Origin: Gemmatimonadota bacterium
Lineage (GTDB): Bacteria; Gemmatimonadota; Gemmatimonadetes; Gemmatimonadales; Gemmatimonadaceae
Assembly: GCA_016194585.1 (NCBI GenBank)
Contig: JACQBG010000010.1
Location: forward strand, 1-64,000
Length of the DNA stretch: 64,000 nucleotides
Reading direction: 5' to 3'
The position numbers were made by a program, and so were the translations under genes. The notes beneath the pieces are model-generated. The model saw nothing but the letters and a program-made list of their open reading frames with translations. It had not been told where the DNA came from and searched no databases. Numbering within the stretch: position 1 is the stretch's first letter; each line of letters opens with the position of its first letter. Below, in pieces: positions 1 to 64,000 of the stretch.

Positions 1-18
1 GGCGTGGTGGCCGCATGA
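1..18 (+). CDS. 3' end of an upstream gene, probably purS (partial)
   Basis: Only the last six codons are present, reading G-V-V-A-A-stop. The TGA overlaps the purQ ATG as ATGA, so this frame is translationally coupled to purQ. The downstream PurL is the short form that needs a separate PurS subunit. PurS is therefore the expected neighbour, but too little sequence is visible to identify it. Confidence 0.35.
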   Translation, partial: GVVAA

Positions 19-707
19 AGGTCGGCGTCGTCCGGTTCCCGGGTTCGAACTGTGACGAGGACGCCGTCCTCGCCGTGGTGGAGCAGCTGCACGAGCGCGC
101 GATCCTGCTCTGGCACAAGGACCACGACCTGCAGGAGAGCGACGTCATCATCCTGCCGGGGGGCTTCAGCTACGGCGACTACCTCCGCGCCGGCGCCATC
201 GCGCGCTTCAGCCCGATCATGCAGGAGGTCGTCGCGCACGCGAAGCGTGGCGGTCCGGTGCTCGGCATCTGCAACGGATTCCAGATCGCCTGCGAGGCCG
301 GCCTGCTGCCGGGCGCGCTGATGCGCAACGAGAGCCTGCAGTTCCGTTCCATGCCGGTCACGGTCCGCGTGGAGCAGACGAACACCCGCTTCACCGCGGC
401 CGCGCGCCCGGGCCAGCGCCTCACCATGCCGATCGCGCACGGTGACGGCCGCTACAGCGACCACGACGCCGCGCTCGACCGGCTCGAGGGCGAGGGACAG
501 GTCGTCTTCCGCTACGTCGACGCGGAGGGGGACGCCACGCCGCAAGCGAACCCGAACGGCTCGCTCCGCAACATCGCCGGCGTCACGAACACGGCGCGCA
601 ACGTGGTCGGGCTCATGCCGCACCCCGAGCGCGCCGTCGACGCCCTGCTGAGTAGCACCGACGGGTTGGTGTTGTTCGAATCGATGCTCGCCGCCGTCCA
701 CGCCTGA
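15..707 (+). CDS. purQ: Phosphoribosylformylglycinamidine synthase, glutaminase subunit PurQ
   Basis: PurQ (230 aa) hydrolyses glutamine and passes ammonia to PurL in the fourth step of purine synthesis (FGAR to FGAM), in the cytoplasm. It is a class I glutamine amidotransferase: the nucleophile Cys86 lies in the GICNGFQ elbow and His203/Glu205 in PHPERA complete the triad. The N-terminus (VVRFPGSNCDED) is typical of stand-alone PurQ. The ATG overlaps the stop of the preceding frame, and purL and purF follow. Length and motifs are normal. Confidence 0.97.
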   Translation: MKVGVVRFPGSNCDEDAVLAVVEQLHERAILLWHKDHDLQESDVIILPGGFSYGDYLRAGAIARFSPIMQEVVAHAKRGGPVLGICNGFQIACEAGLLPGALMRNESLQFRSMPVTVRVEQTNTRFTAAARPGQRLTMPIAHGDGRYSDHDAALDRLEGEGQVVFRYVDAEGDATPQANPNGSLRNIAGVTNTARNVVGLMPHPERAVDALLSSTDGLVLFESMLAAVHA

Positions 708-718
708 CCGGAGTCCCC

Positions 719-1297
719 ATGCGACGTCTCGCCGCTCTGTTCCTCCTCTGCGCTGCCACCGCGCACGCGCAGGCTGTCATCGACCCGGGCATGTCGAAGT
801 CGCAGGTCATCGCGAAGTTGGGCGCGCCGCTCGCCGAGCGGACGTCGGCCACGCAGACCTTCCTCTTCTACAAGAACGGCGTGGAACGCCGCGCCGGCAT
901 GAACGACGTGGTGATCCTGCAGGGCGACAAGGTCGTCGACGCCGTGTTCCGCGCCAAGGGGCGCAGCTACTCCGGCCAGAGTTCGTCGCCCCGCGAAGTC
1001 TCGGCCGCCGCGGCGCGCAGCATCGGCCGTCAACGCCAGCCGGAACCGCCGGCCGCTCTGTCGCCGGCGCCGACGCCGACGCCGCCCGTGAAGAAGCCGG
1101 CTGCCCTCCCCGCCGAACGGGCGCAGGCCGAGGACGTCGCGCGCCCGATGCCGCCCGCGGGATCGGGGCAGCGCAACGCGCAGAAGGCCGCCGATGACGC
1201 GGCGGCCGCGAAGAAGGCGGCGGCGGCCGCCGCCGAGAAGAAGGCACCCGACGCGACGAAGCCCGACCCGAACGCTCCGCCCGCCAAGAAGCCCTGA
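719..1297 (+). CDS. Secreted BamE/SmpA-like protein with Ala/Pro/Lys-rich tail
   Basis: This 192-aa protein starts with a cleavable signal peptide (hydrophobic core, then AHAQA at about residues 14-19). Residues 20-80 contain [14 protein letters not shown] followed by a short beta-rich stretch ending in a 'GDKVVDAVF' strand. That pattern resembles the BamE (SmpA/OmlA) fold, in which a helix pair packs on a small sheet. Residues 100-192 are low-complexity Ala/Pro/Lys and probably disordered. A GGAG ribosome site sits 5 nt before the ATG. It lies inside the pur operon, between purQ and purL, with no obvious purine role. A periplasmic role is inferred; no lipobox cysteine is visible. Confidence 0.7.
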
Positions 1298-1326
1298 CCG
1301 CCCCTCCTGCCCTGGATCGCATCTCC

Positions 1327-3633
1327 GTGACTGCCGTTCCCCGCCCTGGCGACCCCGTCATCACCCCGGCCCTCGTCGCCGAGCACGGGCTCACGCCGGA
1401 CGAGTACGACCGCCTCGTCAACATGCTCGGCCGCACGCCGACGTTCACCGAGCTCGGCGTCGTGAGCGCCCTCTGGAGCGAACACTGCTCCTATAAGCAC
1501 TCGCGCCCGGTGCTGCGCACGCTCCCCACCAAGGCGCCCTGGGTACTGCAGGGCCCCGGCGAGAACGCGGGGGTGATCAGCATCGGTGACGGACTCGCCG
1601 TCGCGTTCAAGATCGAGTCGCACAACCATCCGAGCGCCGTCGAGCCGTACCAGGGCGCGGCCACCGGCGTCGGCGGGATCCTGCGCGACGTATTCACGAT
1701 GGGCGCCCGGCCGATCGCGATGCTCAACTCGCTGCGGTTCGGTTCGCTCGACACGCCGCGGGTGCGATACCTGGTCGGCGGCGTCGTGAAGGGGATCGGC
1801 GACTACGGCAACTGCATGGGCGTGCCCACCGTCGCCGGGGACATCATGTTCGACCCCGCCTACGAAGGGAACCCGCTCGTGAACGCGATGTGCGTGGGAC
1901 TCCTCTGCGAGGACGACCTCATCCGCGCGAAGGCGGAGGGGATCGGCAATCCGATCATGGCGGTCGGCGCGCGCACGGGGCGCGACGGCATCCACGGCGC
2001 GAGCTTCGCGAGCGAGGACCTGTCGCACGAGAACGACGCGAAGCGCCCTCGCGTGCAGGTGGGCGACCCGTTCACGGAGAAGCTCCTCCTCGAGGCCACG
2101 CTCGAACTCATCGCCAGCGGCGACTGCGTGGCCGTGCAGGACATGGGGGCGGCCGGCCTCACGTCGAGCAGCGCCGAGATGGCCGAGCGCGGCGACGTCG
2201 GCGTGGTCATCGACACGACGAAGGTGCCGCAGCGCGAGACGGGGATGACGCCCTACGAGATCCTGCTCTCGGAATCGCAGGAGCGGATGCTCGTCGTCGC
2301 CAAGAAGGGGCGCGAGGACAACGTCCGCGCCATCCTCGCGAAGTGGGACCTCACCGCGGCGGTCATCGGCGAAGTCATCGCGGAGCCGGTCTATCGCGTG
2401 GTCGAGGGCGACCGCATCGTCGCCGAGTTCCCGGGCACGCGCCTCGTCACCGATTGCCCGCAGTACCATCCCGAGGCGAAGGAGAGCGAGGTCATCATCG
2501 CGCTGCGCCAGCGTGACGTGCACTTGGTCGCGGAGAAGCCTGAGGAATCCGATCCGATGTGGACGCTCACGCGCCTGCTCGAGTCGCCGACCATTGCCAG
2601 CAAGGAATGGATCCACCGGCAGTACGATTCCACCGTGCGCACCAACACGGTCGTCGGCCCCGGCGGCGGCGACGCGGCGGTGCTGCGCGTGCGTGGCACC
2701 ACAAAGGCGCTCGCCGTGAAGACCGACTGCAACGGCCGATACGTGTATCTCGACCCGCGCGTGGGGGGCCGCATCGCCGTGGCCGAGGCCGCGCGCAACG
2801 TGGCCTGCGTCGGCGCGAGGCCGCGCGCCGTCACCAACTGCCTCAACTTCGGCAATCCGAAGCGTCCCGAGATCTTCTTCCAGTTCCGCGAGGCCGTGGG
2901 CGGGATGGGCGACGCCTGCCGCGCGCTCGACACGCCGGTCACGGGGGGCAACGTCTCGCTCTACAACGAGAGCCCGCTCGGCGCCGTCTACCCCACGCCG
3001 ACGATCGGCATGGTGGGGCTCGTCGACGACGTCGCGAAGATCGCCCGCATGGCGTTCGCCGACGCCGACGACGCCATCGTGCTGTTGGGCGAGCCGACCG
3101 ACGAACTCGGCGCGAGCGAGTACCTCGCCTGGATCCACGGCATCGTCGCGGGCGCACCGCCACGTTGCGACCTCGAGCGCGAACGTGCGCTCATCGAGAC
3201 GCTGATCGAGACGATCGGCGCCGGGCTGGTGAAGTCGGCGCACGACTGCAGCGAAGGCGGACTCGCCGTGGCGCTGGCGGAGTGCGCGGTGAGCGACCGC
3301 GACGCGATGCGTGGCGCGAGCGTCGACCTCTCCGCGTGGGCTCTGCTGCCGCAGCGCGCGCTGCTGTTCGGCGAAGCGCAGGGTCGCGCCGTCGTGACGA
3401 CGAAGCACGTCGCGGAGCTGCTGGCCGTCGCGGCGCGCCACGGCGTGCCGGCGCAGCGCATCGGCACGGTATGCGAGGCGGGAGAAGGGCTCACCATCCG
3501 GATCGGCGACCGCCGGTCGCACAGCACGCTCGCGCCGCTGGCCGCGGCGTACCACGAGGCGATCCCGCGCGCGATGCGGCGGGCGCCGGCAGAGACGGTG
3601 ACGAGCGACGTCGCCGCGGGAGTCGCGGACTGA
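1327..3633 (+). CDS. purL: Phosphoribosylformylglycinamidine synthase subunit PurL
   Basis: PurL (768 aa) is the ATP-dependent synthetase subunit converting FGAR to FGAM with ammonia from PurQ. It is the small, Bacillus-type PurL with two tandem AIRS-like halves, not the ~1300-aa fused enzyme. Recognisable blocks include [12 protein letters not shown] near the N-terminus, [10 protein letters not shown] in the ATP/FGAR site, and [10 protein letters not shown] in the second half. It starts at GTG; the stop overlaps the purF start as TGATG, so purF is translationally coupled. Nothing unusual is seen. Confidence 0.97.
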
Positions 3634-5009
3634 TGTGCGGAATCTTCGGAGTGGCCGGCAAACCGGACGCCGCCCGGCTCGTGAACCTCGGGCTCTACTC
3701 GCTCCAACACCGCGGCCAGGAGTCCGCGGGGATCGTCGCCGTCGGCGACGGTGAGGCGCACGGGTATCGCGCCATGGGGCTGGTCGGCGAGCACTTCGAC
3801 GCCGAGCGCGTCGCGCAACTCCCCGGCACCACCGCCATCGGCCACACCCGCTACTCCACGGCCGGCAGCTCGACCATCGAGAACGCCCAACCCGCGCTCG
3901 TGAACTTCAAGAGCGGGCACATCGCGCTGGCCCACAATGGCAACCTGACGAACGCGACGGAGATCCGCGAACGGCTCGAAGCCTACGGCTCGATCTTCAG
4001 CTCGACGATGGACAGCGAGGTCATCGTGCACCGCCTCGCGCGGTCGATGGCCACGAAACCGGAGGAGCAGTTAGCCGAGGCCCTGCAGGGGGTCGAAGGC
4101 GCCTATTCGCTGCTCATCCTGATCAACGAGACGCTGCTCGCGGCGCGCGACCCCAACGGGTGGCGGCCGCTCGTGATGGGAAAGCTCGGCGACGCCGTCG
4201 TGTTCGCATCGGAGACCTGTGCGCTCGACATCGTCGGCGCCACGCTCGAGCGCGAGGTGCTGCCGGGCGAGATCATCGCGGTCGACAAGGAGGGCGTGCG
4301 CAGCCTGCAGCTGCCGCCGGCGAAGGAACTGCATCGTTGCGTGTTCGAGCATGTGTACTTCGCGCGTCCCGACAGCCAGGTCTTCGGCGGTTCCGTCGAC
4401 CGGGCCCGCCGGAACCTCGGCCGCCGGCTCGCCGAGGAGCATCCCGCGCCGGGCGCCGATTTCGTGTTCGCCGTGCCCGACTCGTCGAACGCCGCCGCCC
4501 TCGGCTACGCCGAAGCCAGCGGGCTCCGTCTCGAGCATGCGCTCATCCGCAACCACTACGTCGGCCGCACGTTCATCCAGCCGACGCAGGAAGGACGCGA
4601 CGCGAAAGTGCGCGTGAAGTACAACGCGGTGCGGGACGTGCTCGACGGCAAGAGCGTCGTGATGGTCGACGACTCGATCGTGCGCGGCACGACGACGCGC
4701 GGCCTCGTCTCGCTCATCCGGGGCGCAGGCGCGCGCGAGGTGCACATGCGCGTCGCCTCGCCGCCCATCACGCATCCGTGCTGGTATGGCATCGACACCC
4801 CGGAGCGCGACCAGCTCATCGCCGCGCGCATGAGCGTGGAGGAGATCGGGCGGCACATCGGCGTCGATTCCCTCGGCTACATCTCGCGGGAAGGGATGCT
4901 CGGCGCGGTACCCGGCGGACCGACCGGATTCTGTCACGCGTGCTTCAGCGGCGAATATCCCACGCGTCCGCCGACGATCCTCAAGAAGAACCGGCTCGGC
5001 GGCAGTTGA
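3633..5009 (+). CDS. purF: Amidophosphoribosyltransferase PurF
   Basis: PurF (458 aa) makes 5-phosphoribosylamine from PRPP and glutamine, the first committed step of purine synthesis. The ATG is chosen because it gives MCGIFGV directly, so removal of Met exposes the catalytic Cys; the Bacillus-type propeptide is absent. The PRPP-binding signature VMVDDSIVRGTT is present. Cysteines in LHRCVFEH, HPCWYGID and the terminal FCHACFSG match the four ligands of the [4Fe-4S] cluster in B. subtilis-type PurF, implying an oxygen-sensitive, cluster-bearing enzyme. It is the last gene of the operon, with a hairpin at its stop. Confidence 0.96.
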   Translation: MCGIFGVAGKPDAARLVNLGLYSLQHRGQESAGIVAVGDGEAHGYRAMGLVGEHFDAERVAQLPGTTAIGHTRYSTAGSSTIENAQPALVNFKSGHIALAHNGNLTNATEIRERLEAYGSIFSSTMDSEVIVHRLARSMATKPEEQLAEALQGVEGAYSLLILINETLLAARDPNGWRPLVMGKLGDAVVFASETCALDIVGATLEREVLPGEIIAVDKEGVRSLQLPPAKELHRCVFEHVYFARPDSQVFGGSVDRARRNLGRRLAEEHPAPGADFVFAVPDSSNAAALGYAEASGLRLEHALIRNHYVGRTFIQPTQEGRDAKVRVKYNAVRDVLDGKSVVMVDDSIVRGTTTRGLVSLIRGAGAREVHMRVASPPITHPCWYGIDTPERDQLIAARMSVEEIGRHIGVDSLGYISREGMLGAVPGGPTGFCHACFSGEYPTRPPTILKKNRLGGS

Positions 5010-5047
5010 ACCGACCGGCGGGGGCCGACCGGCCCCCGCATCGGTTC
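5008..5047. terminator. Hairpin terminator between purF and the OCD gene
   Basis: GAACCGA (5008-5014) pairs with TCGGTTC (5041-5047), and an inner GC-rich stem (about 5017-5026 with 5031-5039) closes a short loop. It overlaps the purF stop and lies between converging genes, so it can serve both strands. No U-tract is present. Confidence 0.6.
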
Positions 5048-5054
5048 AGGTCGG

Positions 5055-6068
5055 CTAGTGGCCGGCGCGCAGTCCGCCGAACGCCATCGAGGTGCCCGCC
5101 CCGGCGGCGCTCGCCTTCTCGAACACGTGGCGCACCGCCGCGACGTCCTCGACGGCGAGGCCAAGCGACTTGAACAGGGTGACGTCACCCGGCGACGTCC
5201 GTCCGCGCTGGCGGCCGAGCAGCAGGTCACCGAGCTCGCCGAGGATGTGCGCGTCGGTGATGCGCCCTTCGGCGCGCGGCACGAGGAAATCCCCAGACTC
5301 GTTCAGCGTCGACTCGCGGCGGTCGACGAACAGCCGCGACCGCGCCACCGCATCGGAATCGAGCTCCCGCGCCGCCGGGAGCGAGGCACCCACGGCGTTG
5401 ACGTGCGCCCCCGGCGCGAGCCACGCGCCCTCGAGGATGGGCGTGCGTGCTGCCGTGATCGTGCAGACGATGTCGGCGCCGTCCACGGCGTCACGCGCAC
5501 TCCCGCAGACCACGACCTCACCCTCGAACCTGGCCCGCGCCTGTTCCGCGAACGCGCTCGCGCGCTCCCCAGACCGGCTCCACACGCGCACGCGGCGGAT
5601 CGGCCGCACGGCACGCACCGCGTCGAGATGCGGCATCGCGAGCACCCCCGCGCCGAGCAACGCGAGCTCCGCCGCGTCCTCGTTCGCGAGGAGCCGCGTC
5701 GCCAGGCCGGACACCGCGGCCGTACGGATGGCAGTGATCGACGACGCATCGGCGATCGCCTGCAGCCGGCCATGCTCGGCATCGAAGAGCAGCACGACGC
5801 CGATGTGCGAATCGAACGGTGTGCGGTCGTTGCCGGGAAAGACCGTGATGATCTTGGCGCCAAGCGCCGCGTCGCCGCCGCGCCCGAGGATGGCCGGCAT
5901 CGCCGCGAACGCGTTCGGGGTGCCGTCGAGACGCATCACCGTGCGCAGCGGAAGCACGGCGGCGCCCTCGGCCACGGTCCGCAGGGCGGCCGCCATCACC
6001 TCGATGCACTCCGGCATCGGAAGGAACCGGGCGACGTCACGGTCGGAGAGCAGGAGCGTCGAGGTCAT
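5055..6068 (-). CDS. Ornithine cyclodeaminase / mu-crystallin family dehydrogenase
   Basis: This 337-aa protein belongs to the OCD/mu-crystallin family of NAD(P)-dependent enzymes acting on amino or imino acids (ornithine cyclodeaminase, alanine dehydrogenase, ketimine reductase). Visible features are the substrate-side block GAKIITVFPGN, the Rossmann motif GAGVLAMPHLDA and the following VWSRSGERA stretch. Substrate cannot be assigned from sequence. Its ATG overlaps the TGA of the upstream hybrid kinase (ATGA), so the two are probably co-translated, an odd pairing of sensor and metabolic enzyme. Confidence 0.85.
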   Translation of the reverse strand: MTSTLLLSDRDVARFLPMPECIEVMAAALRTVAEGAAVLPLRTVMRLDGTPNAFAAMPAILGRGGDAALGAKIITVFPGNDRTPFDSHIGVVLLFDAEHGRLQAIADASSITAIRTAAVSGLATRLLANEDAAELALLGAGVLAMPHLDAVRAVRPIRRVRVWSRSGERASAFAEQARARFEGEVVVCGSARDAVDGADIVCTITAARTPILEGAWLAPGAHVNAVGASLPAARELDSDAVARSRLFVDRRESTLNESGDFLVPRAEGRITDAHILGELGDLLLGRQRGRTSPGDVTLFKSLGLAVEDVAAVRHVFEKASAAGAGTSMAFGGLRAGH

Positions 6069-8584
6069 CCGTCGAGTATCGCCCGCACGCGCGCCAGCAG
6101 TTGCCCCGAGGTGAACGGTTTCGCGAGGAACTGCACGCCCTCGTCGAGGATCCCGTGGTGCACGATCGCGTCCTCGGCGTAGCCCGACACGAAGAGCACC
6201 TTGAGGTGCGGCGCCCGCGCGAGGAGCCGGTCGGCGACCTCACGCCCGTTCAGCTCGGGAAGCACGACGTCCGTCACCAGCAGCGACGCCGCGGAGAGCA
6301 GTTCGGCGGGCATCTCCACCGCGCTGCGGCCGTCGCCGTAGGCATGCACCTGGTACCCCTGCCGTTCGAGGATCCGCACGTTGAGCGCGCGCAACGCCGC
6401 GTCATCCTCCACGAGGAGGATCGACTCCGCCCCGCGCGTCGACGGCAGCGCCGTGACCACCGCGTGCTCGGCGGTCGTCGCGCTGCGATCGCGCGGCAGG
6501 TACACGCGGAACGTCGAGCCGATGCCGACCTCCGAATACACCGAGATCGCGCCGCCCGCCTGCCGTACGACGCCCTCGACGGTGGAGAGACCGAGTCCCG
6601 TGCCGCGGCCGGGCTCCTTGGTGCTGAAGAAGGGCTCGAACAGGCGATCCATCACGTCGGCTGCGATACCGACCCCGGTGTCGGAGACGGAGAGTTGCAC
6701 GTACTCGCCGGGCGCCACGTCGCGGCGCATCGCGTCGCTCTCGGCGATGGTCACGTTCTCGCCGGCGATCACGAGCCGGCCACCGCGCGGCATCGCGTCG
6801 CGCGAGTTGACGGCGAGGTTCATCACCACCTGCTCCAACTGCCCCGGATCGGCCCGCACCGGCCAGAGCGACGAGGGCATCTCGATCTGAAGCGCCACAT
6901 CCTCGCCGATGATCCGGAGGAGCAGCGACTTCAGCCCCTCGAGCAGTTGGTCGAGACGCACGCGGCGCGGTTCGATCACCTGCCGGCGCGCATAGGCGAG
7001 CAGCTGCCGCGTGAGCGCGGCCCCACGCTCTCCCGACTTGCGGATCTCATCGAGGTCCCCGGTGGGCACGCCGCGGTCGGCGAACTCCGCCTTCGCCAGT
7101 TCCGCGTACCCCACGATCGCCGTGATGATGTTGTTGAAGTCGTGCGCGACGCCCCCCGCCAGCCGGCCGACGGTCTCGAGGCGGCGCGCGCGCGCCTCCG
7201 ATTGCTCGCGCTGCCGCCGCTCGTCGAGGCTCCTGATAGTCATGTAAGCGCCGACGACGTTCCCCTCCGGCGAGCGGATCGGCGCGAAGGTCACGTCGAA
7301 CTCCCGGTCCCCGCGTTCGTCCTCCGAGCGCCAGACGCGCGTCGCCCCCTCGCCCGCGAGGGCGCGACGCCAGAGGTACGCGGCCTCTGCGGAGACACCG
7401 CGCGGCCCGGTGCCGATCGCTTCGACCACCGTGCCGAACGCGGGAGCCGCACCGTGCAGCCGCTCGGCGTCCTGCAGCCAGCCGCGATTGGCGAGGACGA
7501 GGCGCCCTTCACGGTCGACCACGGCGAGCCGCTCCTCCATCCCCTCGAACAGCACGCGGAACCGCGCCGATGCGTCGCGGAGGTCGTGCACGGCGGCCTC
7601 GAGGAGTTCCGTGGCGCGCCGGCGCTCCCGCGTCAACGTGCCCAGCATGAGGGCGGAGATCGACGCGAGCCCCACGAAGAACTGCGAGATCCACTGGCGG
7701 TCGGACTCCTCGTACCCGAGCGCGGCGATCGGCCCGCGCTGGTTCTCCGTGAAGACGCCGACCAGCACGCTGAGCACGAGCGAACCGGCGGCCGCGCCGA
7801 CGACGCCGAAGCGAAGTCCCAGCCAGATGAGCGGCGGAACGACGAGGAAGCTCAGCGCGACGAACGGCGAGTGCACGTCGACCCGCTGCCCGAAGAGCGC
7901 GACCGTGAGGCCCACCAGGAGGCCCATCAGCGCCAGCGCCTGCACCCAGGCGCTCCGCTCCGTGATCTCGGTATCCAGCGACCGCGCGATCACCATCGGC
8001 GAAAGGACGATGATGCCGACCAGATCGGCCTCGAGCCACTGCGCGAGCCCCAACGACCAGGCGCCGCGCCCCGCCAACGTGAGTTCCGCATATCCCGCGA
8101 CCGAGCCGGCGGTGAGGGTCGCGACGACGGCCGAGAACACGAAGACTCCGAGCCCACCCACGTCGTCGAGCGCCGGCGGTTGGCGGCGCGTCAGCGCCCG
8201 CGCCAGCAACCCACCGATCAGTCCCTCCGCGGCGATGCAGAACGCATAGACCGCGTACAGCTCGACGTTCTGGATCTTGCCGAACGTCTTCTCCGACGCG
8301 AACTCCGTCGCGAACACCGCGACGAACACCAACAGCCGCTGCCAGCGTCCGCGAGCGCGGTACTGGAGTCCGAACCCCACGCCGGCCGGCAGCCAGATCG
8401 GCACCAGCGTGGCGATCGTGTCGCGGAGATAGCCGAGCGTCGCGGCGCCGAAGCCCAGATACAACGCCATCCACGCCGCCAACTCGAGCGGACGGAGCGG
8501 CTCGTCGGCGGTCGCCGTCTGATCGATGGTGGTTCCGGGCACGCCTATAGTTTCGGCACCGACGAGCCGGGCGCAAGGTGACAC
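6065..8584 (-). CDS. MASE1-containing hybrid sensor histidine kinase
   Basis: This 839-aa protein has domains in order: MASE1 membrane sensor with about eight helices (about 32-318), PAS-like domain (about 338-450), HisKA with phospho-acceptor His481 in GGVAHDFNN, HATPase_c (N-box Asn593, DTGVGI at 635-640, GTGLGLS at about 661), and a C-terminal receiver (about 720-839) whose acceptor Asp772 lies in VTDVVLP. No DNA-binding output domain is present, so signalling probably continues by phosphotransfer to another protein. The stimulus is unknown. The start used is the farthest upstream; a start a few codons later is possible. It overlaps the downstream OCD-family gene by 4 bp. Confidence 0.9.
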   Translation of the reverse strand: MSPCARLVGAETIGVPGTTIDQTATADEPLRPLELAAWMALYLGFGAATLGYLRDTIATLVPIWLPAGVGFGLQYRARGRWQRLLVFVAVFATEFASEKTFGKIQNVELYAVYAFCIAAEGLIGGLLARALTRRQPPALDDVGGLGVFVFSAVVATLTAGSVAGYAELTLAGRGAWSLGLAQWLEADLVGIIVLSPMVIARSLDTEITERSAWVQALALMGLLVGLTVALFGQRVDVHSPFVALSFLVVPPLIWLGLRFGVVGAAAGSLVLSVLVGVFTENQRGPIAALGYEESDRQWISQFFVGLASISALMLGTLTRERRRATELLEAAVHDLRDASARFRVLFEGMEERLAVVDREGRLVLANRGWLQDAERLHGAAPAFGTVVEAIGTGPRGVSAEAAYLWRRALAGEGATRVWRSEDERGDREFDVTFAPIRSPEGNVVGAYMTIRSLDERRQREQSEARARRLETVGRLAGGVAHDFNNIITAIVGYAELAKAEFADRGVPTGDLDEIRKSGERGAALTRQLLAYARRQVIEPRRVRLDQLLEGLKSLLLRIIGEDVALQIEMPSSLWPVRADPGQLEQVVMNLAVNSRDAMPRGGRLVIAGENVTIAESDAMRRDVAPGEYVQLSVSDTGVGIAADVMDRLFEPFFSTKEPGRGTGLGLSTVEGVVRQAGGAISVYSEVGIGSTFRVYLPRDRSATTAEHAVVTALPSTRGAESILLVEDDAALRALNVRILERQGYQVHAYGDGRSAVEMPAELLSAASLLVTDVVLPELNGREVADRLLARAPHLKVLFVSGYAEDAIVHHGILDEGVQFLAKPFTSGQLLARVRAILDG

Positions 8585-8712
8585 GCAGTCACGAATTCGC
8601 CGAAAGCGCCGGGCCCCGCCGAACGCCGGGCGGCGGATGCGGCATTTCCCTGACGAACCCGCCTCGGTGCGACGCCTAGATTGGCTCCGAAACCAACCCG
8701 GGGACCTTCGCG

Positions 8713-11373
<2,661 letters not shown>

Positions 11374-11477
11374 CGCCGCGGGACGGGGGGCGAGTCGCGT
11401 TCGAAGCGATGGCGGCGCTCGACTGGCGCCGTGGAGCGCTCGCGCGGCCGCACGCGCCCGAGCGCGGTCAGAGGCTC

Positions 11478-11509
11478 TTGACGCATCAACATATTTATAT
11501 ATGTTGATG
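11478..11509 (+). promoter_or_regulatory. arsR promoter inside an 11-bp-arm palindrome (ArsR operator)
   Basis: A perfect inverted repeat, CATCAACATAT (11484-11494) and ATATGTTGATG (11499-11509), sits 2 bp before the arsR ATG. It is the typical AT-rich ArsR/SmtB-type operator. A promoter overlaps it: -35 TTGACG at 11478-11483, 16-bp spacer, -10 TATGTT at 11500-11505. The predicted start site is 11512, the A of the ATG, so the mRNA would be leaderless. Bound ArsR would block the -10 directly. Confidence 0.8.
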
Positions 11510-11511
11510 TC

Positions 11512-11844
11512 ATGTCCACCGCGACCCTACTCCCGGATGCGGCGCCGGAACTGACCGCCGCGCGGTTCCAGGCACTCTCTGACCCGACCCGCATCCGCAT
11601 CCTGCACCTCCTTCGCGACGGCGAACACTGCGTCTGCGACCTGCAGGCCGCCCTCGATATCGCCCAACCCCTGCTCTCCTTCCATCTGAAGGCGCTGCGC
11701 GACGCCGAGTTCGTCAGCTGGCGCAAGCAGGGGCGGTGGGCCTACTACGCGCTGCGCGCCGAGACCCTGCGCGCGGCGCACGACGACGTGGCCCGCCTGC
11801 GCGCGCCCATCACCCGCACCCTTCCCGTGAGCTGCTGCGAATGA
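11512..11844 (+). CDS. arsR: ArsR-family arsenite-responsive repressor
   Basis: This 110-aa winged-helix repressor heads the arsenic operon. The helix-turn-helix covers about residues 40-75. Cys40 and Cys42 in HCVCDLQ match the arsenite-sensing CVCDLC motif of E. coli ArsR, except that the third Cys is Gln45; two thiolates can suffice for sensing in this family. A further Cys108-Cys109 pair lies at the C-terminus and could also bind metalloid. It probably binds the palindrome at its own promoter and releases on As(III) or Sb(III). The stop overlaps arsM by ATGA. Confidence 0.93.
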   Translation: MSTATLLPDAAPELTAARFQALSDPTRIRILHLLRDGEHCVCDLQAALDIAQPLLSFHLKALRDAEFVSWRKQGRWAYYALRAETLRAAHDDVARLRAPITRTLPVSCCE

Positions 11845-12689
11845 CCACCCCGATCGACATCAAGTCCACCGTCCGCGACCGCTACGCGCGCGCCGCCCTC
11901 ACCGTCGTCGAGACCGGCACCAAGGGGAGCTGCTGCGGCACGGGCTCCGATTGCTGCGGCGACGACCCCATCACGTCCAACCTCTACGAGCAGTCGCAAC
12001 TCCACAGCATCCCGGCTGACGCGGTGCTCGCATCGCTCGGCTGCGGCAACCCGACCGCGCTCGCGGAGTTGCGAGCCGGCGAGGTCGTGCTCGACCTCGG
12101 CTCGGGGGGCGGCATCGACGTGCTGCTCTCGGCCAAGCGCGTGGGGCCCACGGGCAAGGCGTACGGCGTCGACATGACCGACGAGATGCTCGCCCTCGCC
12201 CGCTCGAACCAGCTCGCGGCGGGGGTCACCAACGTGGAGTTCCGCAAAGGCGACATCGAGCACATCCCGCTCGACGACGACACCGTCGACGTGATCATCT
12301 CGAATTGCGTGATCAATCTCTCCGCCGACAAGCGGCGCGTGTTGGCCGAGGCGTTCCGCGTGCTGAAGCCCGGCGGCCGGTTCGCGGTGAGCGACGTCAT
12401 CGTGCGTGGCGACGTGCCGGCCGACGTGCGGCGTTCCGCGGAGCTGTGGGTCGGCTGCGTGGCCGGCGCGCTGGAGGAGCAGGAGTTCCTCGCGCTGCTG
12501 CGCGAGGCGGGGTTCGAGGATCCCTCGATCGAGCCGACGCGCGTCTACACGGCCGAGGACGCGCGCGGCTTCGCCGCCTCGGCGGGACTCGACATCGACC
12601 GCATCGCCGCCGAGATCGACGGCAAGTTCATCAGTGGATTCGTGCGGGCGACGAAGCCCGCGCGCTGCTGCGGCCCCGACTGCTGCTGA
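11841..12689 (+). CDS. arsM: Arsenite S-adenosylmethionine methyltransferase ArsM
   Basis: ArsM (282 aa) methylates As(III) using SAM, giving mono- to trimethylated, partly volatile arsenicals. The ATG overlapping the arsR stop was chosen. SAM-binding motif I is LDLGSGGGID (about 85-94). Three cysteines expected for As(III) binding are present: Cys68 (SLGCGNP), Cys156 (ISNCVINL) and Cys206 (WVGCVAGAL). Extra cysteine clusters occur at the N-terminus (31-32, 38-39) and at the extreme C-terminus (CCGPDCC); such clusters are common in bacterial ArsM and may help capture metalloid. Translationally coupled to arsR. Confidence 0.95.
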   Translation: MTTPIDIKSTVRDRYARAALTVVETGTKGSCCGTGSDCCGDDPITSNLYEQSQLHSIPADAVLASLGCGNPTALAELRAGEVVLDLGSGGGIDVLLSAKRVGPTGKAYGVDMTDEMLALARSNQLAAGVTNVEFRKGDIEHIPLDDDTVDVIISNCVINLSADKRRVLAEAFRVLKPGGRFAVSDVIVRGDVPADVRRSAELWVGCVAGALEEQEFLALLREAGFEDPSIEPTRVYTAEDARGFAASAGLDIDRIAAEIDGKFISGFVRATKPARCCGPDCC

Positions 12690-12696
12690 GGCACGC

Positions 12697-13143
12697 ATGA
12701 CGACGTCGACGATCACGACGCGCGCGGCCACCAAGCTCGACCTGAGCGCGGTGCTCGCCCTGCTCGCCGAGGCGAAACTGCCGCCCGACGGCGCGGAACT
12801 GTGGATCGACCACTTCATCGTCGCCGAGCGCGACGGCGACGTGGTGGGGTGCGCGGGGCTCGAACTCTACGGCGACGACGCCCTGCTCCGTTCGGTCGCG
12901 ACGGCGCCGTCGGTGCGTGGCACGGGGCTCGGCGCGCAGCTGGTGGAACGCGCGGCCGATCATGCGCGCGCGATGCGCATCGCCGATCTCTACCTGCTCA
13001 CGACGTCGGCGGAATCGTGGTTCACCCGCCTCGGCTTCGATCGCGTGCCGCGGGAGTCCGTGCCGGCGTCGGTGCGGCAGTCGGTGCAGTTCAGTCTCGT
13101 GACCTGTTCGTCGGCGACGGCGATGCGGCGATCGCTCGCGTGA
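12697..13143 (+). CDS. arsN2: GNAT acetyltransferase of the ArsN2 type
   Basis: This 148-aa GNAT-fold N-acetyltransferase carries the acetyl-CoA pyrophosphate-binding pattern VRGTGLGAQLV (about 70-80) and the ArsN2-like features LYLLTTSAESWFTRLGF and a C-terminal SVQFSLVTCSSATAM block. ArsN2-type genes recur in arsenic operons; their substrate is not firmly established, whereas the related ArsN1 detoxifies arsinothricin and phosphinothricin. The gene starts 7 bp after arsM, and its TGA overlaps the GTG of the next gene. Confidence 0.85.
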   Translation: MTTSTITTRAATKLDLSAVLALLAEAKLPPDGAELWIDHFIVAERDGDVVGCAGLELYGDDALLRSVATAPSVRGTGLGAQLVERAADHARAMRIADLYLLTTSAESWFTRLGFDRVPRESVPASVRQSVQFSLVTCSSATAMRRSLA

Positions 13144-13928
13144 CGATCGCGCTCATCGGCGACGTGCACGCCAACCTCCCCGCCCTCGAGGCGGTGCTAG
13201 CGGCGCTCGACGCGCGCGACGACGTCGAGGCCACGTATCACGTGGGCGATCTCGTCGGCTACGCGCCGTGGCCCGACGAGACGGTGGCGCTGCTCCGTTC
13301 GCGTGGCATCGCCGGCGTCTCGGGCAACTACGACTCGAGCGTGGCGACGGGATACAAACACTGCGGTTGCCAGTACGAGGATCCGAGGCAGGAAGCGCTC
13401 TCGCATCGCAGCTTCGAGTGGACGAAGGCGAACACCAGCGCCGAGACGAGGCGCCGGCTGGGCGAGCTGCCCTTCTCGCTCACGGTGCGGCCGCTCGGCG
13501 GCCACCTGGCCGGGCCGCAGCTGATGATCGTGCACGGCACGCCGACGCTCAACACGGTATACTGGCACGCCGACCGCTCGGACGATTTCTGCCGGCAGAT
13601 GGCGGCGCTCGCCGGCCTTCGCGCCGGCGACGTGATCGCGTTCGGGCACACGCACAAGCCGTGGCATCGCGTGGTGGACGGCATGCACTTCGTGAACTGC
13701 GGCTCCGCGGGACGTCCCAAGGACGGCGATTGGCGCACGGGCTTCGTGACCGTGACGTTCTCGGCCGCGGGACCCGAGGTCGGCTTCCACCGGCTCGACT
13801 ACGACATCGATCGCGCCGCGCGCGGGATCGAGGCGAGCACGCTTCCGCATGAGTTCGCCGGATATCTGCGCACGGGCGGTACGCTGCCCCCGGATACGAG
13901 CGCGCCGCCCTCCAGCAACGCCCCATGA
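13140..13928 (+). CDS. Metallophosphoesterase in the ars operon
   Basis: This 262-aa protein is a calcineurin-like phosphoesterase of the YfcE/MJ0936 type. The dinuclear metal-site motifs are in order: GDVHAN (D8, H10), GDLVGY, GNYD, IVHG and FGHTHKPW. The GTG start overlaps the arsN2 stop (GTGA), and its own stop overlaps acr3 (ATGA), so it is a true member of the arsenic operon. A plausible substrate is a phosphorylated or arsenylated small molecule, but this is speculation; the sequence gives only the family. A cysteine-bearing YKHCGCQYED insert follows the GNYD motif. Confidence 0.85.
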   Translation: MTIALIGDVHANLPALEAVLAALDARDDVEATYHVGDLVGYAPWPDETVALLRSRGIAGVSGNYDSSVATGYKHCGCQYEDPRQEALSHRSFEWTKANTSAETRRRLGELPFSLTVRPLGGHLAGPQLMIVHGTPTLNTVYWHADRSDDFCRQMAALAGLRAGDVIAFGHTHKPWHRVVDGMHFVNCGSAGRPKDGDWRTGFVTVTFSAAGPEVGFHRLDYDIDRAARGIEASTLPHEFAGYLRTGGTLPPDTSAPPSSNAP

Positions 13929-15025
13929 CGCCGCTTGCACCCGACACTTCGAGCGCCGTCGAGGCGCCGATCCTCCGCCGTCTCTCGACGATCGACCGGT
14001 TCCTCCCGCTCTGGATCTTCGCGGCGATGGCCGCCGGCATCCTGCTGGGGCGCGCGTACCCGACGCTCGGCGCCGCGCTCGATCGCGTGCAGGTGGCAGG
14101 CGTGTCGGTGCCGATCGCGATCGGTCTGCTCTGGATGATGTATCCGGTGCTCGCGAAGGTGCGCTACGAGACCATCGGCCGGCATCTCGGCGACACGAGG
14201 CTCCTCGGCACCTCGCTGTTAGTCAACTGGGTGCTGGGGCCGCTGCTGATGCTCGCGCTGGCGTGGCTGTTCCTCCCCGACCTCCCCGCGTACCGGAACG
14301 GGCTCGTGTTGATCGGGCTCGCGCGCTGCATCGCGATGGTGCTCATCTGGAACTCGCTCGCCTGCGGCTCCGGCGAACTGGCGGCGGTGCTCGTCGCGCT
14401 CAACTCGCTCTTCCAGATCCTCACGTATTCCGTGCTGGGCTGGCTCTTCCTCACCGTGGTGCCCGGGTGGTTCGGCGCCGACACGGCGAGGATCCATGTG
14501 TCGATGGGGCAGATCGCGAAGAGCGTCGGCATCTTCCTCGGCGTGCCGCTCGTCGGCGGCTATCTGACGCGCCGGACGCTCGTCGCGAGCCGCGGCGCCG
14601 CGTGGTACGACGACGTGTTCATGCCGCGGTTCGGACCCACGGCGCTGCTGGGGCTGCTGTACACGATCGTGCTGATGTTCGCGATGCAGGGGCACCGGCT
14701 GCTCGAATTGCCGCTCGACGTGCTCCGCATCGCGATGCCGTTGCTCGCCTACTTCGCGGTGATGTTCACGCTCGCGTTCTGGTTGTCGCGGCGGCTCGGC
14801 TTCGACTACGAGACGACAGCCTCGCTGTCGTTCACGGCGGCCGGCAACAACTTCGAACTCGCGATCGCGGTGGCCATCGCCACGTTCGGCATCGGCTCGG
14901 GCGAGGCGCTCGCCGCCGTCGTCGGCCCGCTCATCGAGGTACCGGCGCTCGTGGGACTCGTGTATGCCTCGCTCTGGGCCCGCCGCCGTTGGTTCGCCCC
15001 TCAGGCGCTCCAGAGCGCGCGGTAG
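13925..15025 (+). CDS. acr3: Arsenite efflux permease Acr3
   Basis: This 366-aa inner-membrane protein is predicted to have ten helices (BASS superfamily) and exports As(III) using the proton gradient. The conserved Cys135 in GLARCIAMV (fourth helix), required in characterised Acr3 proteins, is present, as is the AAGNNFELAIAVA block of the ninth helix. It is the last gene of the operon, coupled to the phosphoesterase by ATGA. Its last 25 bp overlap the 3' end of the converging aquaporin gene. Confidence 0.95.
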   Translation: MTPLAPDTSSAVEAPILRRLSTIDRFLPLWIFAAMAAGILLGRAYPTLGAALDRVQVAGVSVPIAIGLLWMMYPVLAKVRYETIGRHLGDTRLLGTSLLVNWVLGPLLMLALAWLFLPDLPAYRNGLVLIGLARCIAMVLIWNSLACGSGELAAVLVALNSLFQILTYSVLGWLFLTVVPGWFGADTARIHVSMGQIAKSVGIFLGVPLVGGYLTRRTLVASRGAAWYDDVFMPRFGPTALLGLLYTIVLMFAMQGHRLLELPLDVLRIAMPLLAYFAVMFTLAFWLSRRLGFDYETTASLSFTAAGNNFELAIAVAIATFGIGSGEALAAVVGPLIEVPALVGLVYASLWARRRWFAPQALQSAR

Positions 15026-15732
15026 GTCAGCGCGCCGGCGATCCCACCGACGATCGGACCAGCGACCGGGATCCAAGAGTAGCCCCAATCGGAGCCGCCC
15101 TTCCCCGCGATCGGCAGTACCGCATGCGCGATGCGCGGGCCAACGTCGCGCGCCGGGTTGATCGCGTAGCCCGTGGTGCCGCCGAGCGAGAGCCCGATCG
15201 ACCAGATGAGGATGCCGACGAGCGCCGGGCCGATCCCCTTCGCGACGTCGGAGCCCGGCACGAGGTTCGCCGGCGAGAGCACGGCGAGGATGCCGAGCAC
15301 GAGCACGAAGGTGCCGATGATCTCGGCGATGAGGTTCGCGCCGGTGTGGCGGATCGCCGGCCCCGTGGAGAACACGGCGAGTTTGCCCGCCTGGTCGTCA
15401 GTCGCGCCCCAATGCGGCAGGTACGCGAGCCACACGAGCACGCCGCCGAGGACACCACCCACGAGTTGCGCGGCGATGTAGCCCGGCACGTTCGCCCACG
15501 GGAACTTCCCGATCGACGCCATCCCGATCGTGACCGCCGGGTTCAGGTGCGCGCCACTGATGCTGCCGACGGCGTACACGGCGATCGTGACGCCGAACGC
15601 CCAGCCGGCGGTGATGACGATCCAGCCGGAGTTCTGCCCCTTGGTCCGATGCAGTACGACGTTGCCGACGACGCCGTCGCCGAGGAGGACGAGGAGCATC
15701 GTGCCGAGGAGTTCAGCGAGGTAGGGAGACAT
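15001..15732 (-). CDS. Aquaglyceroporin (MIP family)
   Basis: This 243-aa channel has two NPA motifs, Asn64-Pro-Ala and Asn192-Pro-Ala, the latter followed by Arg195-Asp196. The Asp after that Arg is the glycerol-facilitator hallmark. By alignment to E. coli GlpF, the selectivity filter has Trp44, Tyr189 and Arg195, a wide glycerol-type pore. Such channels conduct glycerol and also neutral As(OH)3 or methylarsenite. Its position tail-to-tail with acr3, overlapping by 25 bp, suggests, but does not prove, a link to arsenic handling. A GTG or ATG farther upstream is possible, but this ATG matches family N-termini. Confidence 0.92.
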   Translation of the reverse strand: MSPYLAELLGTMLLVLLGDGVVGNVVLHRTKGQNSGWIVITAGWAFGVTIAVYAVGSISGAHLNPAVTIGMASIGKFPWANVPGYIAAQLVGGVLGGVLVWLAYLPHWGATDDQAGKLAVFSTGPAIRHTGANLIAEIIGTFVLVLGILAVLSPANLVPGSDVAKGIGPALVGILIWSIGLSLGGTTGYAINPARDVGPRIAHAVLPIAGKGGSDWGYSWIPVAGPIVGGIAGALTYRALWSA

Positions 15733-15793
15733 GCGTACCCGGTCGAAGTCTTGGATGGTTGGTATCAGTGGGCGTCGCGCGTACGACGCTCGG

Positions 15794-18265
15794 CTACGGC
15801 CATGACGATGGTGTCGGGAAGGGCGCGCTGAAACAGCCACTCGGTCCGAGTCCGCGCCAGAGGGTCGGGCTCGGCAGGTCGGTCTGTCCCTCGGTGACGG
15901 CGAGCACGCAGCCTCCCGCCCCCGAGATACCGACCACGCGTCGCCGGAAATTCTGGCGGTCCACCTCGTTCCATCGCGTGCCGTCCCAACGCGAGATCCC
16001 ACCGTTCTCGCTGCCCAGATAGACCTCGTTCGGCCCGCGCACCCAGAGCCCGACCTGGAAGAGCGCCTGCAGATAGGGTGACGGCACGTGGCTGACGAGG
16101 TTCTGGTCGCCCGCAGAGATCGGGAAATTCGTCCACTGCGTCCCGTCGAAGTGGATGAGCACGCTGTCGCCGACCGCCCACACGTCGCTCGGTCCGCTGC
16201 CGGCGACGCGCGCGAGGTTGCGCGAGGTCGGGCTGTTCATCGCCGACCACGAGGTGCCGTTGTATCGGGCGATGCGGCCGCCGGCGCCGACGGCGAACAC
16301 GTTGGACCGCGACGTGCCCCAGATCGCGTAGAGCACCCCCGAACCGCCCGACGATTCGTTCGCGCAGGCCGTCGGCGCCGTGCAGTGGAGGATCGAGGTG
16401 CCGCCGACCGCCCACACGTCGCTCCCGACTCCCCACACCGCGTTGTAACTGTCGGCCGTTGCGATCGGGTGCGAGAAGTCGCTCACGATGCTCCATCCGC
16501 TCCCGTTGTAGCGGAGGATCGTGCTCGCATTGCCGACGGCCCACGCGTTCGAGGGACCGTCGCTCCACACACCCTGCAGGATGCGGATGGCCGGCGTGTT
16601 CGGCGGCGGTGCGTCGACGTGCCAGGCGCTGCCGTCCCAGCGCGCGAGAAAGAGGTTCCACCCGACGGCGAACGCGCTCGTTGCGGACGTCACGACGATG
16701 TCGCGCAATGCCGGCTGATAACTCAGCACCGTCAACGCCGTCGCGCTGACCCGCTCGATGCGTCCGAACGGCCCGGCGACATATGCCGCGCCGCCTCGAG
16801 GATCGGCCCACGGGCGGCCCTGAGCCTGGGTGAATCGCGACTGACCGATCGAGCGCCACGTCCCCGTGCCGTCGTAGCGATAGTACGCGCGATTGATGCT
16901 GGCGCTGTCGCCGTACACGTAGATCTCGCTTGCGGACGTCACTGCCATCCGGTAGTTGCGCCCCGTTCCGAGACCGGCAGTCGGTAGCGCCGCCCACGTA
17001 CTGCCATTCCACTTGTAGAATCCCTGGCCGTTGCCGGCATTCACGAACAGCTGGCCCGGTGCGGGGCACGCAAGGTCGACGACGGACACGGAGGAGTTGG
17101 GCAACGCTGCCACGCCGGTCCAGCTGGTGCCGTCGAACCGGTAGATTCCGGCCGGACTCGTGGGGGACGTGGTGGCAGACGCCGCCGCGTACGCCTCGCT
17201 CGGCCCTGTGATGCAGACGTTGTCGACGCGTGGATTGTTGGGGAGCAGATACCGCTTCCACGTCTGGGTATCGCCGATCCACACGAGTCCGTTCGCGCCG
17301 CCCGCGATCACGAGTTTCGCGGTGATGTTGTTGACGTTCCCGAGTGAGATCAGCGAATCGGGGACTGCGCTAATCCGCGTGATCGCCGTGCCGTCATACT
17401 TGTAGAGCCCGTTCGGCGCCGCGAGGTAGGCCTCGGCCGCGGAGAACGCCGTGACGTCGTAGAAGTTCGTGTTGGGGGGCGCGGAGGTGGCCGACACGCG
17501 CTGCCACGCGCCGTTCTGGAAGATCGCCAGTTGCGGGTACGCCTGGAGCGGCGTATTCGAGGGCGTCGCGGGGAACTGCACGCCCGACGTCACCGAGAAG
17601 AGGGTCGGCGCATTCGTGCCGCTGAAGACCCCGGTGAGCGGCGCGTTGGTGACACCCTGGCCACCGAAGAAGGTCGGCGTGCCGATGCCGCCGAGCCGGA
17701 GTGCCTCGTCCCCAGCCCAAGTGATGACGCCGAAGCGCGTCGCCGAGAGATCGATCGCGGGGATGGTCGGCGTGCGCCCCGGCCCGACCTCGAACGGACC
17801 CACGATGGTGTAGTCGAACGCACCGCGGAACGGATCCCCGCCGTTCTGCTTCGTGGTGTCGCGTGTGAAGCCGCTCGTGTCGGGGAGCAGCGATGCCCCG
17901 ACGATGATCGTGCAGCCGTCCTTCCCCTTGCTGGCGTTGTACGCGAGGCACGGCGCCAGGTCGACAGGCAGCGAGATCTGCTGGGTGCCCGCGGCGTACG
18001 GTGCGATCTTGTAGGCCAGCAGCGCCGTGTCCTTGTCGGCCCCGTACGCGGCACCGACCCAGATGAACTTCGGCGTGAGGGCGGTCTGTGCCGAGGCGAT
18101 GGTCGTGAGCTGCAGCGCGATCTTGGGATTGAAGTACCCCGCCGACCGCGTGAGTCCCTTGTCCGCACAGCCAGTCAGACTCAGCGCGGCGAGTGTCGCG
18201 ACTGCCGCGGCCCGCCGACCGGCGCCCATGACGCCGCGTGGCGTCCCGAGGATCGAGGTGGTCAT
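15794..18265 (-). CDS. Large beta-propeller-like lipoprotein, function unknown
   Basis: This 823-aa protein has a lipoprotein signal peptide with lipobox LTGC (Cys33), so it is probably anchored in the outer membrane. From about residue 230 it has repeated blocks ending in variants of 'xxWAVG/xVFAVG/xAFAVG' followed by a short 'YNG(S/T)(S/G)W' turn. That is typical of WD40/Kelch-like propeller blades. Residues 35-220 differ and contain FNPKIALQLTT and a CxxxxxxxxxC pair. It is the last gene of a three-gene operon and its ATG overlaps the upstream stop. I do not recognise a specific family; adhesion or substrate binding is possible. Confidence 0.7.
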   Translation of the reverse strand: MTTSILGTPRGVMGAGRRAAAVATLAALSLTGCADKGLTRSAGYFNPKIALQLTTIASAQTALTPKFIWVGAAYGADKDTALLAYKIAPYAAGTQQISLPVDLAPCLAYNASKGKDGCTIIVGASLLPDTSGFTRDTTKQNGGDPFRGAFDYTIVGPFEVGPGRTPTIPAIDLSATRFGVITWAGDEALRLGGIGTPTFFGGQGVTNAPLTGVFSGTNAPTLFSVTSGVQFPATPSNTPLQAYPQLAIFQNGAWQRVSATSAPPNTNFYDVTAFSAAEAYLAAPNGLYKYDGTAITRISAVPDSLISLGNVNNITAKLVIAGGANGLVWIGDTQTWKRYLLPNNPRVDNVCITGPSEAYAAASATTSPTSPAGIYRFDGTSWTGVAALPNSSVSVVDLACPAPGQLFVNAGNGQGFYKWNGSTWAALPTAGLGTGRNYRMAVTSASEIYVYGDSASINRAYYRYDGTGTWRSIGQSRFTQAQGRPWADPRGGAAYVAGPFGRIERVSATALTVLSYQPALRDIVVTSATSAFAVGWNLFLARWDGSAWHVDAPPPNTPAIRILQGVWSDGPSNAWAVGNASTILRYNGSGWSIVSDFSHPIATADSYNAVWGVGSDVWAVGGTSILHCTAPTACANESSGGSGVLYAIWGTSRSNVFAVGAGGRIARYNGTSWSAMNSPTSRNLARVAGSGPSDVWAVGDSVLIHFDGTQWTNFPISAGDQNLVSHVPSPYLQALFQVGLWVRGPNEVYLGSENGGISRWDGTRWNEVDRQNFRRRVVGISGAGGCVLAVTEGQTDLPSPTLWRGLGPSGCFSAPFPTPSSWP

Positions 18266-19497
18266 TTCCCCTCCCGCCGGCCCGAAACGGTGATGCCGAT
18301 CGTGGCGCCGATGCCGTTGCTCTTGGCCGTGCCGGTATCGAACGACCCGTACTGCCCATGCACGAAGAACCGCGTGAGCGATGACTGCCCTGCCCGCTCG
18401 ACCCCCAGCGTCACGCCCACGCCGGTCGTGGCCGCGCCGACGAGCGCGTCGGTGAACTTCATCCCCGACTGCCAGCGGGCATCGGCGGCGATGATCAGCC
18501 CCGTGCCGTATGCGCCGCCCACCACGCCGCCGATCGCGCCTTCGACGTAGGTGCTGGCGGAGCCACTCACGCTCGCTCCCGTCGAGTCCGTGAACGCCGA
18601 TCGCTGGCGTACGGCGAGACTCACCGAACTCTCCCGCCAGCCCGACGCACCGAAATCGAGCTTGGTGACCGCGGTGAACTGCGGTCCGAGCGTATAGTCC
18701 GCGTTCTGGTCCGGCGAGCCGGTGGCGACCTGCCGCACCTTGTCCTTCGAGAAGACGTCGGCCACGAGCAACGCGCTCAGTCGTGCCTCGCCGAGCACAC
18801 GGTCAAGGCCGAGCGTGACGTGTGCCGCCGTGCCCGGCGTGATGTGCGTCTCGGCGCTCCCGGTGGCGAGCGCCAACGCGATCGGCGAGTACTCGGTGCG
18901 CTGCTCGGCCGACGCGCCGATGGCGATCGCCCAGTCGTCGCCGGAGAAGCTGCGCAACAGGCCGAGGGTATAGCCGGTGCCCGTGCCTAGCGCCGCGATC
19001 GGCATGCGCAACGCGGGTGAGCCGATGACCTGCAGCGCGTTCGTCTCGTCGGCGTTCAATCCGACCTTACCGGTCGGGAGGTTCACGCCGGCCGTCACCT
19101 GCAGCGCGTCGCTGAAGAGCGGGCCCGTGAGGCGCAGCTTCAGGTCCGTCGGTCCGGCGACGCTGACGACGCTATCGCCACCGTCGGAACCAGCTCCGCT
19201 CCCTTGTCCGGCTCCGGACGGCGCGCTCGCCTTGAAATGCGCGGCGCCGTACACACCGGCACCCGACACGTCGACGCTCCACCGGCCGAACTGCGAACGC
19301 ACGCTGAACGGGATGGTCGCCTCGGCGACGTCGGCGAGCCCGCCGGCGCTCTGCGGGAGCGGTGTCGAGAAGTGCCACGCGGAGAGTGAGATGCCGGTGC
19401 CCCATCCCGTCGAGGGGAGCAGCGCTTCCTGCGCGAGCGCGGGCGCGCTCGCGGCGGCGACCGCCACCGCGACGAGCAGCGTCGATGCGCGCCTCAT
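18262..19497 (-). CDS. Probable outer-membrane beta-barrel protein
   Basis: This 411-aa protein has an N-terminal signal peptide ending in APALAQ (about residue 23). The rest consists of alternating hydrophobic/polar strands separated by Gly/Asp/Ser-rich turns, with no hydrophobic helix, as in porin-like barrels. Strand-like segments such as FGRWSVDVSGAGVYG and LKLRLTGPLFSDALQVTAGV recur throughout. Its ATG overlaps the upstream CsgG-like gene, and its TGA overlaps the propeller lipoprotein. Function is unknown; a channel or anchor for the neighbouring lipoproteins is an inference. Confidence 0.65.
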   Translation of the reverse strand: MRRASTLLVAVAVAAASAPALAQEALLPSTGWGTGISLSAWHFSTPLPQSAGGLADVAEATIPFSVRSQFGRWSVDVSGAGVYGAAHFKASAPSGAGQGSGAGSDGGDSVVSVAGPTDLKLRLTGPLFSDALQVTAGVNLPTGKVGLNADETNALQVIGSPALRMPIAALGTGTGYTLGLLRSFSGDDWAIAIGASAEQRTEYSPIALALATGSAETHITPGTAAHVTLGLDRVLGEARLSALLVADVFSKDKVRQVATGSPDQNADYTLGPQFTAVTKLDFGASGWRESSVSLAVRQRSAFTDSTGASVSGSASTYVEGAIGGVVGGAYGTGLIIAADARWQSGMKFTDALVGAATTGVGVTLGVERAGQSSLTRFFVHGQYGSFDTGTAKSNGIGATIGITVSGRREGK

Positions 19498-20477
19498 GGA
19501 TTCACCCGGATGGTGAAGATCAGCGTGAGCACGCTCCCCGTCGAGAGCGGCGCGTCGACGGCCTCGGGCGGCTTCGGCGCGACCGGCGCGTTGATGACCG
19601 GCGCGTTGATCGCCTGCGCGCTGAGGTCGATGACGCGCGCCACGCTGCTGGCGCGCTGGGCGGCCGAGCTCGTCGCGGGCGCGGCGGCGAGTTGCGTGCG
19701 GGCCGGCGCGAACGTCGGGTCGATGCGCAACGTCTCCTCGAAGGCGGCCGTCGCGCCCGCCGCGTCACCACGCGCCTCCGCCTGCACGCCCCGGCCATAC
19801 GCCACGAGCGTCGCGAGCTGCACCGACTGCCGCTGCTCGACGCGCGTGCGCTGTGCGGGCGTGAGGGTGATGCCAAGCCGCTCGAACACCAGCAGCGCGA
19901 GCTGCTTCTCCGCGTCGATCACGCGGGCGAGCGGCGCCTGCGCGGAGACCAGTTCCTGCACCGTACCGCCGATGACGTCGACGACGCGCGCATTCAGTTG
20001 CATCGTGCCGTCCGGGGCGAGCACCGCGTCGCCGATCAGCAGGCGGCGCGCGCCGACCAGACGCCCGACCCGTGGCGCCGTGTGAGGGTCGACCCGCCCG
20101 GAGTCGACGAGCGCCAGTTCCCGCAGCATGCTGTTGACCTGCAGCCGCTCGACGAGCCGCAACTCCGGCGACGTCGCGAGGTCGGACATCAGCATGTCGG
20201 CGAGACCGAAGCTCAACGGCCGGAGCAGCGTGTCGTTCGAGACCACGGTGAACGGGAGCACGGCGAAGGTGCGCGCGGGGATCTTCGCGGGGTCGAGCTT
20301 GTTCTCGTTCTCCAGCGCGATCTTCGCGGACTTGTCCGCATCGGCGATGCGGGTGGCGCGCTGGAACGCGGGGTCGCTCGCGCACGACATCGTGAGTGTG
20401 CACGCGACGAGCAACGATGCGCGCCGCGCCGTCGCGTGGGACCTGCGACGTCGAGGACTCGAGGCTTGAGCCGTCAT
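19494..20477 (-). CDS. CsgG/TolB-N-like lipoprotein with TPR-like region
   Basis: This 327-aa protein starts with an Arg-rich n-region and a lipoprotein-type signal; Cys26 (LVAC) or Cys32 (TMSC) could be lipidated. Residues about 65-200 form a CsgG/TolB-N/FlgO-like domain: RTFAVLPFTVVSND, GLADMLMSDLATS, LVERLQVNSMLREL, ARRLLIGDAVLAPDGTMQLNARVVD. Residues about 200-260 resemble one to two TPR helices (YGRGVQAEARGDAAGATAAFEETLRIDP). CsgG-type proteins form outer-membrane secretion pores, but this domain is also used as a periplasmic accessory. It heads the operon behind a good promoter. Confidence 0.7.
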   Translation of the reverse strand: MTAQASSPRRRRSHATARRASLLVACTLTMSCASDPAFQRATRIADADKSAKIALENENKLDPAKIPARTFAVLPFTVVSNDTLLRPLSFGLADMLMSDLATSPELRLVERLQVNSMLRELALVDSGRVDPHTAPRVGRLVGARRLLIGDAVLAPDGTMQLNARVVDVIGGTVQELVSAQAPLARVIDAEKQLALLVFERLGITLTPAQRTRVEQRQSVQLATLVAYGRGVQAEARGDAAGATAAFEETLRIDPTFAPARTQLAAAPATSSAAQRASSVARVIDLSAQAINAPVINAPVAPKPPEAVDAPLSTGSVLTLIFTIRVNP

Positions 20478-20532
20478 CGGTTCGGGGGTGACAATGGAGG
20501 GTGAGCCTGGACCCTGACCTGATCAGCGCAAG

Positions 20533-20561
20533 AGAATAGACCGCGAGCGGATGGTCCGCAA
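20533..20561 (-). promoter_or_regulatory. Promoter for the CsgG-like operon
   Basis: On the minus strand, -35 TTGCGG (20556-20561), a 17-bp spacer and -10 TATTCT (20533-20538) are visible. The start would be near 20526, giving a ~49-nt leader before the CsgG-like ATG. Confidence 0.5.
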
Positions 20562-20581
20562 CCGAGCCGCGGCGCGTGCGA

Positions 20582-20610
20582 TTCCGGACGCTTCGAGGGA
20601 CAGGTATACT
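20582..20610 (+). promoter_or_regulatory. Possible promoter for the amidohydrolase gene
   Basis: A good -10, TATACT (20605-20610), lies 37 bp before the ATG at 20648. The -35 at 17-bp spacing is weak (TTCCGG, 20582-20587). Confidence 0.35.
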
Positions 20611-20647
20611 TGGACCCGCGCCACCCTCCCCCACCGGCCCTCCTCCC

Positions 20648-22240
20648 ATGCGCCCCTCGAGATCGCTGCGGTCGCTTGCCGCCCTGCTCGCCCTCGTGCT
20701 GTCCACCTTCCTGAGCCCCGCGCGTGGCGCACCATGGGCCGCCGGCACTCGCGCCGACTCCGTCACCGCGCTCGTCGGCGCGACGCTCATCGACGGGAAC
20801 GGTGGCCCGGTCATCGCCGACGCCGTCGTGATCGTGACCGGCAAACGCATCACGGCGGTGGGGCGCCGCGCCGACGTGCACATCCCCAAGGGGGCCAGCA
20901 TCATCGATGCCACCGGCAAGTTCCTCGTGCCGGGGTTCATCGACACGAACGTCCACATGTCGCTCTACTCGGGGCTCGAGAGTCTCGTCCGCTATCAGGA
21001 CCGTTTCACCGACATCGCCATCGAGGGCGCTCAGCTGCAGCTGAAGTACGGCGTCACCAGCGTGCGCGACAGCTACGGCATGCTGAAGCCGTTGCTCGAG
21101 GCGCGCGACCGCATCGATCGCGGCGAGGTGCCCGGGGCGCGCATGTACGTCGCCGGGAACATCGTCGGCTGGGGCGGACCGTGGTCGTACACGTTCACGG
21201 GCACGCGACAGGCCGACCTCTCGCTCTTCCAGGAGCAGATGAACGATGCCGTCGCCGCCGGCGCGGGCGAGGAACTGATGGGAATGACGCCGGAGCAGTT
21301 GCGCGTCGCGATCGACCGGTACCTCGACCAGGGCGTCGACTTCGTGAAGTACGGCGGCACCAGCCACGCGTTCTATCCGGCGATGCTGGGCTTCTCCGAG
21401 CCGGCCCAGCGGGTGATCGTCGAGGAGACGCACAAGCGCGGCAAGGTGGCCGAGACGCACGCCACGTCGCCCGAGGGACTGCGCATCGCCGTCGACGCCG
21501 GCGTCGATCTCGTGCAGCATCCCGACGCGACCGACGCGCCCATCCCGGCCGAGACGGTGCGCAAGATGGTGGAGAAGCGCGTGGTCTGCGCGATGCTCGC
21601 CAACACGATCACCGGCAAGCCGTGGGCCGACCTGCAGAAGAAGATCAAGCAGCGCGCCGATTCGATGAAGAAAGGCGACAGCACGCGCGCCGCCGCGGAG
21701 GCGCGCGGCGACACCTCACGGACCTACGCCGACAGCGTCGTGGCGCGCCTCCTGCGCGAACGGCCGTTGCGCTCGCGCACCACCGCGGAGACGAGCCGCG
21801 ATTCGGCGAACCGCGCGATGCTCGTGCGCCGGGCCAACGCCGAGGAACTCATCCGCGCCGGCTGCGTCGTCGCGCCGGCGACCGACAACTATCGCGGCGC
21901 CGCGCCGGAGTTCGAGCGCCAGCCGAAGCCCGAGACGCAGGCGCCCGGCATCGGCACGCTGCTCTCGATCGAAGGGCTCGTCGAACTCGGCATGACGCCC
22001 TCGCAGGCGATCGTCGCGGCGACGAAGAACGGCGCCTTCGCGATGCGCATGAGCGACCGGCTCGGCACCATCGAACCCGGCAAGCTCGCCGACCTGCTGC
22101 TGCTCGCCGGCGATCCGCTCGCCGACATCCACAACATTCGGCGCTTGACGCTGGTGATGAAGGAGGGGCAAGTCGTGGATGTCGCGCGGCTGCCGCTCAA
22201 AGCGGTCTTCTATCGCCCCGTGGCGAAGACCGCGCCGTAG
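20648..22240 (+). CDS. Exported amidohydrolase, HxH motif altered
   Basis: This 530-aa protein has a signal peptide (residues 1-28) and an amidohydrolase (urease/dihydroorotase superfamily) barrel. Metal-site elements seen are KYGGTSH (candidate Lys), VAETHATS and LVQHPDAT (two His) and APATDNY (Asp). The first-strand motif is FIDTNVHMS, so the first His of the usual HxH is Asn; if this is a metal ligand position, the enzyme may be mononuclear. An insert of charged residues lies at about 335-400. Periplasmic location and imidazolonepropionase/prolidase-like chemistry are plausible; substrate is unknown. ATG chosen at the start of the signal peptide. Confidence 0.85.
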   Translation: MRPSRSLRSLAALLALVLSTFLSPARGAPWAAGTRADSVTALVGATLIDGNGGPVIADAVVIVTGKRITAVGRRADVHIPKGASIIDATGKFLVPGFIDTNVHMSLYSGLESLVRYQDRFTDIAIEGAQLQLKYGVTSVRDSYGMLKPLLEARDRIDRGEVPGARMYVAGNIVGWGGPWSYTFTGTRQADLSLFQEQMNDAVAAGAGEELMGMTPEQLRVAIDRYLDQGVDFVKYGGTSHAFYPAMLGFSEPAQRVIVEETHKRGKVAETHATSPEGLRIAVDAGVDLVQHPDATDAPIPAETVRKMVEKRVVCAMLANTITGKPWADLQKKIKQRADSMKKGDSTRAAAEARGDTSRTYADSVVARLLRERPLRSRTTAETSRDSANRAMLVRRANAEELIRAGCVVAPATDNYRGAAPEFERQPKPETQAPGIGTLLSIEGLVELGMTPSQAIVAATKNGAFAMRMSDRLGTIEPGKLADLLLLAGDPLADIHNIRRLTLVMKEGQVVDVARLPLKAVFYRPVAKTAP

Positions 22241-22259
22241 CCGTGGCGCGGACGTCTGA

Positions 22260-22300
22260 AACGCGGAACGGGCGCCCTGGTCGGGCGCCCGTTCCGTGTT
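22260..22300. terminator. Bidirectional hairpin between the amidohydrolase and tmRNA genes
   Basis: A perfect 13-bp stem (22265-22277 with 22283-22295) around a 5-nt loop extends to about 18 bp with one G-T pair. It lies between the 3' ends of two converging genes and could stop both transcripts. Confidence 0.75.
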
Positions 22301-22309
22301 CCGGTACAG

Positions 22310-22666
22310 TGGAGGCGGGGAGATTCGAACTCCCGTCTTGCATAAGATCTTCCGCAGCGTCTACGTGCGTATCCCACCGATTGATGTCTCCAGCGCCTGG
22401 CCAGTGGGCCGCCGAACGCTGGATGAGCCCTCTAGAGTTTCGCCCGGCGCCGGAAGGCGCGACGCTGGACTATCCCGGATTTTCGATACCCGTGAAGCCG
22501 CCCCGGGAGGGCTTCCTCATGGGCACTGCTGGACGTAACTAGAAGTTACGCAGCAAGCGCGAAGTTGTTGTTCGCAGTTGAGACTTTCCCGAGTGTTTTA
22601 CCAGGAACCCGAGGACCTGGGCACGCAACCACGGGGCCACCTACACAATCGATTCCAGTCGCCCCC
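22310..22666 (-). ncRNA. ssrA: Transfer-messenger RNA (tmRNA)
   Basis: tmRNA rescues stalled ribosomes and tags the nascent chain. The 5' end GGGGGCG pairs with CGCCTCC at the 3' end to form a 7-bp acceptor stem (one G-U). The T-arm GGGAG-TTCGAAT-CTCCC is intact. The tag frame, at 22575-22546, reads A-N-N-N-F-A-L-A-A then TAA, giving the usual ALAA degradation signal. CCA is not encoded: the base after CGCCTCC is the discriminator A, followed by CTG. Length is 357 nt, normal for the one-piece form. A possible -10 (TATATT) lies at 22679-22684. Confidence 0.96.
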
Positions 22667-22705
22667 GATCACTCCTTCAATATACACCGCCGGGGAAGCC
22701 CCGTT

Positions 22706-24334
22706 TCACCCCGCGACCTCGATCCGGTTACGGCCATTCCGCTTTGCAGCGTAAAGTGCGGCGTCGGCCCGCTCGAACAGCAACCGCTTCTGGGCGTCCG
22801 TGCCCCCCGCCGCGTACGACGACACGCCGAAGCTCGCCGTCACGCGGAGCGCCTTCCCCTTCCACGGCACCACCGCCCGCTCCACCGCCGCGCGCAACCG
22901 CTCCGCCAGCTCCTGGGTCCCCACCGGCGACGTCTGCGGCAGCAGCACGCACATCTCCTCGCCCCCGATGCGCGCGCACAGATCAGTCGTGCGCACCGTC
23001 TCGAGCAGCGCGGCCGCCACGGCCTTGAGCACGGCGTCCCCCGCTTCGTGGCCGTGCGTGTCGTTCACCGCCTTGAAGTGATCCAGATCGGTCATGATGA
23101 GCCCGCAATGCCCGCCGAACCGGTCGGTCTCGATCAGCACGCGCGCCAGCGTGTCGTTGAACCGCCGCCGGTTCCACAGTCCCGTGAGCGCGTCGGTCTG
23201 TGACTGCACGTTCGCCTCTTCGAGTTCCCACGCGGCCTCGAGCGACGCGGCGGCGAGCTGGGCGAACATCCGCGCCGTGCGCAGGTCGCGCGGCGCCAGC
23301 GCTCCCGGCGTCTCGCTGCCGACGACGAGGGCGCCGATCGTCAGCGCGCCCCGGCGCAACGGGAGGACGGCGACCGACGCTCCGCACGCGGCCGCCCGGC
23401 TGCCACCGAACAACCGGTTCCCGGCGACGAGGCTGCTCGCATCCTCCCAGACCTGCGGCGTGCCGCCGATGCATGCCGCGGCCGCGATCGAGTCGACCGT
23501 CACTGGAGCGCCGATCTCGGGCTGCGGCATCGGATAGGAGCGGGTCACCCGGCGCACGAAGCCGCTGTTCGTCTCGCGATCCCATTCGACGAGCGCCGCG
23601 AACCCGGCGCCTGTCACCTCCAGCGCCCGCTCCGTGAGGCTCCCTTCGAGCACCGCGCGGTCGCCCGTGGCCTGCACCTCGAGCGCCGTGCGAACCAGCG
23701 CCCGCAGCTGCCGGTTCTGCCGCGTGAGGTCGTCATCGTGCTCGCCGAGCGCCCATACCGCCGACAACTGCGCCGCGTGCGACGCGACGATCGCCTTGAG
23801 ATCGGCGTGCGAACGGCGCCCCGTGGCGCGCAAGGCGAGGACGAGCACGCCGCCGCCCGACGCGTCGTCGGCCTCGTCGCCGACCACCGCCGGCCGCGCG
23901 GGCGCCGCCACGAAGGTGGGTGCATCGCTCGCGCTGTCGAAGGTGACGATGTCCTCGGTGGCCGCCCACGACGCCAACGCGCGTTGCTGCGCCGTTCCCC
24001 AGGTCGCCGGATCGGCGCGCATGCCGCCCGACGACGCGATGCACTCGAACGGCGCCGCGCTCGACGCACGTTGCCACAGCTGCGCGCTCTCGGCGTCGAG
24101 GTCGCGGGCGATGAGCGAGAGCTGGCCGGCGAGGATCTCGTCCCCGTCCACGGCCAGGTCGTCGTCGACGCGCGTGATCGCGGAGGTGAATCGCGGGCTG
24201 GCGATGCTCTGCCGAGGCGCGAGGATCTCCCGCTCAGCGCTCTCCGCCGGCCCCGTGCGGGCGCGGCGCGTGGCCCATCGCGCGATGGCGATGCCTCCCA
24301 CGAATCCGGCCAGCAACGCGGCCACGATCCACAC
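22706..24334 (-). CDS. GAF-domain diguanylate cyclase with GGEEM active site
   Basis: This 542-aa protein has one N-terminal membrane helix (3-19), a GAF-like region (about 60-200), a second GAF domain (about 210-370) and a GGDEF domain (378-542). The signature is GGEEM (457-461): the last position, normally Phe, is Met. An inhibitory-site motif RTTD (448-451) lies five residues upstream, so c-di-GMP feedback is possible. The GTG start follows an AGGAG ribosome site by 8 nt. It is third after dusB and larB, 23 bp behind larB. Probably makes c-di-GMP, as GGEEM is a tolerated variant, though this is unproven. Confidence 0.88.
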   Translation of the reverse strand: MWIVAALLAGFVGGIAIARWATRRARTGPAESAEREILAPRQSIASPRFTSAITRVDDDLAVDGDEILAGQLSLIARDLDAESAQLWQRASSAAPFECIASSGGMRADPATWGTAQQRALASWAATEDIVTFDSASDAPTFVAAPARPAVVGDEADDASGGGVLVLALRATGRRSHADLKAIVASHAAQLSAVWALGEHDDDLTRQNRQLRALVRTALEVQATGDRAVLEGSLTERALEVTGAGFAALVEWDRETNSGFVRRVTRSYPMPQPEIGAPVTVDSIAAAACIGGTPQVWEDASSLVAGNRLFGGSRAAACGASVAVLPLRRGALTIGALVVGSETPGALAPRDLRTARMFAQLAAASLEAAWELEEANVQSQTDALTGLWNRRRFNDTLARVLIETDRFGGHCGLIMTDLDHFKAVNDTHGHEAGDAVLKAVAAALLETVRTTDLCARIGGEEMCVLLPQTSPVGTQELAERLRAAVERAVVPWKGKALRVTASFGVSSYAAGGTDAQKRLLFERADAALYAAKRNGRNRIEVAG

Positions 24335-24357
24335 GCGTCACTCCTGCCTGGCGGGCA

Positions 24358-25125
24358 TCACCCGGCCATGATCCGCGCCGCCGCCATCGCCGCGCCGAAT
24401 CCGTTGTCGATGTTGCACACCGTCACCCCGGCGGCGCAGCTGTTCAGCATGGTGAGCAGCGCGGCGAGCCCGGAGAAGCTCGCCCCGTAGCCGATGCTCG
24501 TCGGCACGGCGATCACCGGCACGCGGACGAGCCCGCCGACCACCGACGGCAGCGCGCCGTCCATCCCCGCGACGACGATCACCACCGCCGCTCCGCTCAG
24601 CGCATCGTGCTGGCTCAACAGGCGATGGATACCGGCGACGCCGACGTCGGTGAGCCGCGCGCAGCGCGCCCCGAGCGCGTCGAGCGTGACCGCGGCCTCC
24701 TCGGCCACCGGAAGGTCTCCCGTGCCCGCGGTGACCACGAGGACCGTGCCGCGACGCGTGTGCGCGTCCGGCGACGCGGGCGCCGGCGACGCTCCTCGCA
24801 GCAAGACCGTGCGCGCCAGCACGTTCGCTTCCGCCTTCGGGAACGCCGCGCCGAGCGCGTCGCGCTGCGCCTCGGAGGTGCGGGTCACGAGGAAGCCGTC
24901 GCCGTGCGCCGCGATCCGCTCGCAGATCGCCACCGTCTGCTGGACGGTCTTCCCTTCTCCGAAGACGACCTCGGGAAAGCCGTGCCGCAATGCGCGATGG
25001 TGGTCGATGTGCGCGAACGGAAGCGCCTCGACAGGCTCGCGATCGAGATGCGCCAGCGCCTGCTCGACCGTCGCCCGCCCGTGGGCGACGTCGTCGAGCA
25101 GCGTGCGCACGCGCTCGCGCCTCAT
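24358..25125 (-). CDS. larB: Nickel-pincer cofactor biosynthesis protein LarB
   Basis: LarB (255 aa) carboxylates and hydrolyses nicotinic acid adenine dinucleotide in the first step of the nickel-pincer nucleotide cofactor, used by lactate racemase and related epimerases. It has the PurE-like C-terminal half: VTAGTGDLPVAEEA, VVAGMDGALPSVVGGL, PTSIGYGASF and CNIDNGFGAA. The ATG overlaps the dusB stop (ATGA). The partner genes larC and larE are not in this window. Confidence 0.94.
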   Translation of the reverse strand: MRRERVRTLLDDVAHGRATVEQALAHLDREPVEALPFAHIDHHRALRHGFPEVVFGEGKTVQQTVAICERIAAHGDGFLVTRTSEAQRDALGAAFPKAEANVLARTVLLRGASPAPASPDAHTRRGTVLVVTAGTGDLPVAEEAAVTLDALGARCARLTDVGVAGIHRLLSQHDALSGAAVVIVVAGMDGALPSVVGGLVRVPVIAVPTSIGYGASFSGLAALLTMLNSCAAGVTVCNIDNGFGAAMAAARIMAG

Positions 25126-26117
25126 GACGAGGCCGCCTCGAGCGTCCCGTGGGCGAGGTAGTCGGCGAAGATCCCCTCGACTTCGCCGAATCCGTTCACC
25201 TGGTGCAGCTTGCGGCGCAGGTCGGCCGAGTTGGGGAGCCCCTTCACGTACCAGCCGATGTGCTTCCGGAACTCGAGCGCCGCGCCATGGGGGTCGTGCT
25301 CGTACGACTGCACCATCCGCGCGTGGTCGAGCGCGATCGCAAAGCGCTCCTCGACGCCGGGGGTCCGCGGCATCGGTTGGCCGTCGAGCAGCGCGCGGGC
25401 CTGCGCGAAGATCCACGGCTGGCCGAACGAGCCGCGGCCGATCATCACGGCGGCGCACCCGGTCTCGCGGCGCATGCGCGCCGCGTCGGCCGCCGTCTTG
25501 ATGTCGCCGTTGCCGATGACCGGGATCTCCAGCGCCTGCACCATGGCCGCGATGTCCTCCCACCGCGCGTTGCCGGTGTACATCTGCGTGCGCGTGCGCG
25601 GGTGCAGCGCGATCGCCTTCACCCCAGCATCCTGGCAGCGCAACCCGATCGTGACCGGATCGCGCATCTGTTCGTTCCAGCCGCTCCGCACCTTGCAGGT
25701 GACAGGGAGGTGCGTACTGCGCACCACGGCGCGGATGACGTCCTGCACGAGGCCGAGGTCGCGCAGGCACCCTGAGCCGCCGTTGCGCTGCACCACCTTC
25801 TTCACGGGACAACCGAAGTTGATGTCGATGAACTCGGGCTGGAACACGTCGGTCACGAGCGCCGCGGCCTCCCCCATCGCCTGGGGATCAGCGCCGAAGA
25901 TCTGCACGCCGATGGGCCGTTCGTCCGCGCCGAACTTGAGCTTGTCGACCGTGGCCGGGTTGTCGCGCCGGATCCCCTCGGCCGACAGGAACTCGGTGAC
26001 GACCACGTCGGCCCCCCACCGCCGGCAGAGGCGACGGAACGGCGATTCCGACACCCCGGCCATCGGGGCGAGGAACAGCGGCACGTCGTGCGCGACGGGG
26101 TATGGGAAGGAGGGCAT
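25122..26117 (-). CDS. dusB: tRNA-dihydrouridine synthase (Dus family)
   Basis: This 331-aa flavoenzyme reduces uridines in tRNA. It has a TIM barrel with FLAPMAGVSESPFRR, the catalytic-Cys stretch DINFGCPVKKV, the CKVRSGWNE and ALHPRTRTQMYTG segments, and GNGDIKT for FMN phosphate binding. The ATG used directly follows a predicted promoter (TTGCAA, 17 bp, TAGTTT); the transcript would start at 26118, so it is practically leaderless, and no Shine-Dalgarno is seen. The DusB assignment within the Dus family is by overall similarity. Confidence 0.93.
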   Translation of the reverse strand: MPSFPYPVAHDVPLFLAPMAGVSESPFRRLCRRWGADVVVTEFLSAEGIRRDNPATVDKLKFGADERPIGVQIFGADPQAMGEAAALVTDVFQPEFIDINFGCPVKKVVQRNGGSGCLRDLGLVQDVIRAVVRSTHLPVTCKVRSGWNEQMRDPVTIGLRCQDAGVKAIALHPRTRTQMYTGNARWEDIAAMVQALEIPVIGNGDIKTAADAARMRRETGCAAVMIGRGSFGQPWIFAQARALLDGQPMPRTPGVEERFAIALDHARMVQSYEHDPHGAALEFRKHIGWYVKGLPNSADLRRKLHQVNGFGEVEGIFADYLAHGTLEAASS

Positions 26118-26124
26118 CCCGAGG

Positions 26125-26153
26125 AAACTAAACCGACGGGCAACTGCTTGCAA
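26125..26153 (-). promoter_or_regulatory. Promoter of dusB-larB-diguanylate cyclase
   Basis: Minus-strand -35 TTGCAA (26148-26153), 17-bp spacer, -10 TAGTTT (26125-26130). The predicted start is 1 nt before the dusB ATG, implying a leaderless or near-leaderless message. Confidence 0.6.
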
Positions 26154-26162
26154 CAACTTGAT

Positions 26163-26191
26163 TTGACTCGACTTGCGCCATGCTGTATGTT
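26163..26191 (+). promoter_or_regulatory. Promoter of the PTS IIA gene
   Basis: -35 TTGACT (26163-26168), 17-bp spacer, -10 TATGTT (26186-26191). The start would be at about 26198, giving a ~54-nt leader with a GAGG ribosome site. It diverges from the dusB promoter 10 bp away. Confidence 0.75.
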
Positions 26192-26251
26192 CCCGGTTCA
26201 CACAGCAGATGCATGGCGCGCCCGGCGCGCCTTTCACGGTGAGGACGCAGC

Positions 26252-26704
26252 ATGGAATTGCGCGAGTTCTTTTCCGAAGATGCAGTCAAGCTCGGCCTCG
26301 AGGGCACGACCAAGGACGAGGTGCTGAAGGAACTGATCGGGCTCCTCGGGCTCGACGAGAAGAACGAGGCGATGCTCTTCAAGATGCTGAAGCGCCGCGA
26401 GAACCTCGGCTCGACGGGGATCGGACGCGGCATCGCGATCCCGCACTGCCGCTCGCTCGTCGTCAACAAGCTCCGCGTGGCGTTCGGCCGGAAGAAAGAA
26501 GGGCTCGACTTCAAGGCGATCGACGAGAAGCCGGTGCAGTTCTTCTTCCTCATCGTGGCGCCGCCGCTCGAGGTGTCGAACCAGTACCTCCCCGTGCTCG
26601 GCAAGATCGCGCAGTTCTCCAAGGAACCCGACGTTCCCGATCGCCTGCTCTCCATCACGCAGCCGGCCGAATTCATGAAGCTGCTCGAGGAGAAGGGCGT
26701 CTGA
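26252..26704 (+). CDS. PTS EIIA-like protein (PtsN/fructose type)
   Basis: This 150-aa cytoplasmic protein is an EIIA of the mannitol/fructose/nitrogen-PTS family. The phosphorylated His lies in GRGIAIPHCRS (about residue 66). No EIIB/EIIC genes adjoin it, which suggests the regulatory, PtsN-like use rather than sugar import. It has its own strong promoter. Whether HPr/EI partners exist cannot be seen here. Confidence 0.9.
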   Translation: MELREFFSEDAVKLGLEGTTKDEVLKELIGLLGLDEKNEAMLFKMLKRRENLGSTGIGRGIAIPHCRSLVVNKLRVAFGRKKEGLDFKAIDEKPVQFFFLIVAPPLEVSNQYLPVLGKIAQFSKEPDVPDRLLSITQPAEFMKLLEEKGV

Positions 26705-26791
26705 CCGATCGGGCGCGGTGAGGGCTCGGCTCCACCGCCCTCCCGCGTCCCGCTCTGGCCCCGGGCACGTGCGCGGCCCAACTTGAAGGGC

Positions 26792-27883
26792 ATGCGCGCC
26801 CTCCTATCGCTCGTTCTCGCCGCGGCTGTGTTCACGCCGCCCGTCCGCGCCCAGGGCGCGGACCCGCACCCCACGGTCACCGTCGGCACCGCCACCGCCA
26901 AGCGCGGGGAGCGCGTGTACGGCACGTTGACCATCCCCTCCGCCACTGACTCCGGCACGACGATCCAACTCGCCATCGTGAACGGCGCGAAGCCCGGCCC
27001 CGTCGTGGCCTTCATCTCAGGCTCGCACGGCACGGAGTACACCTCCGTCGTGGCGATGACGCGTCTCATCGCGCGCATCGACCCGGCGAAGCTTCGCGGC
27101 ACGGCGATCGTCGTGCCACTCCTCAACGTCGCGTCGTTCGAACGGATGGTACCGCACGTCAATCCGGTCGACGGCAAGGGGATGAACGCGAGCTATCCCG
27201 GCGACGCGAGCGGCACGCAGACGCAGAGAGTGCTCGCCGCGGTCGCCCGCGAGATCGTCGCGCAATCGGACGTCGTCGTCGACCTGCACGGCGGCGACCT
27301 CGATGAGGACCTGCGCCCGTACAGCTACTGGATCCGCACCGGCAAGGCGGCCCGGGATTCGGCCTCGCGTGCGCTCGCTCTCGCCTTCGGGCTCGACATG
27401 ATCATCGTCAACGACGTCGACGTCACGAGCGCCGCGGGCACGCGCACGCTGAGCGGCTACGCGCTCTCGCAGGGGAAGACGACGTTCGTGGCCGAGGCTG
27501 GGCACTCCGGGCTGGTGACCCCCGCCGAGACGGCGATGCTCGTGAATGGCTCGCTCGGCGTACTCGGCGCCCTGAAGATGATCGACCATCCATCGAAGCC
27601 GGCCGCGAAGATCTCCTGGGTGGGCGCCGACCAGCGAGTGCGGGCCGACGGCGGTGGCATGTTCTACGCGACCGCCGCGCGCGGCAGCGTGGTGAAGAAA
27701 GGACAGAAGGTCGGATACGTGACCGACTACGTCGGGCGCCCCGCCGGCGACGTGCTCGCCCCGCAGGACGGCGTGGTGAGCTTCATCCGTGGCGTGCCCT
27801 CACTCTGGAAGGGGGCGACGATGGTCACCATCCTCAGGCAGTTCCCCGGAGGGCCGGCGGCGTGGCAGAAGCCGGAGCGCTGA
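26792..27883 (+). CDS. Exported succinylglutamate desuccinylase/aspartoacylase-family protein
   Basis: This 363-aa protein (from ATG 26792; a TTG at 26783 adds three residues) has a signal peptide (1-20). It is an M14-like zinc amidohydrolase of the AstE/ASPA family: zinc ligands His79 and Glu82 in GSHGTE, and His166 in VVDLHGGD. The catalytic-Glu region is FVAEAGHSG. A C-terminal beta domain (about 285-363) resembles a biotinyl-lipoyl-like fold (GSVVKKGQKVGYVTD). Periplasmic; the substrate is an N-acyl amino acid or related amide, unspecified. Confidence 0.85.
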   Translation: MRALLSLVLAAAVFTPPVRAQGADPHPTVTVGTATAKRGERVYGTLTIPSATDSGTTIQLAIVNGAKPGPVVAFISGSHGTEYTSVVAMTRLIARIDPAKLRGTAIVVPLLNVASFERMVPHVNPVDGKGMNASYPGDASGTQTQRVLAAVAREIVAQSDVVVDLHGGDLDEDLRPYSYWIRTGKAARDSASRALALAFGLDMIIVNDVDVTSAAGTRTLSGYALSQGKTTFVAEAGHSGLVTPAETAMLVNGSLGVLGALKMIDHPSKPAAKISWVGADQRVRADGGGMFYATAARGSVVKKGQKVGYVTDYVGRPAGDVLAPQDGVVSFIRGVPSLWKGATMVTILRQFPGGPAAWQKPER

Positions 27884-28293
27884 GTGGCACGCCCCGGCGG
27901 CCACCCTGGGGCATGATGCTGTTCCTCGCCTTCGTGCTGCTCGTCTCGCTGTCGAGCTTCCGCGACGTGCGCGGCGTGTTGCGTGCCACGGACGTCCCGG
28001 GTCACGGTGCGCTCGCCGCGTTGCAGCTCATGACGGCGACGCTCGGAGTCGTGCTCGTCCGGCCGCTCTGGACGCGACAGGTGCGGTTCGCACCGGTGCT
28101 GCTGGCGTGGGGTGCGTCGCTCGTGTCGACGGGCACGGTCGCCGCCACGATCTTCACCCCCGCCCCGGAGCGGCTCGCCTCGTGACTTGGCGCCTTCGGT
28201 GGTACGCTGGTGGGGGCCGCCCTGCTCGTGTTCTGGCCGTGGCGCTGGCTCCGCCGCGCGCCGCAGTCGACACCGGCGCCGGACGCGCCGTGA
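27862..28293 (+). pseudogene. Small membrane protein gene interrupted by an in-frame TGA
   Basis: From GTG 27862 (or ATG 27913) the frame encodes about three membrane helices and stops at TGA 28183-28185 (107 aa). Immediately after it, the same frame continues for 35 codons with a clear fourth helix, TLVGAALLVFWPWRW, then RR and a Pro-rich tail, ending at 28291-28293. The distal stop overlaps the next gene's GTG as GTGA, the coupling seen elsewhere here. A single TGG-to-TGA change would explain it. Family is unknown. It is a point-mutant pseudogene, a truncated but working protein, or a sequencing error. Confidence 0.6.
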
Positions 28294-29054
28294 CCCCGCG
28301 TCCCTGGATCCTCGCCGAGAGCACGTGGGCCGAAGTGCGCGCCACGCCGTTCGAGGTCGCCATCCTGCCGTGGGGCGCCACCGAAGCGCACAACTACCAT
28401 CTGCCGTACGCCACCGACAACATCCAGAGCGACGCGGTGGCCGCGGAATCGGCGCGCCTCGCCTGGGAGCGGGGAGCGCGCGTGACCGTGCTTCCCTGCG
28501 TGCCGTTCGGCGTGAACACGGGACAGCTCGACATCCCGCTCTGCATCAACATGAACCCGTCGACGCAGGCGGCGCTGCTCGCCGACGTCGTGCACGCGCT
28601 CGAGGGGCAAGGGCTCCGCAAGCTCGTCATCGTGAACGGGCACGGCGGCAACGACTTCCGGCAGATGATCCGCGAGCTGCAACCGCGGACGGCGGTCTTC
28701 CTCTCGACGGTCAACTGGTACAAGGTGATCGACCCCGCGCCGCACTTCGCCGACCTCGGCGATCATGCCGGGGAACTCGAGACGAGCGTGATGCAGCACG
28801 TCGCGCCCTCGCTGGTGCGCCCCCTCGCCGACGCCGGCGACGGCGCCGAACGCAAGTCGCAGCTGCGTGGCATCCGCGAAGGGTGGGCGTGGGCGCCGCG
28901 GCAGTGGACGAAGGTCACGGCCGATACGGGCATCGGCGATCCCGCGGCGGCGACGCCGGCGAAGGGCGCGCGCTATTTCGGATTGGCGACGACGGCGATC
29001 GCGGAGTATCTCGTCGAGCTCGCCGCACTCGACCCAGCCGAGCCGTATCGCTGA
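28290..29054 (+). CDS. Creatininase-family amidohydrolase
   Basis: This 254-aa protein belongs to the creatininase/MftE/FAPy-deformylase family. Metal-binding residues are visible in LPWGATEAHNYHLPYATD (Glu, His, Asp), NGHGGND (His) and HAGELETS (Glu). Family members hydrolyse creatinine, formamidopyrimidines or process mycofactocin; no mycofactocin genes are nearby, so the substrate is open. GTG start overlaps the distal stop of the interrupted membrane gene. Confidence 0.88.
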   Translation: MTPRPWILAESTWAEVRATPFEVAILPWGATEAHNYHLPYATDNIQSDAVAAESARLAWERGARVTVLPCVPFGVNTGQLDIPLCINMNPSTQAALLADVVHALEGQGLRKLVIVNGHGGNDFRQMIRELQPRTAVFLSTVNWYKVIDPAPHFADLGDHAGELETSVMQHVAPSLVRPLADAGDGAERKSQLRGIREGWAWAPRQWTKVTADTGIGDPAAATPAKGARYFGLATTAIAEYLVELAALDPAEPYR

Positions 29055-29093
29055 ACGCGCGGCCGCCGGGCGCGAGCGTCGCGCCGCCGGCTC

Positions 29094-30458
29094 CTAATGG
29101 TCGAAGTGCAGCCGCTTGATGTCCTGCGTGAGCCGCCATCGCATCCGGTTCATCTGCAACATCGCCACGACGACCAGACTCCCGACGTACCCCCACCACA
29201 CCCCGGTGGGGCCGAGCCGCGCCGTGAACGTGAGGAGCAGGCAGAGGGGGATGCCGACACCCCAGAAGCCGCCGAGGTGGAGCAGCATCGGCACGCGCGT
29301 GTCGCCGGTGCCGCGCAGCACGCCCGCCGAGACGCACTGCATGCCGTCGAAGATCTGGAAGAGCCCCGCGATGGGCAGGAGCGACGCGGAGAACGCCACC
29401 GTCGCCGGGTCGGCGGAGAAGAACGCCGCGATCGCATGGGGGAACAGCGTGAAGGCGAGCGTGGCGATGACCATGAAGCCCACGCCCACCGAGAGCGCCG
29501 CCACGGCGTCGCGCCGCGCCGCGGCCACGTCGTCGCGCCCGACGGCGCGCCCCACCATCGCCGCCGCCGCCGCGCCGACGCCGAGCGGCACCATGAACGT
29601 GATCGACGCGAGGTTGAGCACGATCTCGTGACCTGCGAGCGGCACCGCGCCGAACAGTCCGATCACCAGCCCGCCCATCGCGAACACCGCGACCTCGAGC
29701 CACTGCTGGAACGCCACGGGGAGTCCGAGGCGCAGCATGCGCAGCATGGGGCGTGGCGCGAACGCTTCGGCGCGCCACGGCCGGAGCGCGGGCCGCAGCG
29801 ACCGCCACCCCGAGCCGACGATGATGGAGAGCATCACCCAGCGGCCGATGGAGGTCGAGATCGCCGACCCCGCCGGCCCCAGCGCCGGGAATCCCCAGTG
29901 GCCGTAGATGAGGAGCCAGTTCAGGAAGGCGTTGAGCACGTTCCCGACGACGATCGAGACGACGATGGCCCGCGACGTGCCCATCGCCTGCAACGTCTGC
30001 CGGAAGACGACGAACAGGAAGTTCGGCAGCACGCCCCAGATGAGCCAGCGCGCCACGACCGCGGTGATCGGCACCACCGACGCCGGCTGTCGCAGCAACG
30101 TGAACAGCCACTCCCCTGGGACGAGGGCGAGCGACATGAGCACGCTGAGCGCGACCGCCATGAGCACGCCCCGTTGCACGCCGCGCGCCACCCCCACCGC
30201 GTCCCTCGCGCCGACGGCCTGCGAGACGACGGGGTCGAGCACGAGCAGGAGGCCGAGCCCGAAGAGGAACAGGTTCGCCCAGTAGATGTGTGCGAGGGCG
30301 ACGGCGGCGATGGCGTCGGGCGACACGCGACCGACCATCGCCGTGTCGACGACCCCCATGAGCATGATGCCAACCTGCGCGAGCACGATCGGCGCGGCGA
30401 TCCGCGTCATCTCGCGGAGTTCGCCGCGCGTCGGGCGAAGCTCCGCGAGCGGTATCAC
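29094..30458 (-). CDS. MATE-family multidrug/metabolite efflux transporter
   Basis: This 454-aa inner-membrane protein has about twelve hydrophobic helices in two homologous halves, as in NorM/DinF-type MATE exporters driven by Na+ or H+. Typical segments are IAAPIVLAQVGIMLMGVVDTAMVG near the N-terminus and an equivalent GLPVAFQQWLEVAVFAMGGLVIG at the start of the second half. GTG start, 1 bp after the guaA stop, so it is the last gene of the operon. Substrate unknown. Confidence 0.92.
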   Translation of the reverse strand: MIPLAELRPTRGELREMTRIAAPIVLAQVGIMLMGVVDTAMVGRVSPDAIAAVALAHIYWANLFLFGLGLLLVLDPVVSQAVGARDAVGVARGVQRGVLMAVALSVLMSLALVPGEWLFTLLRQPASVVPITAVVARWLIWGVLPNFLFVVFRQTLQAMGTSRAIVVSIVVGNVLNAFLNWLLIYGHWGFPALGPAGSAISTSIGRWVMLSIIVGSGWRSLRPALRPWRAEAFAPRPMLRMLRLGLPVAFQQWLEVAVFAMGGLVIGLFGAVPLAGHEIVLNLASITFMVPLGVGAAAAAMVGRAVGRDDVAAARRDAVAALSVGVGFMVIATLAFTLFPHAIAAFFSADPATVAFSASLLPIAGLFQIFDGMQCVSAGVLRGTGDTRVPMLLHLGGFWGVGIPLCLLLTFTARLGPTGVWWGYVGSLVVVAMLQMNRMRWRLTQDIKRLHFDH

Positions 30459-30459
30459 C

Positions 30460-32004
30460 CTATTCCCACTCGATGGTGGCGGGCGGCTTCGAACTCACGT
30501 CGTACACGACGCGATTCACCCCCGGCACCTCGTTGATGATGCGGTTCGAGATGCGGCCGAGCACTTCATGCGGGAAGGCGAACCAGTCGGCCGTCATCCC
30601 ATCGGTGCTCGTGACGGCGCGCAGCGCGATCACGTGCTCATAGGTGCGGTAGTCGCCCATCACGCCGACCGACCGCACGGGGAGGAACACCGCGAACGCC
30701 TGCCAGATGTCGTTGTACAGTCCGGCCGCGCGGATCTCGTCGAGGTAGATCGCGTCGGCCCGGCGCAGCGTGTCGAGCGCGGCCTCGGTGACTTCGCCGA
30801 GCACGCGGATGGCGAGTCCGGGGCCCGGGAACGGGTGGCGGCCCACCATCTCCTCGGGGAGTCCGAGCTCGCGCCCCACGTTGCGCACCTCGTCCTTGAA
30901 CAGCTCCCGCAACGGCTCGATGAGCTTGAACTTCATGTCCGGCTTGAGGCCGCCGACGTTGTGATGCGTCTTGATCGTCGCGCTCGGCCCGCCCTTCGCG
31001 CTCGTGCTCTCGATGACGTCGGGGTAGAGCGTGCCCTGCACGAGGAACTCCGCGTGCTCGCCCGCCTGCGCGGGGGCGTCCTCGAAGACGTCGATGAACG
31101 TGTGCCCGATGGCCCGGCGCTGCTTCTCAGGCTCGGCCTCGCCGGCGTGGGAGTCGAGGAAGCGCCGCTCGGCGCGCACGGTCACGAGCTTGATGCCGAG
31201 GTGCTGCCCCATCGTGCGCTCCACCTGCTCGCGCTCGTGGAGGCGGAGCAGCCCCGTGTCGACGAACACGCAGGTGAGCTGGTCGCCGATGGCGCGATGC
31301 ACGAGCGCCGCCGCGACCGAGCTGTCGACGCCGCCGGAGAGGCCGCAGATGACGTTCTTGCTCCCCACCATCTCGCGGATCTTCGCGATCTCGTGCTCGA
31401 TGAACGAGCCGGGCGTCCAGTCCGGTTCGGCATGGCACACCCCGAACAGGAAGTTCGCGATGATCTCGGCGCCGCGCACCGTGTGCGCGACCTCGGAGTG
31501 GAACTGGATCGCGTGCACGGGCTTCGTCGCGTGGCGGAAGCCGGCGACGACGTTCCCCGCGCTCCCCGCCGTGAGCACGTACCCCGGGGGCGGCGCCTCG
31601 ACGTGGTCGCCGTGGCTCATCCACACGGTGGTCTTCTCCCCCTTCTCGAAGCCGGCGAACATCCCCGCCGGCTCCTCGACGGTGATCTCGGCGCGCCCAT
31701 ACTCGCGGCCACCGCCGGCGACGACCTTCCCTCCCTCGGCGTGCGTGATCCACTGCAGCCCATAGCACACGCCGAGCACCGGCGCGACGTCGAGGATGCC
31801 ACGGTCGAAGGTCGGCGCCCCCTCGTCGGTCACCGAGTTCGGGCCACCGCTGAGGATGATCCCCGTCGGCTTCCATTCGCGGATCCACTCGAGCGACCGC
31901 GTCGGCGGATGGATCTCCGAGTACACGCGCGCCTCGCGCACCCGGCGGGCGATGAGCTGCGTGAACTGGGAACCGCAATCGAGGATGAGGATGCGCGAGC
32001 TCAT
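30460..32004 (-). CDS. guaA: GMP synthase (glutamine-hydrolysing)
   Basis: GuaA (514 aa) converts XMP to GMP. The N-terminal glutaminase has nucleophile Cys80 in GVCYGLQW. The ATP-pyrophosphatase P-loop is [12 protein letters not shown] (about 225), and the C-terminal dimerisation domain ends in the invariant IEWE. Complete and normal. It lies downstream of the YfcE-like phosphodiesterase gene (25 bp gap), away from the purine operon at the window start. Confidence 0.97.
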
Positions 32005-32029
32005 GATGGCCTGGAGGTCGGTCGGTGGA

Positions 32030-32539
32030 TCAGAACTGCCATTTCGGGTCGGACAACTTGATGAACTCGACGTGCTTGGTGTCGAGGTCGAGCACCGCGG
32101 CCGTCGGCGCGCCGTGGATCCAGCCGCACGCCTCGCCGGGGTTGATGATCAGCGTCTCGCCGCGCGTCTTCATGGACTGCTGGTGTTCCTGGCCGTGCAC
32201 GACGACGTGGTGCGACTTCACCGAACGCGCGCTCACGTCGCCGATGTCGTGGACGAGCAGGATCTTGTGCTCGCCGATCGTGAGCGAGTGGGGCGATTCG
32301 AACAGTTCGTGCCCCATCCCCTGTTCGGCGATCGCCTTGAGCCCCTCGGGATCGCCATCGTTCCGGCCGAACACGCCGGCGAGCGCGACGTTCGAGTCCT
32401 GGAACGGCTTGAGGGCGAAGGGCGAGCAGAAATCGCCGGCGTGCAGCACCATCCCGACCCCGCGCTCCAGCATCTGCGCGAGCAGCTCGGCGATCGCCGG
32501 CAGCCGGTCGTGGGTATCGGACATCAGGCCGATCTTCAT
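32030..32539 (-). CDS. YfcE/MJ0936-type phosphodiesterase
   Basis: This 169-aa metallophosphoesterase has the short single-domain form with SDTHD (Asp8, His10), HAGDF, GRNDGD, VHD and VVHGQEHQ motifs. Two positions are unusual: VHD where VHG is usual, and GQEHQ where the family has GHTH. The ATG overlaps the lysA stop (TGATG). Probably a cytoplasmic phosphodiesterase of unknown physiological substrate. Confidence 0.85.
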
Positions 32540-33803
32540 CACGCGTCCCTCCACTCGGGGTCGTCCTGCTCGAGACGCACCAGGTCCTCGTACCGCTCCC
32601 GTTCCGTCACGACGGCGAACCGGTGGCCGTCGACCATCACCTCCGCGGCCCGCGGGCGCGCGTTGTACGTCGAGCTCATCACGTAGCCATAGGCGCCCGC
32701 CGTGTGGATCACGAGCAGGTCGCCCGGCTGCGCATCCTCCATCTCCCGATCGAGGGCGAGGAAGTCCCCGCTCTCGCATACTGGACCGACGACGTCCACC
32801 GTCGCCCGTTCCGCACGGGCCGTGGCCGTCTCGATGAAATGGTATGCGTCATAATGCGACGGGCGGAGCAATTCCGTCATCCCCGCATCGGCGATCACGT
32901 AGTCCTTCCCCCCGCTCCGCTTGCGATAGAGCACCCGCGAGAGCAGCACGCCGCTCGCCGCCGCGAAGAAGCGTCCGGGCTCGACGAGCAGCTCCACGCC
33001 AAGCTTCCGCACCACCGGGACGATCACGTCGTGCCAGGCGCCGAGATCCGGGTCGGCGTCGCCGTCGCCGTACGCCACGGGGAGTCCGCCGCCGATGTCG
33101 ACGTACTTCAGCGATGCACCGAGCGCCCGGGCGCGTGACGCGAGCTCGGCGAGCTTCTCGAGGCCGTCGCGATACGGCTCGAACGACGCGAGCTGCGAGC
33201 CGACGTGCATGTCGAGCCCGAGCACGCGCACGTTCGGCAGCGCGAGCGCGGTGCGCACCACCTCGGCCGCGTCCTCGAACGGGATGCCGAACTTGTGCCC
33301 CTTCGAGCCGGTGGCGATGTACTCGTGACGCGTCTCGACGGCGACTTCGGGGTTGATGCGGAACCCCACCGGCGCGGGCGTGCCCAGTTCCCCGGCGATG
33401 CGGTCGAGCAGCCGCAACTCCGCCTCGGACTCGACGTTGATGAGCTTGATCCCGGCCTGCACGGCGTCGCGCAGTTCCGCCGCCGTCTTTCCAACGCCGC
33501 CGAAGATGATGTCGTGCGCGCCGAACCCGGCGCGCCGCGCGCGGAACAGTTCGCCTCCGCTCACCACATCCGCCCCCGATCCGAGCTCCCGCAACAGGTG
33601 GAGGATCGCCCGGTTGGAGTTCGCCTTCAGACTGTAGTGGATCCGGTGCGGCACTCCTTCGAGCGCCGCGCTGAGCCGCCGGAACCGGTCGCGGATCACC
33701 GCCGCGCTGTACACGAACGTGGGCGTCCCCGCGTCGCGCGCGATGCGCTCCGCCGGCACGTCCTCACAGTACGCCGCCCCCTCGCGGCGGGCGAACGCCT
33801 GGG

Positions 33804-33822
<19 letters not shown>
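32539..33822 (-). CDS. lysA: Diaminopimelate decarboxylase LysA
   Basis: LysA (427 aa) decarboxylates meso-diaminopimelate to lysine. It is a fold-III PLP enzyme: Lys66 in YSLKANSN forms the Schiff base, and the downstream HVGSQ, GGGLP, EPGR and PVCESGD blocks match DapDC. The GTG start used overlaps the broken proS by 19 bp. It could instead act on another amino acid (the family includes ornithine and arginine decarboxylases), but the CESGD motif favours LysA. Confidence 0.93.
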
Positions 33823-36549
<2,727 letters not shown>

Positions 36550-36558
36550 CAGTGAAAG

Positions 36559-37836
36559 CTAGCCAGCGGTGGGACTTACCTCCAGCCGAGCCATCGCATC
36601 GCCCACCGTGTGGAATGACCCGGTGACCAGGACCGTGGCCCCGCTGTCGGCGGCCCGGGCCAGCGCACGGTCGAAGTCGCGGACGAGTTCCGCCGAGAGA
36701 TTGCGCTCCCGGGCGTACGCCAGCGGCTCCGGATTGCTCCAGACCCGGTTCGACGGGGACGTCGGGGCATTCGTGATCACGAAGTGGTCGACGGCGGGGG
36801 CGAGGTGGTCCATCATCCCCCGCCAGTCCTTGTCGGCCAGCACCGAGAACACCGCGACGACGGGGCGCGGCGGTTGCACGGTCTTGAGGGTGCGGGCGAG
36901 CACGGTGGCGCCGGCGGGGTTGTGCGCGACGTCGAAGATGTAGCGCCCCGACCGGTGGAACCGCCCGGGCAGGTGCACCGCGGCGAGCCCCCGCGCGATC
37001 GCCTCGGACGTCGGGCGCATCTCCGGCGGAACGCACTCCAGCATGGCGATCGCCATCGCGGCGTTGTTCGCCTGGTGCGCGCCGAGCAGCGGCGTCCGAT
37101 AGTCCTTCCCCGCGAGCGTGAACGAGGTCCCCTCGGGAGTCACCTGCACCGCGGTCGGCCCGCCGTCGTCGAACACCGCCTGCACGGGCGAGGCCCCTCG
37201 CTCCTGCGCGTAGCGCCGCAACAGCTCCCGGATGCCCGACTCGGGCTCGCCGATCACCGCGCACACGCCGGGCTTGAAGATGCCGGCCTTCTCGAACGCG
37301 ATCTCCTCGCGCGTCGCGCCGAGATACTCGACGTGATCGATGCCGATGTTCGTGACGCCGGCGACGAGCGGCGTCACCACGTTCGTGGCGTCGAGACGAC
37401 CGCCGAGTCCGGTCTCGATGACGGCGACGTCGACGCCGTCGGCCGCGAAGAACTCGAAGGCCATCGCCGTGGTCGCCTCGAAGAACGTCGCCCCCAGCCG
37501 CTCCACTTCCGGAGTCCAGCGGTCGACGAAATCGACGATGCGCGCCGCATCCACCGGCACGCCGTCGACGAGGAACCGCTCGCGGAAATCGACGAGGTGC
37601 GGCGACGTGTAGCGTCCCACGCGCAACCCCTGCGCTCGCAGCAGCGCGTCGAGCGTCGCGCAGGTGCTCCCCTTGCCGTTCGTGCCGGCGACGTGGATCG
37701 TGCGAAGCCGGCGGTGCGGATCGCCGAGCAGCGCGAGGAATGCCTCGACGCGCTCCAGCCCAAGCTTCCAGATGCCCGTCGTGCGCGCGAAGAGGAAATC
37801 GAGCGCGTCGGCGTACGTCCTCAGGTCGACGCCCAC
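36559..37836 (-). CDS. folC: Folylpolyglutamate/dihydrofolate synthase FolC
   Basis: FolC (425 aa) adds glutamate to dihydropteroate and folates. It is a Mur-ligase-like enzyme: the P-loop GTNGKGSTCA (about 51-60) and the Mur-type block VAVIETGLGGRLDATNV are seen, with a C-terminal ligase domain. GTG start; its first 16 bp overlap the end of accD, the usual accD-folC pairing. Confidence 0.95.
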   Translation of the reverse strand: MGVDLRTYADALDFLFARTTGIWKLGLERVEAFLALLGDPHRRLRTIHVAGTNGKGSTCATLDALLRAQGLRVGRYTSPHLVDFRERFLVDGVPVDAARIVDFVDRWTPEVERLGATFFEATTAMAFEFFAADGVDVAVIETGLGGRLDATNVVTPLVAGVTNIGIDHVEYLGATREEIAFEKAGIFKPGVCAVIGEPESGIRELLRRYAQERGASPVQAVFDDGGPTAVQVTPEGTSFTLAGKDYRTPLLGAHQANNAAMAIAMLECVPPEMRPTSEAIARGLAAVHLPGRFHRSGRYIFDVAHNPAGATVLARTLKTVQPPRPVVAVFSVLADKDWRGMMDHLAPAVDHFVITNAPTSPSNRVWSNPEPLAYARERNLSAELVRDFDRALARAADSGATVLVTGSFHTVGDAMARLEVSPTAG

Positions 37837-38684
37837 CCGGTGGCGGCCGGCTTGCCGCTCATGTGCCGCAGCAGCTGGCCCACTGTCTCCTTCATCTTGT
37901 GGCGGTGCACGACGCTGTCGATCATGCCGTGCTCGAGGAGGAACTCGGCGGTCTGGAACCCCTCCGGGAGATCCTGCCCCAGCGTCTGCTTGATCACCCG
38001 GGGACCGGCGAACCCGATCACCGCGCCGGGTTCGGCGAGGATCGCGTCGCCGAGCATCGCGTAGCTCGCGCTCACGCCGCCGGTCGTCGGGTTGGTGAGG
38101 ATCGACACGTACGGGATGCGGCGCTCGGCGAGCTGCGACAGCACGGCGGAAGTCTTCGCCATCTGCATGAGCGAGAGGACCCCCTCCTGCATGCGCGCGC
38201 CGCCGGAGGCCGAGATGATGATGAGCGGGAACTTCTTCTCGAGGCTCCGCTGCGCCAGCCGCGCGATCTTCTCCCCGACGACCGAACCCATGGAACCGCC
38301 CATGAAGGCGAAGTCCATGACGCCCAGGTTGACCGGCATCTTCTCCATGGTGCCCGTCGCCGTGAGGATGGCGTCGGTGTCGCCGGCGTTGGCGAGCGCC
38401 TTCTTCAGGCGCGCCGGGTAATCTGGGAACCCCAAGGGGTCGCTCGACTTGAGGTCGGTCTCGGTCTCCTCCCAGCTATCGGCGTCGAGCAGGAGGTTGA
38501 CGTACTCGATGGCCCTGAGCCGCCGATGGTAATCACACGCCGGGCACACACTGGCGTTCCGGAGGAACTTCTCCCGGATGTCCGTATGCCCGCACGCCTC
38601 GCACTTCTCCCAGACGTCGGCGGGGATGTCGAGCCGGTTGACGCGGGGTTCGCGGGGTTTCTTTTCTTTGCGGAACCAAGCCAT
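37821..38684 (-). CDS. accD: Acetyl-CoA carboxylase carboxyltransferase subunit beta AccD
   Basis: AccD (287 aa) is one half of the carboxyltransferase that makes malonyl-CoA for fatty-acid synthesis. The N-terminal zinc ribbon has two CxxC pairs, CEACGH and CPACDYH. The crotonase-like fold has SASGGARMQEG and TNPTTGGVSASYA, forming the oxyanion holes. ATG at MAWFRKEKK is preferred. The inverted repeat described at 38704 begins 20 bp upstream of this start codon. Confidence 0.96.
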   Translation of the reverse strand: MAWFRKEKKPREPRVNRLDIPADVWEKCEACGHTDIREKFLRNASVCPACDYHRRLRAIEYVNLLLDADSWEETETDLKSSDPLGFPDYPARLKKALANAGDTDAILTATGTMEKMPVNLGVMDFAFMGGSMGSVVGEKIARLAQRSLEKKFPLIIISASGGARMQEGVLSLMQMAKTSAVLSQLAERRIPYVSILTNPTTGGVSASYAMLGDAILAEPGAVIGFAGPRVIKQTLGQDLPEGFQTAEFLLEHGMIDSVVHRHKMKETVGQLLRHMSGKPAATGWAST

Positions 38685-38703
38685 CCTCAAAACTCGCATG
38701 AAC

Positions 38704-38791
38704 GGCAGTGGGAGGGCAAGGCGCCAGGGGGCGAGATCGAGTGCGAGTGGGAGCCGAGTGCGAGTGGGCCCCGAGTGGGAGTGGGAGTGGG
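38704..38791 (+). repeat. Inverted-repeat arm 1 (88 bp), GAGTGG-rich
   Basis: Matches the reverse complement of 39452-39539 at 81 of 88 positions, ungapped. It consists mainly of degenerate GAGTGG/GAGTGC hexamers. It starts 20 bp before the accD start codon. Confidence 0.95.
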
Positions 38792-38795
38792 AGGG
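38777..38795 (+). other. G-quadruplex motif in arm 1
   Basis: Four GGG tracts at 38777, 38783, 38789 and 38793 with loops of 3, 3 and 1 nt on the plus strand, which is the template strand for accD. Confidence 0.7.
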
Positions 38796-38940
38796 CAAGG
38801 GCCAGAGCCCGAGCGGGGTGCGCCGGCATCCAGCGCCTCATCTCACGAAGTCATCATGACCTCATCGGCCTCGCACGATTCCGGTCCGCACGGCGGCCGG
38901 ACGATGACGGCGCCAGGGCGCATCGACCGCAGAGTGTGGC

Positions 38941-39378
38941 ATGACGATCATCGAAGATCCGGAGTTCCGCGCCTGGGAACAGCAGGTCCGCCCATCGCTG
39001 CAGGAAGATCCCCTCTGGACCCTGCATTCGTATCGCGTCGCGATGTTCGCATTGCAGTCGGCCCAGGACGACGTCGCGCTCGCGCAGCGCAGCGGCGCCG
39101 ATCACGACATGACGGCTCAACTGCTTCGGGCGCTCGGGTCGGTGAGCGCGAACGTGGCGGAGGCATTCGGTCGTCCGACCGCCACCGATCGAAGTCGGTT
39201 CGTCAGCTATGCGATCGGCTCGGTGCGCGAAGCGATCTCCTGGTACCACGCCCTCGCGCCTTACCTCGGCGCCGGCGAGCTCGACAGGCGCCTCGAGGTC
39301 CTCTCGGAGCTTCGTCGCCTGTTGCTGGGTTATCTACGCTGGCTCAGGACTCACGCGCCGCGACTGAGGCTAGCGTAG
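38941..39378 (+). CDS. Four-helix-bundle protein (23S rRNA intervening-sequence-protein type)
   Basis: This 145-aa helical protein matches the four-helix-bundle family first known from ORFs inside 23S rRNA intervening sequences (also related to the Avd accessory protein of diversity-generating retroelements). The family core SVSANVAEAFGR (usually N-I-A-E-G) is present at about residues 67-78, followed by helices with AIGSVREAISWYHAL. Members form basic pentamers and probably bind nucleic acid; the role outside rRNA is unknown. It is antisense to all neighbours and is enclosed by an 88-bp inverted repeat. No good ribosome site is visible before the ATG. Confidence 0.8.
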   Translation: MTIIEDPEFRAWEQQVRPSLQEDPLWTLHSYRVAMFALQSAQDDVALAQRSGADHDMTAQLLRALGSVSANVAEAFGRPTATDRSRFVSYAIGSVREAISWYHALAPYLGAGELDRRLEVLSELRRLLLGYLRWLRTHAPRLRLA

Positions 39379-39444
39379 GGAGTGGAAACCTGACGCAACC
39401 CGAAGAGGGCCGATCCAGCGCAACTCCGAAGCGAAGCGCTCAAA

Positions 39445-39466
39445 CCCGTCGCCCACTCCCACTCCC
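39445..39466 (-). other. G-quadruplex motif in arm 2
   Basis: CCC tracts at 39445, 39452, 39458 and 39464 give, on the minus strand, four GGG runs with loops of 3, 3 and 4 nt. On this side the motif would be in RNA reading from rodA towards accD. Confidence 0.65.
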
Positions 39467-39539
39467 ACTCGGGGCCCACTCCCACTCGGCTCCCACTCCC
39501 ACTCGACCTCGCCCGCTCAGGCCTTGCCCTCCCACTGCC
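39452..39539 (-). repeat. Inverted-repeat arm 2 (88 bp), GAGTGG-rich
   Basis: Reverse-complement partner of 38704-38791 (92 per cent identity). It ends at the base next to the rodA stop codon (39540-39542). No target-site duplication is apparent outside the arms. Confidence 0.95.
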
Positions 39540-40787
39540 TTAGATGACGAGCGAATCCGCCCTCCCCCTCCCCTCCGCCGACAGCCGGACCAGGATCCCC
39601 ACCCCCAGCCAGCACGCCAGCATGAACGACCCGCCGTAGCTGAAGAACGGCAGCGGGATCCCCGTGATCGGCATCAGGTTCAGCGTCATCCCCACGTTCA
39701 CGAGCACGTGCACGAACCAGGTCGACACCAACCCGAACGCGAGCAGGCTCGAGAACGGGTCGGCTGAACGGGCGGCGATGCGCACGCAGCGGAGGAAGAG
39801 GAGGAGGAAGAGGGTGAGCGCCACCGTGACGCCGATGAAGCCGAGTTCCTCGCCCACCACCGGGAAGATGAAGTCCGTGTGCTGTGCCGGGAGGAACGCG
39901 AGCCGCTTCTGCGTGCCCAACGTGAAGCCCTTGCCCAGCCATCCGCCGGAGCCGATCGCCACCTGCGACTGGATCACGTGGTAGCCGCTTCGCTGCGGGT
40001 CGGTCGACGGGTCGAGGAAGACCAGCAGGCGTCGCTGTTGGTACGGATTCAGCTTCTCCCACACGATCGGCGCGACGACCCCCATCACGACGTTCGCCGA
40101 GACGATGAGCACTCCCTCGACGATGTACGGCTTGTACCAGAGCACGAGTCCGAGCAGCAGCAGGAACCACGCTCCCCACAGCCCGGTGCTGAAGGCGAGC
40201 ACGAGGCTCACCGCCGGGCTCGCGACGAGCACGAGGAGCGGCCACGACACGCCGCTCCAGAACAGCATCGCGAAGAAGATGCCGACGAACACGATGCCGG
40301 TGCCCAGGTCCGGCTGCAGCATGATGAGGAGCCACGGCACGCCGACGACGAGCGCCGGCTGCCAGAGGTCGATGAGCGACTTCGGCGGTTGCTTCCGGGC
40401 GCCGAGCACCTTCGCGAGCATGAGGACGACGGCGATCTTCGCGAGCTCCGACGGCTGGCCGATGCGCATGCCGCCGATCGCCAGCCAGCTCTTCGTGCTC
40501 GCCGCGGTGCCCGCGCCCTTGCCGACGAAGAGCAGGATGAGGAGCACGACGCACGCGCCGGCGTAGGCGGGGGTGGCGGCCCAGTCGAGGAACCGCACCG
40601 ACGGGCGGCTCGCCAGATAGGCCGCGGCGATGCCGAGCGCCACCCACGCGAGCTGGTTGTGCCACAGATGGGTCACGAGCGTCGGCACGTCGGTCTGCCC
40701 CGCCGAGAACACCATCGACACGCCGAAGCTCGAGAGGCTGAGCGCCAGCAGGACGAGCGGCCAGTCGGTGGCGACGCGCGCCTTCAC
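39540..40787 (-). CDS. rodA: Peptidoglycan glycosyltransferase RodA
   Basis: RodA (415 aa) is the SEDS-family glycan polymerase of the elongasome, working with PBP2. It has about ten membrane helices and the conserved PSELAKIAVVLMLAK, LQPDLGTGIVF, and LNLMPITGIPLPFFSYGGS segments. The GTG start overlaps the stop of mrdA as GTGA. It is the last gene of the mreBCD-mrdA-rodA operon. Confidence 0.96.
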   Translation of the reverse strand: MKARVATDWPLVLLALSLSSFGVSMVFSAGQTDVPTLVTHLWHNQLAWVALGIAAAYLASRPSVRFLDWAATPAYAGACVVLLILLFVGKGAGTAASTKSWLAIGGMRIGQPSELAKIAVVLMLAKVLGARKQPPKSLIDLWQPALVVGVPWLLIMLQPDLGTGIVFVGIFFAMLFWSGVSWPLLVLVASPAVSLVLAFSTGLWGAWFLLLLGLVLWYKPYIVEGVLIVSANVVMGVVAPIVWEKLNPYQQRRLLVFLDPSTDPQRSGYHVIQSQVAIGSGGWLGKGFTLGTQKRLAFLPAQHTDFIFPVVGEELGFIGVTVALTLFLLLFLRCVRIAARSADPFSSLLAFGLVSTWFVHVLVNVGMTLNLMPITGIPLPFFSYGGSFMLACWLGVGILVRLSAEGRGRADSLVI

Positions 40788-42571
40788 GGGCCGTCCGTCG
40801 AGAGGAACTGCTGCGGCGTGGCCTTCAGGTAATGCTCGATGATCTTCGCCGCGATGTGTGCCGCGCGCGTGCCGTGGCCGCCGAACTCGAGCATTACGGC
40901 CACGACGATCTTCGGGTCGTCGGCCGGGGCGAATCCCACGAACCACGCGTGGTTGAGCTCGGCCCCGCCCTTGAACCGGCCGCTCTGCGCCGTGCCCGTC
41001 TTTCCGGCGAGCACGATCCCCTGGATGCGTGAGGCGGCGGCGGTGCCGCGGCTCACGACGCCGGCGAGGGCCGCGCGCAATCCGGCCATCTGCACGCTGT
41101 CGAGCTGGAAGATCCGCTCACGGTCCGGCGGAGCGCGCACCACCTGCGGACGCGCCGCCGAGCCGTCGGTCGCGAGGGCCGTGTAGAAGCGCGCCATATT
41201 GACGACCGTCTGCGAGTTCTCTCCCTGACCGATGGCCAGGTTGAGCGAGACGGCGGAGCTCCACCCCCGCACGCCGTAGCGGCGGTTGAAATACTCCGTC
41301 GCCGGCGCCGTCGGGAAGATCGGACGCATCTCCGCGGGCAGGTCGATCCCCGACCGCTCGCGCCCGCCGAGCGCGATGCCGCCCGCGACGAGCTTCATGA
41401 TGCCGATCTTCGTGCCGAGCTGGTAGAAATACACGTCGCACGACTTCTCGATCGCCTCGGAGAGCGAGAGGGAGCCGTGGCCGCGCTTGTCGTAGCACTT
41501 GAAGTAGCGATTGCCGTACTGCATCCCCCCCGTGCACGGCACCGGCATGTGGTCGTCGAGCTTCACCAGCCCTTCCTGCAGGCCGATGACCGCCGTCGCG
41601 AGCTTCCACGTCGAGCCGGGGGGGTAGCGGCCCTGGATGGCCTTGTTCGCGAGCGGCCGCCGGGGATCGTCCATGAGCGAGCGCCAGTAGTCGAGCGGGA
41701 TGCCGCCGATGAACCGGTTGGGGTCGAACGACGGCGCGCTGTGGAGCGCCAGCACCTCGCCCGTGCGCGGCTCGAGCGCGACGGCGGCGCCCTCGAGCGA
41801 GTCGCCGAAGATGCCGACCACGAACTTCTGGAGGTCGAGGTCGATGTTGGTGTAGAGCGGCTGCGCCGGGTCGGGGCTGATGTCCTGGCGCGCGCCCGCT
41901 TCCTTCACGACCCGGTTGCGCGCGTCGACCTCGACGAAGCGCACTCCCTCCCGCCCTCGCAGGCGCTTCTCGTACTGCTTCTCGATGCCCGCCTTCCCGA
42001 TCTGCTGCCCGGCCTTGTAGCCCTGCGCGGCGAGGGAGACGAGCTCCCCCTCGTTGATCTCGCCCGTGTAGCCGACGAGCGAGGCGACCGCGGCGCCGTC
42101 GGGATAGTATCGCTTGGGGGTCGCCTGGATGATCAGTCCCGGAAACTCGATGCGGTGTTCCTCGAGCTGCGAGACGAGGTCGAACGACGCGTCGGCGAAG
42201 ATCACCGCGGGCCGGTTCGGGTTGCGGCGGTAGCGGCGGACCACGGCATCGGACTCGGCGTCGTTGATCGGCACCGTGCCGCCGAGCCGCTTGAGCGCGG
42301 CCCGGAGCGAGTCCTCGCGCGGCGAGAGCAGCGAGACCGTGTAGCCCGGCACGTTCTCGGCGATGATCGCCCCGCGCCGGTCGTAGATCACGCCGCGCGG
42401 CGCCGCGAGCGGCACTTCGCGCAGGCGGTTCTCCTCCGACTGCAGCACGTACTGCGCATGCTGCAGGATCTGCGTCCGGAAGAACGAGCCGAGGAGGAAG
42501 AGGAATGTGGCGGCGAGCAGCCCGGACGCGACGCGCCCTCGGCGCTGGACGTCGTTCGGATGGAAGCTCAC
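40784..42571 (-). CDS. mrdA: Penicillin-binding protein 2 (transpeptidase)
   Basis: PBP2 (595 aa) crosslinks peptidoglycan for cylindrical growth. One N-terminal helix (about 14-32) anchors it; residues 55-200 form the pedestal domain. Catalytic Ser320-Thr-Trp-Lys323 follows YPPG, the second motif is Ser377-Cys-Asp379 (SCDVYFYQ), and the third is KTGT near residue 533. Its stop overlaps rodA, and its start overlaps mreD (ATGA). Confidence 0.96.
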   Translation of the reverse strand: MSFHPNDVQRRGRVASGLLAATFLFLLGSFFRTQILQHAQYVLQSEENRLREVPLAAPRGVIYDRRGAIIAENVPGYTVSLLSPREDSLRAALKRLGGTVPINDAESDAVVRRYRRNPNRPAVIFADASFDLVSQLEEHRIEFPGLIIQATPKRYYPDGAAVASLVGYTGEINEGELVSLAAQGYKAGQQIGKAGIEKQYEKRLRGREGVRFVEVDARNRVVKEAGARQDISPDPAQPLYTNIDLDLQKFVVGIFGDSLEGAAVALEPRTGEVLALHSAPSFDPNRFIGGIPLDYWRSLMDDPRRPLANKAIQGRYPPGSTWKLATAVIGLQEGLVKLDDHMPVPCTGGMQYGNRYFKCYDKRGHGSLSLSEAIEKSCDVYFYQLGTKIGIMKLVAGGIALGGRERSGIDLPAEMRPIFPTAPATEYFNRRYGVRGWSSAVSLNLAIGQGENSQTVVNMARFYTALATDGSAARPQVVRAPPDRERIFQLDSVQMAGLRAALAGVVSRGTAAASRIQGIVLAGKTGTAQSGRFKGGAELNHAWFVGFAPADDPKIVVAVMLEFGGHGTRAAHIAAKIIEHYLKATPQQFLSTDGP

Positions 42572-43056
42572 GCGCGCGGTGCCCCGAGAACGGGGCGCAC
42601 GGCGAGGAGGACGATCAGCCCGACCACCGCCGTGGCGGCCGCCGCCAGCGGCGACCAGAGCATCGCCTGCAGGAGGAAATCGGTGCCTTGCAGCCGGTGC
42701 TCACCGGCAAGGAAGAGCAGGTCGAACGCCCATTTGCCGAGGAAGACGAACATGCCGTTCAACGCGACGTTGTCGGCGAAGAACGCGGCCTTGAGCCAGC
42801 TCGCGCCGAAACCCACGACCGACATCGCCAGCGCCCCGGCGCCGAAGGCGACCGGCGTGAGCGAATCGGACACCAACCCGAGCACGAGACCGGCGATCGC
42901 GGCCACTCCCGGCCGGGCGCGCACGGCGACGAGCAGCAGGGCGATCATCAGGAAGTCGACCCCACCGCGCCAGGCGAGCAGCGGGCGCAGCGAATAATGC
43001 AGCGCCACGAGGAGCAGGAAGACCACCACGAACCAAGCCGCCTTGGCCACGTTCAT
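42568..43056 (-). CDS. mreD: Rod-shape-determining protein MreD
   Basis: MreD (162 aa) is a small integral membrane protein with five to six predicted helices and few charged loops, part of the elongasome. Identity rests on size, hydrophobic profile and position between mreC and mrdA, each by a 4-bp ATGA overlap. Confidence 0.88.
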   Translation of the reverse strand: MNVAKAAWFVVVFLLLVALHYSLRPLLAWRGGVDFLMIALLLVAVRARPGVAAIAGLVLGLVSDSLTPVAFGAGALAMSVVGFGASWLKAAFFADNVALNGMFVFLGKWAFDLLFLAGEHRLQGTDFLLQAMLWSPLAAAATAVVGLIVLLAVRPVLGAPRA

Positions 43057-43982
43057 GGACGCCGTCCCGTGTCGGGGCGCGCCGCCGCCTTGGCGAGCGA
43101 GTCGGCCGCGGCGATCACGCCTTTGGTCGCCGAATCGGCCGGCACGCCCAGCTGCCACACCGCGCCGACCCCCTCCTTCACCCGCTCGCTGCGCAATACC
43201 ATCACCGACGCGATGTCGGAGAGCTTCACCATCGGGCGCAGCAGGTAGCTGCGCGTGATCCCCTCGGGCGTGCGCATCTCCGAGACGACGGTGCCGACGG
43301 GGATGCCGCGGGGGAACACCCCGCCGAGCCCCGAGCTCACGATCACCGCCCCCGCCTTGAGCGGCGTGCGCAGCGGCACGCTGCGCAGCTCGAGCAGGTA
43401 GCGCCCCGCGCCGGTCGACGTGTGCGACGAGACGATGCCGTACGCGCTCTCGTCGGCGGCCATCGCGCTCACCCGGAACTCCGGGTGCGGCCAGAGGATG
43501 GCGAGCGAGAACGACTTGTCGACGCGCTCCACCATCCCGACGAGTCCTTCCGGCGCGACGACGGGCGACAGCATCTCGACCCCCGCGTCGCGCCCCGCCG
43601 AGAGGGTCACCGTGAAATCGTCACCGAGACCGCGCCCCTGGAGCACCTCGGCCGGCACGAAGCCCCACTTCAGCGCCGCGCCGAGCCCCAGCAGGCGCCG
43701 CAGCCGCTCGTTCTCCGACTCGACGCCGGTGAGCCGCTGCGACCGCAGCGTGACGCTGTCGGCCACGCGCACGAGGGCGTCGCGCGTGAGGAAGACGCGT
43801 CGCGCCTGCTCGGAGCGCGCCTGCAGCGAGGCGAGCGGGGCGACGACGGTCGTGCGGAGCGCGGACGCGGCGTTGTCGCGCATCGCCGAGGGGAGCACCA
43901 TGCAGGCGAGCGACACGCCGGCACACACCGCCGCGAGCACGAGATCGACGCGAGCATCCGTACGCGAGGGGCGCGGCGGCAC
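43053..43982 (-). CDS. mreC: Rod-shape-determining protein MreC
   Basis: MreC (309 aa) links MreB to periplasmic PBP2. It has a short cytoplasmic tail, one membrane helix (about 12-32), a coiled coil with a SENERLRRLLGL segment (about 85-100), and the double beta-barrel domain with the typical VVAPEGLVGMVERV and GLGGVFPRGIPVG blocks. The C-terminal 40 residues are Ala/Asp-rich. GTG start. Confidence 0.94.
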   Translation of the reverse strand: MPPRPSRTDARVDLVLAAVCAGVSLACMVLPSAMRDNAASALRTTVVAPLASLQARSEQARRVFLTRDALVRVADSVTLRSQRLTGVESENERLRRLLGLGAALKWGFVPAEVLQGRGLGDDFTVTLSAGRDAGVEMLSPVVAPEGLVGMVERVDKSFSLAILWPHPEFRVSAMAADESAYGIVSSHTSTGAGRYLLELRSVPLRTPLKAGAVIVSSGLGGVFPRGIPVGTVVSEMRTPEGITRSYLLRPMVKLSDIASVMVLRSERVKEGVGAVWQLGVPADSATKGVIAAADSLAKAAARPDTGRRP

Positions 43983-43998
43983 GTCGCGGCCTACGGCG

Positions 43999-45036
43999 TC
44001 AGGTGCTCAGCACCGACCAGTACTTCTCCTCGTCGTCGAGGATCCTCCCGCAGCCGCGCACGACGCAGGTCAGCGGGTCCTCGTCGACGTGGATGGGCAA
44101 CCCGGTCTCCTGCGTGAGGAGCACGTCGAGCCCGCGGATGAGGGCACCGCCCCCCGTCATCACGATGCCGCGGTCGACGATGTCGCTCGCCAGCTCGGGC
44201 GGCGTGATCTCGAGCGCGCGGCGCACCGCGTCGACGATCTGCTGCACCGGCTCCTGGCAGGCCTCGCGGATCTCCGCCGAGTGCACGCGGACGGTCTTCG
44301 GGATCCCCGACACCAGGTCGCGCCCCTTCACTTCCATCTCGCGCTCCTCGCCCATCGGCGCCGCGGAGCCGATCTGGATCTTGATCTGTTCCGCGGTCGG
44401 CTCGCCGACGAGGAGGTTGTAGCTCTTCCGCATGAACTGCACGATCGCCATGTCGAGCTCGTCGCCGCCGACGCGGATCGACGTGTCGCTCACGATCCCC
44501 GAGAGCGCGATGACGGCGATCTCCGTGGTGCCGCCGCCGATGTCGATCACCATGTTCCCCGTCGGCGTCTCGACCGGCAGCCCCACGCCGATCGCCGCGG
44601 CCATCGGCTCGGCGACCATGAACACTTCCTTGGCGCCCGCGCCGAGGGCGGAATCGCGCACGGCGCGCTTCTCCACCTCGGTGATCCCCGACGGCACGCA
44701 GACGATGACGCGCGGCTTCACCTTGAACACGTGGTTCTCGATGATCAGCGTGAGGAAGTAGCGCAGCATCTTCTCGGTGACGTCGAAGTCGGCGATCACG
44801 CCGTCCTTCATCGGCCGCACCGCGATGATCCCCTCGGGCGTGCGGCCGAGCATGCGCTTCGCCTCGAGGCCGACGCCCTTGATCTTCTTCGTCTCGCGGT
44901 CCATCGCGACGACGGAGGGCTCGTTGAGCACGATGCCCTCGCCCTTCACGTACACGAGCGTGTTCGCCGTGCCAAGGTCCACGGCGATCGCGTTGGCGGG
45001 GAACAGCGAGCCCCGGGAGAAGAACGGCCAGCGCAT
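43999..45036 (-). CDS. mreB: Actin-like cell-shape protein MreB
   Basis: MreB (345 aa) polymerises under the inner membrane to orient wall synthesis. Actin-fold ATP motifs are intact: phosphate-1 [13 protein letters not shown], phosphate-2 [13 protein letters not shown], and adenosine [12 protein letters not shown]. An N-terminal aromatic stretch (MRWPFFSRG) could contact membrane. The first gene of the operon. Confidence 0.97.
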
Positions 45037-45111
45037 ATGTGTCGATGCGCGCCCACGTTCGCGGGCGGCTCTGAGAAAGTCGGAGGGATGAACGGCGGGG
45101 AGAACCCTCGA

Positions 45112-45140
45112 AAGCTAGCCCCCGTCGCAGGGGCGAGCAA
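45112..45140 (-). promoter_or_regulatory. Possible promoter of the mre operon
   Basis: Minus-strand -35 TTGCTC (45135-45140), 17-bp spacer, -10 TAGCTT (45112-45117), about 75 bp before the mreB ATG. Match is moderate. Confidence 0.4.
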
Positions 45141-45161
45141 GCAACGCCCCGAGCGGAAACA

Positions 45162-45200
45162 GGCGGGGCGGGACCGCGCCACGCGCGGCCCCGCCCCGCC
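45162..45200 (-). terminator. Hairpin downstream of the SusD-like gene
   Basis: An 18-bp GC-rich stem with one A-C mismatch (45162-45179 with 45183-45200), loop CAC, lies just after the SusD-like stop and before the mre promoter region. No U-tract. Confidence 0.6.
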
Positions 45201-45220
45201 CTCCGTCCTCCGCCCGCCGC

Positions 45221-46609
45221 TTACGGCTTGCGGTCGATGCACCCCGTGAAGTTGGGGTTGTTCGTCTCGTCCTGTGGCACCGGGAGGTTCGTGTCGGTGC
45301 CGTACGGCACGCCCCGGTAGTGCGTCCCCGTCGGGAAGACGGTGTTGTCGGCGCGGTTGTACTGCCGCTCCAGGCGGCGCATGTCGCTGAGCCGCTGGCC
45401 GCGCGAGAACGTCCAGAAGGCCTTCTCCCAGAACAGGAGGTCGGTGCGGGCGGCCGCCGTCCCCGGATCGACGAGCGGCGGCATCACGGTGGGCTGCACC
45501 TCACCGAGCTTCGGCGGCGCGGCCCGCAGCGCGTTCAGGATCGACAGGAGCGTCGCCCCGTCGTTCGCCCGCAGCGCCGCCTCGGCTTCCACCATCCGCG
45601 CGTCGATGCCGTTGATGACCGGCACCGTCGTCGACTGCGCCCAGAGCGTCGTCGTGAACGAGATCACGCTGCCGTCCTGCGACTTCGTGCCCGCCGGCGA
45701 GTTGCTCACCGGAAGACGCGGGTCCTTGGCCGAACCGAACGGGATCGACGGCTTCACCGTGAAGCTCCCGGCGCTCGTCTTCACGAGCGTGTCGCCGACG
45801 TTGTACCGGCGGGAACTGAACGGCTGGTTCCAGAGGATGTTGTCCCCCGAGCTCGTCAGGAACGTGTGATCGTAGGAGAACGACGTCGGGATCCCCGCGA
45901 CGAGCGCCGCGGCCGCCGCGATGTCGTTCGTGCCCAGCATCGCCCGCGCCTTGCCGACCTTGGCCGCGCGGTTGATGAGGACGCTGGTCGCGTCGGTGAG
46001 GCCGTTCGTGAGCGCCATCGCCGAGTCGTACGACGCCTGCGCCCGCTTGAACACGGCGTCGTCGGTGAGCGGCGTGCCGTACACCACCGGCGTCACGCTC
46101 GCGTCGCTCAACGGGATGCCGTTGCAGAAGTCCTGCGCCAGCTGCATCTCGGCGAACGCGCGGGCGAGGTACATCTCGGCGATGTCCGAAGACGCGGTGG
46201 GCCGGTACTTTCGGAGCGCGGCGATCGCCTGGTTGGCGGCCGTGCGCACCTGGTTGATCGTGCGGAACTGCGTCGTGACGGAAGCGTTGTTGAGCTGGAT
46301 CGCCCGCTCGTCCGTCTCGTCGTTCTGGACGAACGTCGAACTCGTCGTCCACTCGTCGGCGAGCAGCCCGCCGAAGAGCCACGAGCTCTCCGTGCCGCCC
46401 GTCATGTTCCGGAACCGCGCCAGCGCGCCGATCTTCAGCGCGTTCGCGCCGTCGGCGTTGTTCACGTTCGCCGGGTCGATGATGTTCGGCTCGGAGACGT
46501 TGAGCATCGTGTCGGTGATGCTGTTGTGGCAGGCCGCCACCGTCAGCGCCACCACGGTCGCGGCGAGCAGCAGCCGGCCACGACGCGAGACCTTGGAAGC
46601 GGTCGTCAT
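45221..46609 (-). CDS. SusD/RagB-family outer-membrane lipoprotein
   Basis: This 462-aa surface lipoprotein has lipobox VAAC within the signal peptide and the helical TPR-like core of SusD-family nutrient-binding proteins. Typical segments are EMYLARAFAEMQLAQDFCNGIPL near one third of the length and the C-terminal FWEKAFWTFSRGQRLSDMRRL. It caps the TonB-dependent barrel encoded by the gene just upstream (23 bp gap) and delivers oligomeric ligand to it. Ligand (glycan or peptide) unknown; no glycosidase genes are nearby. An in-frame ATG 24 bp upstream is possible. Confidence 0.9.
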   Translation of the reverse strand: MTTASKVSRRGRLLLAATVVALTVAACHNSITDTMLNVSEPNIIDPANVNNADGANALKIGALARFRNMTGGTESSWLFGGLLADEWTTSSTFVQNDETDERAIQLNNASVTTQFRTINQVRTAANQAIAALRKYRPTASSDIAEMYLARAFAEMQLAQDFCNGIPLSDASVTPVVYGTPLTDDAVFKRAQASYDSAMALTNGLTDATSVLINRAAKVGKARAMLGTNDIAAAAALVAGIPTSFSYDHTFLTSSGDNILWNQPFSSRRYNVGDTLVKTSAGSFTVKPSIPFGSAKDPRLPVSNSPAGTKSQDGSVISFTTTLWAQSTTVPVINGIDARMVEAEAALRANDGATLLSILNALRAAPPKLGEVQPTVMPPLVDPGTAAARTDLLFWEKAFWTFSRGQRLSDMRRLERQYNRADNTVFPTGTHYRGVPYGTDTNLPVPQDETNNPNFTGCIDRKP

Positions 46610-46632
46610 GGGGTGTCCCTGGTAGGTGGGCA

Positions 46633-49600
46633 TCAGAAGCCTAGGGTGAAGCGGAGGATGTAGTACGTCGGGGCCCCGAAGCTCTGGAAGTCCGACGGGT
46701 TGTCGCCGCCGGCCGTCGCCGTGTAGTCGTTCTCCGGGTCGACACCGCGGTAGTTGGTCCACTTCGCGAGGTTGCGCGCCGAGAGCATCACCGTCGCCGA
46801 CCGGGCACGCACCGAGCGCGCCAGCCGGTCGGGCAGCGTGTACACGGCCGAGATCTCGCGCAGCTTGAGGAAGCCGCCCGGCTGGAAGAAGCCGTCGAGC
46901 GTCGCCGACGGGTCGTTGCGCGTCGCCACGACCATCGCCTGTTCCTCGAAGGAGGCGCCCGGGTTCATGAGCCCGTTGCAGTTCTGGCGGCTCACGCAGC
47001 GGATGCGCTCGGTGTTGTTGTAGTACAAGTCGCCGCCGCGGTAGTCGAGCAACGCCGTGAGGCGCAGCTTGCGGTCGAGCAGCTCGACGCCGGTCGTCAT
47101 CGCCAGCGTCTTGCGCGGAGCGCTGTAGGCGCGGAACGTGACCGCCGTGTCGACGAACACCTCGTTCAGGTTCGGGTCCTTGTTGTAGGTCAGGATCCCG
47201 TCGCCGTTCTTGTCCTGCCAGCCGGTGATGTGCTTCGCCCAGAGGCCGAACAACGGATATCCCTCGACGGCCCGCGTCGTCACGCCGATCTGGGGCGGCG
47301 TGTTCCCAAGGCTCACCAGCTTGTTGTCGTTGATCGACATGTTCAGCGTGACGTCGATGCCGAGCGACTTGCGGTCGACGAGCTGGGTGTTGATCACCGC
47401 TTCCCATCCGGAGTTCGACACCGAACCGAGGTTCCGGCGCACGCTCGGCGCCGCGCCCGCCGACGGCGCGACGATCGCCGAGATGAGCGCGTCCTTCGTC
47501 TTCTTGGCGTAGTACGTCGCGTCGAGGTTGAGCAGCCCCTTGAACATGCGCGCCTCGAAGCCGACTTCCGTCTCGGTCGTCTGCTCCGGCTTGAGGTCGC
47601 TGTTGCCGAGCGCCGAGAAGATCACGCCGGGCTGGTCCGTGCCGCGCACGTTGGTCGTCGTCGCCCCGAACGTCCGCAACGCGTCGAGCGGGCCCGGCTG
47701 CACGCCCGAGGAGCCGTACGCCGCGCGCAACCGCAGGTTGTCGATGCGGAGGAAGCTCGGGACCTTGAACCAGGGCTCGTCGGAGATGATCCACGACGCG
47801 CTGGCCTTGGGATACAGGATGTTCTGGAAGTTCGTGCCGAACGCGCTGTTCTGGTCGGTGCGCACCGCGACGGTCAGGAAGAGCCGGTCGCGGATCGCCA
47901 GCTGCTCCTCGAGGAACTGGCCGAGCGTGCGCTGCGGCACGTACGTGTTCGTCACCGAGATGATCGTGCCGGCGGGTGGCGTCTGCGTCCCCGGCGCGAG
48001 CACCGAGCCCTGCGCGCCGTCGCCGTCACGCAGGTAGTCGACGTACTGCAGGCCGACCGTCGACTTGAGGATGTACGATGAGCCGAAGCTGTTCGTCGCC
48101 GTCGCCGAGAGGTTCGCCGTGAAGTTCCGGTCGTTGAACCGGTAATCGTTCGCGAACCCCTGACGGTAGGTAGACGTCAGCGGCGGGCCCTCGCCACGGA
48201 AGAGCAGGTTCTGCTCGACGCGGTCGGTGAGGTCGTTGCCGACGTCCGCCCGCACCTGCAGCCACGAGGTCGGACGGTAGTTCACGTTCGCCGACGCGAT
48301 GAAGCGGTTGATCGCCTGTTCGACCTTCTCCTGGTACGTGTAGGCCGGCGTCCACGCGCGGTAGCCATGCAGCAGCGTGTTCACCGTGGCCACGGTGCCG
48401 TTCCCGGGGTACCCCGGGCCGCCGAACGCCTGCGATCCGAGCCCCGCCGTCGCGTTGGACGCCTGCAGCAAGTAGGTGTCGCCCATCGTGATGCCCGTGC
48501 TCACCGTGATGTCGAGCTTCGGGTTCACGGCCACGCTCAGGTTCGCCCGCACGCTCGACTGGTCGAGCTGGTTCGGGTGCGCCATCCACTTGCGGATCGG
48601 GAGTGCCGACGAGTCGAGCATCGCGTACTCGAAGTTCGGCAACTTGAACACCCCCGTCTCCACCTGACGCGAGAACGCGACGAAATAGCGCAGTGCGTCG
48701 GTTCCGCCGCTCACCTGCGCGCCGAGCTCCGTGCGATGCCCCATCCCGAGCGGCGTCGCGTTCGGGTCGTGCAACGGGCTGTACTGCCGCACGCTGTCCT
48801 TCACGCACGTCCCCGCCGAGATCAGCGGCAGGCCGCACTCGCGGTACGCCGTCAGCCCGGGCGAGTGCCCGGCGATCGTGTAGTTCCACGGGTACGGGTT
48901 GCGGTCCGTCAGCTCGCCGTTCTCCTCGTACACGTTCCACCGCGCCTGCCCGGCGCGCCCCTTCTTGGTCGTGATCACCACGACGCCGTTCGCCGCGTCG
49001 GTGCCGTACAGCGTCGCCGCCGATGGCCCCTTCACGATCTCGATGTTCTCGATGTCCTCGGGGTTGATGTCGCCCACCCGCCCCGCCTGCGCGTCGCCCG
49101 TGAACAGCGAGGTGTTCGTGCCCCCCGTCATGCGCACGCCGTCGATCACGTAGATCGGGTCGTTCGTGAGGCTCAGCGAGCTCGTCCCGCGGATGCGGAT
49201 GCGCGAACCCGACCCGGTCTGGGTGCTCGGCGTCACGAGCACGCCCGGCGTGCGGGCATTCAGCAGGTCGTTCATGTTCGTGACCGGCGAGTTCTCCTTC
49301 AGCCGGGTCACGTCGATGGACGCGACGGCATTGCCGATCTCGACGCGCCGCGTCTCACCGGTCGCCGTCGTCACGACGGGGGTGAGGTTCACCGCGACGG
49401 CGGAGAGCGCCACGTCGACCGCGACCGTGCGGCCATTCTCGACCGTGACGGTGCGCTTCTGCTCGCCGTAGCCCACGCGCAACACGCGCACGGTCTGAAC
49501 GCCGGCCGGCACGGCACGAAGCGTCGCCTTGCCGTCGGCGCCGGTGAGACCGCCGATCGTCGTTCCGACGATGGCGACTTGTGCCTGCTCGACGGCGCGT

Positions 49601-49725
49601 GTGCCCTCGGTGACAGTCACGGTGACGGTGCCTTGGGCAGCCGTCGGGCGCGCAAAAAGAATGATGGCGACACCGAGTGCCGCCATCAATTTCGCGCGCC
49701 GCGTCCAGGGGGGTGGCCTGTGCAT
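46633..49725 (-). CDS. SusC/RagA-family TonB-linked outer-membrane transporter
   Basis: This 1030-aa protein (ATG 49725, behind a GAGGG site; another ATG lies 39 bp upstream) imports ligand captured by its SusD-like partner. Order of parts: signal peptide, carboxypeptidase-like beta-sandwich (about 30-105, VTVTEGTRAVEQAQVAIVGT), plug with LNARTPGVLVTPS, RIRIRGTSSLSLTNDPIYVIDG and KGPSAATLYGTDAANGVVVITTKKG, and a 22-strand barrel ending in YYILRFTLGF. Complete. Energised by TonB/ExbBD encoded elsewhere. Confidence 0.94.
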   Translation of the reverse strand: MHRPPPWTRRAKLMAALGVAIILFARPTAAQGTVTVTVTEGTRAVEQAQVAIVGTTIGGLTGADGKATLRAVPAGVQTVRVLRVGYGEQKRTVTVENGRTVAVDVALSAVAVNLTPVVTTATGETRRVEIGNAVASIDVTRLKENSPVTNMNDLLNARTPGVLVTPSTQTGSGSRIRIRGTSSLSLTNDPIYVIDGVRMTGGTNTSLFTGDAQAGRVGDINPEDIENIEIVKGPSAATLYGTDAANGVVVITTKKGRAGQARWNVYEENGELTDRNPYPWNYTIAGHSPGLTAYRECGLPLISAGTCVKDSVRQYSPLHDPNATPLGMGHRTELGAQVSGGTDALRYFVAFSRQVETGVFKLPNFEYAMLDSSALPIRKWMAHPNQLDQSSVRANLSVAVNPKLDITVSTGITMGDTYLLQASNATAGLGSQAFGGPGYPGNGTVATVNTLLHGYRAWTPAYTYQEKVEQAINRFIASANVNYRPTSWLQVRADVGNDLTDRVEQNLLFRGEGPPLTSTYRQGFANDYRFNDRNFTANLSATATNSFGSSYILKSTVGLQYVDYLRDGDGAQGSVLAPGTQTPPAGTIISVTNTYVPQRTLGQFLEEQLAIRDRLFLTVAVRTDQNSAFGTNFQNILYPKASASWIISDEPWFKVPSFLRIDNLRLRAAYGSSGVQPGPLDALRTFGATTTNVRGTDQPGVIFSALGNSDLKPEQTTETEVGFEARMFKGLLNLDATYYAKKTKDALISAIVAPSAGAAPSVRRNLGSVSNSGWEAVINTQLVDRKSLGIDVTLNMSINDNKLVSLGNTPPQIGVTTRAVEGYPLFGLWAKHITGWQDKNGDGILTYNKDPNLNEVFVDTAVTFRAYSAPRKTLAMTTGVELLDRKLRLTALLDYRGGDLYYNNTERIRCVSRQNCNGLMNPGASFEEQAMVVATRNDPSATLDGFFQPGGFLKLREISAVYTLPDRLARSVRARSATVMLSARNLAKWTNYRGVDPENDYTATAGGDNPSDFQSFGAPTYYILRFTLGF

Positions 49726-49886
49726 GCGGATTTTCCCTCGTCGGAAAAGTGGCCGGCGGAGCATCGTCGAGACCGCCGGATGTCGTGGAGCACGTATCTA
49801 ACGCGGTGTGGAGCCGGAACGTTGGCTCAATCCTGTGTACCATCGGAGCGCGCCGCCCGTCACAGGCGCGTCCTCCGCTCGACGCA

Positions 49887-49919
49887 GGCGGGGCGGCCGG
49901 ATCTCCCGGCCGCCCCGCC
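49887..49919. terminator. Hairpin downstream of ald
   Basis: A perfect 14-bp GC-only stem (49887-49900 with 49906-49919) around a 5-nt loop, 22 bp after the ald stop. The rest of 49726-49941 holds the SusC leader; no clear promoter is visible there. Confidence 0.65.
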
Positions 49920-49941
49920 CCTTTCCAGACAACCGCCCGAC

Positions 49942-51057
49942 TCAGCCCACGAACTTCCCGGGCTCGTGATACTCCATGCCGAACGCCTCGGCGACGCCAC
50001 GGTACGTCACCTTGCCGTCGGCCACGTTCAACCCCTTCAGCAGCGCGGGATCGTCCTTGAGCGCCTGCTTCCACCCCTTGTTCGCGAGCTTGAGCGCGTA
50101 CGGGAAGGTCGCGTTCGTGAGCGCGAGCGTCGACGTGCGCGGCACGCCACCCGGCATGTTCGCCACGCCGTAGTGGATGATGCCGTCGACCGTGTAGACG
50201 GGGTTCTCGTGCGTCGTCGCGTGGATCGTCTCGACGCATCCGCCCTGGTCGATCGCGACGTCGACGATCACCGACCCCGGCTTCATCAGCTTGAGGTCCT
50301 CCTTGCGGAGGAGCTTCGGCGCCTTGGCGCCCGGGATCAGCACGCCACCGACGACGAGGTCGGCCGTGGCGATCTGCTCGAGGATGTTGTGCCGGTTCGA
50401 GTAGATGCACGTCACGTTCGCCGGCATCACGTCGCTCAGGTAGCGCAGGCGCGGCAGCGAGAGGTCGAGGATCGTGACCTTGGCGCCCATGCCGGCCGCC
50501 ATCTTCGCCGCGTTGATGCCGACGATGCCGCCGCCCAGCACCACCACCTTGGCGGGCGGGACGCCCGGCACGCCGCCGAGCAGCACGCCGCGGCCGCCGT
50601 ACAGCTTCTCCAGGTACTTCGCCCCTTCCTGCACGGCCATGCGGCCGGCGACCTCGGACATCGGGATCAGCAGCGGGAGCTCGCCGTTCGTGAGCTCCAC
50701 CGTCTCGTACGCGATGCAGGTCGCGCCCGAGTCCATGTGCGCCTTCGTCAGCTTCTCGTCGGCGGCGAAGTGGAAGTACGTGAAGATCGTCTGCCCCTTC
50801 TTCATGCGCGGCCACTCGGGGGCGATCGGCTCCTTCACCTTGATGATCATGTCGGCGCCGGCCCACGTGGCGTCGGCGTCGGGCGCGATCTGGGCGCCCA
50901 CGGCCGTGTACTGGTCGTCGGTGAAGCCGCTGCCGAGGCCGGCGCCCTTCTCGACGAGCACGGTGTGTCCGGCGGCCACGAGCGCTTCGGCGCCGGCCGG
51001 GACGAGCGAGACGCGGTTCTCGTTCGTCTTGATCTCTTTCGGAATGCCGATCTTCAT
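49942..51057 (-). CDS. ald: Alanine dehydrogenase
   Basis: Ald (371 aa) interconverts L-alanine and pyruvate with NAD+. The N-terminus MKIGIPKEIKTNENRVSLVP is diagnostic. The NAD-binding loop is VVLGGGIVGINAAKMAAGMGA, and VDVAIDQGGCVE follows. It is last in the pnp-M16-ald group, 13 bp after the peptidase gene. Confidence 0.97.
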   Translation of the reverse strand: MKIGIPKEIKTNENRVSLVPAGAEALVAAGHTVLVEKGAGLGSGFTDDQYTAVGAQIAPDADATWAGADMIIKVKEPIAPEWPRMKKGQTIFTYFHFAADEKLTKAHMDSGATCIAYETVELTNGELPLLIPMSEVAGRMAVQEGAKYLEKLYGGRGVLLGGVPGVPPAKVVVLGGGIVGINAAKMAAGMGAKVTILDLSLPRLRYLSDVMPANVTCIYSNRHNILEQIATADLVVGGVLIPGAKAPKLLRKEDLKLMKPGSVIVDVAIDQGGCVETIHATTHENPVYTVDGIIHYGVANMPGGVPRTSTLALTNATFPYALKLANKGWKQALKDDPALLKGLNVADGKVTYRGVAEAFGMEYHEPGKFVG

Positions 51058-51070
51058 GGGATCTGAGGGT

Positions 51071-52363
51071 TCAAGTGTGAGTGGTGTCCGACGACGGTCC
51101 GAGACTCACCAGCGTCTGGCGCTCGGGCCCGAAAAAGGACGCGCACACCTCGCGCGCGTCGTCCTGCGTGATCGCGTCGATCTTCGCGAGCACCGCGTCG
51201 AGCGGGAGGAACGGTTCGTCGAACAATTCCACCGCCGCGGCGCGGTACATCCGGCTCGTCACCCCTTCCATCGACAGGGTGATCTGCCCCTTCAACTGCT
51301 GCTTCCCCATCGCCAGCTCGTCCGCGTCGACACCCTCCGCCGCGAGCCGCGCCAGCTCCACCCGTACCGCGTCGGCCGCCTGCGCGGCGGTGTCCGGGGC
51401 CGTGCCCAGGTACACCCCCTGCATGCCGGTGTCGACGTGGAACGATTGAAATGTATACACGGAATACGCGAGTCCCAGCTCTTCGCGCACGCGCTGGAAG
51501 AGCCGCGAGCTCATGCCGCCGCCCAGCAGCGTGTTCACGAGCATGAGCGTGTGGCGCCGGGGGTCCTTGTGCGGCACCGTCGGCGCGCCGAAGACGAGGT
51601 GCACCTGCTGCCCCTCCCGCTCGACATGGCGCTCGCACGGCGGCATGGGCGTCACGGGCGGGGCCACCAGCCGCTCGGCGTCGCCGCGGGGCACGTCCCC
51701 CCACCCGGTGGCCGCCAGCACCCCCAGCAGGGCCTCGTGCTCGACGTTCCCGCTCGCCGCCACGACGATCTGCGGCGGATGGTACGCCCGCCGGTGCAGC
51801 GCCCGGATGTCGTCGACGACCATCCGCCCCACGCTCTCGCGCGTGCCGAGGATGGAGTAGCCGAAGGGATGGGCGCCCCAGAGCGCCTCGTTGTGCAGCT
51901 CGAACACGAGGTCGTCGGGGGTGTCGTCGACCATCGCGATCTCCTCGAGCACCACCTTCCGCTCGAGCCGCAGGTCGGCGTCGCGCAGCAGGGGACGGAA
52001 GACGAGGTCGGCGAGCACGTCGGCCGCCTGCGGAAGGTGCTCGTCGAGCACGCGCGCCTGGTAGCAGGTGTGTTCGCGCGCCGTGTAGGCGTCGAGCGAC
52101 CCGCCGAGCGATTCGAGCGCCGAGGCGATGTCGCGCGCCGTGCGCCGCTCCGTCCCCTTGAACACGAGATGCTCGAGGAGGTGCGAGACCCCCATCTGGG
52201 GACGCGCCTCGTGGATCGAGGCCGCGCGCACCCAGGCCCCGATAGCGATCGACCGCACGCCCGGATAATGCTCCGAGAGTACGGTCAATCCGTTCGGCAA
52301 CACCGTGCGCTCGACTCCCCGCTCCGCCAGGGCGGACTCGAGGGAGACGGCGCCGTTGGGCAC
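51071..52363 (-). CDS. M16-family zinc peptidase (processing-protease type)
   Basis: This 430-aa protein has the inverted zinc motif HLLEH within GVSHLLEHLVFKGTERR, with the distal Glu in RLERKVVLEEIAM. The size fits the single-unit (about 420 aa) bacterial M16B type related to mitochondrial processing peptidase, often next to pnp. The GTG start used lies one base after the pnp stop, and the sequence directly enters RTVLPNGLTVLSE; upstream in-frame codons would overlap the pnp tail. No signal peptide. Confidence 0.93.
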   Translation of the reverse strand: MPNGAVSLESALAERGVERTVLPNGLTVLSEHYPGVRSIAIGAWVRAASIHEARPQMGVSHLLEHLVFKGTERRTARDIASALESLGGSLDAYTAREHTCYQARVLDEHLPQAADVLADLVFRPLLRDADLRLERKVVLEEIAMVDDTPDDLVFELHNEALWGAHPFGYSILGTRESVGRMVVDDIRALHRRAYHPPQIVVAASGNVEHEALLGVLAATGWGDVPRGDAERLVAPPVTPMPPCERHVEREGQQVHLVFGAPTVPHKDPRRHTLMLVNTLLGGGMSSRLFQRVREELGLAYSVYTFQSFHVDTGMQGVYLGTAPDTAAQAADAVRVELARLAAEGVDADELAMGKQQLKGQITLSMEGVTSRMYRAAAVELFDEPFLPLDAVLAKIDAITQDDAREVCASFFGPERQTLVSLGPSSDTTHT

Positions 52364-52364
52364 C

Positions 52365-54635
52365 TTAGCGCCCGCGGCCACCCCGGCCGCCGCCACGGCC
52401 ACCCCGGCCGCCGCGATCGCCGCCGCGGTCGCCACGCGGCTCGCGCGGACGATCCTCGCCGCCATCCGCGGCCGGGGCCGCCGGCCCGGCGGACCCGCCC
52501 TCGGCGTACGTCGCGTCGGCCGCGCCCGTGGCACCCGCCTCGTCCGCGCCCGGCTTCGGCACCAGCGCCTTCATCGACAGGCGCAGGCGGCCGCGCTCGT
52601 CACGGTCGATGAGCTTGACCTTCACGCGGTCGCCCTTCTTCACCACGTCCTCGGTCTTCTCCGTGCGGCCATGCTGCAGCTCGGAGATGTGCACGAGTCC
52701 TTCGGTACCCGGCATGATCTCGACGAAGGCGCCGAACGCCGTCGTGCTCTTCACCGGGCCTTCGTACGTCTCGCCGACGATCGGCTCGGCGGTGATGGCC
52801 TGCACCATCTGGCGCGCGCGCTCCATCGACTCGCTGCCGACGGCGGCGATCGTCACGAGGCCGCTGTCGTCGACCGTCAGCTCGGCGCCCGTCTCGTCCT
52901 GGATGCCGCGGATCGTCTTCCCCTTCGGTCCGATGAGGTCGCCGATCTTCTCGGGGTTGATCTGCACCGTCACGATGCGCGGCGCCCACGGGCTCATCTC
53001 CGTCTTCGGCTCCGCCATCGCCTTGTTCATCTCGCCGAGGATGTGCAGGCGGCCGTCCTTCGCCTGCGCGAGGGCCTCCTCCATCAGCTTCAGGTCGAGC
53101 CCCTGGATCTTGATGTCCATCTGGATCGACGTGATCCCGTCCTTCGTCCCGGCGACCTTGAAGTCCATGTCGCCGAGGTGGTCCTCGGTGCCGAGGATGT
53201 CGGTGAGGATCGCGTACTTCTTCCCTTCCTTGATGAGCCCCATCGCCACGCCGGCCACCGCGGCCTTCATCGGCACGCCGGCGTCGAACAGCGAGAGCGA
53301 GCCGCCGCACACCGACGCCATCGAGCTCGAGCCGTTGCTCTCGAGCACGTCGCTCACGATGCGGATGGTGTAGGGGAACTCCTCGAACGCCGGCAGCACG
53401 CCCATGAGCGCGCGCTCGGCGAGGTTGCCGTGGCCGATCTCGCGGCGGCTCGTGCCGCGCATCGGGCGCACCTCGCCCGTGGAGAACGGCGGGAAGTTGT
53501 AGTGGAGCATGAACGACTTGGTGGTCTCCTTCGCGTCGTCGATGCTGTCCATGCGCTGCACGTCGTTGGCCGTGCCGAGCGTCGCGGCGACGAGCGCCTG
53601 CGTCTGCCCGCGCGTGAAGAGCGCCGAGCCGTGGGCGCGCGGGAGGAGCGACGTGTCGATGCTGATCGGGCGCACTTCGGTCGGCTTGCGGCCGTCGACG
53701 CGGAGCCCCGTCTCGAGCACCTGCGCGCGCAGCGCGTCGTACTCGAGGTCGCCGAGCACGGCGCCGATGAAGCCGTGCTCCGTCTCCGGCAGTTCGGCCT
53801 TGAGCAGGTCCTTGACGGCGCTCTTGACCTTCTCCACCGCCTGGATGCGCGTGTGCTTGTCCTTCTGGTTGATGGCGGCGAGGATCTTCTTCTCGGCCTC
53901 CGCCTTGACGCGCTTGATGACGGCCGCGGGCGTCTCGGCCTTCTTCCATTCCATCTTCTCGGCGCGTTCCTTGCCGAGCAGCTCGTTCTGCATGCCGATC
54001 AGCTCGCGGATGCCGCCCTGCGCGATCTTGAGCGCCTGGATGACGTCGTCCTCGTGGATCTCGAGCGCGCCGCCCTCGACCATCATGATCGAGTCCTGCG
54101 AGCCGGCGACGACGAGGTCCATGTCGCTGTACTCGAGCTGCTGGAACGTCGGGTTGAGCACCCAGTTCCCCTGCACGCGGCCGACGCGCACGCCGGCGAT
54201 CGGCTCGGCGAACGGGATGCGCGACGCGTTCAGCGCGAACGACGTGGCGACGAGGCCGAGCACGTCGGCGTCGTTCTCCTGGTCGGCGGAGATGACGTAG
54301 AGGAACACCTGGACTTCGTTCTTGAAGCCCTCGGGGAAGAGCGGTCGGATGGAGCGGTCGATGATGCGGCAGGAGAGGATCTCCTCGTCGCGCGGCCGTC
54401 CCTCACGCTTGATGAAGCCGCCCGGGATCTTGCCGGCGGCGTACGTCTTCTCCTTGTACTCGACGGTGAGCGGGAAGAAGGGGAGCGTGCTCTCCTTGTC
54501 GCTCACGGTCACGGCGGCGAGCACCATCGTGTCGCCAAAGCGGACGAGCGCGGAACCCGCAGCCTGCTTCGCCATGCGCCCCGTCTCGATCGTGAGAGGG
54601 CGGCCGGCGAACGTCCGTTCAATGCGATGCATCAT
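52365..54635 (-). CDS. pnp: Polynucleotide phosphorylase with Gly/Arg-rich tail
   Basis: PNPase (756 aa) degrades RNA phosphorolytically. Two RNase PH-like domains flank a helical linker; the second carries the AHGSALFTRGQTQALV, FSTGEVRPMRGTSRREIGHG and GTEDHLGDMDFKVAGT motifs. KH (about 560-620) and S1 (about 630-700) domains follow. Unusually, about 45 residues follow the S1 domain and end in an Arg/Gly-rich RGG-type stretch, likely to bind RNA or partners. Start at the first of two adjacent ATGs. An attenuator hairpin lies between rpsO and this gene. Confidence 0.96.
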   Translation of the reverse strand: MMHRIERTFAGRPLTIETGRMAKQAAGSALVRFGDTMVLAAVTVSDKESTLPFFPLTVEYKEKTYAAGKIPGGFIKREGRPRDEEILSCRIIDRSIRPLFPEGFKNEVQVFLYVISADQENDADVLGLVATSFALNASRIPFAEPIAGVRVGRVQGNWVLNPTFQQLEYSDMDLVVAGSQDSIMMVEGGALEIHEDDVIQALKIAQGGIRELIGMQNELLGKERAEKMEWKKAETPAAVIKRVKAEAEKKILAAINQKDKHTRIQAVEKVKSAVKDLLKAELPETEHGFIGAVLGDLEYDALRAQVLETGLRVDGRKPTEVRPISIDTSLLPRAHGSALFTRGQTQALVAATLGTANDVQRMDSIDDAKETTKSFMLHYNFPPFSTGEVRPMRGTSRREIGHGNLAERALMGVLPAFEEFPYTIRIVSDVLESNGSSSMASVCGGSLSLFDAGVPMKAAVAGVAMGLIKEGKKYAILTDILGTEDHLGDMDFKVAGTKDGITSIQMDIKIQGLDLKLMEEALAQAKDGRLHILGEMNKAMAEPKTEMSPWAPRIVTVQINPEKIGDLIGPKGKTIRGIQDETGAELTVDDSGLVTIAAVGSESMERARQMVQAITAEPIVGETYEGPVKSTTAFGAFVEIMPGTEGLVHISELQHGRTEKTEDVVKKGDRVKVKLIDRDERGRLRLSMKALVPKPGADEAGATGAADATYAEGGSAGPAAPAADGGEDRPREPRGDRGGDRGGRGGRGGGRGGRGR

Positions 54636-54659
54636 TGCTTTTTTCTCTCGGGAATGCAC

Positions 54660-54690
54660 AAAAAGCGCGGTCCGCAGAGGGCGGCCGCGC
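54660..54690 (-). terminator. Intrinsic terminator/attenuator between rpsO and pnp
   Basis: On the minus strand, GCGCGGCCGC pairs with GCGG-A-CCGCGC (one bulge) and is followed by five T residues. It should end many rpsO transcripts, letting only part read into pnp. Confidence 0.75.
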
Positions 54691-54710
54691 GATTCGTGTC
54701 ATGCGTTGTC

Positions 54711-54971
54711 TTAATAACGGAGGCCAAGATCGGAGATGATCTTCCGATAGCTCTCGAGGTCGGTGCGCTTCAGGTAGTCGAGCAGGCGGCGACGCTTGCC
54801 CACCATCTTGAGGAGACCGCGCCGGCCATGGTGATCCTTGGCGTGCTGACGGAAGTGATCGGTCAGATAGTTGATCCGTTCCGTGAGCACCGCCACCTGC
54901 ACCTGGCTCGACCCCGTGTCGGTCTCGTGCTGGCGATTCTTCTCGATCGCCGCAGACTTCGTGAATACCAT
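54711..54971 (-). CDS. rpsO: Ribosomal protein uS15
   Basis: uS15 (86 aa) binds the central domain of 16S rRNA. Family landmarks [45 protein letters not shown] and the terminal ISDLGLR are present. Classic rpsO-pnp arrangement with its own promoter. Confidence 0.98.
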
Positions 54972-55268
54972 GTCTTTGTCCCTGTCCCTATGCTGTCATT
55001 TGGTTGTAGCATAACAACATAGCGTGTTTTTTGATGGATGTAAAGGGGTTCGATCCCGCGCGGCGAACTGCCTGCCGGATGCCCCCTCCCAAAAAGAAAC
55101 CGCTGGTCCCGCGCCCAGAAGAACGGCGGGGGGCGGCGTTGCCGCCCGATCAGATCTGATCATCCATGATCCGTTCTGATCCCCCCAGAACTTCGTCGGC
55201 TCGTACATCTGCCCCGCCGACTCCCGGCCCGTATGCCTGCTCTGCCGACTCCGGGCTCCGAGGCGGCC
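54972..55268. other. Intergenic stretch between rseP and rpsO
   Basis: About 300 bp without a gene. It holds the rpsO promoter, a 14-bp palindrome GATCAGATCTGATC (55148-55161), and a degenerate repeat of about 20 bp (CTGCCCCGCCGACTCCCGG-like, near 55209 and 55235). Minus-strand ORFs there lack any recognisable similarity. Confidence 0.5.
55016..55044 (-). promoter_or_regulatory. Promoter of rpsO-pnp
   Basis: Minus-strand -35 TTTACA (55039-55044), 17-bp spacer, -10 TATGTT (55016-55021). The start would be near 55009, giving a ~38-nt leader before rpsO. Confidence 0.75.
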
Positions 55269-56438
55269 CTACTTCATGAAGCTCAGCACCAACGACTTCA
55301 GGTCGTTGAACATCACCGTCACGAAGAGCAGCCCGATCAGCGCCAGCCCGGCCCGCATGATCCACTCCTTCGTCCGGTCGCTGAACGGCTTCCCCTTCAC
55401 CCCTTCGGCGACCGTCACCAGGATCTGGCCGCCGTCGAGGATCGGCACCGGCAGGAGGTTCAGCACCGCGAGGTTGATGCTCAGGAACGCGATCAGCGTG
55501 AACAGCGACTCCACCCCCGACCTCGCGGCGGCGACCGACGTGCGGGCGATCGCGATCGGCCCGCCCAGCGTCGACACGCTCACCGTGCCGCGCAGCAGCC
55601 CTCCCAGCACGCCGAGCACGGAACCGCCCATGGCCCAGGTCGCATGCCAGCCGCTCCGCACGGCCTCGCCGAACCCGATCGGCTCGCTGGCCACCCGGTT
55701 CATCGGCCACGCGCCCACCTTCCCCGCCCGCTCCGCTTTCCCGGTGACCGGGTTCGGCACCTCCTGTGCGACGGGCACGAGCTGCACCGTCAGCCGCTGC
55801 GTGCCGCGCGCGATCTCGAACGCGACCGGCGTGCCCGCGCTCGCCGACACCACCTGCGCCATGTCGCTCCAGCTCTTGATGCGCTGCCCGTTCAGGGCGA
55901 CGATGCTGTCGCCGTGCTGGAGTCCCGCCTGCTGCGCCGGCATGCCGGCGACGAGCGAATCGACGACCGCGGGCACGTACTGGCGCCCGCTCACGGCGAA
56001 GATCCCCGTCGACACGACGATCGTGAGCAGGGCGTTCATCGTCACGCCGGCGACGAGGATCACCACCCGCGCCCACGTGGGCTTCGACTCGAACCAGCGG
56101 TCGCTCGGCACGGGCTTCGGGCCGTGCGGCACCATCGCCTCGGGGTCCCAGTCCGGTCCGTGCTCCACGCCCTCGGCCACCGTCTCGTTGCCGCCCTCGA
56201 GCACCGACGCCGTCTCGTCGTCGCGCGACGCCATCCGCACGTAGCCGCCGATCGGCAGCACCGAGATCACGTACTCCGTCTCGGCGCCGCGGCGGCGCCA
56301 CCGGAAGATCGGCCGCCCCCAGCCGAGGGAGAAGCGCGGCGCGTACACGCCCACCGCCTTCGCGGCGACGAAGTGCCCGAACTCGTGCACGAACACGACG
56401 ATGCCCAGCACGATGATGGGCGAGAGGAAGGCGAGCAT
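55269..56438 (-). CDS. rseP: Site-2 intramembrane metalloprotease RseP
   Basis: RseP (389 aa) cleaves membrane-bound substrates such as anti-sigma factors and signal-peptide remnants. The zinc motif His18-Glu19-x-x-His22 (VHEFGH) is in the first helix, and the second metal motif is LLPVPILDGG near residue 320. There is one PDZ domain (about 155-235), where E. coli RseP has two. Acidic loop at about 75-100. The ATG overlaps the dxr stop. Confidence 0.95.
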   Translation of the reverse strand: MLAFLSPIIVLGIVVFVHEFGHFVAAKAVGVYAPRFSLGWGRPIFRWRRRGAETEYVISVLPIGGYVRMASRDDETASVLEGGNETVAEGVEHGPDWDPEAMVPHGPKPVPSDRWFESKPTWARVVILVAGVTMNALLTIVVSTGIFAVSGRQYVPAVVDSLVAGMPAQQAGLQHGDSIVALNGQRIKSWSDMAQVVSASAGTPVAFEIARGTQRLTVQLVPVAQEVPNPVTGKAERAGKVGAWPMNRVASEPIGFGEAVRSGWHATWAMGGSVLGVLGGLLRGTVSVSTLGGPIAIARTSVAAARSGVESLFTLIAFLSINLAVLNLLPVPILDGGQILVTVAEGVKGKPFSDRTKEWIMRAGLALIGLLFVTVMFNDLKSLVLSFMK

Positions 56439-57556
56439 CAGGCGCGCTCCCGCACGAAGGCGCGGGCCGCCGCGTCGGCGGCGAGCAGCGAGGCCCGGTC
56501 GTGTCCCGGCATCGCGCCGTGCGCGTCGAGCGCCTCGCCGATGCGCGTGGCGATGTCTCCGAACGTCATGCGTCCCTCGAGGAAGAGCGCGACCGCCTGT
56601 TCGTTGGCCGCATTGAACACCGCGGGCGCCGCGCCACCGGCGCGTCCCGCCGCGATGCCGTGCCCGAGCGCCGGGAAGGCGTCGTGGCGCACCGGTTCGA
56701 ACGTGAGCGGGCTCGCCTGCACCGGGTCGAACCGTGGTACCCCGGAGTCGGCGACGCGTTCGGGATGCGTCAGCGCGTAGAGCACCGGCAGCTCCATCGA
56801 CGGCACCCCCAGCTGCGCGACGACGCTCCCGTCGACGAACTCGACCATCGAGTGCACGACGCTCTGCGGGTGCACGACGACCTCGATGCGGTCGTACGGG
56901 AGGCCGAAGAGGAAGTGGGCCTCGATCACCTCGAGCGCCTTGTTGGCGAGCGTCGCGCTGTCGATGCTGATCTTGCGCCCCATCGACCACGTGGGATGGT
57001 TGAGCGCGTCGGCGCGCGTCGCCGTGGCGAGGCGCGCCGCGTCCCAGGTGCGGAACGGGCCGCCGCTCGCCGTGATGATGAGCCGCTGCACCTCCGACGG
57101 GTCGTGGTCGCCCATGCACTGGAGGATCGCCGAGTGCTCGGAGTCGACGGGGACGATCTCGCCCCCCCCGCGCGCCGCGGCGGCCGCGGCGAGCTCGCCG
57201 GCGACGACGAGCGTCTCCTTGTTGGCGAGCGCGACGCGCTTCCCCGACTCGAGCGCGGCGAGCGTCGCGTCGAGCCCCGCCGCGCCGACGATCGCGTTGA
57301 TCACCACGTCGACGTCGTCGCGCGTCGCCGCGCGCACGAGCGCGCCGGCACCGCGATCCCAGCCGGGGCGCGCGCCGCCGCCGGCGACGAGTCCCACGTA
57401 CGCGGGCGCCCAGGCGTCTTCCTGCTCGGCGAGCAGCGCCGCGTTCTCGTGCGCCGTGAGCGCGACGACGCGGAACCGGGCGCGCTGGCGGTCGAGCACG
57501 CGCAACGCGGTGGTGCCGATGGACCCGGTGGAGCCGAGGATCGCGACGCCCTGCAT
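56438..57556 (-). CDS. dxr: 1-deoxy-D-xylulose 5-phosphate reductoisomerase
   Basis: Dxr (372 aa) makes MEP in the non-mevalonate isoprenoid pathway, the target of fosmidomycin. NADPH-binding GSTGSIG at the N-terminus, NKETLVVAGEL, and the metal/substrate site VDSEHSAI and SATLANKALE are intact. The ATG giving MQGVAILGSTGSIG is used; a GTG at 57595 that overlaps the cdsA stop (GTGA) is also possible. Confidence 0.96.
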   Translation of the reverse strand: MQGVAILGSTGSIGTTALRVLDRQRARFRVVALTAHENAALLAEQEDAWAPAYVGLVAGGGARPGWDRGAGALVRAATRDDVDVVINAIVGAAGLDATLAALESGKRVALANKETLVVAGELAAAAAARGGGEIVPVDSEHSAILQCMGDHDPSEVQRLIITASGGPFRTWDAARLATATRADALNHPTWSMGRKISIDSATLANKALEVIEAHFLFGLPYDRIEVVVHPQSVVHSMVEFVDGSVVAQLGVPSMELPVLYALTHPERVADSGVPRFDPVQASPLTFEPVRHDAFPALGHGIAAGRAGGAAPAVFNAANEQAVALFLEGRMTFGDIATRIGEALDAHGAMPGHDRASLLAADAAARAFVRERA

Positions 57557-57591
57557 GCCGCCGTCCGGTCGCGCGCCGGTCGCGCCGCCGC

Positions 57592-58449
57592 TCACCGCGG
57601 CGCCGGTACGAGCAGCCAGCTGAGCAGCACGTAGCCGAGCGGGAGGGTGAAGAGGAGCGAGTCGACGCGGTCGAGCATCCCCCCGTGGCCGGGGATGAGA
57701 TGCGAGCTGTCCTTCACGCCGACTTCGCGCTTGAACATCGACTCGACGAGGTCCCCGAGCTGCGCGGCAACGCTCAGGAGCGCGCCGACGCCGATCGCGA
57801 CCGGCAATCGCAGCGTGACCATCGCCCACGACGGCAGCGCCACGCGGGCATAGATCACGCCGATGACCACCGCGGCGAGCAGCCCACCGACGGCGCCCGC
57901 GACCGTCTTGCCCGGGCTCACGGTCGGCATGAGCTTGCGCACGCCGAGCCAGCGGCCGACGGCATACGCGCCGGTGTCGGTGCCCCACGTGAGCAGCAGC
58001 GGGAACGCGACGAGGGCGGTCCCCGCGCCGGCGCCGATCACGTACGGGTGGTAGCGCAGCCCGTAGGCGAAGGCGAGCATGCCGCCCGTGTAGAACACGC
58101 CGAGGAGCGTGAGCCCCACGGCCTCGAGCGGCTTCCCCGCCGAGCCGCGCGCGAAGAGCGCGGCCACGAGGAGTTCGAGCACGACGAGCATGAGGAGGCT
58201 CACCGGGGGCACCCAGAGGCCGAGCGTGCGCGCGTGCACGAGCAGCGGCACGAGCGCGGCGAGGGTGACGCCGTGCGCGTGCAGCGGACGGCTCCCCGTG
58301 TCGCGCGAGAGCGCGAAGAACTCGTGCGCCGCGAGCCCAGAGGCCACCGAGAGCAGCACGGCGAGCCAGGCGCCCCCCAGCCATACGAGGGCGACGACCG
58401 CGGGAGCGGCCACGACGGCGAACGCCAGGCGCTTGGGGAAATCAGACAC
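57592..58449 (-). CDS. cdsA: Phosphatidate cytidylyltransferase CdsA
   Basis: CdsA (285 aa) makes CDP-diacylglycerol for phospholipid synthesis. It has seven to eight membrane helices and the C-terminal signature DSSHLIPGHGGMLDRVDS, preceded by SPGKTVAGA. GTG start (VSDFPKRLAF). Placed between uppS and dxr as in many bacteria. Confidence 0.96.
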   Translation of the reverse strand: MSDFPKRLAFAVVAAPAVVALVWLGGAWLAVLLSVASGLAAHEFFALSRDTGSRPLHAHGVTLAALVPLLVHARTLGLWVPPVSLLMLVVLELLVAALFARGSAGKPLEAVGLTLLGVFYTGGMLAFAYGLRYHPYVIGAGAGTALVAFPLLLTWGTDTGAYAVGRWLGVRKLMPTVSPGKTVAGAVGGLLAAVVIGVIYARVALPSWAMVTLRLPVAIGVGALLSVAAQLGDLVESMFKREVGVKDSSHLIPGHGGMLDRVDSLLFTLPLGYVLLSWLLVPAPR

Positions 58450-58484
58450 GGGTTGTCGGTCGCGGCGTGCGGAGGACGGAAGGC

Positions 58485-59237
58485 TCAGACGGCGACGCGG
58501 CCGAACCGGCGGTCGCGGCTCTGGTAGTCGAGGATCGCTTCGTACAGGTCGCGCCGGCCGAAGTCGGGCCACAGCACCGGCGAGATGTACAACTCGGTGT
58601 ACGCGACCTGCCAGAGCAGGAAGTTGGAGATGCGCTGTTCGCCCGACGTGCGGATGAGCAGGTCGGGGTCGGGGCAGTCGGCGGTGAACAACTTGCCGGC
58701 GAAGGCGCGTTCGTCGATCTGATCGGGAGCGAGCCGGCCGGCGGCGACGTCCTCGGCGAGGAGGCGCGCCGCGCGCACGAGCTCGGCGCGCGCGCCGTAC
58801 GAGATGAAGAGGTTGAGCCGCAGTTTCGTGTTGTGCGCCGTCTGCTGCATCACGCGGTCGACGGCGGCCGCCGCCGCGGGAGTGAGCCGCGCGAGCTCGC
58901 CGAGCATACGCACCTGCACCCCCTGCGCGTCGAGCTCGTCGGCTTCCTTCTGGATGTATTCCTCGAGCAGCGACATGAGCGCCGACACCTCGCCGGCCGG
59001 CCGCTGCCAGTTCTCCTGCGAGAAGGCGAACAGCGACAGCACCTCGACGCCGGCCTCGATCGCGCCCTCGACGACCTCGCGCACCGCCTTCATGCCGCTG
59101 CGATGCCCGAGCGGGCGCGGCAGCATCCGTCCTCTCGCCCAGCGACCGTTGCCGTCCATGATGATGGCGACGTGCTTCGGGGCGCCGCCGTGCTCGCGGA
59201 GCTGGTCCAGGAGGTCGGAAGCGAGGGACGTCGACAC
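58485..59237 (-). CDS. uppS: Undecaprenyl diphosphate synthase
   Basis: UppS (250 aa) condenses isoprenyl units to the C55 carrier lipid for wall synthesis. Catalytic Asp28 lies in IIMDGNGRWA; the substrate-binding SFAFSQENW-like segment is LFAFSQENW, and the C-terminal DLLIRTSGEQRISNFLLWQ is present. GTG start, directly after the frr stop (1 bp). Confidence 0.97.
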   Translation of the reverse strand: MSTSLASDLLDQLREHGGAPKHVAIIMDGNGRWARGRMLPRPLGHRSGMKAVREVVEGAIEAGVEVLSLFAFSQENWQRPAGEVSALMSLLEEYIQKEADELDAQGVQVRMLGELARLTPAAAAAVDRVMQQTAHNTKLRLNLFISYGARAELVRAARLLAEDVAAGRLAPDQIDERAFAGKLFTADCPDPDLLIRTSGEQRISNFLLWQVAYTELYISPVLWPDFGRRDLYEAILDYQSRDRRFGRVAV

Positions 59238-59238
59238 G

Positions 59239-59793
59239 TCAGACTTCCATGATCTCGGCTTCCTTGGCCTTCATGATCGCGTCGACCTTGGCGATGTACT
59301 CGTCGTGCAGCTTCTGGAGGTCCTTCTCGGCGTGCTTCACGTCGTCCTCGCTCACGCCGTCGAGCTTCTTGAGGAGTTCGCGCGAATGCGTGCGCGCGTG
59401 GCGCACCGCGATGCGGCCGTCCTCGGCGTACTTGTGCAGCACCTTCACGAGGTCCTTGCGGCGCTGCTCGTTCATCGCCGGCAGGGGCACGCGGATGACG
59501 CCCCCCTGGATGGCCGGGTCGAGGCCGAGGTCCGACTCGCGGATCGCCTTCTCGACGGCCTTGATCTGTCCCTTGTCGAAGGGCGTCACGAGGAGCACGC
59601 GCGGCTCCGGCGCCGACACCTGCGCGCACTGGTTCATCGGCAGGAAGGCGCCGTACATCTCGACCTTCACGACGTCGAGCATCGCCGGCTGGGCCTTGCC
59701 CGAGCGCACGGTCGCGAACTCGCGCTTCGCCGCCTCCACGCCCTTGTCCATCGCGGCGCGGCAGTCCTTCATGATGTTCTGGATGGTGCTCAT
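59239..59793 (-). CDS. frr: Ribosome recycling factor
   Basis: RRF (184 aa) splits post-termination ribosomes with EF-G. The family signature [19 protein letters not shown] near the N-terminus and the KQLH-type end helices ([23 protein letters not shown]) are clear. The ATG overlaps the pyrH stop (ATGA). Confidence 0.97.
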
Positions 59794-60524
59794 GATACGA
59801 GGGTCCCCACCCGCTCGCCGCGCAGGGCCTTCAGCACGGTGCCGGGTTTGTTGATGTTCAACACGATCAACGGGAGGTGGTTCTCCTTGCAGAGCGTGAT
59901 GGCGGTCTGGTCCATCACGCCGAGCTCGCCGTGCATCACCTCACGGTAGCTGATGTTCTTGTACTTCTTGGCGCCGGGCGTCGTCTTGGGATCGGCGTCG
60001 TACACGCCGTCGACGCTCGTCGCCTTGATGATCACGTCGGCCTTCATCTGGATGCCGCGCAGCACCGCCGCGGTGTCGGTGCTGAAGTACGGGTTCCCCG
60101 TGCCGCCGGCGAAGATCACGGCGCGCCCCTTCTCGAGGTGGCGCAGGGCGCGCCGCCGGATGTAGGGCTCGGCGAGCTCCTCCATGCGGATCGCCGTCAT
60201 CACGCGCGTGTCGAGCCCTTCCTTCTCCATGATGTCCTGGAAGGCGAGCGCGTTGATGACCGTGCCGAGCATCCCCATGTAATCGGCGCTGACGCGGTCC
60301 ATCCCCATCTTCGAGATCTGCGACCCGCGGACGATGTTGCCGCCGCCGATGACGAGCCCGATCTGCGCGCCCAGCGCGGCGATCTCCTTGATCTCGCGGG
60401 CGTACTTGGTGATCACCTGGAAGTCGAACCCCGACCCCTGCCCTCCGGCGAGTGCCTCGCCGGAGAGCTTGAGCAGCACGCGCGGGTACTTCAGCGCGCC
60501 CTTCCCCCGGGGTTTCGCGGCCAT
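59790..60524 (-). CDS. pyrH: Uridylate kinase
   Basis: PyrH (244 aa) phosphorylates UMP. Amino-acid-kinase fold: [10 protein letters not shown] at the start, the GGGNIVRG phosphate loop, the UMP-site [14 protein letters not shown] and the [19 protein letters not shown] block. 7 bp after tsf, ahead of frr. Confidence 0.97.
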
Positions 60525-60531
60525 CGCCGGC

Positions 60532-61413
60532 TCAGGCCTCGCCCATCTGGAACCGCGCGAAGCGCTTCACCTCGGCGCCCGGCGTCTCCTGCACGAGCTG
60601 GCCGACCGTCTTGCTGTCGTCGCGCACCCACGGCTGCTGCAGGAGCGTGACTTCCGAGTAGAACTTCTCGACGCGCCCGCTCACCATCTTCTGGACGATC
60701 GCGTCGGGCTTGCCGCTCGCCTTGGCCTGCTCGACGAAGATCGCCTTCTCGCGCTCGACGATCTCCGGGCTCACGTCCTCCTTGCGCACGGCGATGGCGA
60801 CCGTCGGCACGCCGGCGGCCACGTGTTCGGCGACCGTGTTGCCGAGCGCGCGCGCGGCCGCGCCCGTGGCGCCGCCGATGTCGGCGAGCACGGAGACCTT
60901 GCCGTTGTGGTGGCGGTAGAAGCCGATCGCGCCCGTCGACGTGAAGCGCGCGACGCGGCGCAGGGTGACGTTCTCCCCCGTCTTCGCGGCGGCGGCCTTC
61001 ACCACCTCGCCGAGCGTCATCGACTTGTCGTGGTGCCAGTGCTTGCCGAGCAGCGCGTGGTCGGTGCCGACCTCGGCCACGCCGTCGAGCGACGTGTCCT
61101 CGGCGATGTGGCGGCAGACGAGCGTCGCGAGCGCCACGAACTCGTCGTTGCGGGCGACGAAGTCCGTCTCGGAATTGAGCTCGATCATCGCGCCGAGCGT
61201 CGCGTCGTCCGACACCCAGGTCACGATCTGCCCTTCCGAGGCGGCGCGCCCGGCGCGCTTCTCGGCCTTCGCGATCCCCTTCGAGCGCAGGTGGTCGACC
61301 GCCTTCTCGATGTCGCCGCCGGTCTCCTCGAGCGCCTTCTTGCAGTCGCCCATGCCGGCGCCCGTGCGGGCGCGCAGCGCGGCGACATCCTTGGCCGTGA
61401 TGGTGACACTCAT
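60532..61413 (-). CDS. tsf: Elongation factor Ts
   Basis: EF-Ts (293 aa) exchanges nucleotide on EF-Tu. The N-terminal UBA-like domain ([21 protein letters not shown]) and the core [10 protein letters not shown] motif that contacts EF-Tu are intact. Follows rpsB after 111 bp. Confidence 0.97.
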
Positions 61414-61446
61414 GATTCGATACGCCTGGTGTACTGTGTGTGGAAA

Positions 61447-61478
61447 CGCCGCCGGCGAGACTGCGCAAGCCGACGGCG
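61447..61478 (-). terminator. Hairpin between rpsB and tsf
   Basis: A 10-bp stem with one G-U pair (61447-61456 with 61469-61478) followed on the minus strand by TTT. A second, 6-bp hairpin (61505-61519) lies just after the rpsB stop. Likely partial terminator or processing site. Confidence 0.45.
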
Positions 61479-61524
61479 ATGGGAAAACTACTGCCTCACG
61501 AGGTGCGGCACTATGCCGCCCGGG

Positions 61525-62451
61525 TTACTCCGCCGCGGCGTCCGCCGGTGCGTCGGCCGGTGCGTCGGCCGGCGAGGCGCCCTCGAGCGCGGCGCCCTCG
61601 ACGGGCACGCCGTCCTTGAGGCGGGCCGCGATCGCTTCCGGACGCGCCTTGCGGCGGCGCGGACGGCGCTTCTTGGCGTTGCGGTCGTCGCCGGCCGGCT
61701 CGGCCCCGCGGTCCGACGAGTACGTGTAGCTCTCGCCGTCCTCGGTCTCCTCGCGCAGCGCCGGCGCCTCGCGGCGCGCCTCGCTGATCGTGTCGGCGAT
61801 CGCACCCGTGAGCAGCTCGACCGAGCGGATGGCGTCGTCGTTGCCGGCGATCGGCACGGTGATCGCGTCCGGATCGGAGTTCGTGTCGCAGATCGCGATC
61901 ATCGGGATGCCGAGCTTGTTGGCCTCGTCCACCGCGATGCGCTCCTTCTTCGCGTCGACCACGAAGATGAGCCCCGGCAGGCGCGACATCGGCTTGATGC
62001 CGGCGAGGTTCTTCGAGAGCTTGTCGCGCAGGCGGGTCAGGAGCAGCTGCTCCTTCTTCGTGTAGTTCTCGAAGTCGCCGCCGGCCTCGGAACCCGCCTC
62101 GAGGTCCTTGAGCTTCTTGATCTGCTTCTTGATGGTCGAGAAGTTCGTGAGCAACCCGCCGAGCCAGCGCTCCGTCACCCACATCGCGCCGCACCGGTCC
62201 GCCTGCTCCTTCACGAGCTCGGAGAGCTGCTGCTTGGTGCAGACGAAGAGGATGTTCTCGCCGCGCAGGATGACCTCGCGCGCGAGCTTCTGCGCGAGTT
62301 CGATCTGCCGCAGGGTCTTCTGGAGGTCGATGATGTGGATCCCGTTGCGCTCCGCGAAGATGAAACGGCGCATCTTCGGGTTCCAGCGACGGGTCTGGTG
62401 GCCGAAGTGGACACCGGCCTTGAGGAGATCGTCGAGCGTGGGCTGAGCCAT
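61525..62451 (-). CDS. rpsB: Ribosomal protein uS2 with extended tail
   Basis: uS2 (308 aa) sits on the 30S head-body junction. The core (residues 1-225) has LLKAGVHFGHQTRRWNPKM, FVCTKQQL and RLPGLIFVVD landmarks. A tail of about 80 residues has a basic KKRRPRRRKARPE patch followed by tandem PADA repeats encoded by 12-bp direct repeats (near 61550-61575). Most uS2 end soon after the core, so the tail is a lineage feature. Confidence 0.96.
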   Translation of the reverse strand: MAQPTLDDLLKAGVHFGHQTRRWNPKMRRFIFAERNGIHIIDLQKTLRQIELAQKLAREVILRGENILFVCTKQQLSELVKEQADRCGAMWVTERWLGGLLTNFSTIKKQIKKLKDLEAGSEAGGDFENYTKKEQLLLTRLRDKLSKNLAGIKPMSRLPGLIFVVDAKKERIAVDEANKLGIPMIAICDTNSDPDAITVPIAGNDDAIRSVELLTGAIADTISEARREAPALREETEDGESYTYSSDRGAEPAGDDRNAKKRRPRRRKARPEAIAARLKDGVPVEGAALEGASPADAPADAPADAAAE

Positions 62452-62602
62452 GGATCGTGTACCGGTTGGTTGTTGCCGTCGGTCGCAGTCAGCGTGCGGC
62501 GCCGACCGCTCGAAAGCGGCACCCGGCGGGCACTCGTGCGACCTGAGAGATGGACTGCGGGAACGTGGAGCCCGGCCGGAGCCGGTCGTGCGGGCTGCGG
62601 GG

Positions 62603-62630
62603 CGGTGCGGAGGGAACCCCCTCCGCACCG
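62603..62630 (-). terminator. Perfect hairpin between rpsI and rpsB
   Basis: A perfect 12-bp stem (62603-62614 with 62619-62630), loop 4 nt, 14 bp after the rpsI stop. It has no T-tract. It separates rplM-rpsI from rpsB-tsf; the remaining ~150 bp to rpsB show no clear promoter. Confidence 0.55.
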
Positions 62631-62643
62631 GCCGCCGCGGCGA

Positions 62644-63033
62644 CTAGCGCTTGCTGAACTGGAACCGCTTGCGGGCCTTCGGACGGCCCGGCTTCTTGCG
62701 CTCGACCGAACGGGCGTCGCGCGTGAGGAGGCCGAGGTCACGGAGCTTGCGGCGGTGCGACTCGTCGATCTTCACGAGGGCGCGGGCCACGGCGAGACGG
62801 AGCGCGCCGGCCTGCCCGGTCGATCCGCCGCCGGTGAGGTTCGCCTTCACGTCGTACGCGCCGAGCGTGTCGGTCGCCGTGAACGGCTGCTGGATGGCGG
62901 AGACGTTGGACGGGCGCGGGAAGTAGTCACCGAGCGTGCGCCCGTTGACGTCCCACTTGCCCGACCCGGGCTGGAGATAGACGCGGCAGACCGCTTCCTT
63001 GCGGCGGCCGACGGTGTGCGTGATGTCGGCCAT
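62644..63033 (-). CDS. rpsI: Ribosomal protein uS9
   Basis: uS9 (129 aa). The N-terminal HTVGRRKEAVCRVYL, the central GGGSTGQAGALRLAVARAL, and the basic tail ending in KRFQFSKR (the C-terminal SKR contacts P-site tRNA) are intact. Its ATG directly abuts the rplM stop. Confidence 0.98.
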   Translation of the reverse strand: MADITHTVGRRKEAVCRVYLQPGSGKWDVNGRTLGDYFPRPSNVSAIQQPFTATDTLGAYDVKANLTGGGSTGQAGALRLAVARALVKIDESHRRKLRDLGLLTRDARSVERKKPGRPKARKRFQFSKR

Positions 63034-63489
63034 TTACTTCGCCTCCGCCTGCTTGAAGGTGAGCACGGTGGGCTGTTGCGCCATGTGCGGATGCTCGGCA
63101 CCCGGGTACACGCGCAACTTCAGCCGCAGCTTCTGCCGTCCGAGCGCGTTCTTCGGGAGCATCCCGTGAACGGCCTTCTCGATCACGCGCTCGGGGTGCT
63201 TCGCGAGCATCGTGGCGAACGGGATCTGCTTGTCGTGCCCCATGTAACCGGAGTGCATGAAGTACGTCTTCTGCTCGGCCTTGCGTCCCGTCACGCGGAC
63301 CTTCGACGCGTTGATGACGATGACGTTGTCGCCCGTGTCCATGTGGGGCGTGAACATCGGCTTGTGCTTGCCGCGGATGATGCGGGCGATCTCGGTCGCG
63401 AGGCGGCCGAGCACCATGCCATCCGCATCGACGATGAACCACTTGTGTTCGAAGTCGACGGGACGTGCGCTGTACGTGGTCTGGGACAT
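63034..63489 (-). CDS. rplM: Ribosomal protein uL13
   Basis: uL13 (151 aa). Landmarks are [43 protein letters not shown] and [12 protein letters not shown]. First gene of the rplM-rpsI operon, with a consensus promoter and ~86-nt leader. An ATG giving [10 protein letters not shown] is used; an upstream extension in this frame is not conserved. Confidence 0.98.
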
Positions 63490-63581
63490 CAGAACGGGAA
63501 CTGAAGGGGTGCTGCGCCTCACCGGTGCGGGGTGCAACCCGGGTTTCGGCCGCCCCGAAGGGCGTTTTGAGACAGACACCT

Positions 63582-63610
63582 AAGATAGACAAGGACTTAG
63601 CTGCTGTCAA
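63582..63610 (-). promoter_or_regulatory. Strong promoter of rplM-rpsI
   Basis: Minus-strand -35 TTGACA (63605-63610, perfect), 17-bp spacer, -10 TATCTT (63582-63587). The start is near 63575. The leader to rplM (63490-63575) contains GC-rich inverted segments that could be an L13 autoregulatory structure, unproven. Confidence 0.85.
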
Positions 63611-63629
63611 CGAGGCCCTGGACACCACA

Positions 63630-63635
63630 TATTAT
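63630..63635 (+). promoter_or_regulatory. Possible -10 of the gene at 63641
   Basis: TATTAT ends 6 bp before the ATG, so transcription would begin at the start codon. No good -35 is seen at normal spacing. Confidence 0.35.
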
Positions 63636-63640
63636 CACCG

Positions 63641-64000
63641 ATGTCCTCTCCGGCCGAACCGTTCACGCCGTCGGGCACCGCGAGCCGCTCCCCGCTGGTC
63701 GGGCTGCTCGTGGGATATTTCGCGCTCACCGCGGTGGCGTACGCCTTCGTCACGCCGGGCGGCGCGTCGCTCGCCCTGTGGAGCGACATCGCGCACCTGC
63801 CGTTCCCGGTGTTCGGGCTCATCGTCTTCGCGCAGACCGCGGCCGCGGCGCCCGACGCCGGGGTGCGGCGCGGCTGGCAGCTGCTCACGTTCGGACAGCT
63901 GGCCGGCGTCATCGGCGACCTCGCGTGGATCGTCGCCGACGCCCGGCACACGAACGTGCCGACGGCGATCTATCTCGCCTGGACGGCGGTCTACGCCGTC
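63641..64000 (+). CDS. N-terminal part of a multi-helix membrane protein (partial)
   Basis: The first 120 codons are open to the window end. After a short polar N-terminus come hydrophobic helices at about residues 17-37, 45-63, 78-98 and a fourth starting near 108, separated by short loops. Such an N-terminal array could be the sensor part of a signalling protein (as in many kinases and GGDEF proteins), but no signalling domain is within view. No family is recognised. It diverges from rplM. Confidence 0.6.
   Translation, partial: MSSPAEPFTPSGTASRSPLVGLLVGYFALTAVAYAFVTPGGASLALWSDIAHLPFPVFGLIVFAQTAAAAPDAGVRRGWQLLTFGQLAGVIGDLAWIVADARHTNVPTAIYLAWTAVYAV

What the first reader, a model, noticed from the sequence alone, without database searches (positions are those of the whole stretch)
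38704..39539. 88-bp inverted repeats enclosing a four-helix-bundle gene: candidate small mobile unit
Arms 38704-38791 and 39452-39539 are inverted copies (81 of 88 positions identical) enclosing 660 bp with one gene of the 23S-rRNA intervening-sequence-protein family, in antisense. The unit lies between rodA and accD, otherwise part of one long minus-strand run, with one arm touching the rodA stop codon and the other 20 bp from the accD start. It encodes no transposase. This looks like a non-autonomous or unrecognised element using a four-helix-bundle protein, similar in parts list to rRNA intervening sequences and retroelement Avd proteins.
Basis: partly seen in the sequence, partly recalled or inferred. 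Interest (0 to 1): 0.8.

Follow-up and report, generated by a model that had tools for sequence, protein, structure and literature searches.

The report
Mobile inverted-repeat element with four-helix gene
Between two housekeeping genes sits a small mobile DNA unit whose only gene makes a four-helix-bundle protein of unknown function, and bacteria carrying such genes also have gene-less copies of the unit's repeat arms scattered between their genes, so this protein may be the unrecognised driver of a widespread class of bacterial DNA repeats.

Summary
In detail: 88-nt inverted arms (81/88 identical) enclose a 145-aa PF05635/TIGR02436 gene between rodA and accD, with no transposase. It is one gene-bearing copy of a real element family. 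Its arm occurs at about 18 other intergenic places in the genome, singly or as head-to-head pairs. In the genus the rodA-accD site is occupied in 7 species (4 antisense, 3 sense) and empty in 9. All 29 homologues in relatives lie between arms built of short repeated words, and each element has its own words. De novo, six gene-bearing species have 30 gene-less palindromes in 1.18 Mb and five gene-free species have 0 in 1.15 Mb. Two relatives at ~95% identity show a 227-nt gene-less element against an exact empty site. Similar genes with inverted heptamer arms occur in Chloroflexota and on Nostoc, Anabaena and Picosynechococcus plasmids, with filled and empty sites, and the published Coxiella 23S rRNA intervening sequence carries heptamers too. 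No Y1 (RAYT) transposase was found in any of 18 genus genomes, and a reverse transcriptase in only one. I infer, but did not show, that the four-helix protein is the trans-acting factor spreading these arrays. That mobility exists is well supported; the chemistry is unknown.

The parts
38704..38791 (+). left arm of the element (G-rich strand on top), copy of a dispersed repeat; contains 17-nt units CGAGTGSGAGTGGGAGC
38792..38940 (+). spacer between left arm and gene; not found elsewhere in the loci read
38941..39378 (+). four-helix-bundle (23S rRNA IVP / S23) gene, 145 aa, under purifying selection in relatives
39379..39451 (+). spacer between gene and right arm
39452..39539 (-). right arm, inverted copy of the left arm; its outer end touches the rodA stop codon
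39540..40787 (-). rodA, flanking gene (start approximate); adjoins accD directly in species without the element
37821..38684 (-). accD, flanking gene

Best explanation
This is the gene-bearing copy of a mobile element of the intervening-sequence (IVS) type living outside rRNA: one four-helix-bundle gene between two inverted arms made of short repeated words. SHOWN: the unit is present or absent at the same junction in related species, occurs at other loci, and its arms are dispersed as single arms and head-to-head gene-less pairs in intergenic DNA, often against stop codons. Genomes with such genes have these palindromes and sampled genomes without them do not. INFERRED: the four-helix protein, probably a nucleic-acid-binding pentamer as in XCC0516 and Avd, recognises the repeated words of the arms (as DNA hairpin, single strand or RNA stem). 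It promotes copying or insertion of arm-bounded DNA at gene ends or terminator hairpins, in cis for its own copy and in trans for gene-less copies. Exchange between the arms can invert the gene, which would explain the two orientations at rodA-accD. My confidence is about 0.9 that it is a mobile element family and about 0.55 that the four-helix protein is its mobility factor.
For: Dispersed arms: 26 matches at E < 1e-11 in this genome, 16 at E < 1e-5 in G017, and none to very weak elsewhere in the genus. A different arm from a different element is dispersed only in its own genome, G015. All 29 homologues in relatives are arm-bounded. Empty and occupied rodA-accD sites, with gene orientation 4 antisense and 3 sense. 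Copies at other loci nest inside the rodA clade of the protein tree. De novo palindromes: 30 in 1.18 Mb with the gene, 0 in 1.15 Mb without, p 1e-9. Exact empty site for a 227-nt gene-less element between G010 and G012. All 11 paired gene-less copies listed have the same head-to-head order as the arms around the gene. Named Nostoc plasmids with filled and empty sites at 92-97% identity. Chloroflexota: 9 of 10 genomes with CGTNATN arrays have PF05635 against 36 of 140 without, p 8e-5. dN/dS 0.06-0.19. No Y1 transposase in the genus.
Against: No catalytic motif is recognised in the protein, and no experiment links it to movement. The association of gene and repeats is not phylogenetically independent and could reflect co-inheritance. 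No clear target-site duplication was found. Several cyanobacterial and Chloroflexota homologues lack significant inverted arms. Some genomes hold more palindrome families than four-helix genes.
Confidence: 0.62

Rival explanations
1. The element is mobile or amplifying, but the four-helix protein is a passenger or regulator. The arms spread by another host process (slippage, template switching at hairpins, gene conversion) or by an unidentified enzyme, and the gene happens to live between two arms.
For: The protein has no recognised catalytic motif. Arms are low-complexity and many gene-less pairs centre on terminator-like hairpins, which favour template switching. Some homologues have no arms.
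Against: Arm enclosure in all 29 relatives and across phyla; palindromes absent from gene-free congeners; arm words match the genome's own gene-bearing element.
Confidence: 0.24
2. Retro-mobility: the arms pair in RNA, the unit is cut out as an rRNA IVS is by RNase III, the Avd-like protein hands it to a reverse transcriptase acting in trans, and the cDNA inserts.
For: Avd fold (Z about 13); IVS anatomy; the Coxiella IVS is cleaved by RNase III (PMC4990558).
Against: No reverse transcriptase (PF00078) in this genome, in G015, G010 or G012, or in any other genus genome except G017.
Confidence: 0.08
3. A REP/RAYT-like or MITE system moved by a known transposase encoded elsewhere.
For: Extragenic dispersed palindromic copies near stop codons and a gene flanked by inverted copies resemble REP/RAYT anatomy.
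Against: No Y1 transposase in 18 genus genomes while the control genomes ring; arms differ from element to element, unlike the fixed ends of an insertion sequence; no clear target duplication.
Confidence: 0.04
4. A static structure, for example a regulatory or terminator palindrome inherited at this locus, not mobile.
For: Most rodA-accD copies form one protein clade, so much of the history there is vertical.
Against: Empty sites, orientation changes, copies at other loci, presence/absence between 95% identical genomes.
Confidence: 0.02

Closest known systems
23S rRNA intervening sequences (IVS) with the S23p/IVP gene (Leptospira, Coxiella)
   Same: Same protein family, lone gene, inverted terminal repeats; the Coxiella IVS has tandem heptamers (GACAGAT) directly upstream of the gene, and they vary in number between strains (PMC4990558). 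Mobility was suggested in 1993 but left open.
   Different: Not in rRNA; arms of roughly 60-180 nt in place of a 28-bp stem; dispersed gene-less copies; gene conserved by selection, whereas the Coxiella ORF is described as decaying.
REP sequences and RAYT transposases (REPINs)
   Same: Extragenic repeats, single or in inverted pairs, near stop codons, with a related gene flanked by inverted copies (PMC2817692, PMC3116915, abstracts; details from general knowledge).
   Different: No Y1/HUH transposase; the gene is a four-helix bundle; arms are long word arrays that differ from element to element.
Cyanobacterial short tandemly repeated heptamers (STRR) and the GGGAATC / GGGGAYT repeats of Xanthomonas and Nostoc
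   Same: Short (often 7-nt) G-rich words, intergenic, frequent head-to-head pairs; PMC4692102 reports 70-75 convergent pairs per Xanthomonas genome and no tie to mobile elements. XCC0516, the nearest solved structure, comes from such a Xanthomonas.
   Different: Described only as repeats, with no gene tied to them in the papers I could search. I could not read the XCC0516 locus.
Diversity-generating retroelement Avd protein
   Same: Same fold (Z about 13); accessory protein acting with nucleic acid.
   Different: No reverse transcriptase in this genome, so no retroelement of that kind.
IVP genes reported in cas loci (PMC3936711)
   Same: The same family between cas genes.
   Different: There listed as a possible cas-associated function. 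Here cas6|IVP|cas4 and cas10|IVP|cmr3 copies carry heptamer arms, and cas10|cmr3 is directly adjacent in a close relative, which suggests insertion.

Membership tests
PF05635 / TIGR02436 four-helix-bundle (IVP, S23) protein | Profile score above curated cut-off and four-helix bundle fold | tested here: met
   42.2 vs 33.8 bits and 51.7 vs 24 bits; model pLDDT 94.6, XCC0516 Z 17.2, rmsd 1.4 over 113
23S rRNA intervening sequence | Located inside a 23S rRNA gene | tested here: not met
   lies between rodA and accD; no rRNA in the window
23S rRNA intervening sequence | Inverted terminal repeats enclosing an IVP gene | tested here: met
23S rRNA intervening sequence | Excised from RNA by RNase III | not testable with these tools
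   needs RNA experiments
REP/RAYT system | Y1 (HUH) transposase encoded in the genome | tested here: not met
   PF01797 absent from 18 of 18 genomes, control rings in 5 of 14
REP/RAYT system | Extragenic repeats, single and in inverted pairs, with a related gene flanked by inverted copies | tested here: met
Insertion sequence / MITE | Transposase, and target-site duplication at insertion | tested here: inconclusive
   no transposase inside the unit; exact empty site in G012 shows no clear duplication; Nostoc locus B has TTCTA on both sides but it resembles the arm word; the genome was not searched for transposase families other than Y1
Diversity-generating retroelement (Avd) | Reverse transcriptase with template and variable repeats | tested here: not met
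   PF00078 absent from the genome
Cyanobacterial-type short tandem repeats (STRR) | Intergenic arrays of short (often heptameric) words, dispersed through the genome | tested here: met
   6- and 17-nt words here, dispersed; heptamers in Chloroflexota and cyanobacterial relatives

The most novel reading that the evidence does not exclude
A previously unrecognised class of mobile element: four-helix-bundle (IVP/S23) proteins are trans-acting mobility factors that recognise short repeated words and have spread inverted and tandem word arrays through genomes of Gemmatimonadota, Chloroflexota, cyanobacteria and probably Xanthomonas. The rRNA intervening sequences, the STRRs and the IVP genes in cas operons would be local forms of one system that works without any known transposase or reverse transcriptase.
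Probability: 0.45. Interest if true: 0.95.

Novelty: categorically new. Interest (0 to 1): 0.86.

Why it matters
Three old puzzles may have one answer: what IVS-encoded four-helix proteins do (open since the early 1990s), where the abundant heptamer repeats of cyanobacteria, Xanthomonas and others come from, and why IVP genes turn up inside cas and conjugation operons. It would add a mobility system with a protein fold not known for transposition, and it gives named, culturable test cases (Nostoc, Picosynechococcus) with filled and empty sites. Repeat annotation, terminator prediction and cas-gene discovery would all have to allow for it.

Tried and rejected
The rodA query was in a wrong frame; its loci were checked with the true RodA and AccD proteins. 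A first gene finder trained on the longest ORFs picked antisense ORFs and was retrained on rodA, accD, mrdA and folC. A first BLAST filter missed close palindromes and was replaced. The reversed-pattern control is not neutral for G061 (it also matches TAATGCG arrays), and those ten genomes were partly chosen for their arms, so I rely instead. I found no clear target-site duplication, and the interior of the window's unit has no match in the gene-less copies. The XCC0516 locus could not be fetched; relatives on viral contigs showed partial arms at best. Papers: nothing found linking IVP genes to dispersed repeats, but the library lacks preprints and most subscription journals. Rejected: REP/RAYT, reverse-transcriptase dependence as the general case, static structure.

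Full report
1. What is there. The two arms, 38704-38791 and 39452-39539, are inverted copies matching at 81 of 88 positions. They enclose 660 nt with one plausible gene, 38941-39378 (+), 145 aa, which scores above the cut-offs of PF05635 and TIGR02436. The gene is antisense to rodA and accD. One arm touches the rodA stop codon and the other starts 19 nt from the accD start. No transposase is encoded in the unit.

2. The arm is a dispersed repeat. In the same genome it has 26 matches at E < 1e-11, at about 18 places outside this unit. Six are tight head-to-head pairs (contigs C36, C16, C30, C25, C42, C45) and the rest are single. None of 18 copies checked (this unit included) interrupts a predicted gene by more than about 35 nt at an end, although 94% of the window is coding. 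Nine have an end within 16 nt of a predicted stop codon. Among 17 other genus members, strong matches occur only in G017 (16 matches), with weak ones in G002, G010 and G015.

3. The gene is always enclosed. A search of 61 relatives gave 29 loci with the protein. All have inverted repeats hugging the gene. Blast-like pairing finds nearly all, local alignment finds all, and 28 of 29 reach z >= 6 against shuffles; the weakest, L066, has rearranged arms. The arms are not homologous across elements. They are quasi-tandem short words, such as GAGTGGGAGTGGG, GTGGCTGC or GCAGGTTGCAGGTGAGGAATGCGG, peculiar to each element or lineage. On the coding strand the upstream arm is G-rich in 27 of 28. G017 carries a 71% identical protein between related arms at the same locus. 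dN/dS is 0.06-0.19 in six pairs, so the protein is under selection.

4. Empty sites and movement. At rodA-accD the element is present in G000, G017, G007, G015 (antisense) and G002, G010, G012 (sense). The two genes are directly adjacent, with about 20-84 bp between them, in G001, G003, G004, G005, G006, G008, G009, G014 and G016. Empty G006/G008 are sisters of occupied G000/G017, and empty G014/G016 are sisters of occupied G007. In the protein tree, copies at other loci (for example beside metK in G002) nest within the rodA clade. G010 and G012 are about 95% identical over a shared stretch of some 55 kb. There a 227-nt gene-less palindrome of AGTGGGAG words sits 7 nt after a TGA stop in G010, and G012 has the uninterrupted site. 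No target duplication is evident. A second such element differs between the two genomes nearby.

5. Gene-less palindromes track the gene. G015 has four elements of this family. The arm of one of them is dispersed only in G015 (and weakly G002), again as head-to-head pairs, two of them beside trpG-like and groEL-like stop codons (the gene names are my reading of the translated ends). An unbiased scan for close palindromes away from the genes found 30 in 1.18 Mb of six gene-bearing species and 0 in 1.15 Mb of five gene-free species. The species are related, so the p-value of 1e-9 overstates independence. However, the G000 versus G006 and G007 versus G016 contrasts are between sister groups. In G010 and G007 the palindrome words match those genomes' own gene-bearing arms. 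Many gene-less pairs in G000 and G015 have a terminator-like hairpin at their centre (by eye).

6. Breadth. A genome scan brought loci from many phyla. Inverted short-word arms (z >= 6) enclose 25 of 77 of them, against 7 of 77 for direct repeats. A set of 29 Chloroflexota loci from evenly drawn genomes gave 13 with z >= 4 and 7 with z >= 6; control intervals in the same loci gave 1 and 0 of 57. In 150 Chloroflexota genomes other than the search centre, 9 of 10 with CGTNATN heptamer arrays have PF05635, against 36 of 140 without arrays. Annotated cyanobacterial plasmids show the same anatomy with heptamers: GGGAACA in Nostoc edaphicum and Nostoc C052, TGACAGG between cas6 and cas4 in Anabaena 90, GTGTAGG in Calothrix brevissima, GGAGATA between cas10 and cmr3 in Picosynechococcus 7003. 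Closely similar plasmid segments without the insertion exist: Nostoc C052, C057 and ATCC 53789 at neighbouring positions of one operon, and Picosynechococcus 7002. Some cyanobacterial homologues have weak or no arms.

7. Protein. The model (pLDDT 94.6) matches XCC0516 of Xanthomonas campestris (Z 17.2), BT_0352 (Z 16.1) and the DGR protein Avd (Z about 13). From the cited structure paper's title, XCC0516 assembles five four-helix bundles. Thirteen residues are invariant among 23 relatives. No catalytic site is recognised.

8. Mechanism. Shown: mobility, dispersed gene-less arms, association with the gene, arm specificity by genome. Inferred: a pentameric nucleic-acid-binding protein recognises repeated words and promotes insertion of arm-bounded DNA in cis and in trans, preferring gene ends or hairpins; exchange between arms inverts the gene. 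The two obvious helpers are missing: Y1 transposase in all 18 genomes, reverse transcriptase in 17 of 18. The main rival is that arms spread by another process and the gene rides along.

9. Known relatives. rRNA intervening sequences share the gene and the inverted ends, and the Coxiella one has variable heptamers directly upstream of the gene (PMC4990558); its origin was called unclear. Heptamer repeats of Xanthomonas and Nostoc are described without an origin (PMC4692102). A 2015 paper on TAACTGA repeats speculated that a repeat-binding protein might be the mobile entity (PMC4679880). IVP genes in cas loci were listed as possibly cas-linked (PMC3936711). I found no paper joining these, within an open-access library without preprints. 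I rate it categorically new because no known class of mobile element has this protein as its sole gene together with such element-specific word arms and dispersed gene-less copies. A stricter reader could file it as a free-living, dispersing variant of the IVS.

Noticed in passing
G000:C8:108603-109034 (L022): Second gene-bearing element in the same genome (42% identical protein) with different arms (GGGAGAGACGG / GGGGGA words).
   Followed up: partly
G000:C30:1-407 (L009) and G000:C7:1-300 (L014): Two contigs break inside one gene-less arm pair; the interior, which holds a terminator-like hairpin, reads in opposite orientations in the two contigs, so it is an assembly ambiguity or a real inversion in the population.
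   Followed up: no
G000 and G015 palindromes listed (e.g. G000:C3 near 12036, 38226, 103950): Other families of gene-less palindromes (CACGGAT, GCAGAGGAC, GTTAACCACTAAC words) wrap terminator-like cores such as GGGGAACGACAGCG...CGCTGTCGTTCCCC.
   Followed up: partly
L252, L261, L263 (Anabaena 90, Pseudanabaena, Picosynechococcus 7003 plasmids): Four-helix genes inside cas operons with short-word arms; in Picosynechococcus 7002 cas10 and cmr3 are directly adjacent.
   Followed up: partly
L276 1040-1690 (Nostoc N6 plasmid pNPM1): A broken four-helix gene with several nested AGTCAGG/TCCTGAC arrays at a site where other Nostoc plasmids are empty or hold an intact gene.
   Followed up: no
L267 881-1187 (Nostoc ATCC 53789 pNsp_c): Inverted arms without the gene at the TraM site where N. 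edaphicum has the gene-bearing element.
   Followed up: no
window 22307-22666 (-): tmRNA gene (Rfam RF00023), ordinary.
   Followed up: no
G063:C12:91769-92224: Long head-to-head CGTGATC heptamer arrays (about 300 and 75 nt) in a genome holding eight PF05635 genes.
   Followed up: no
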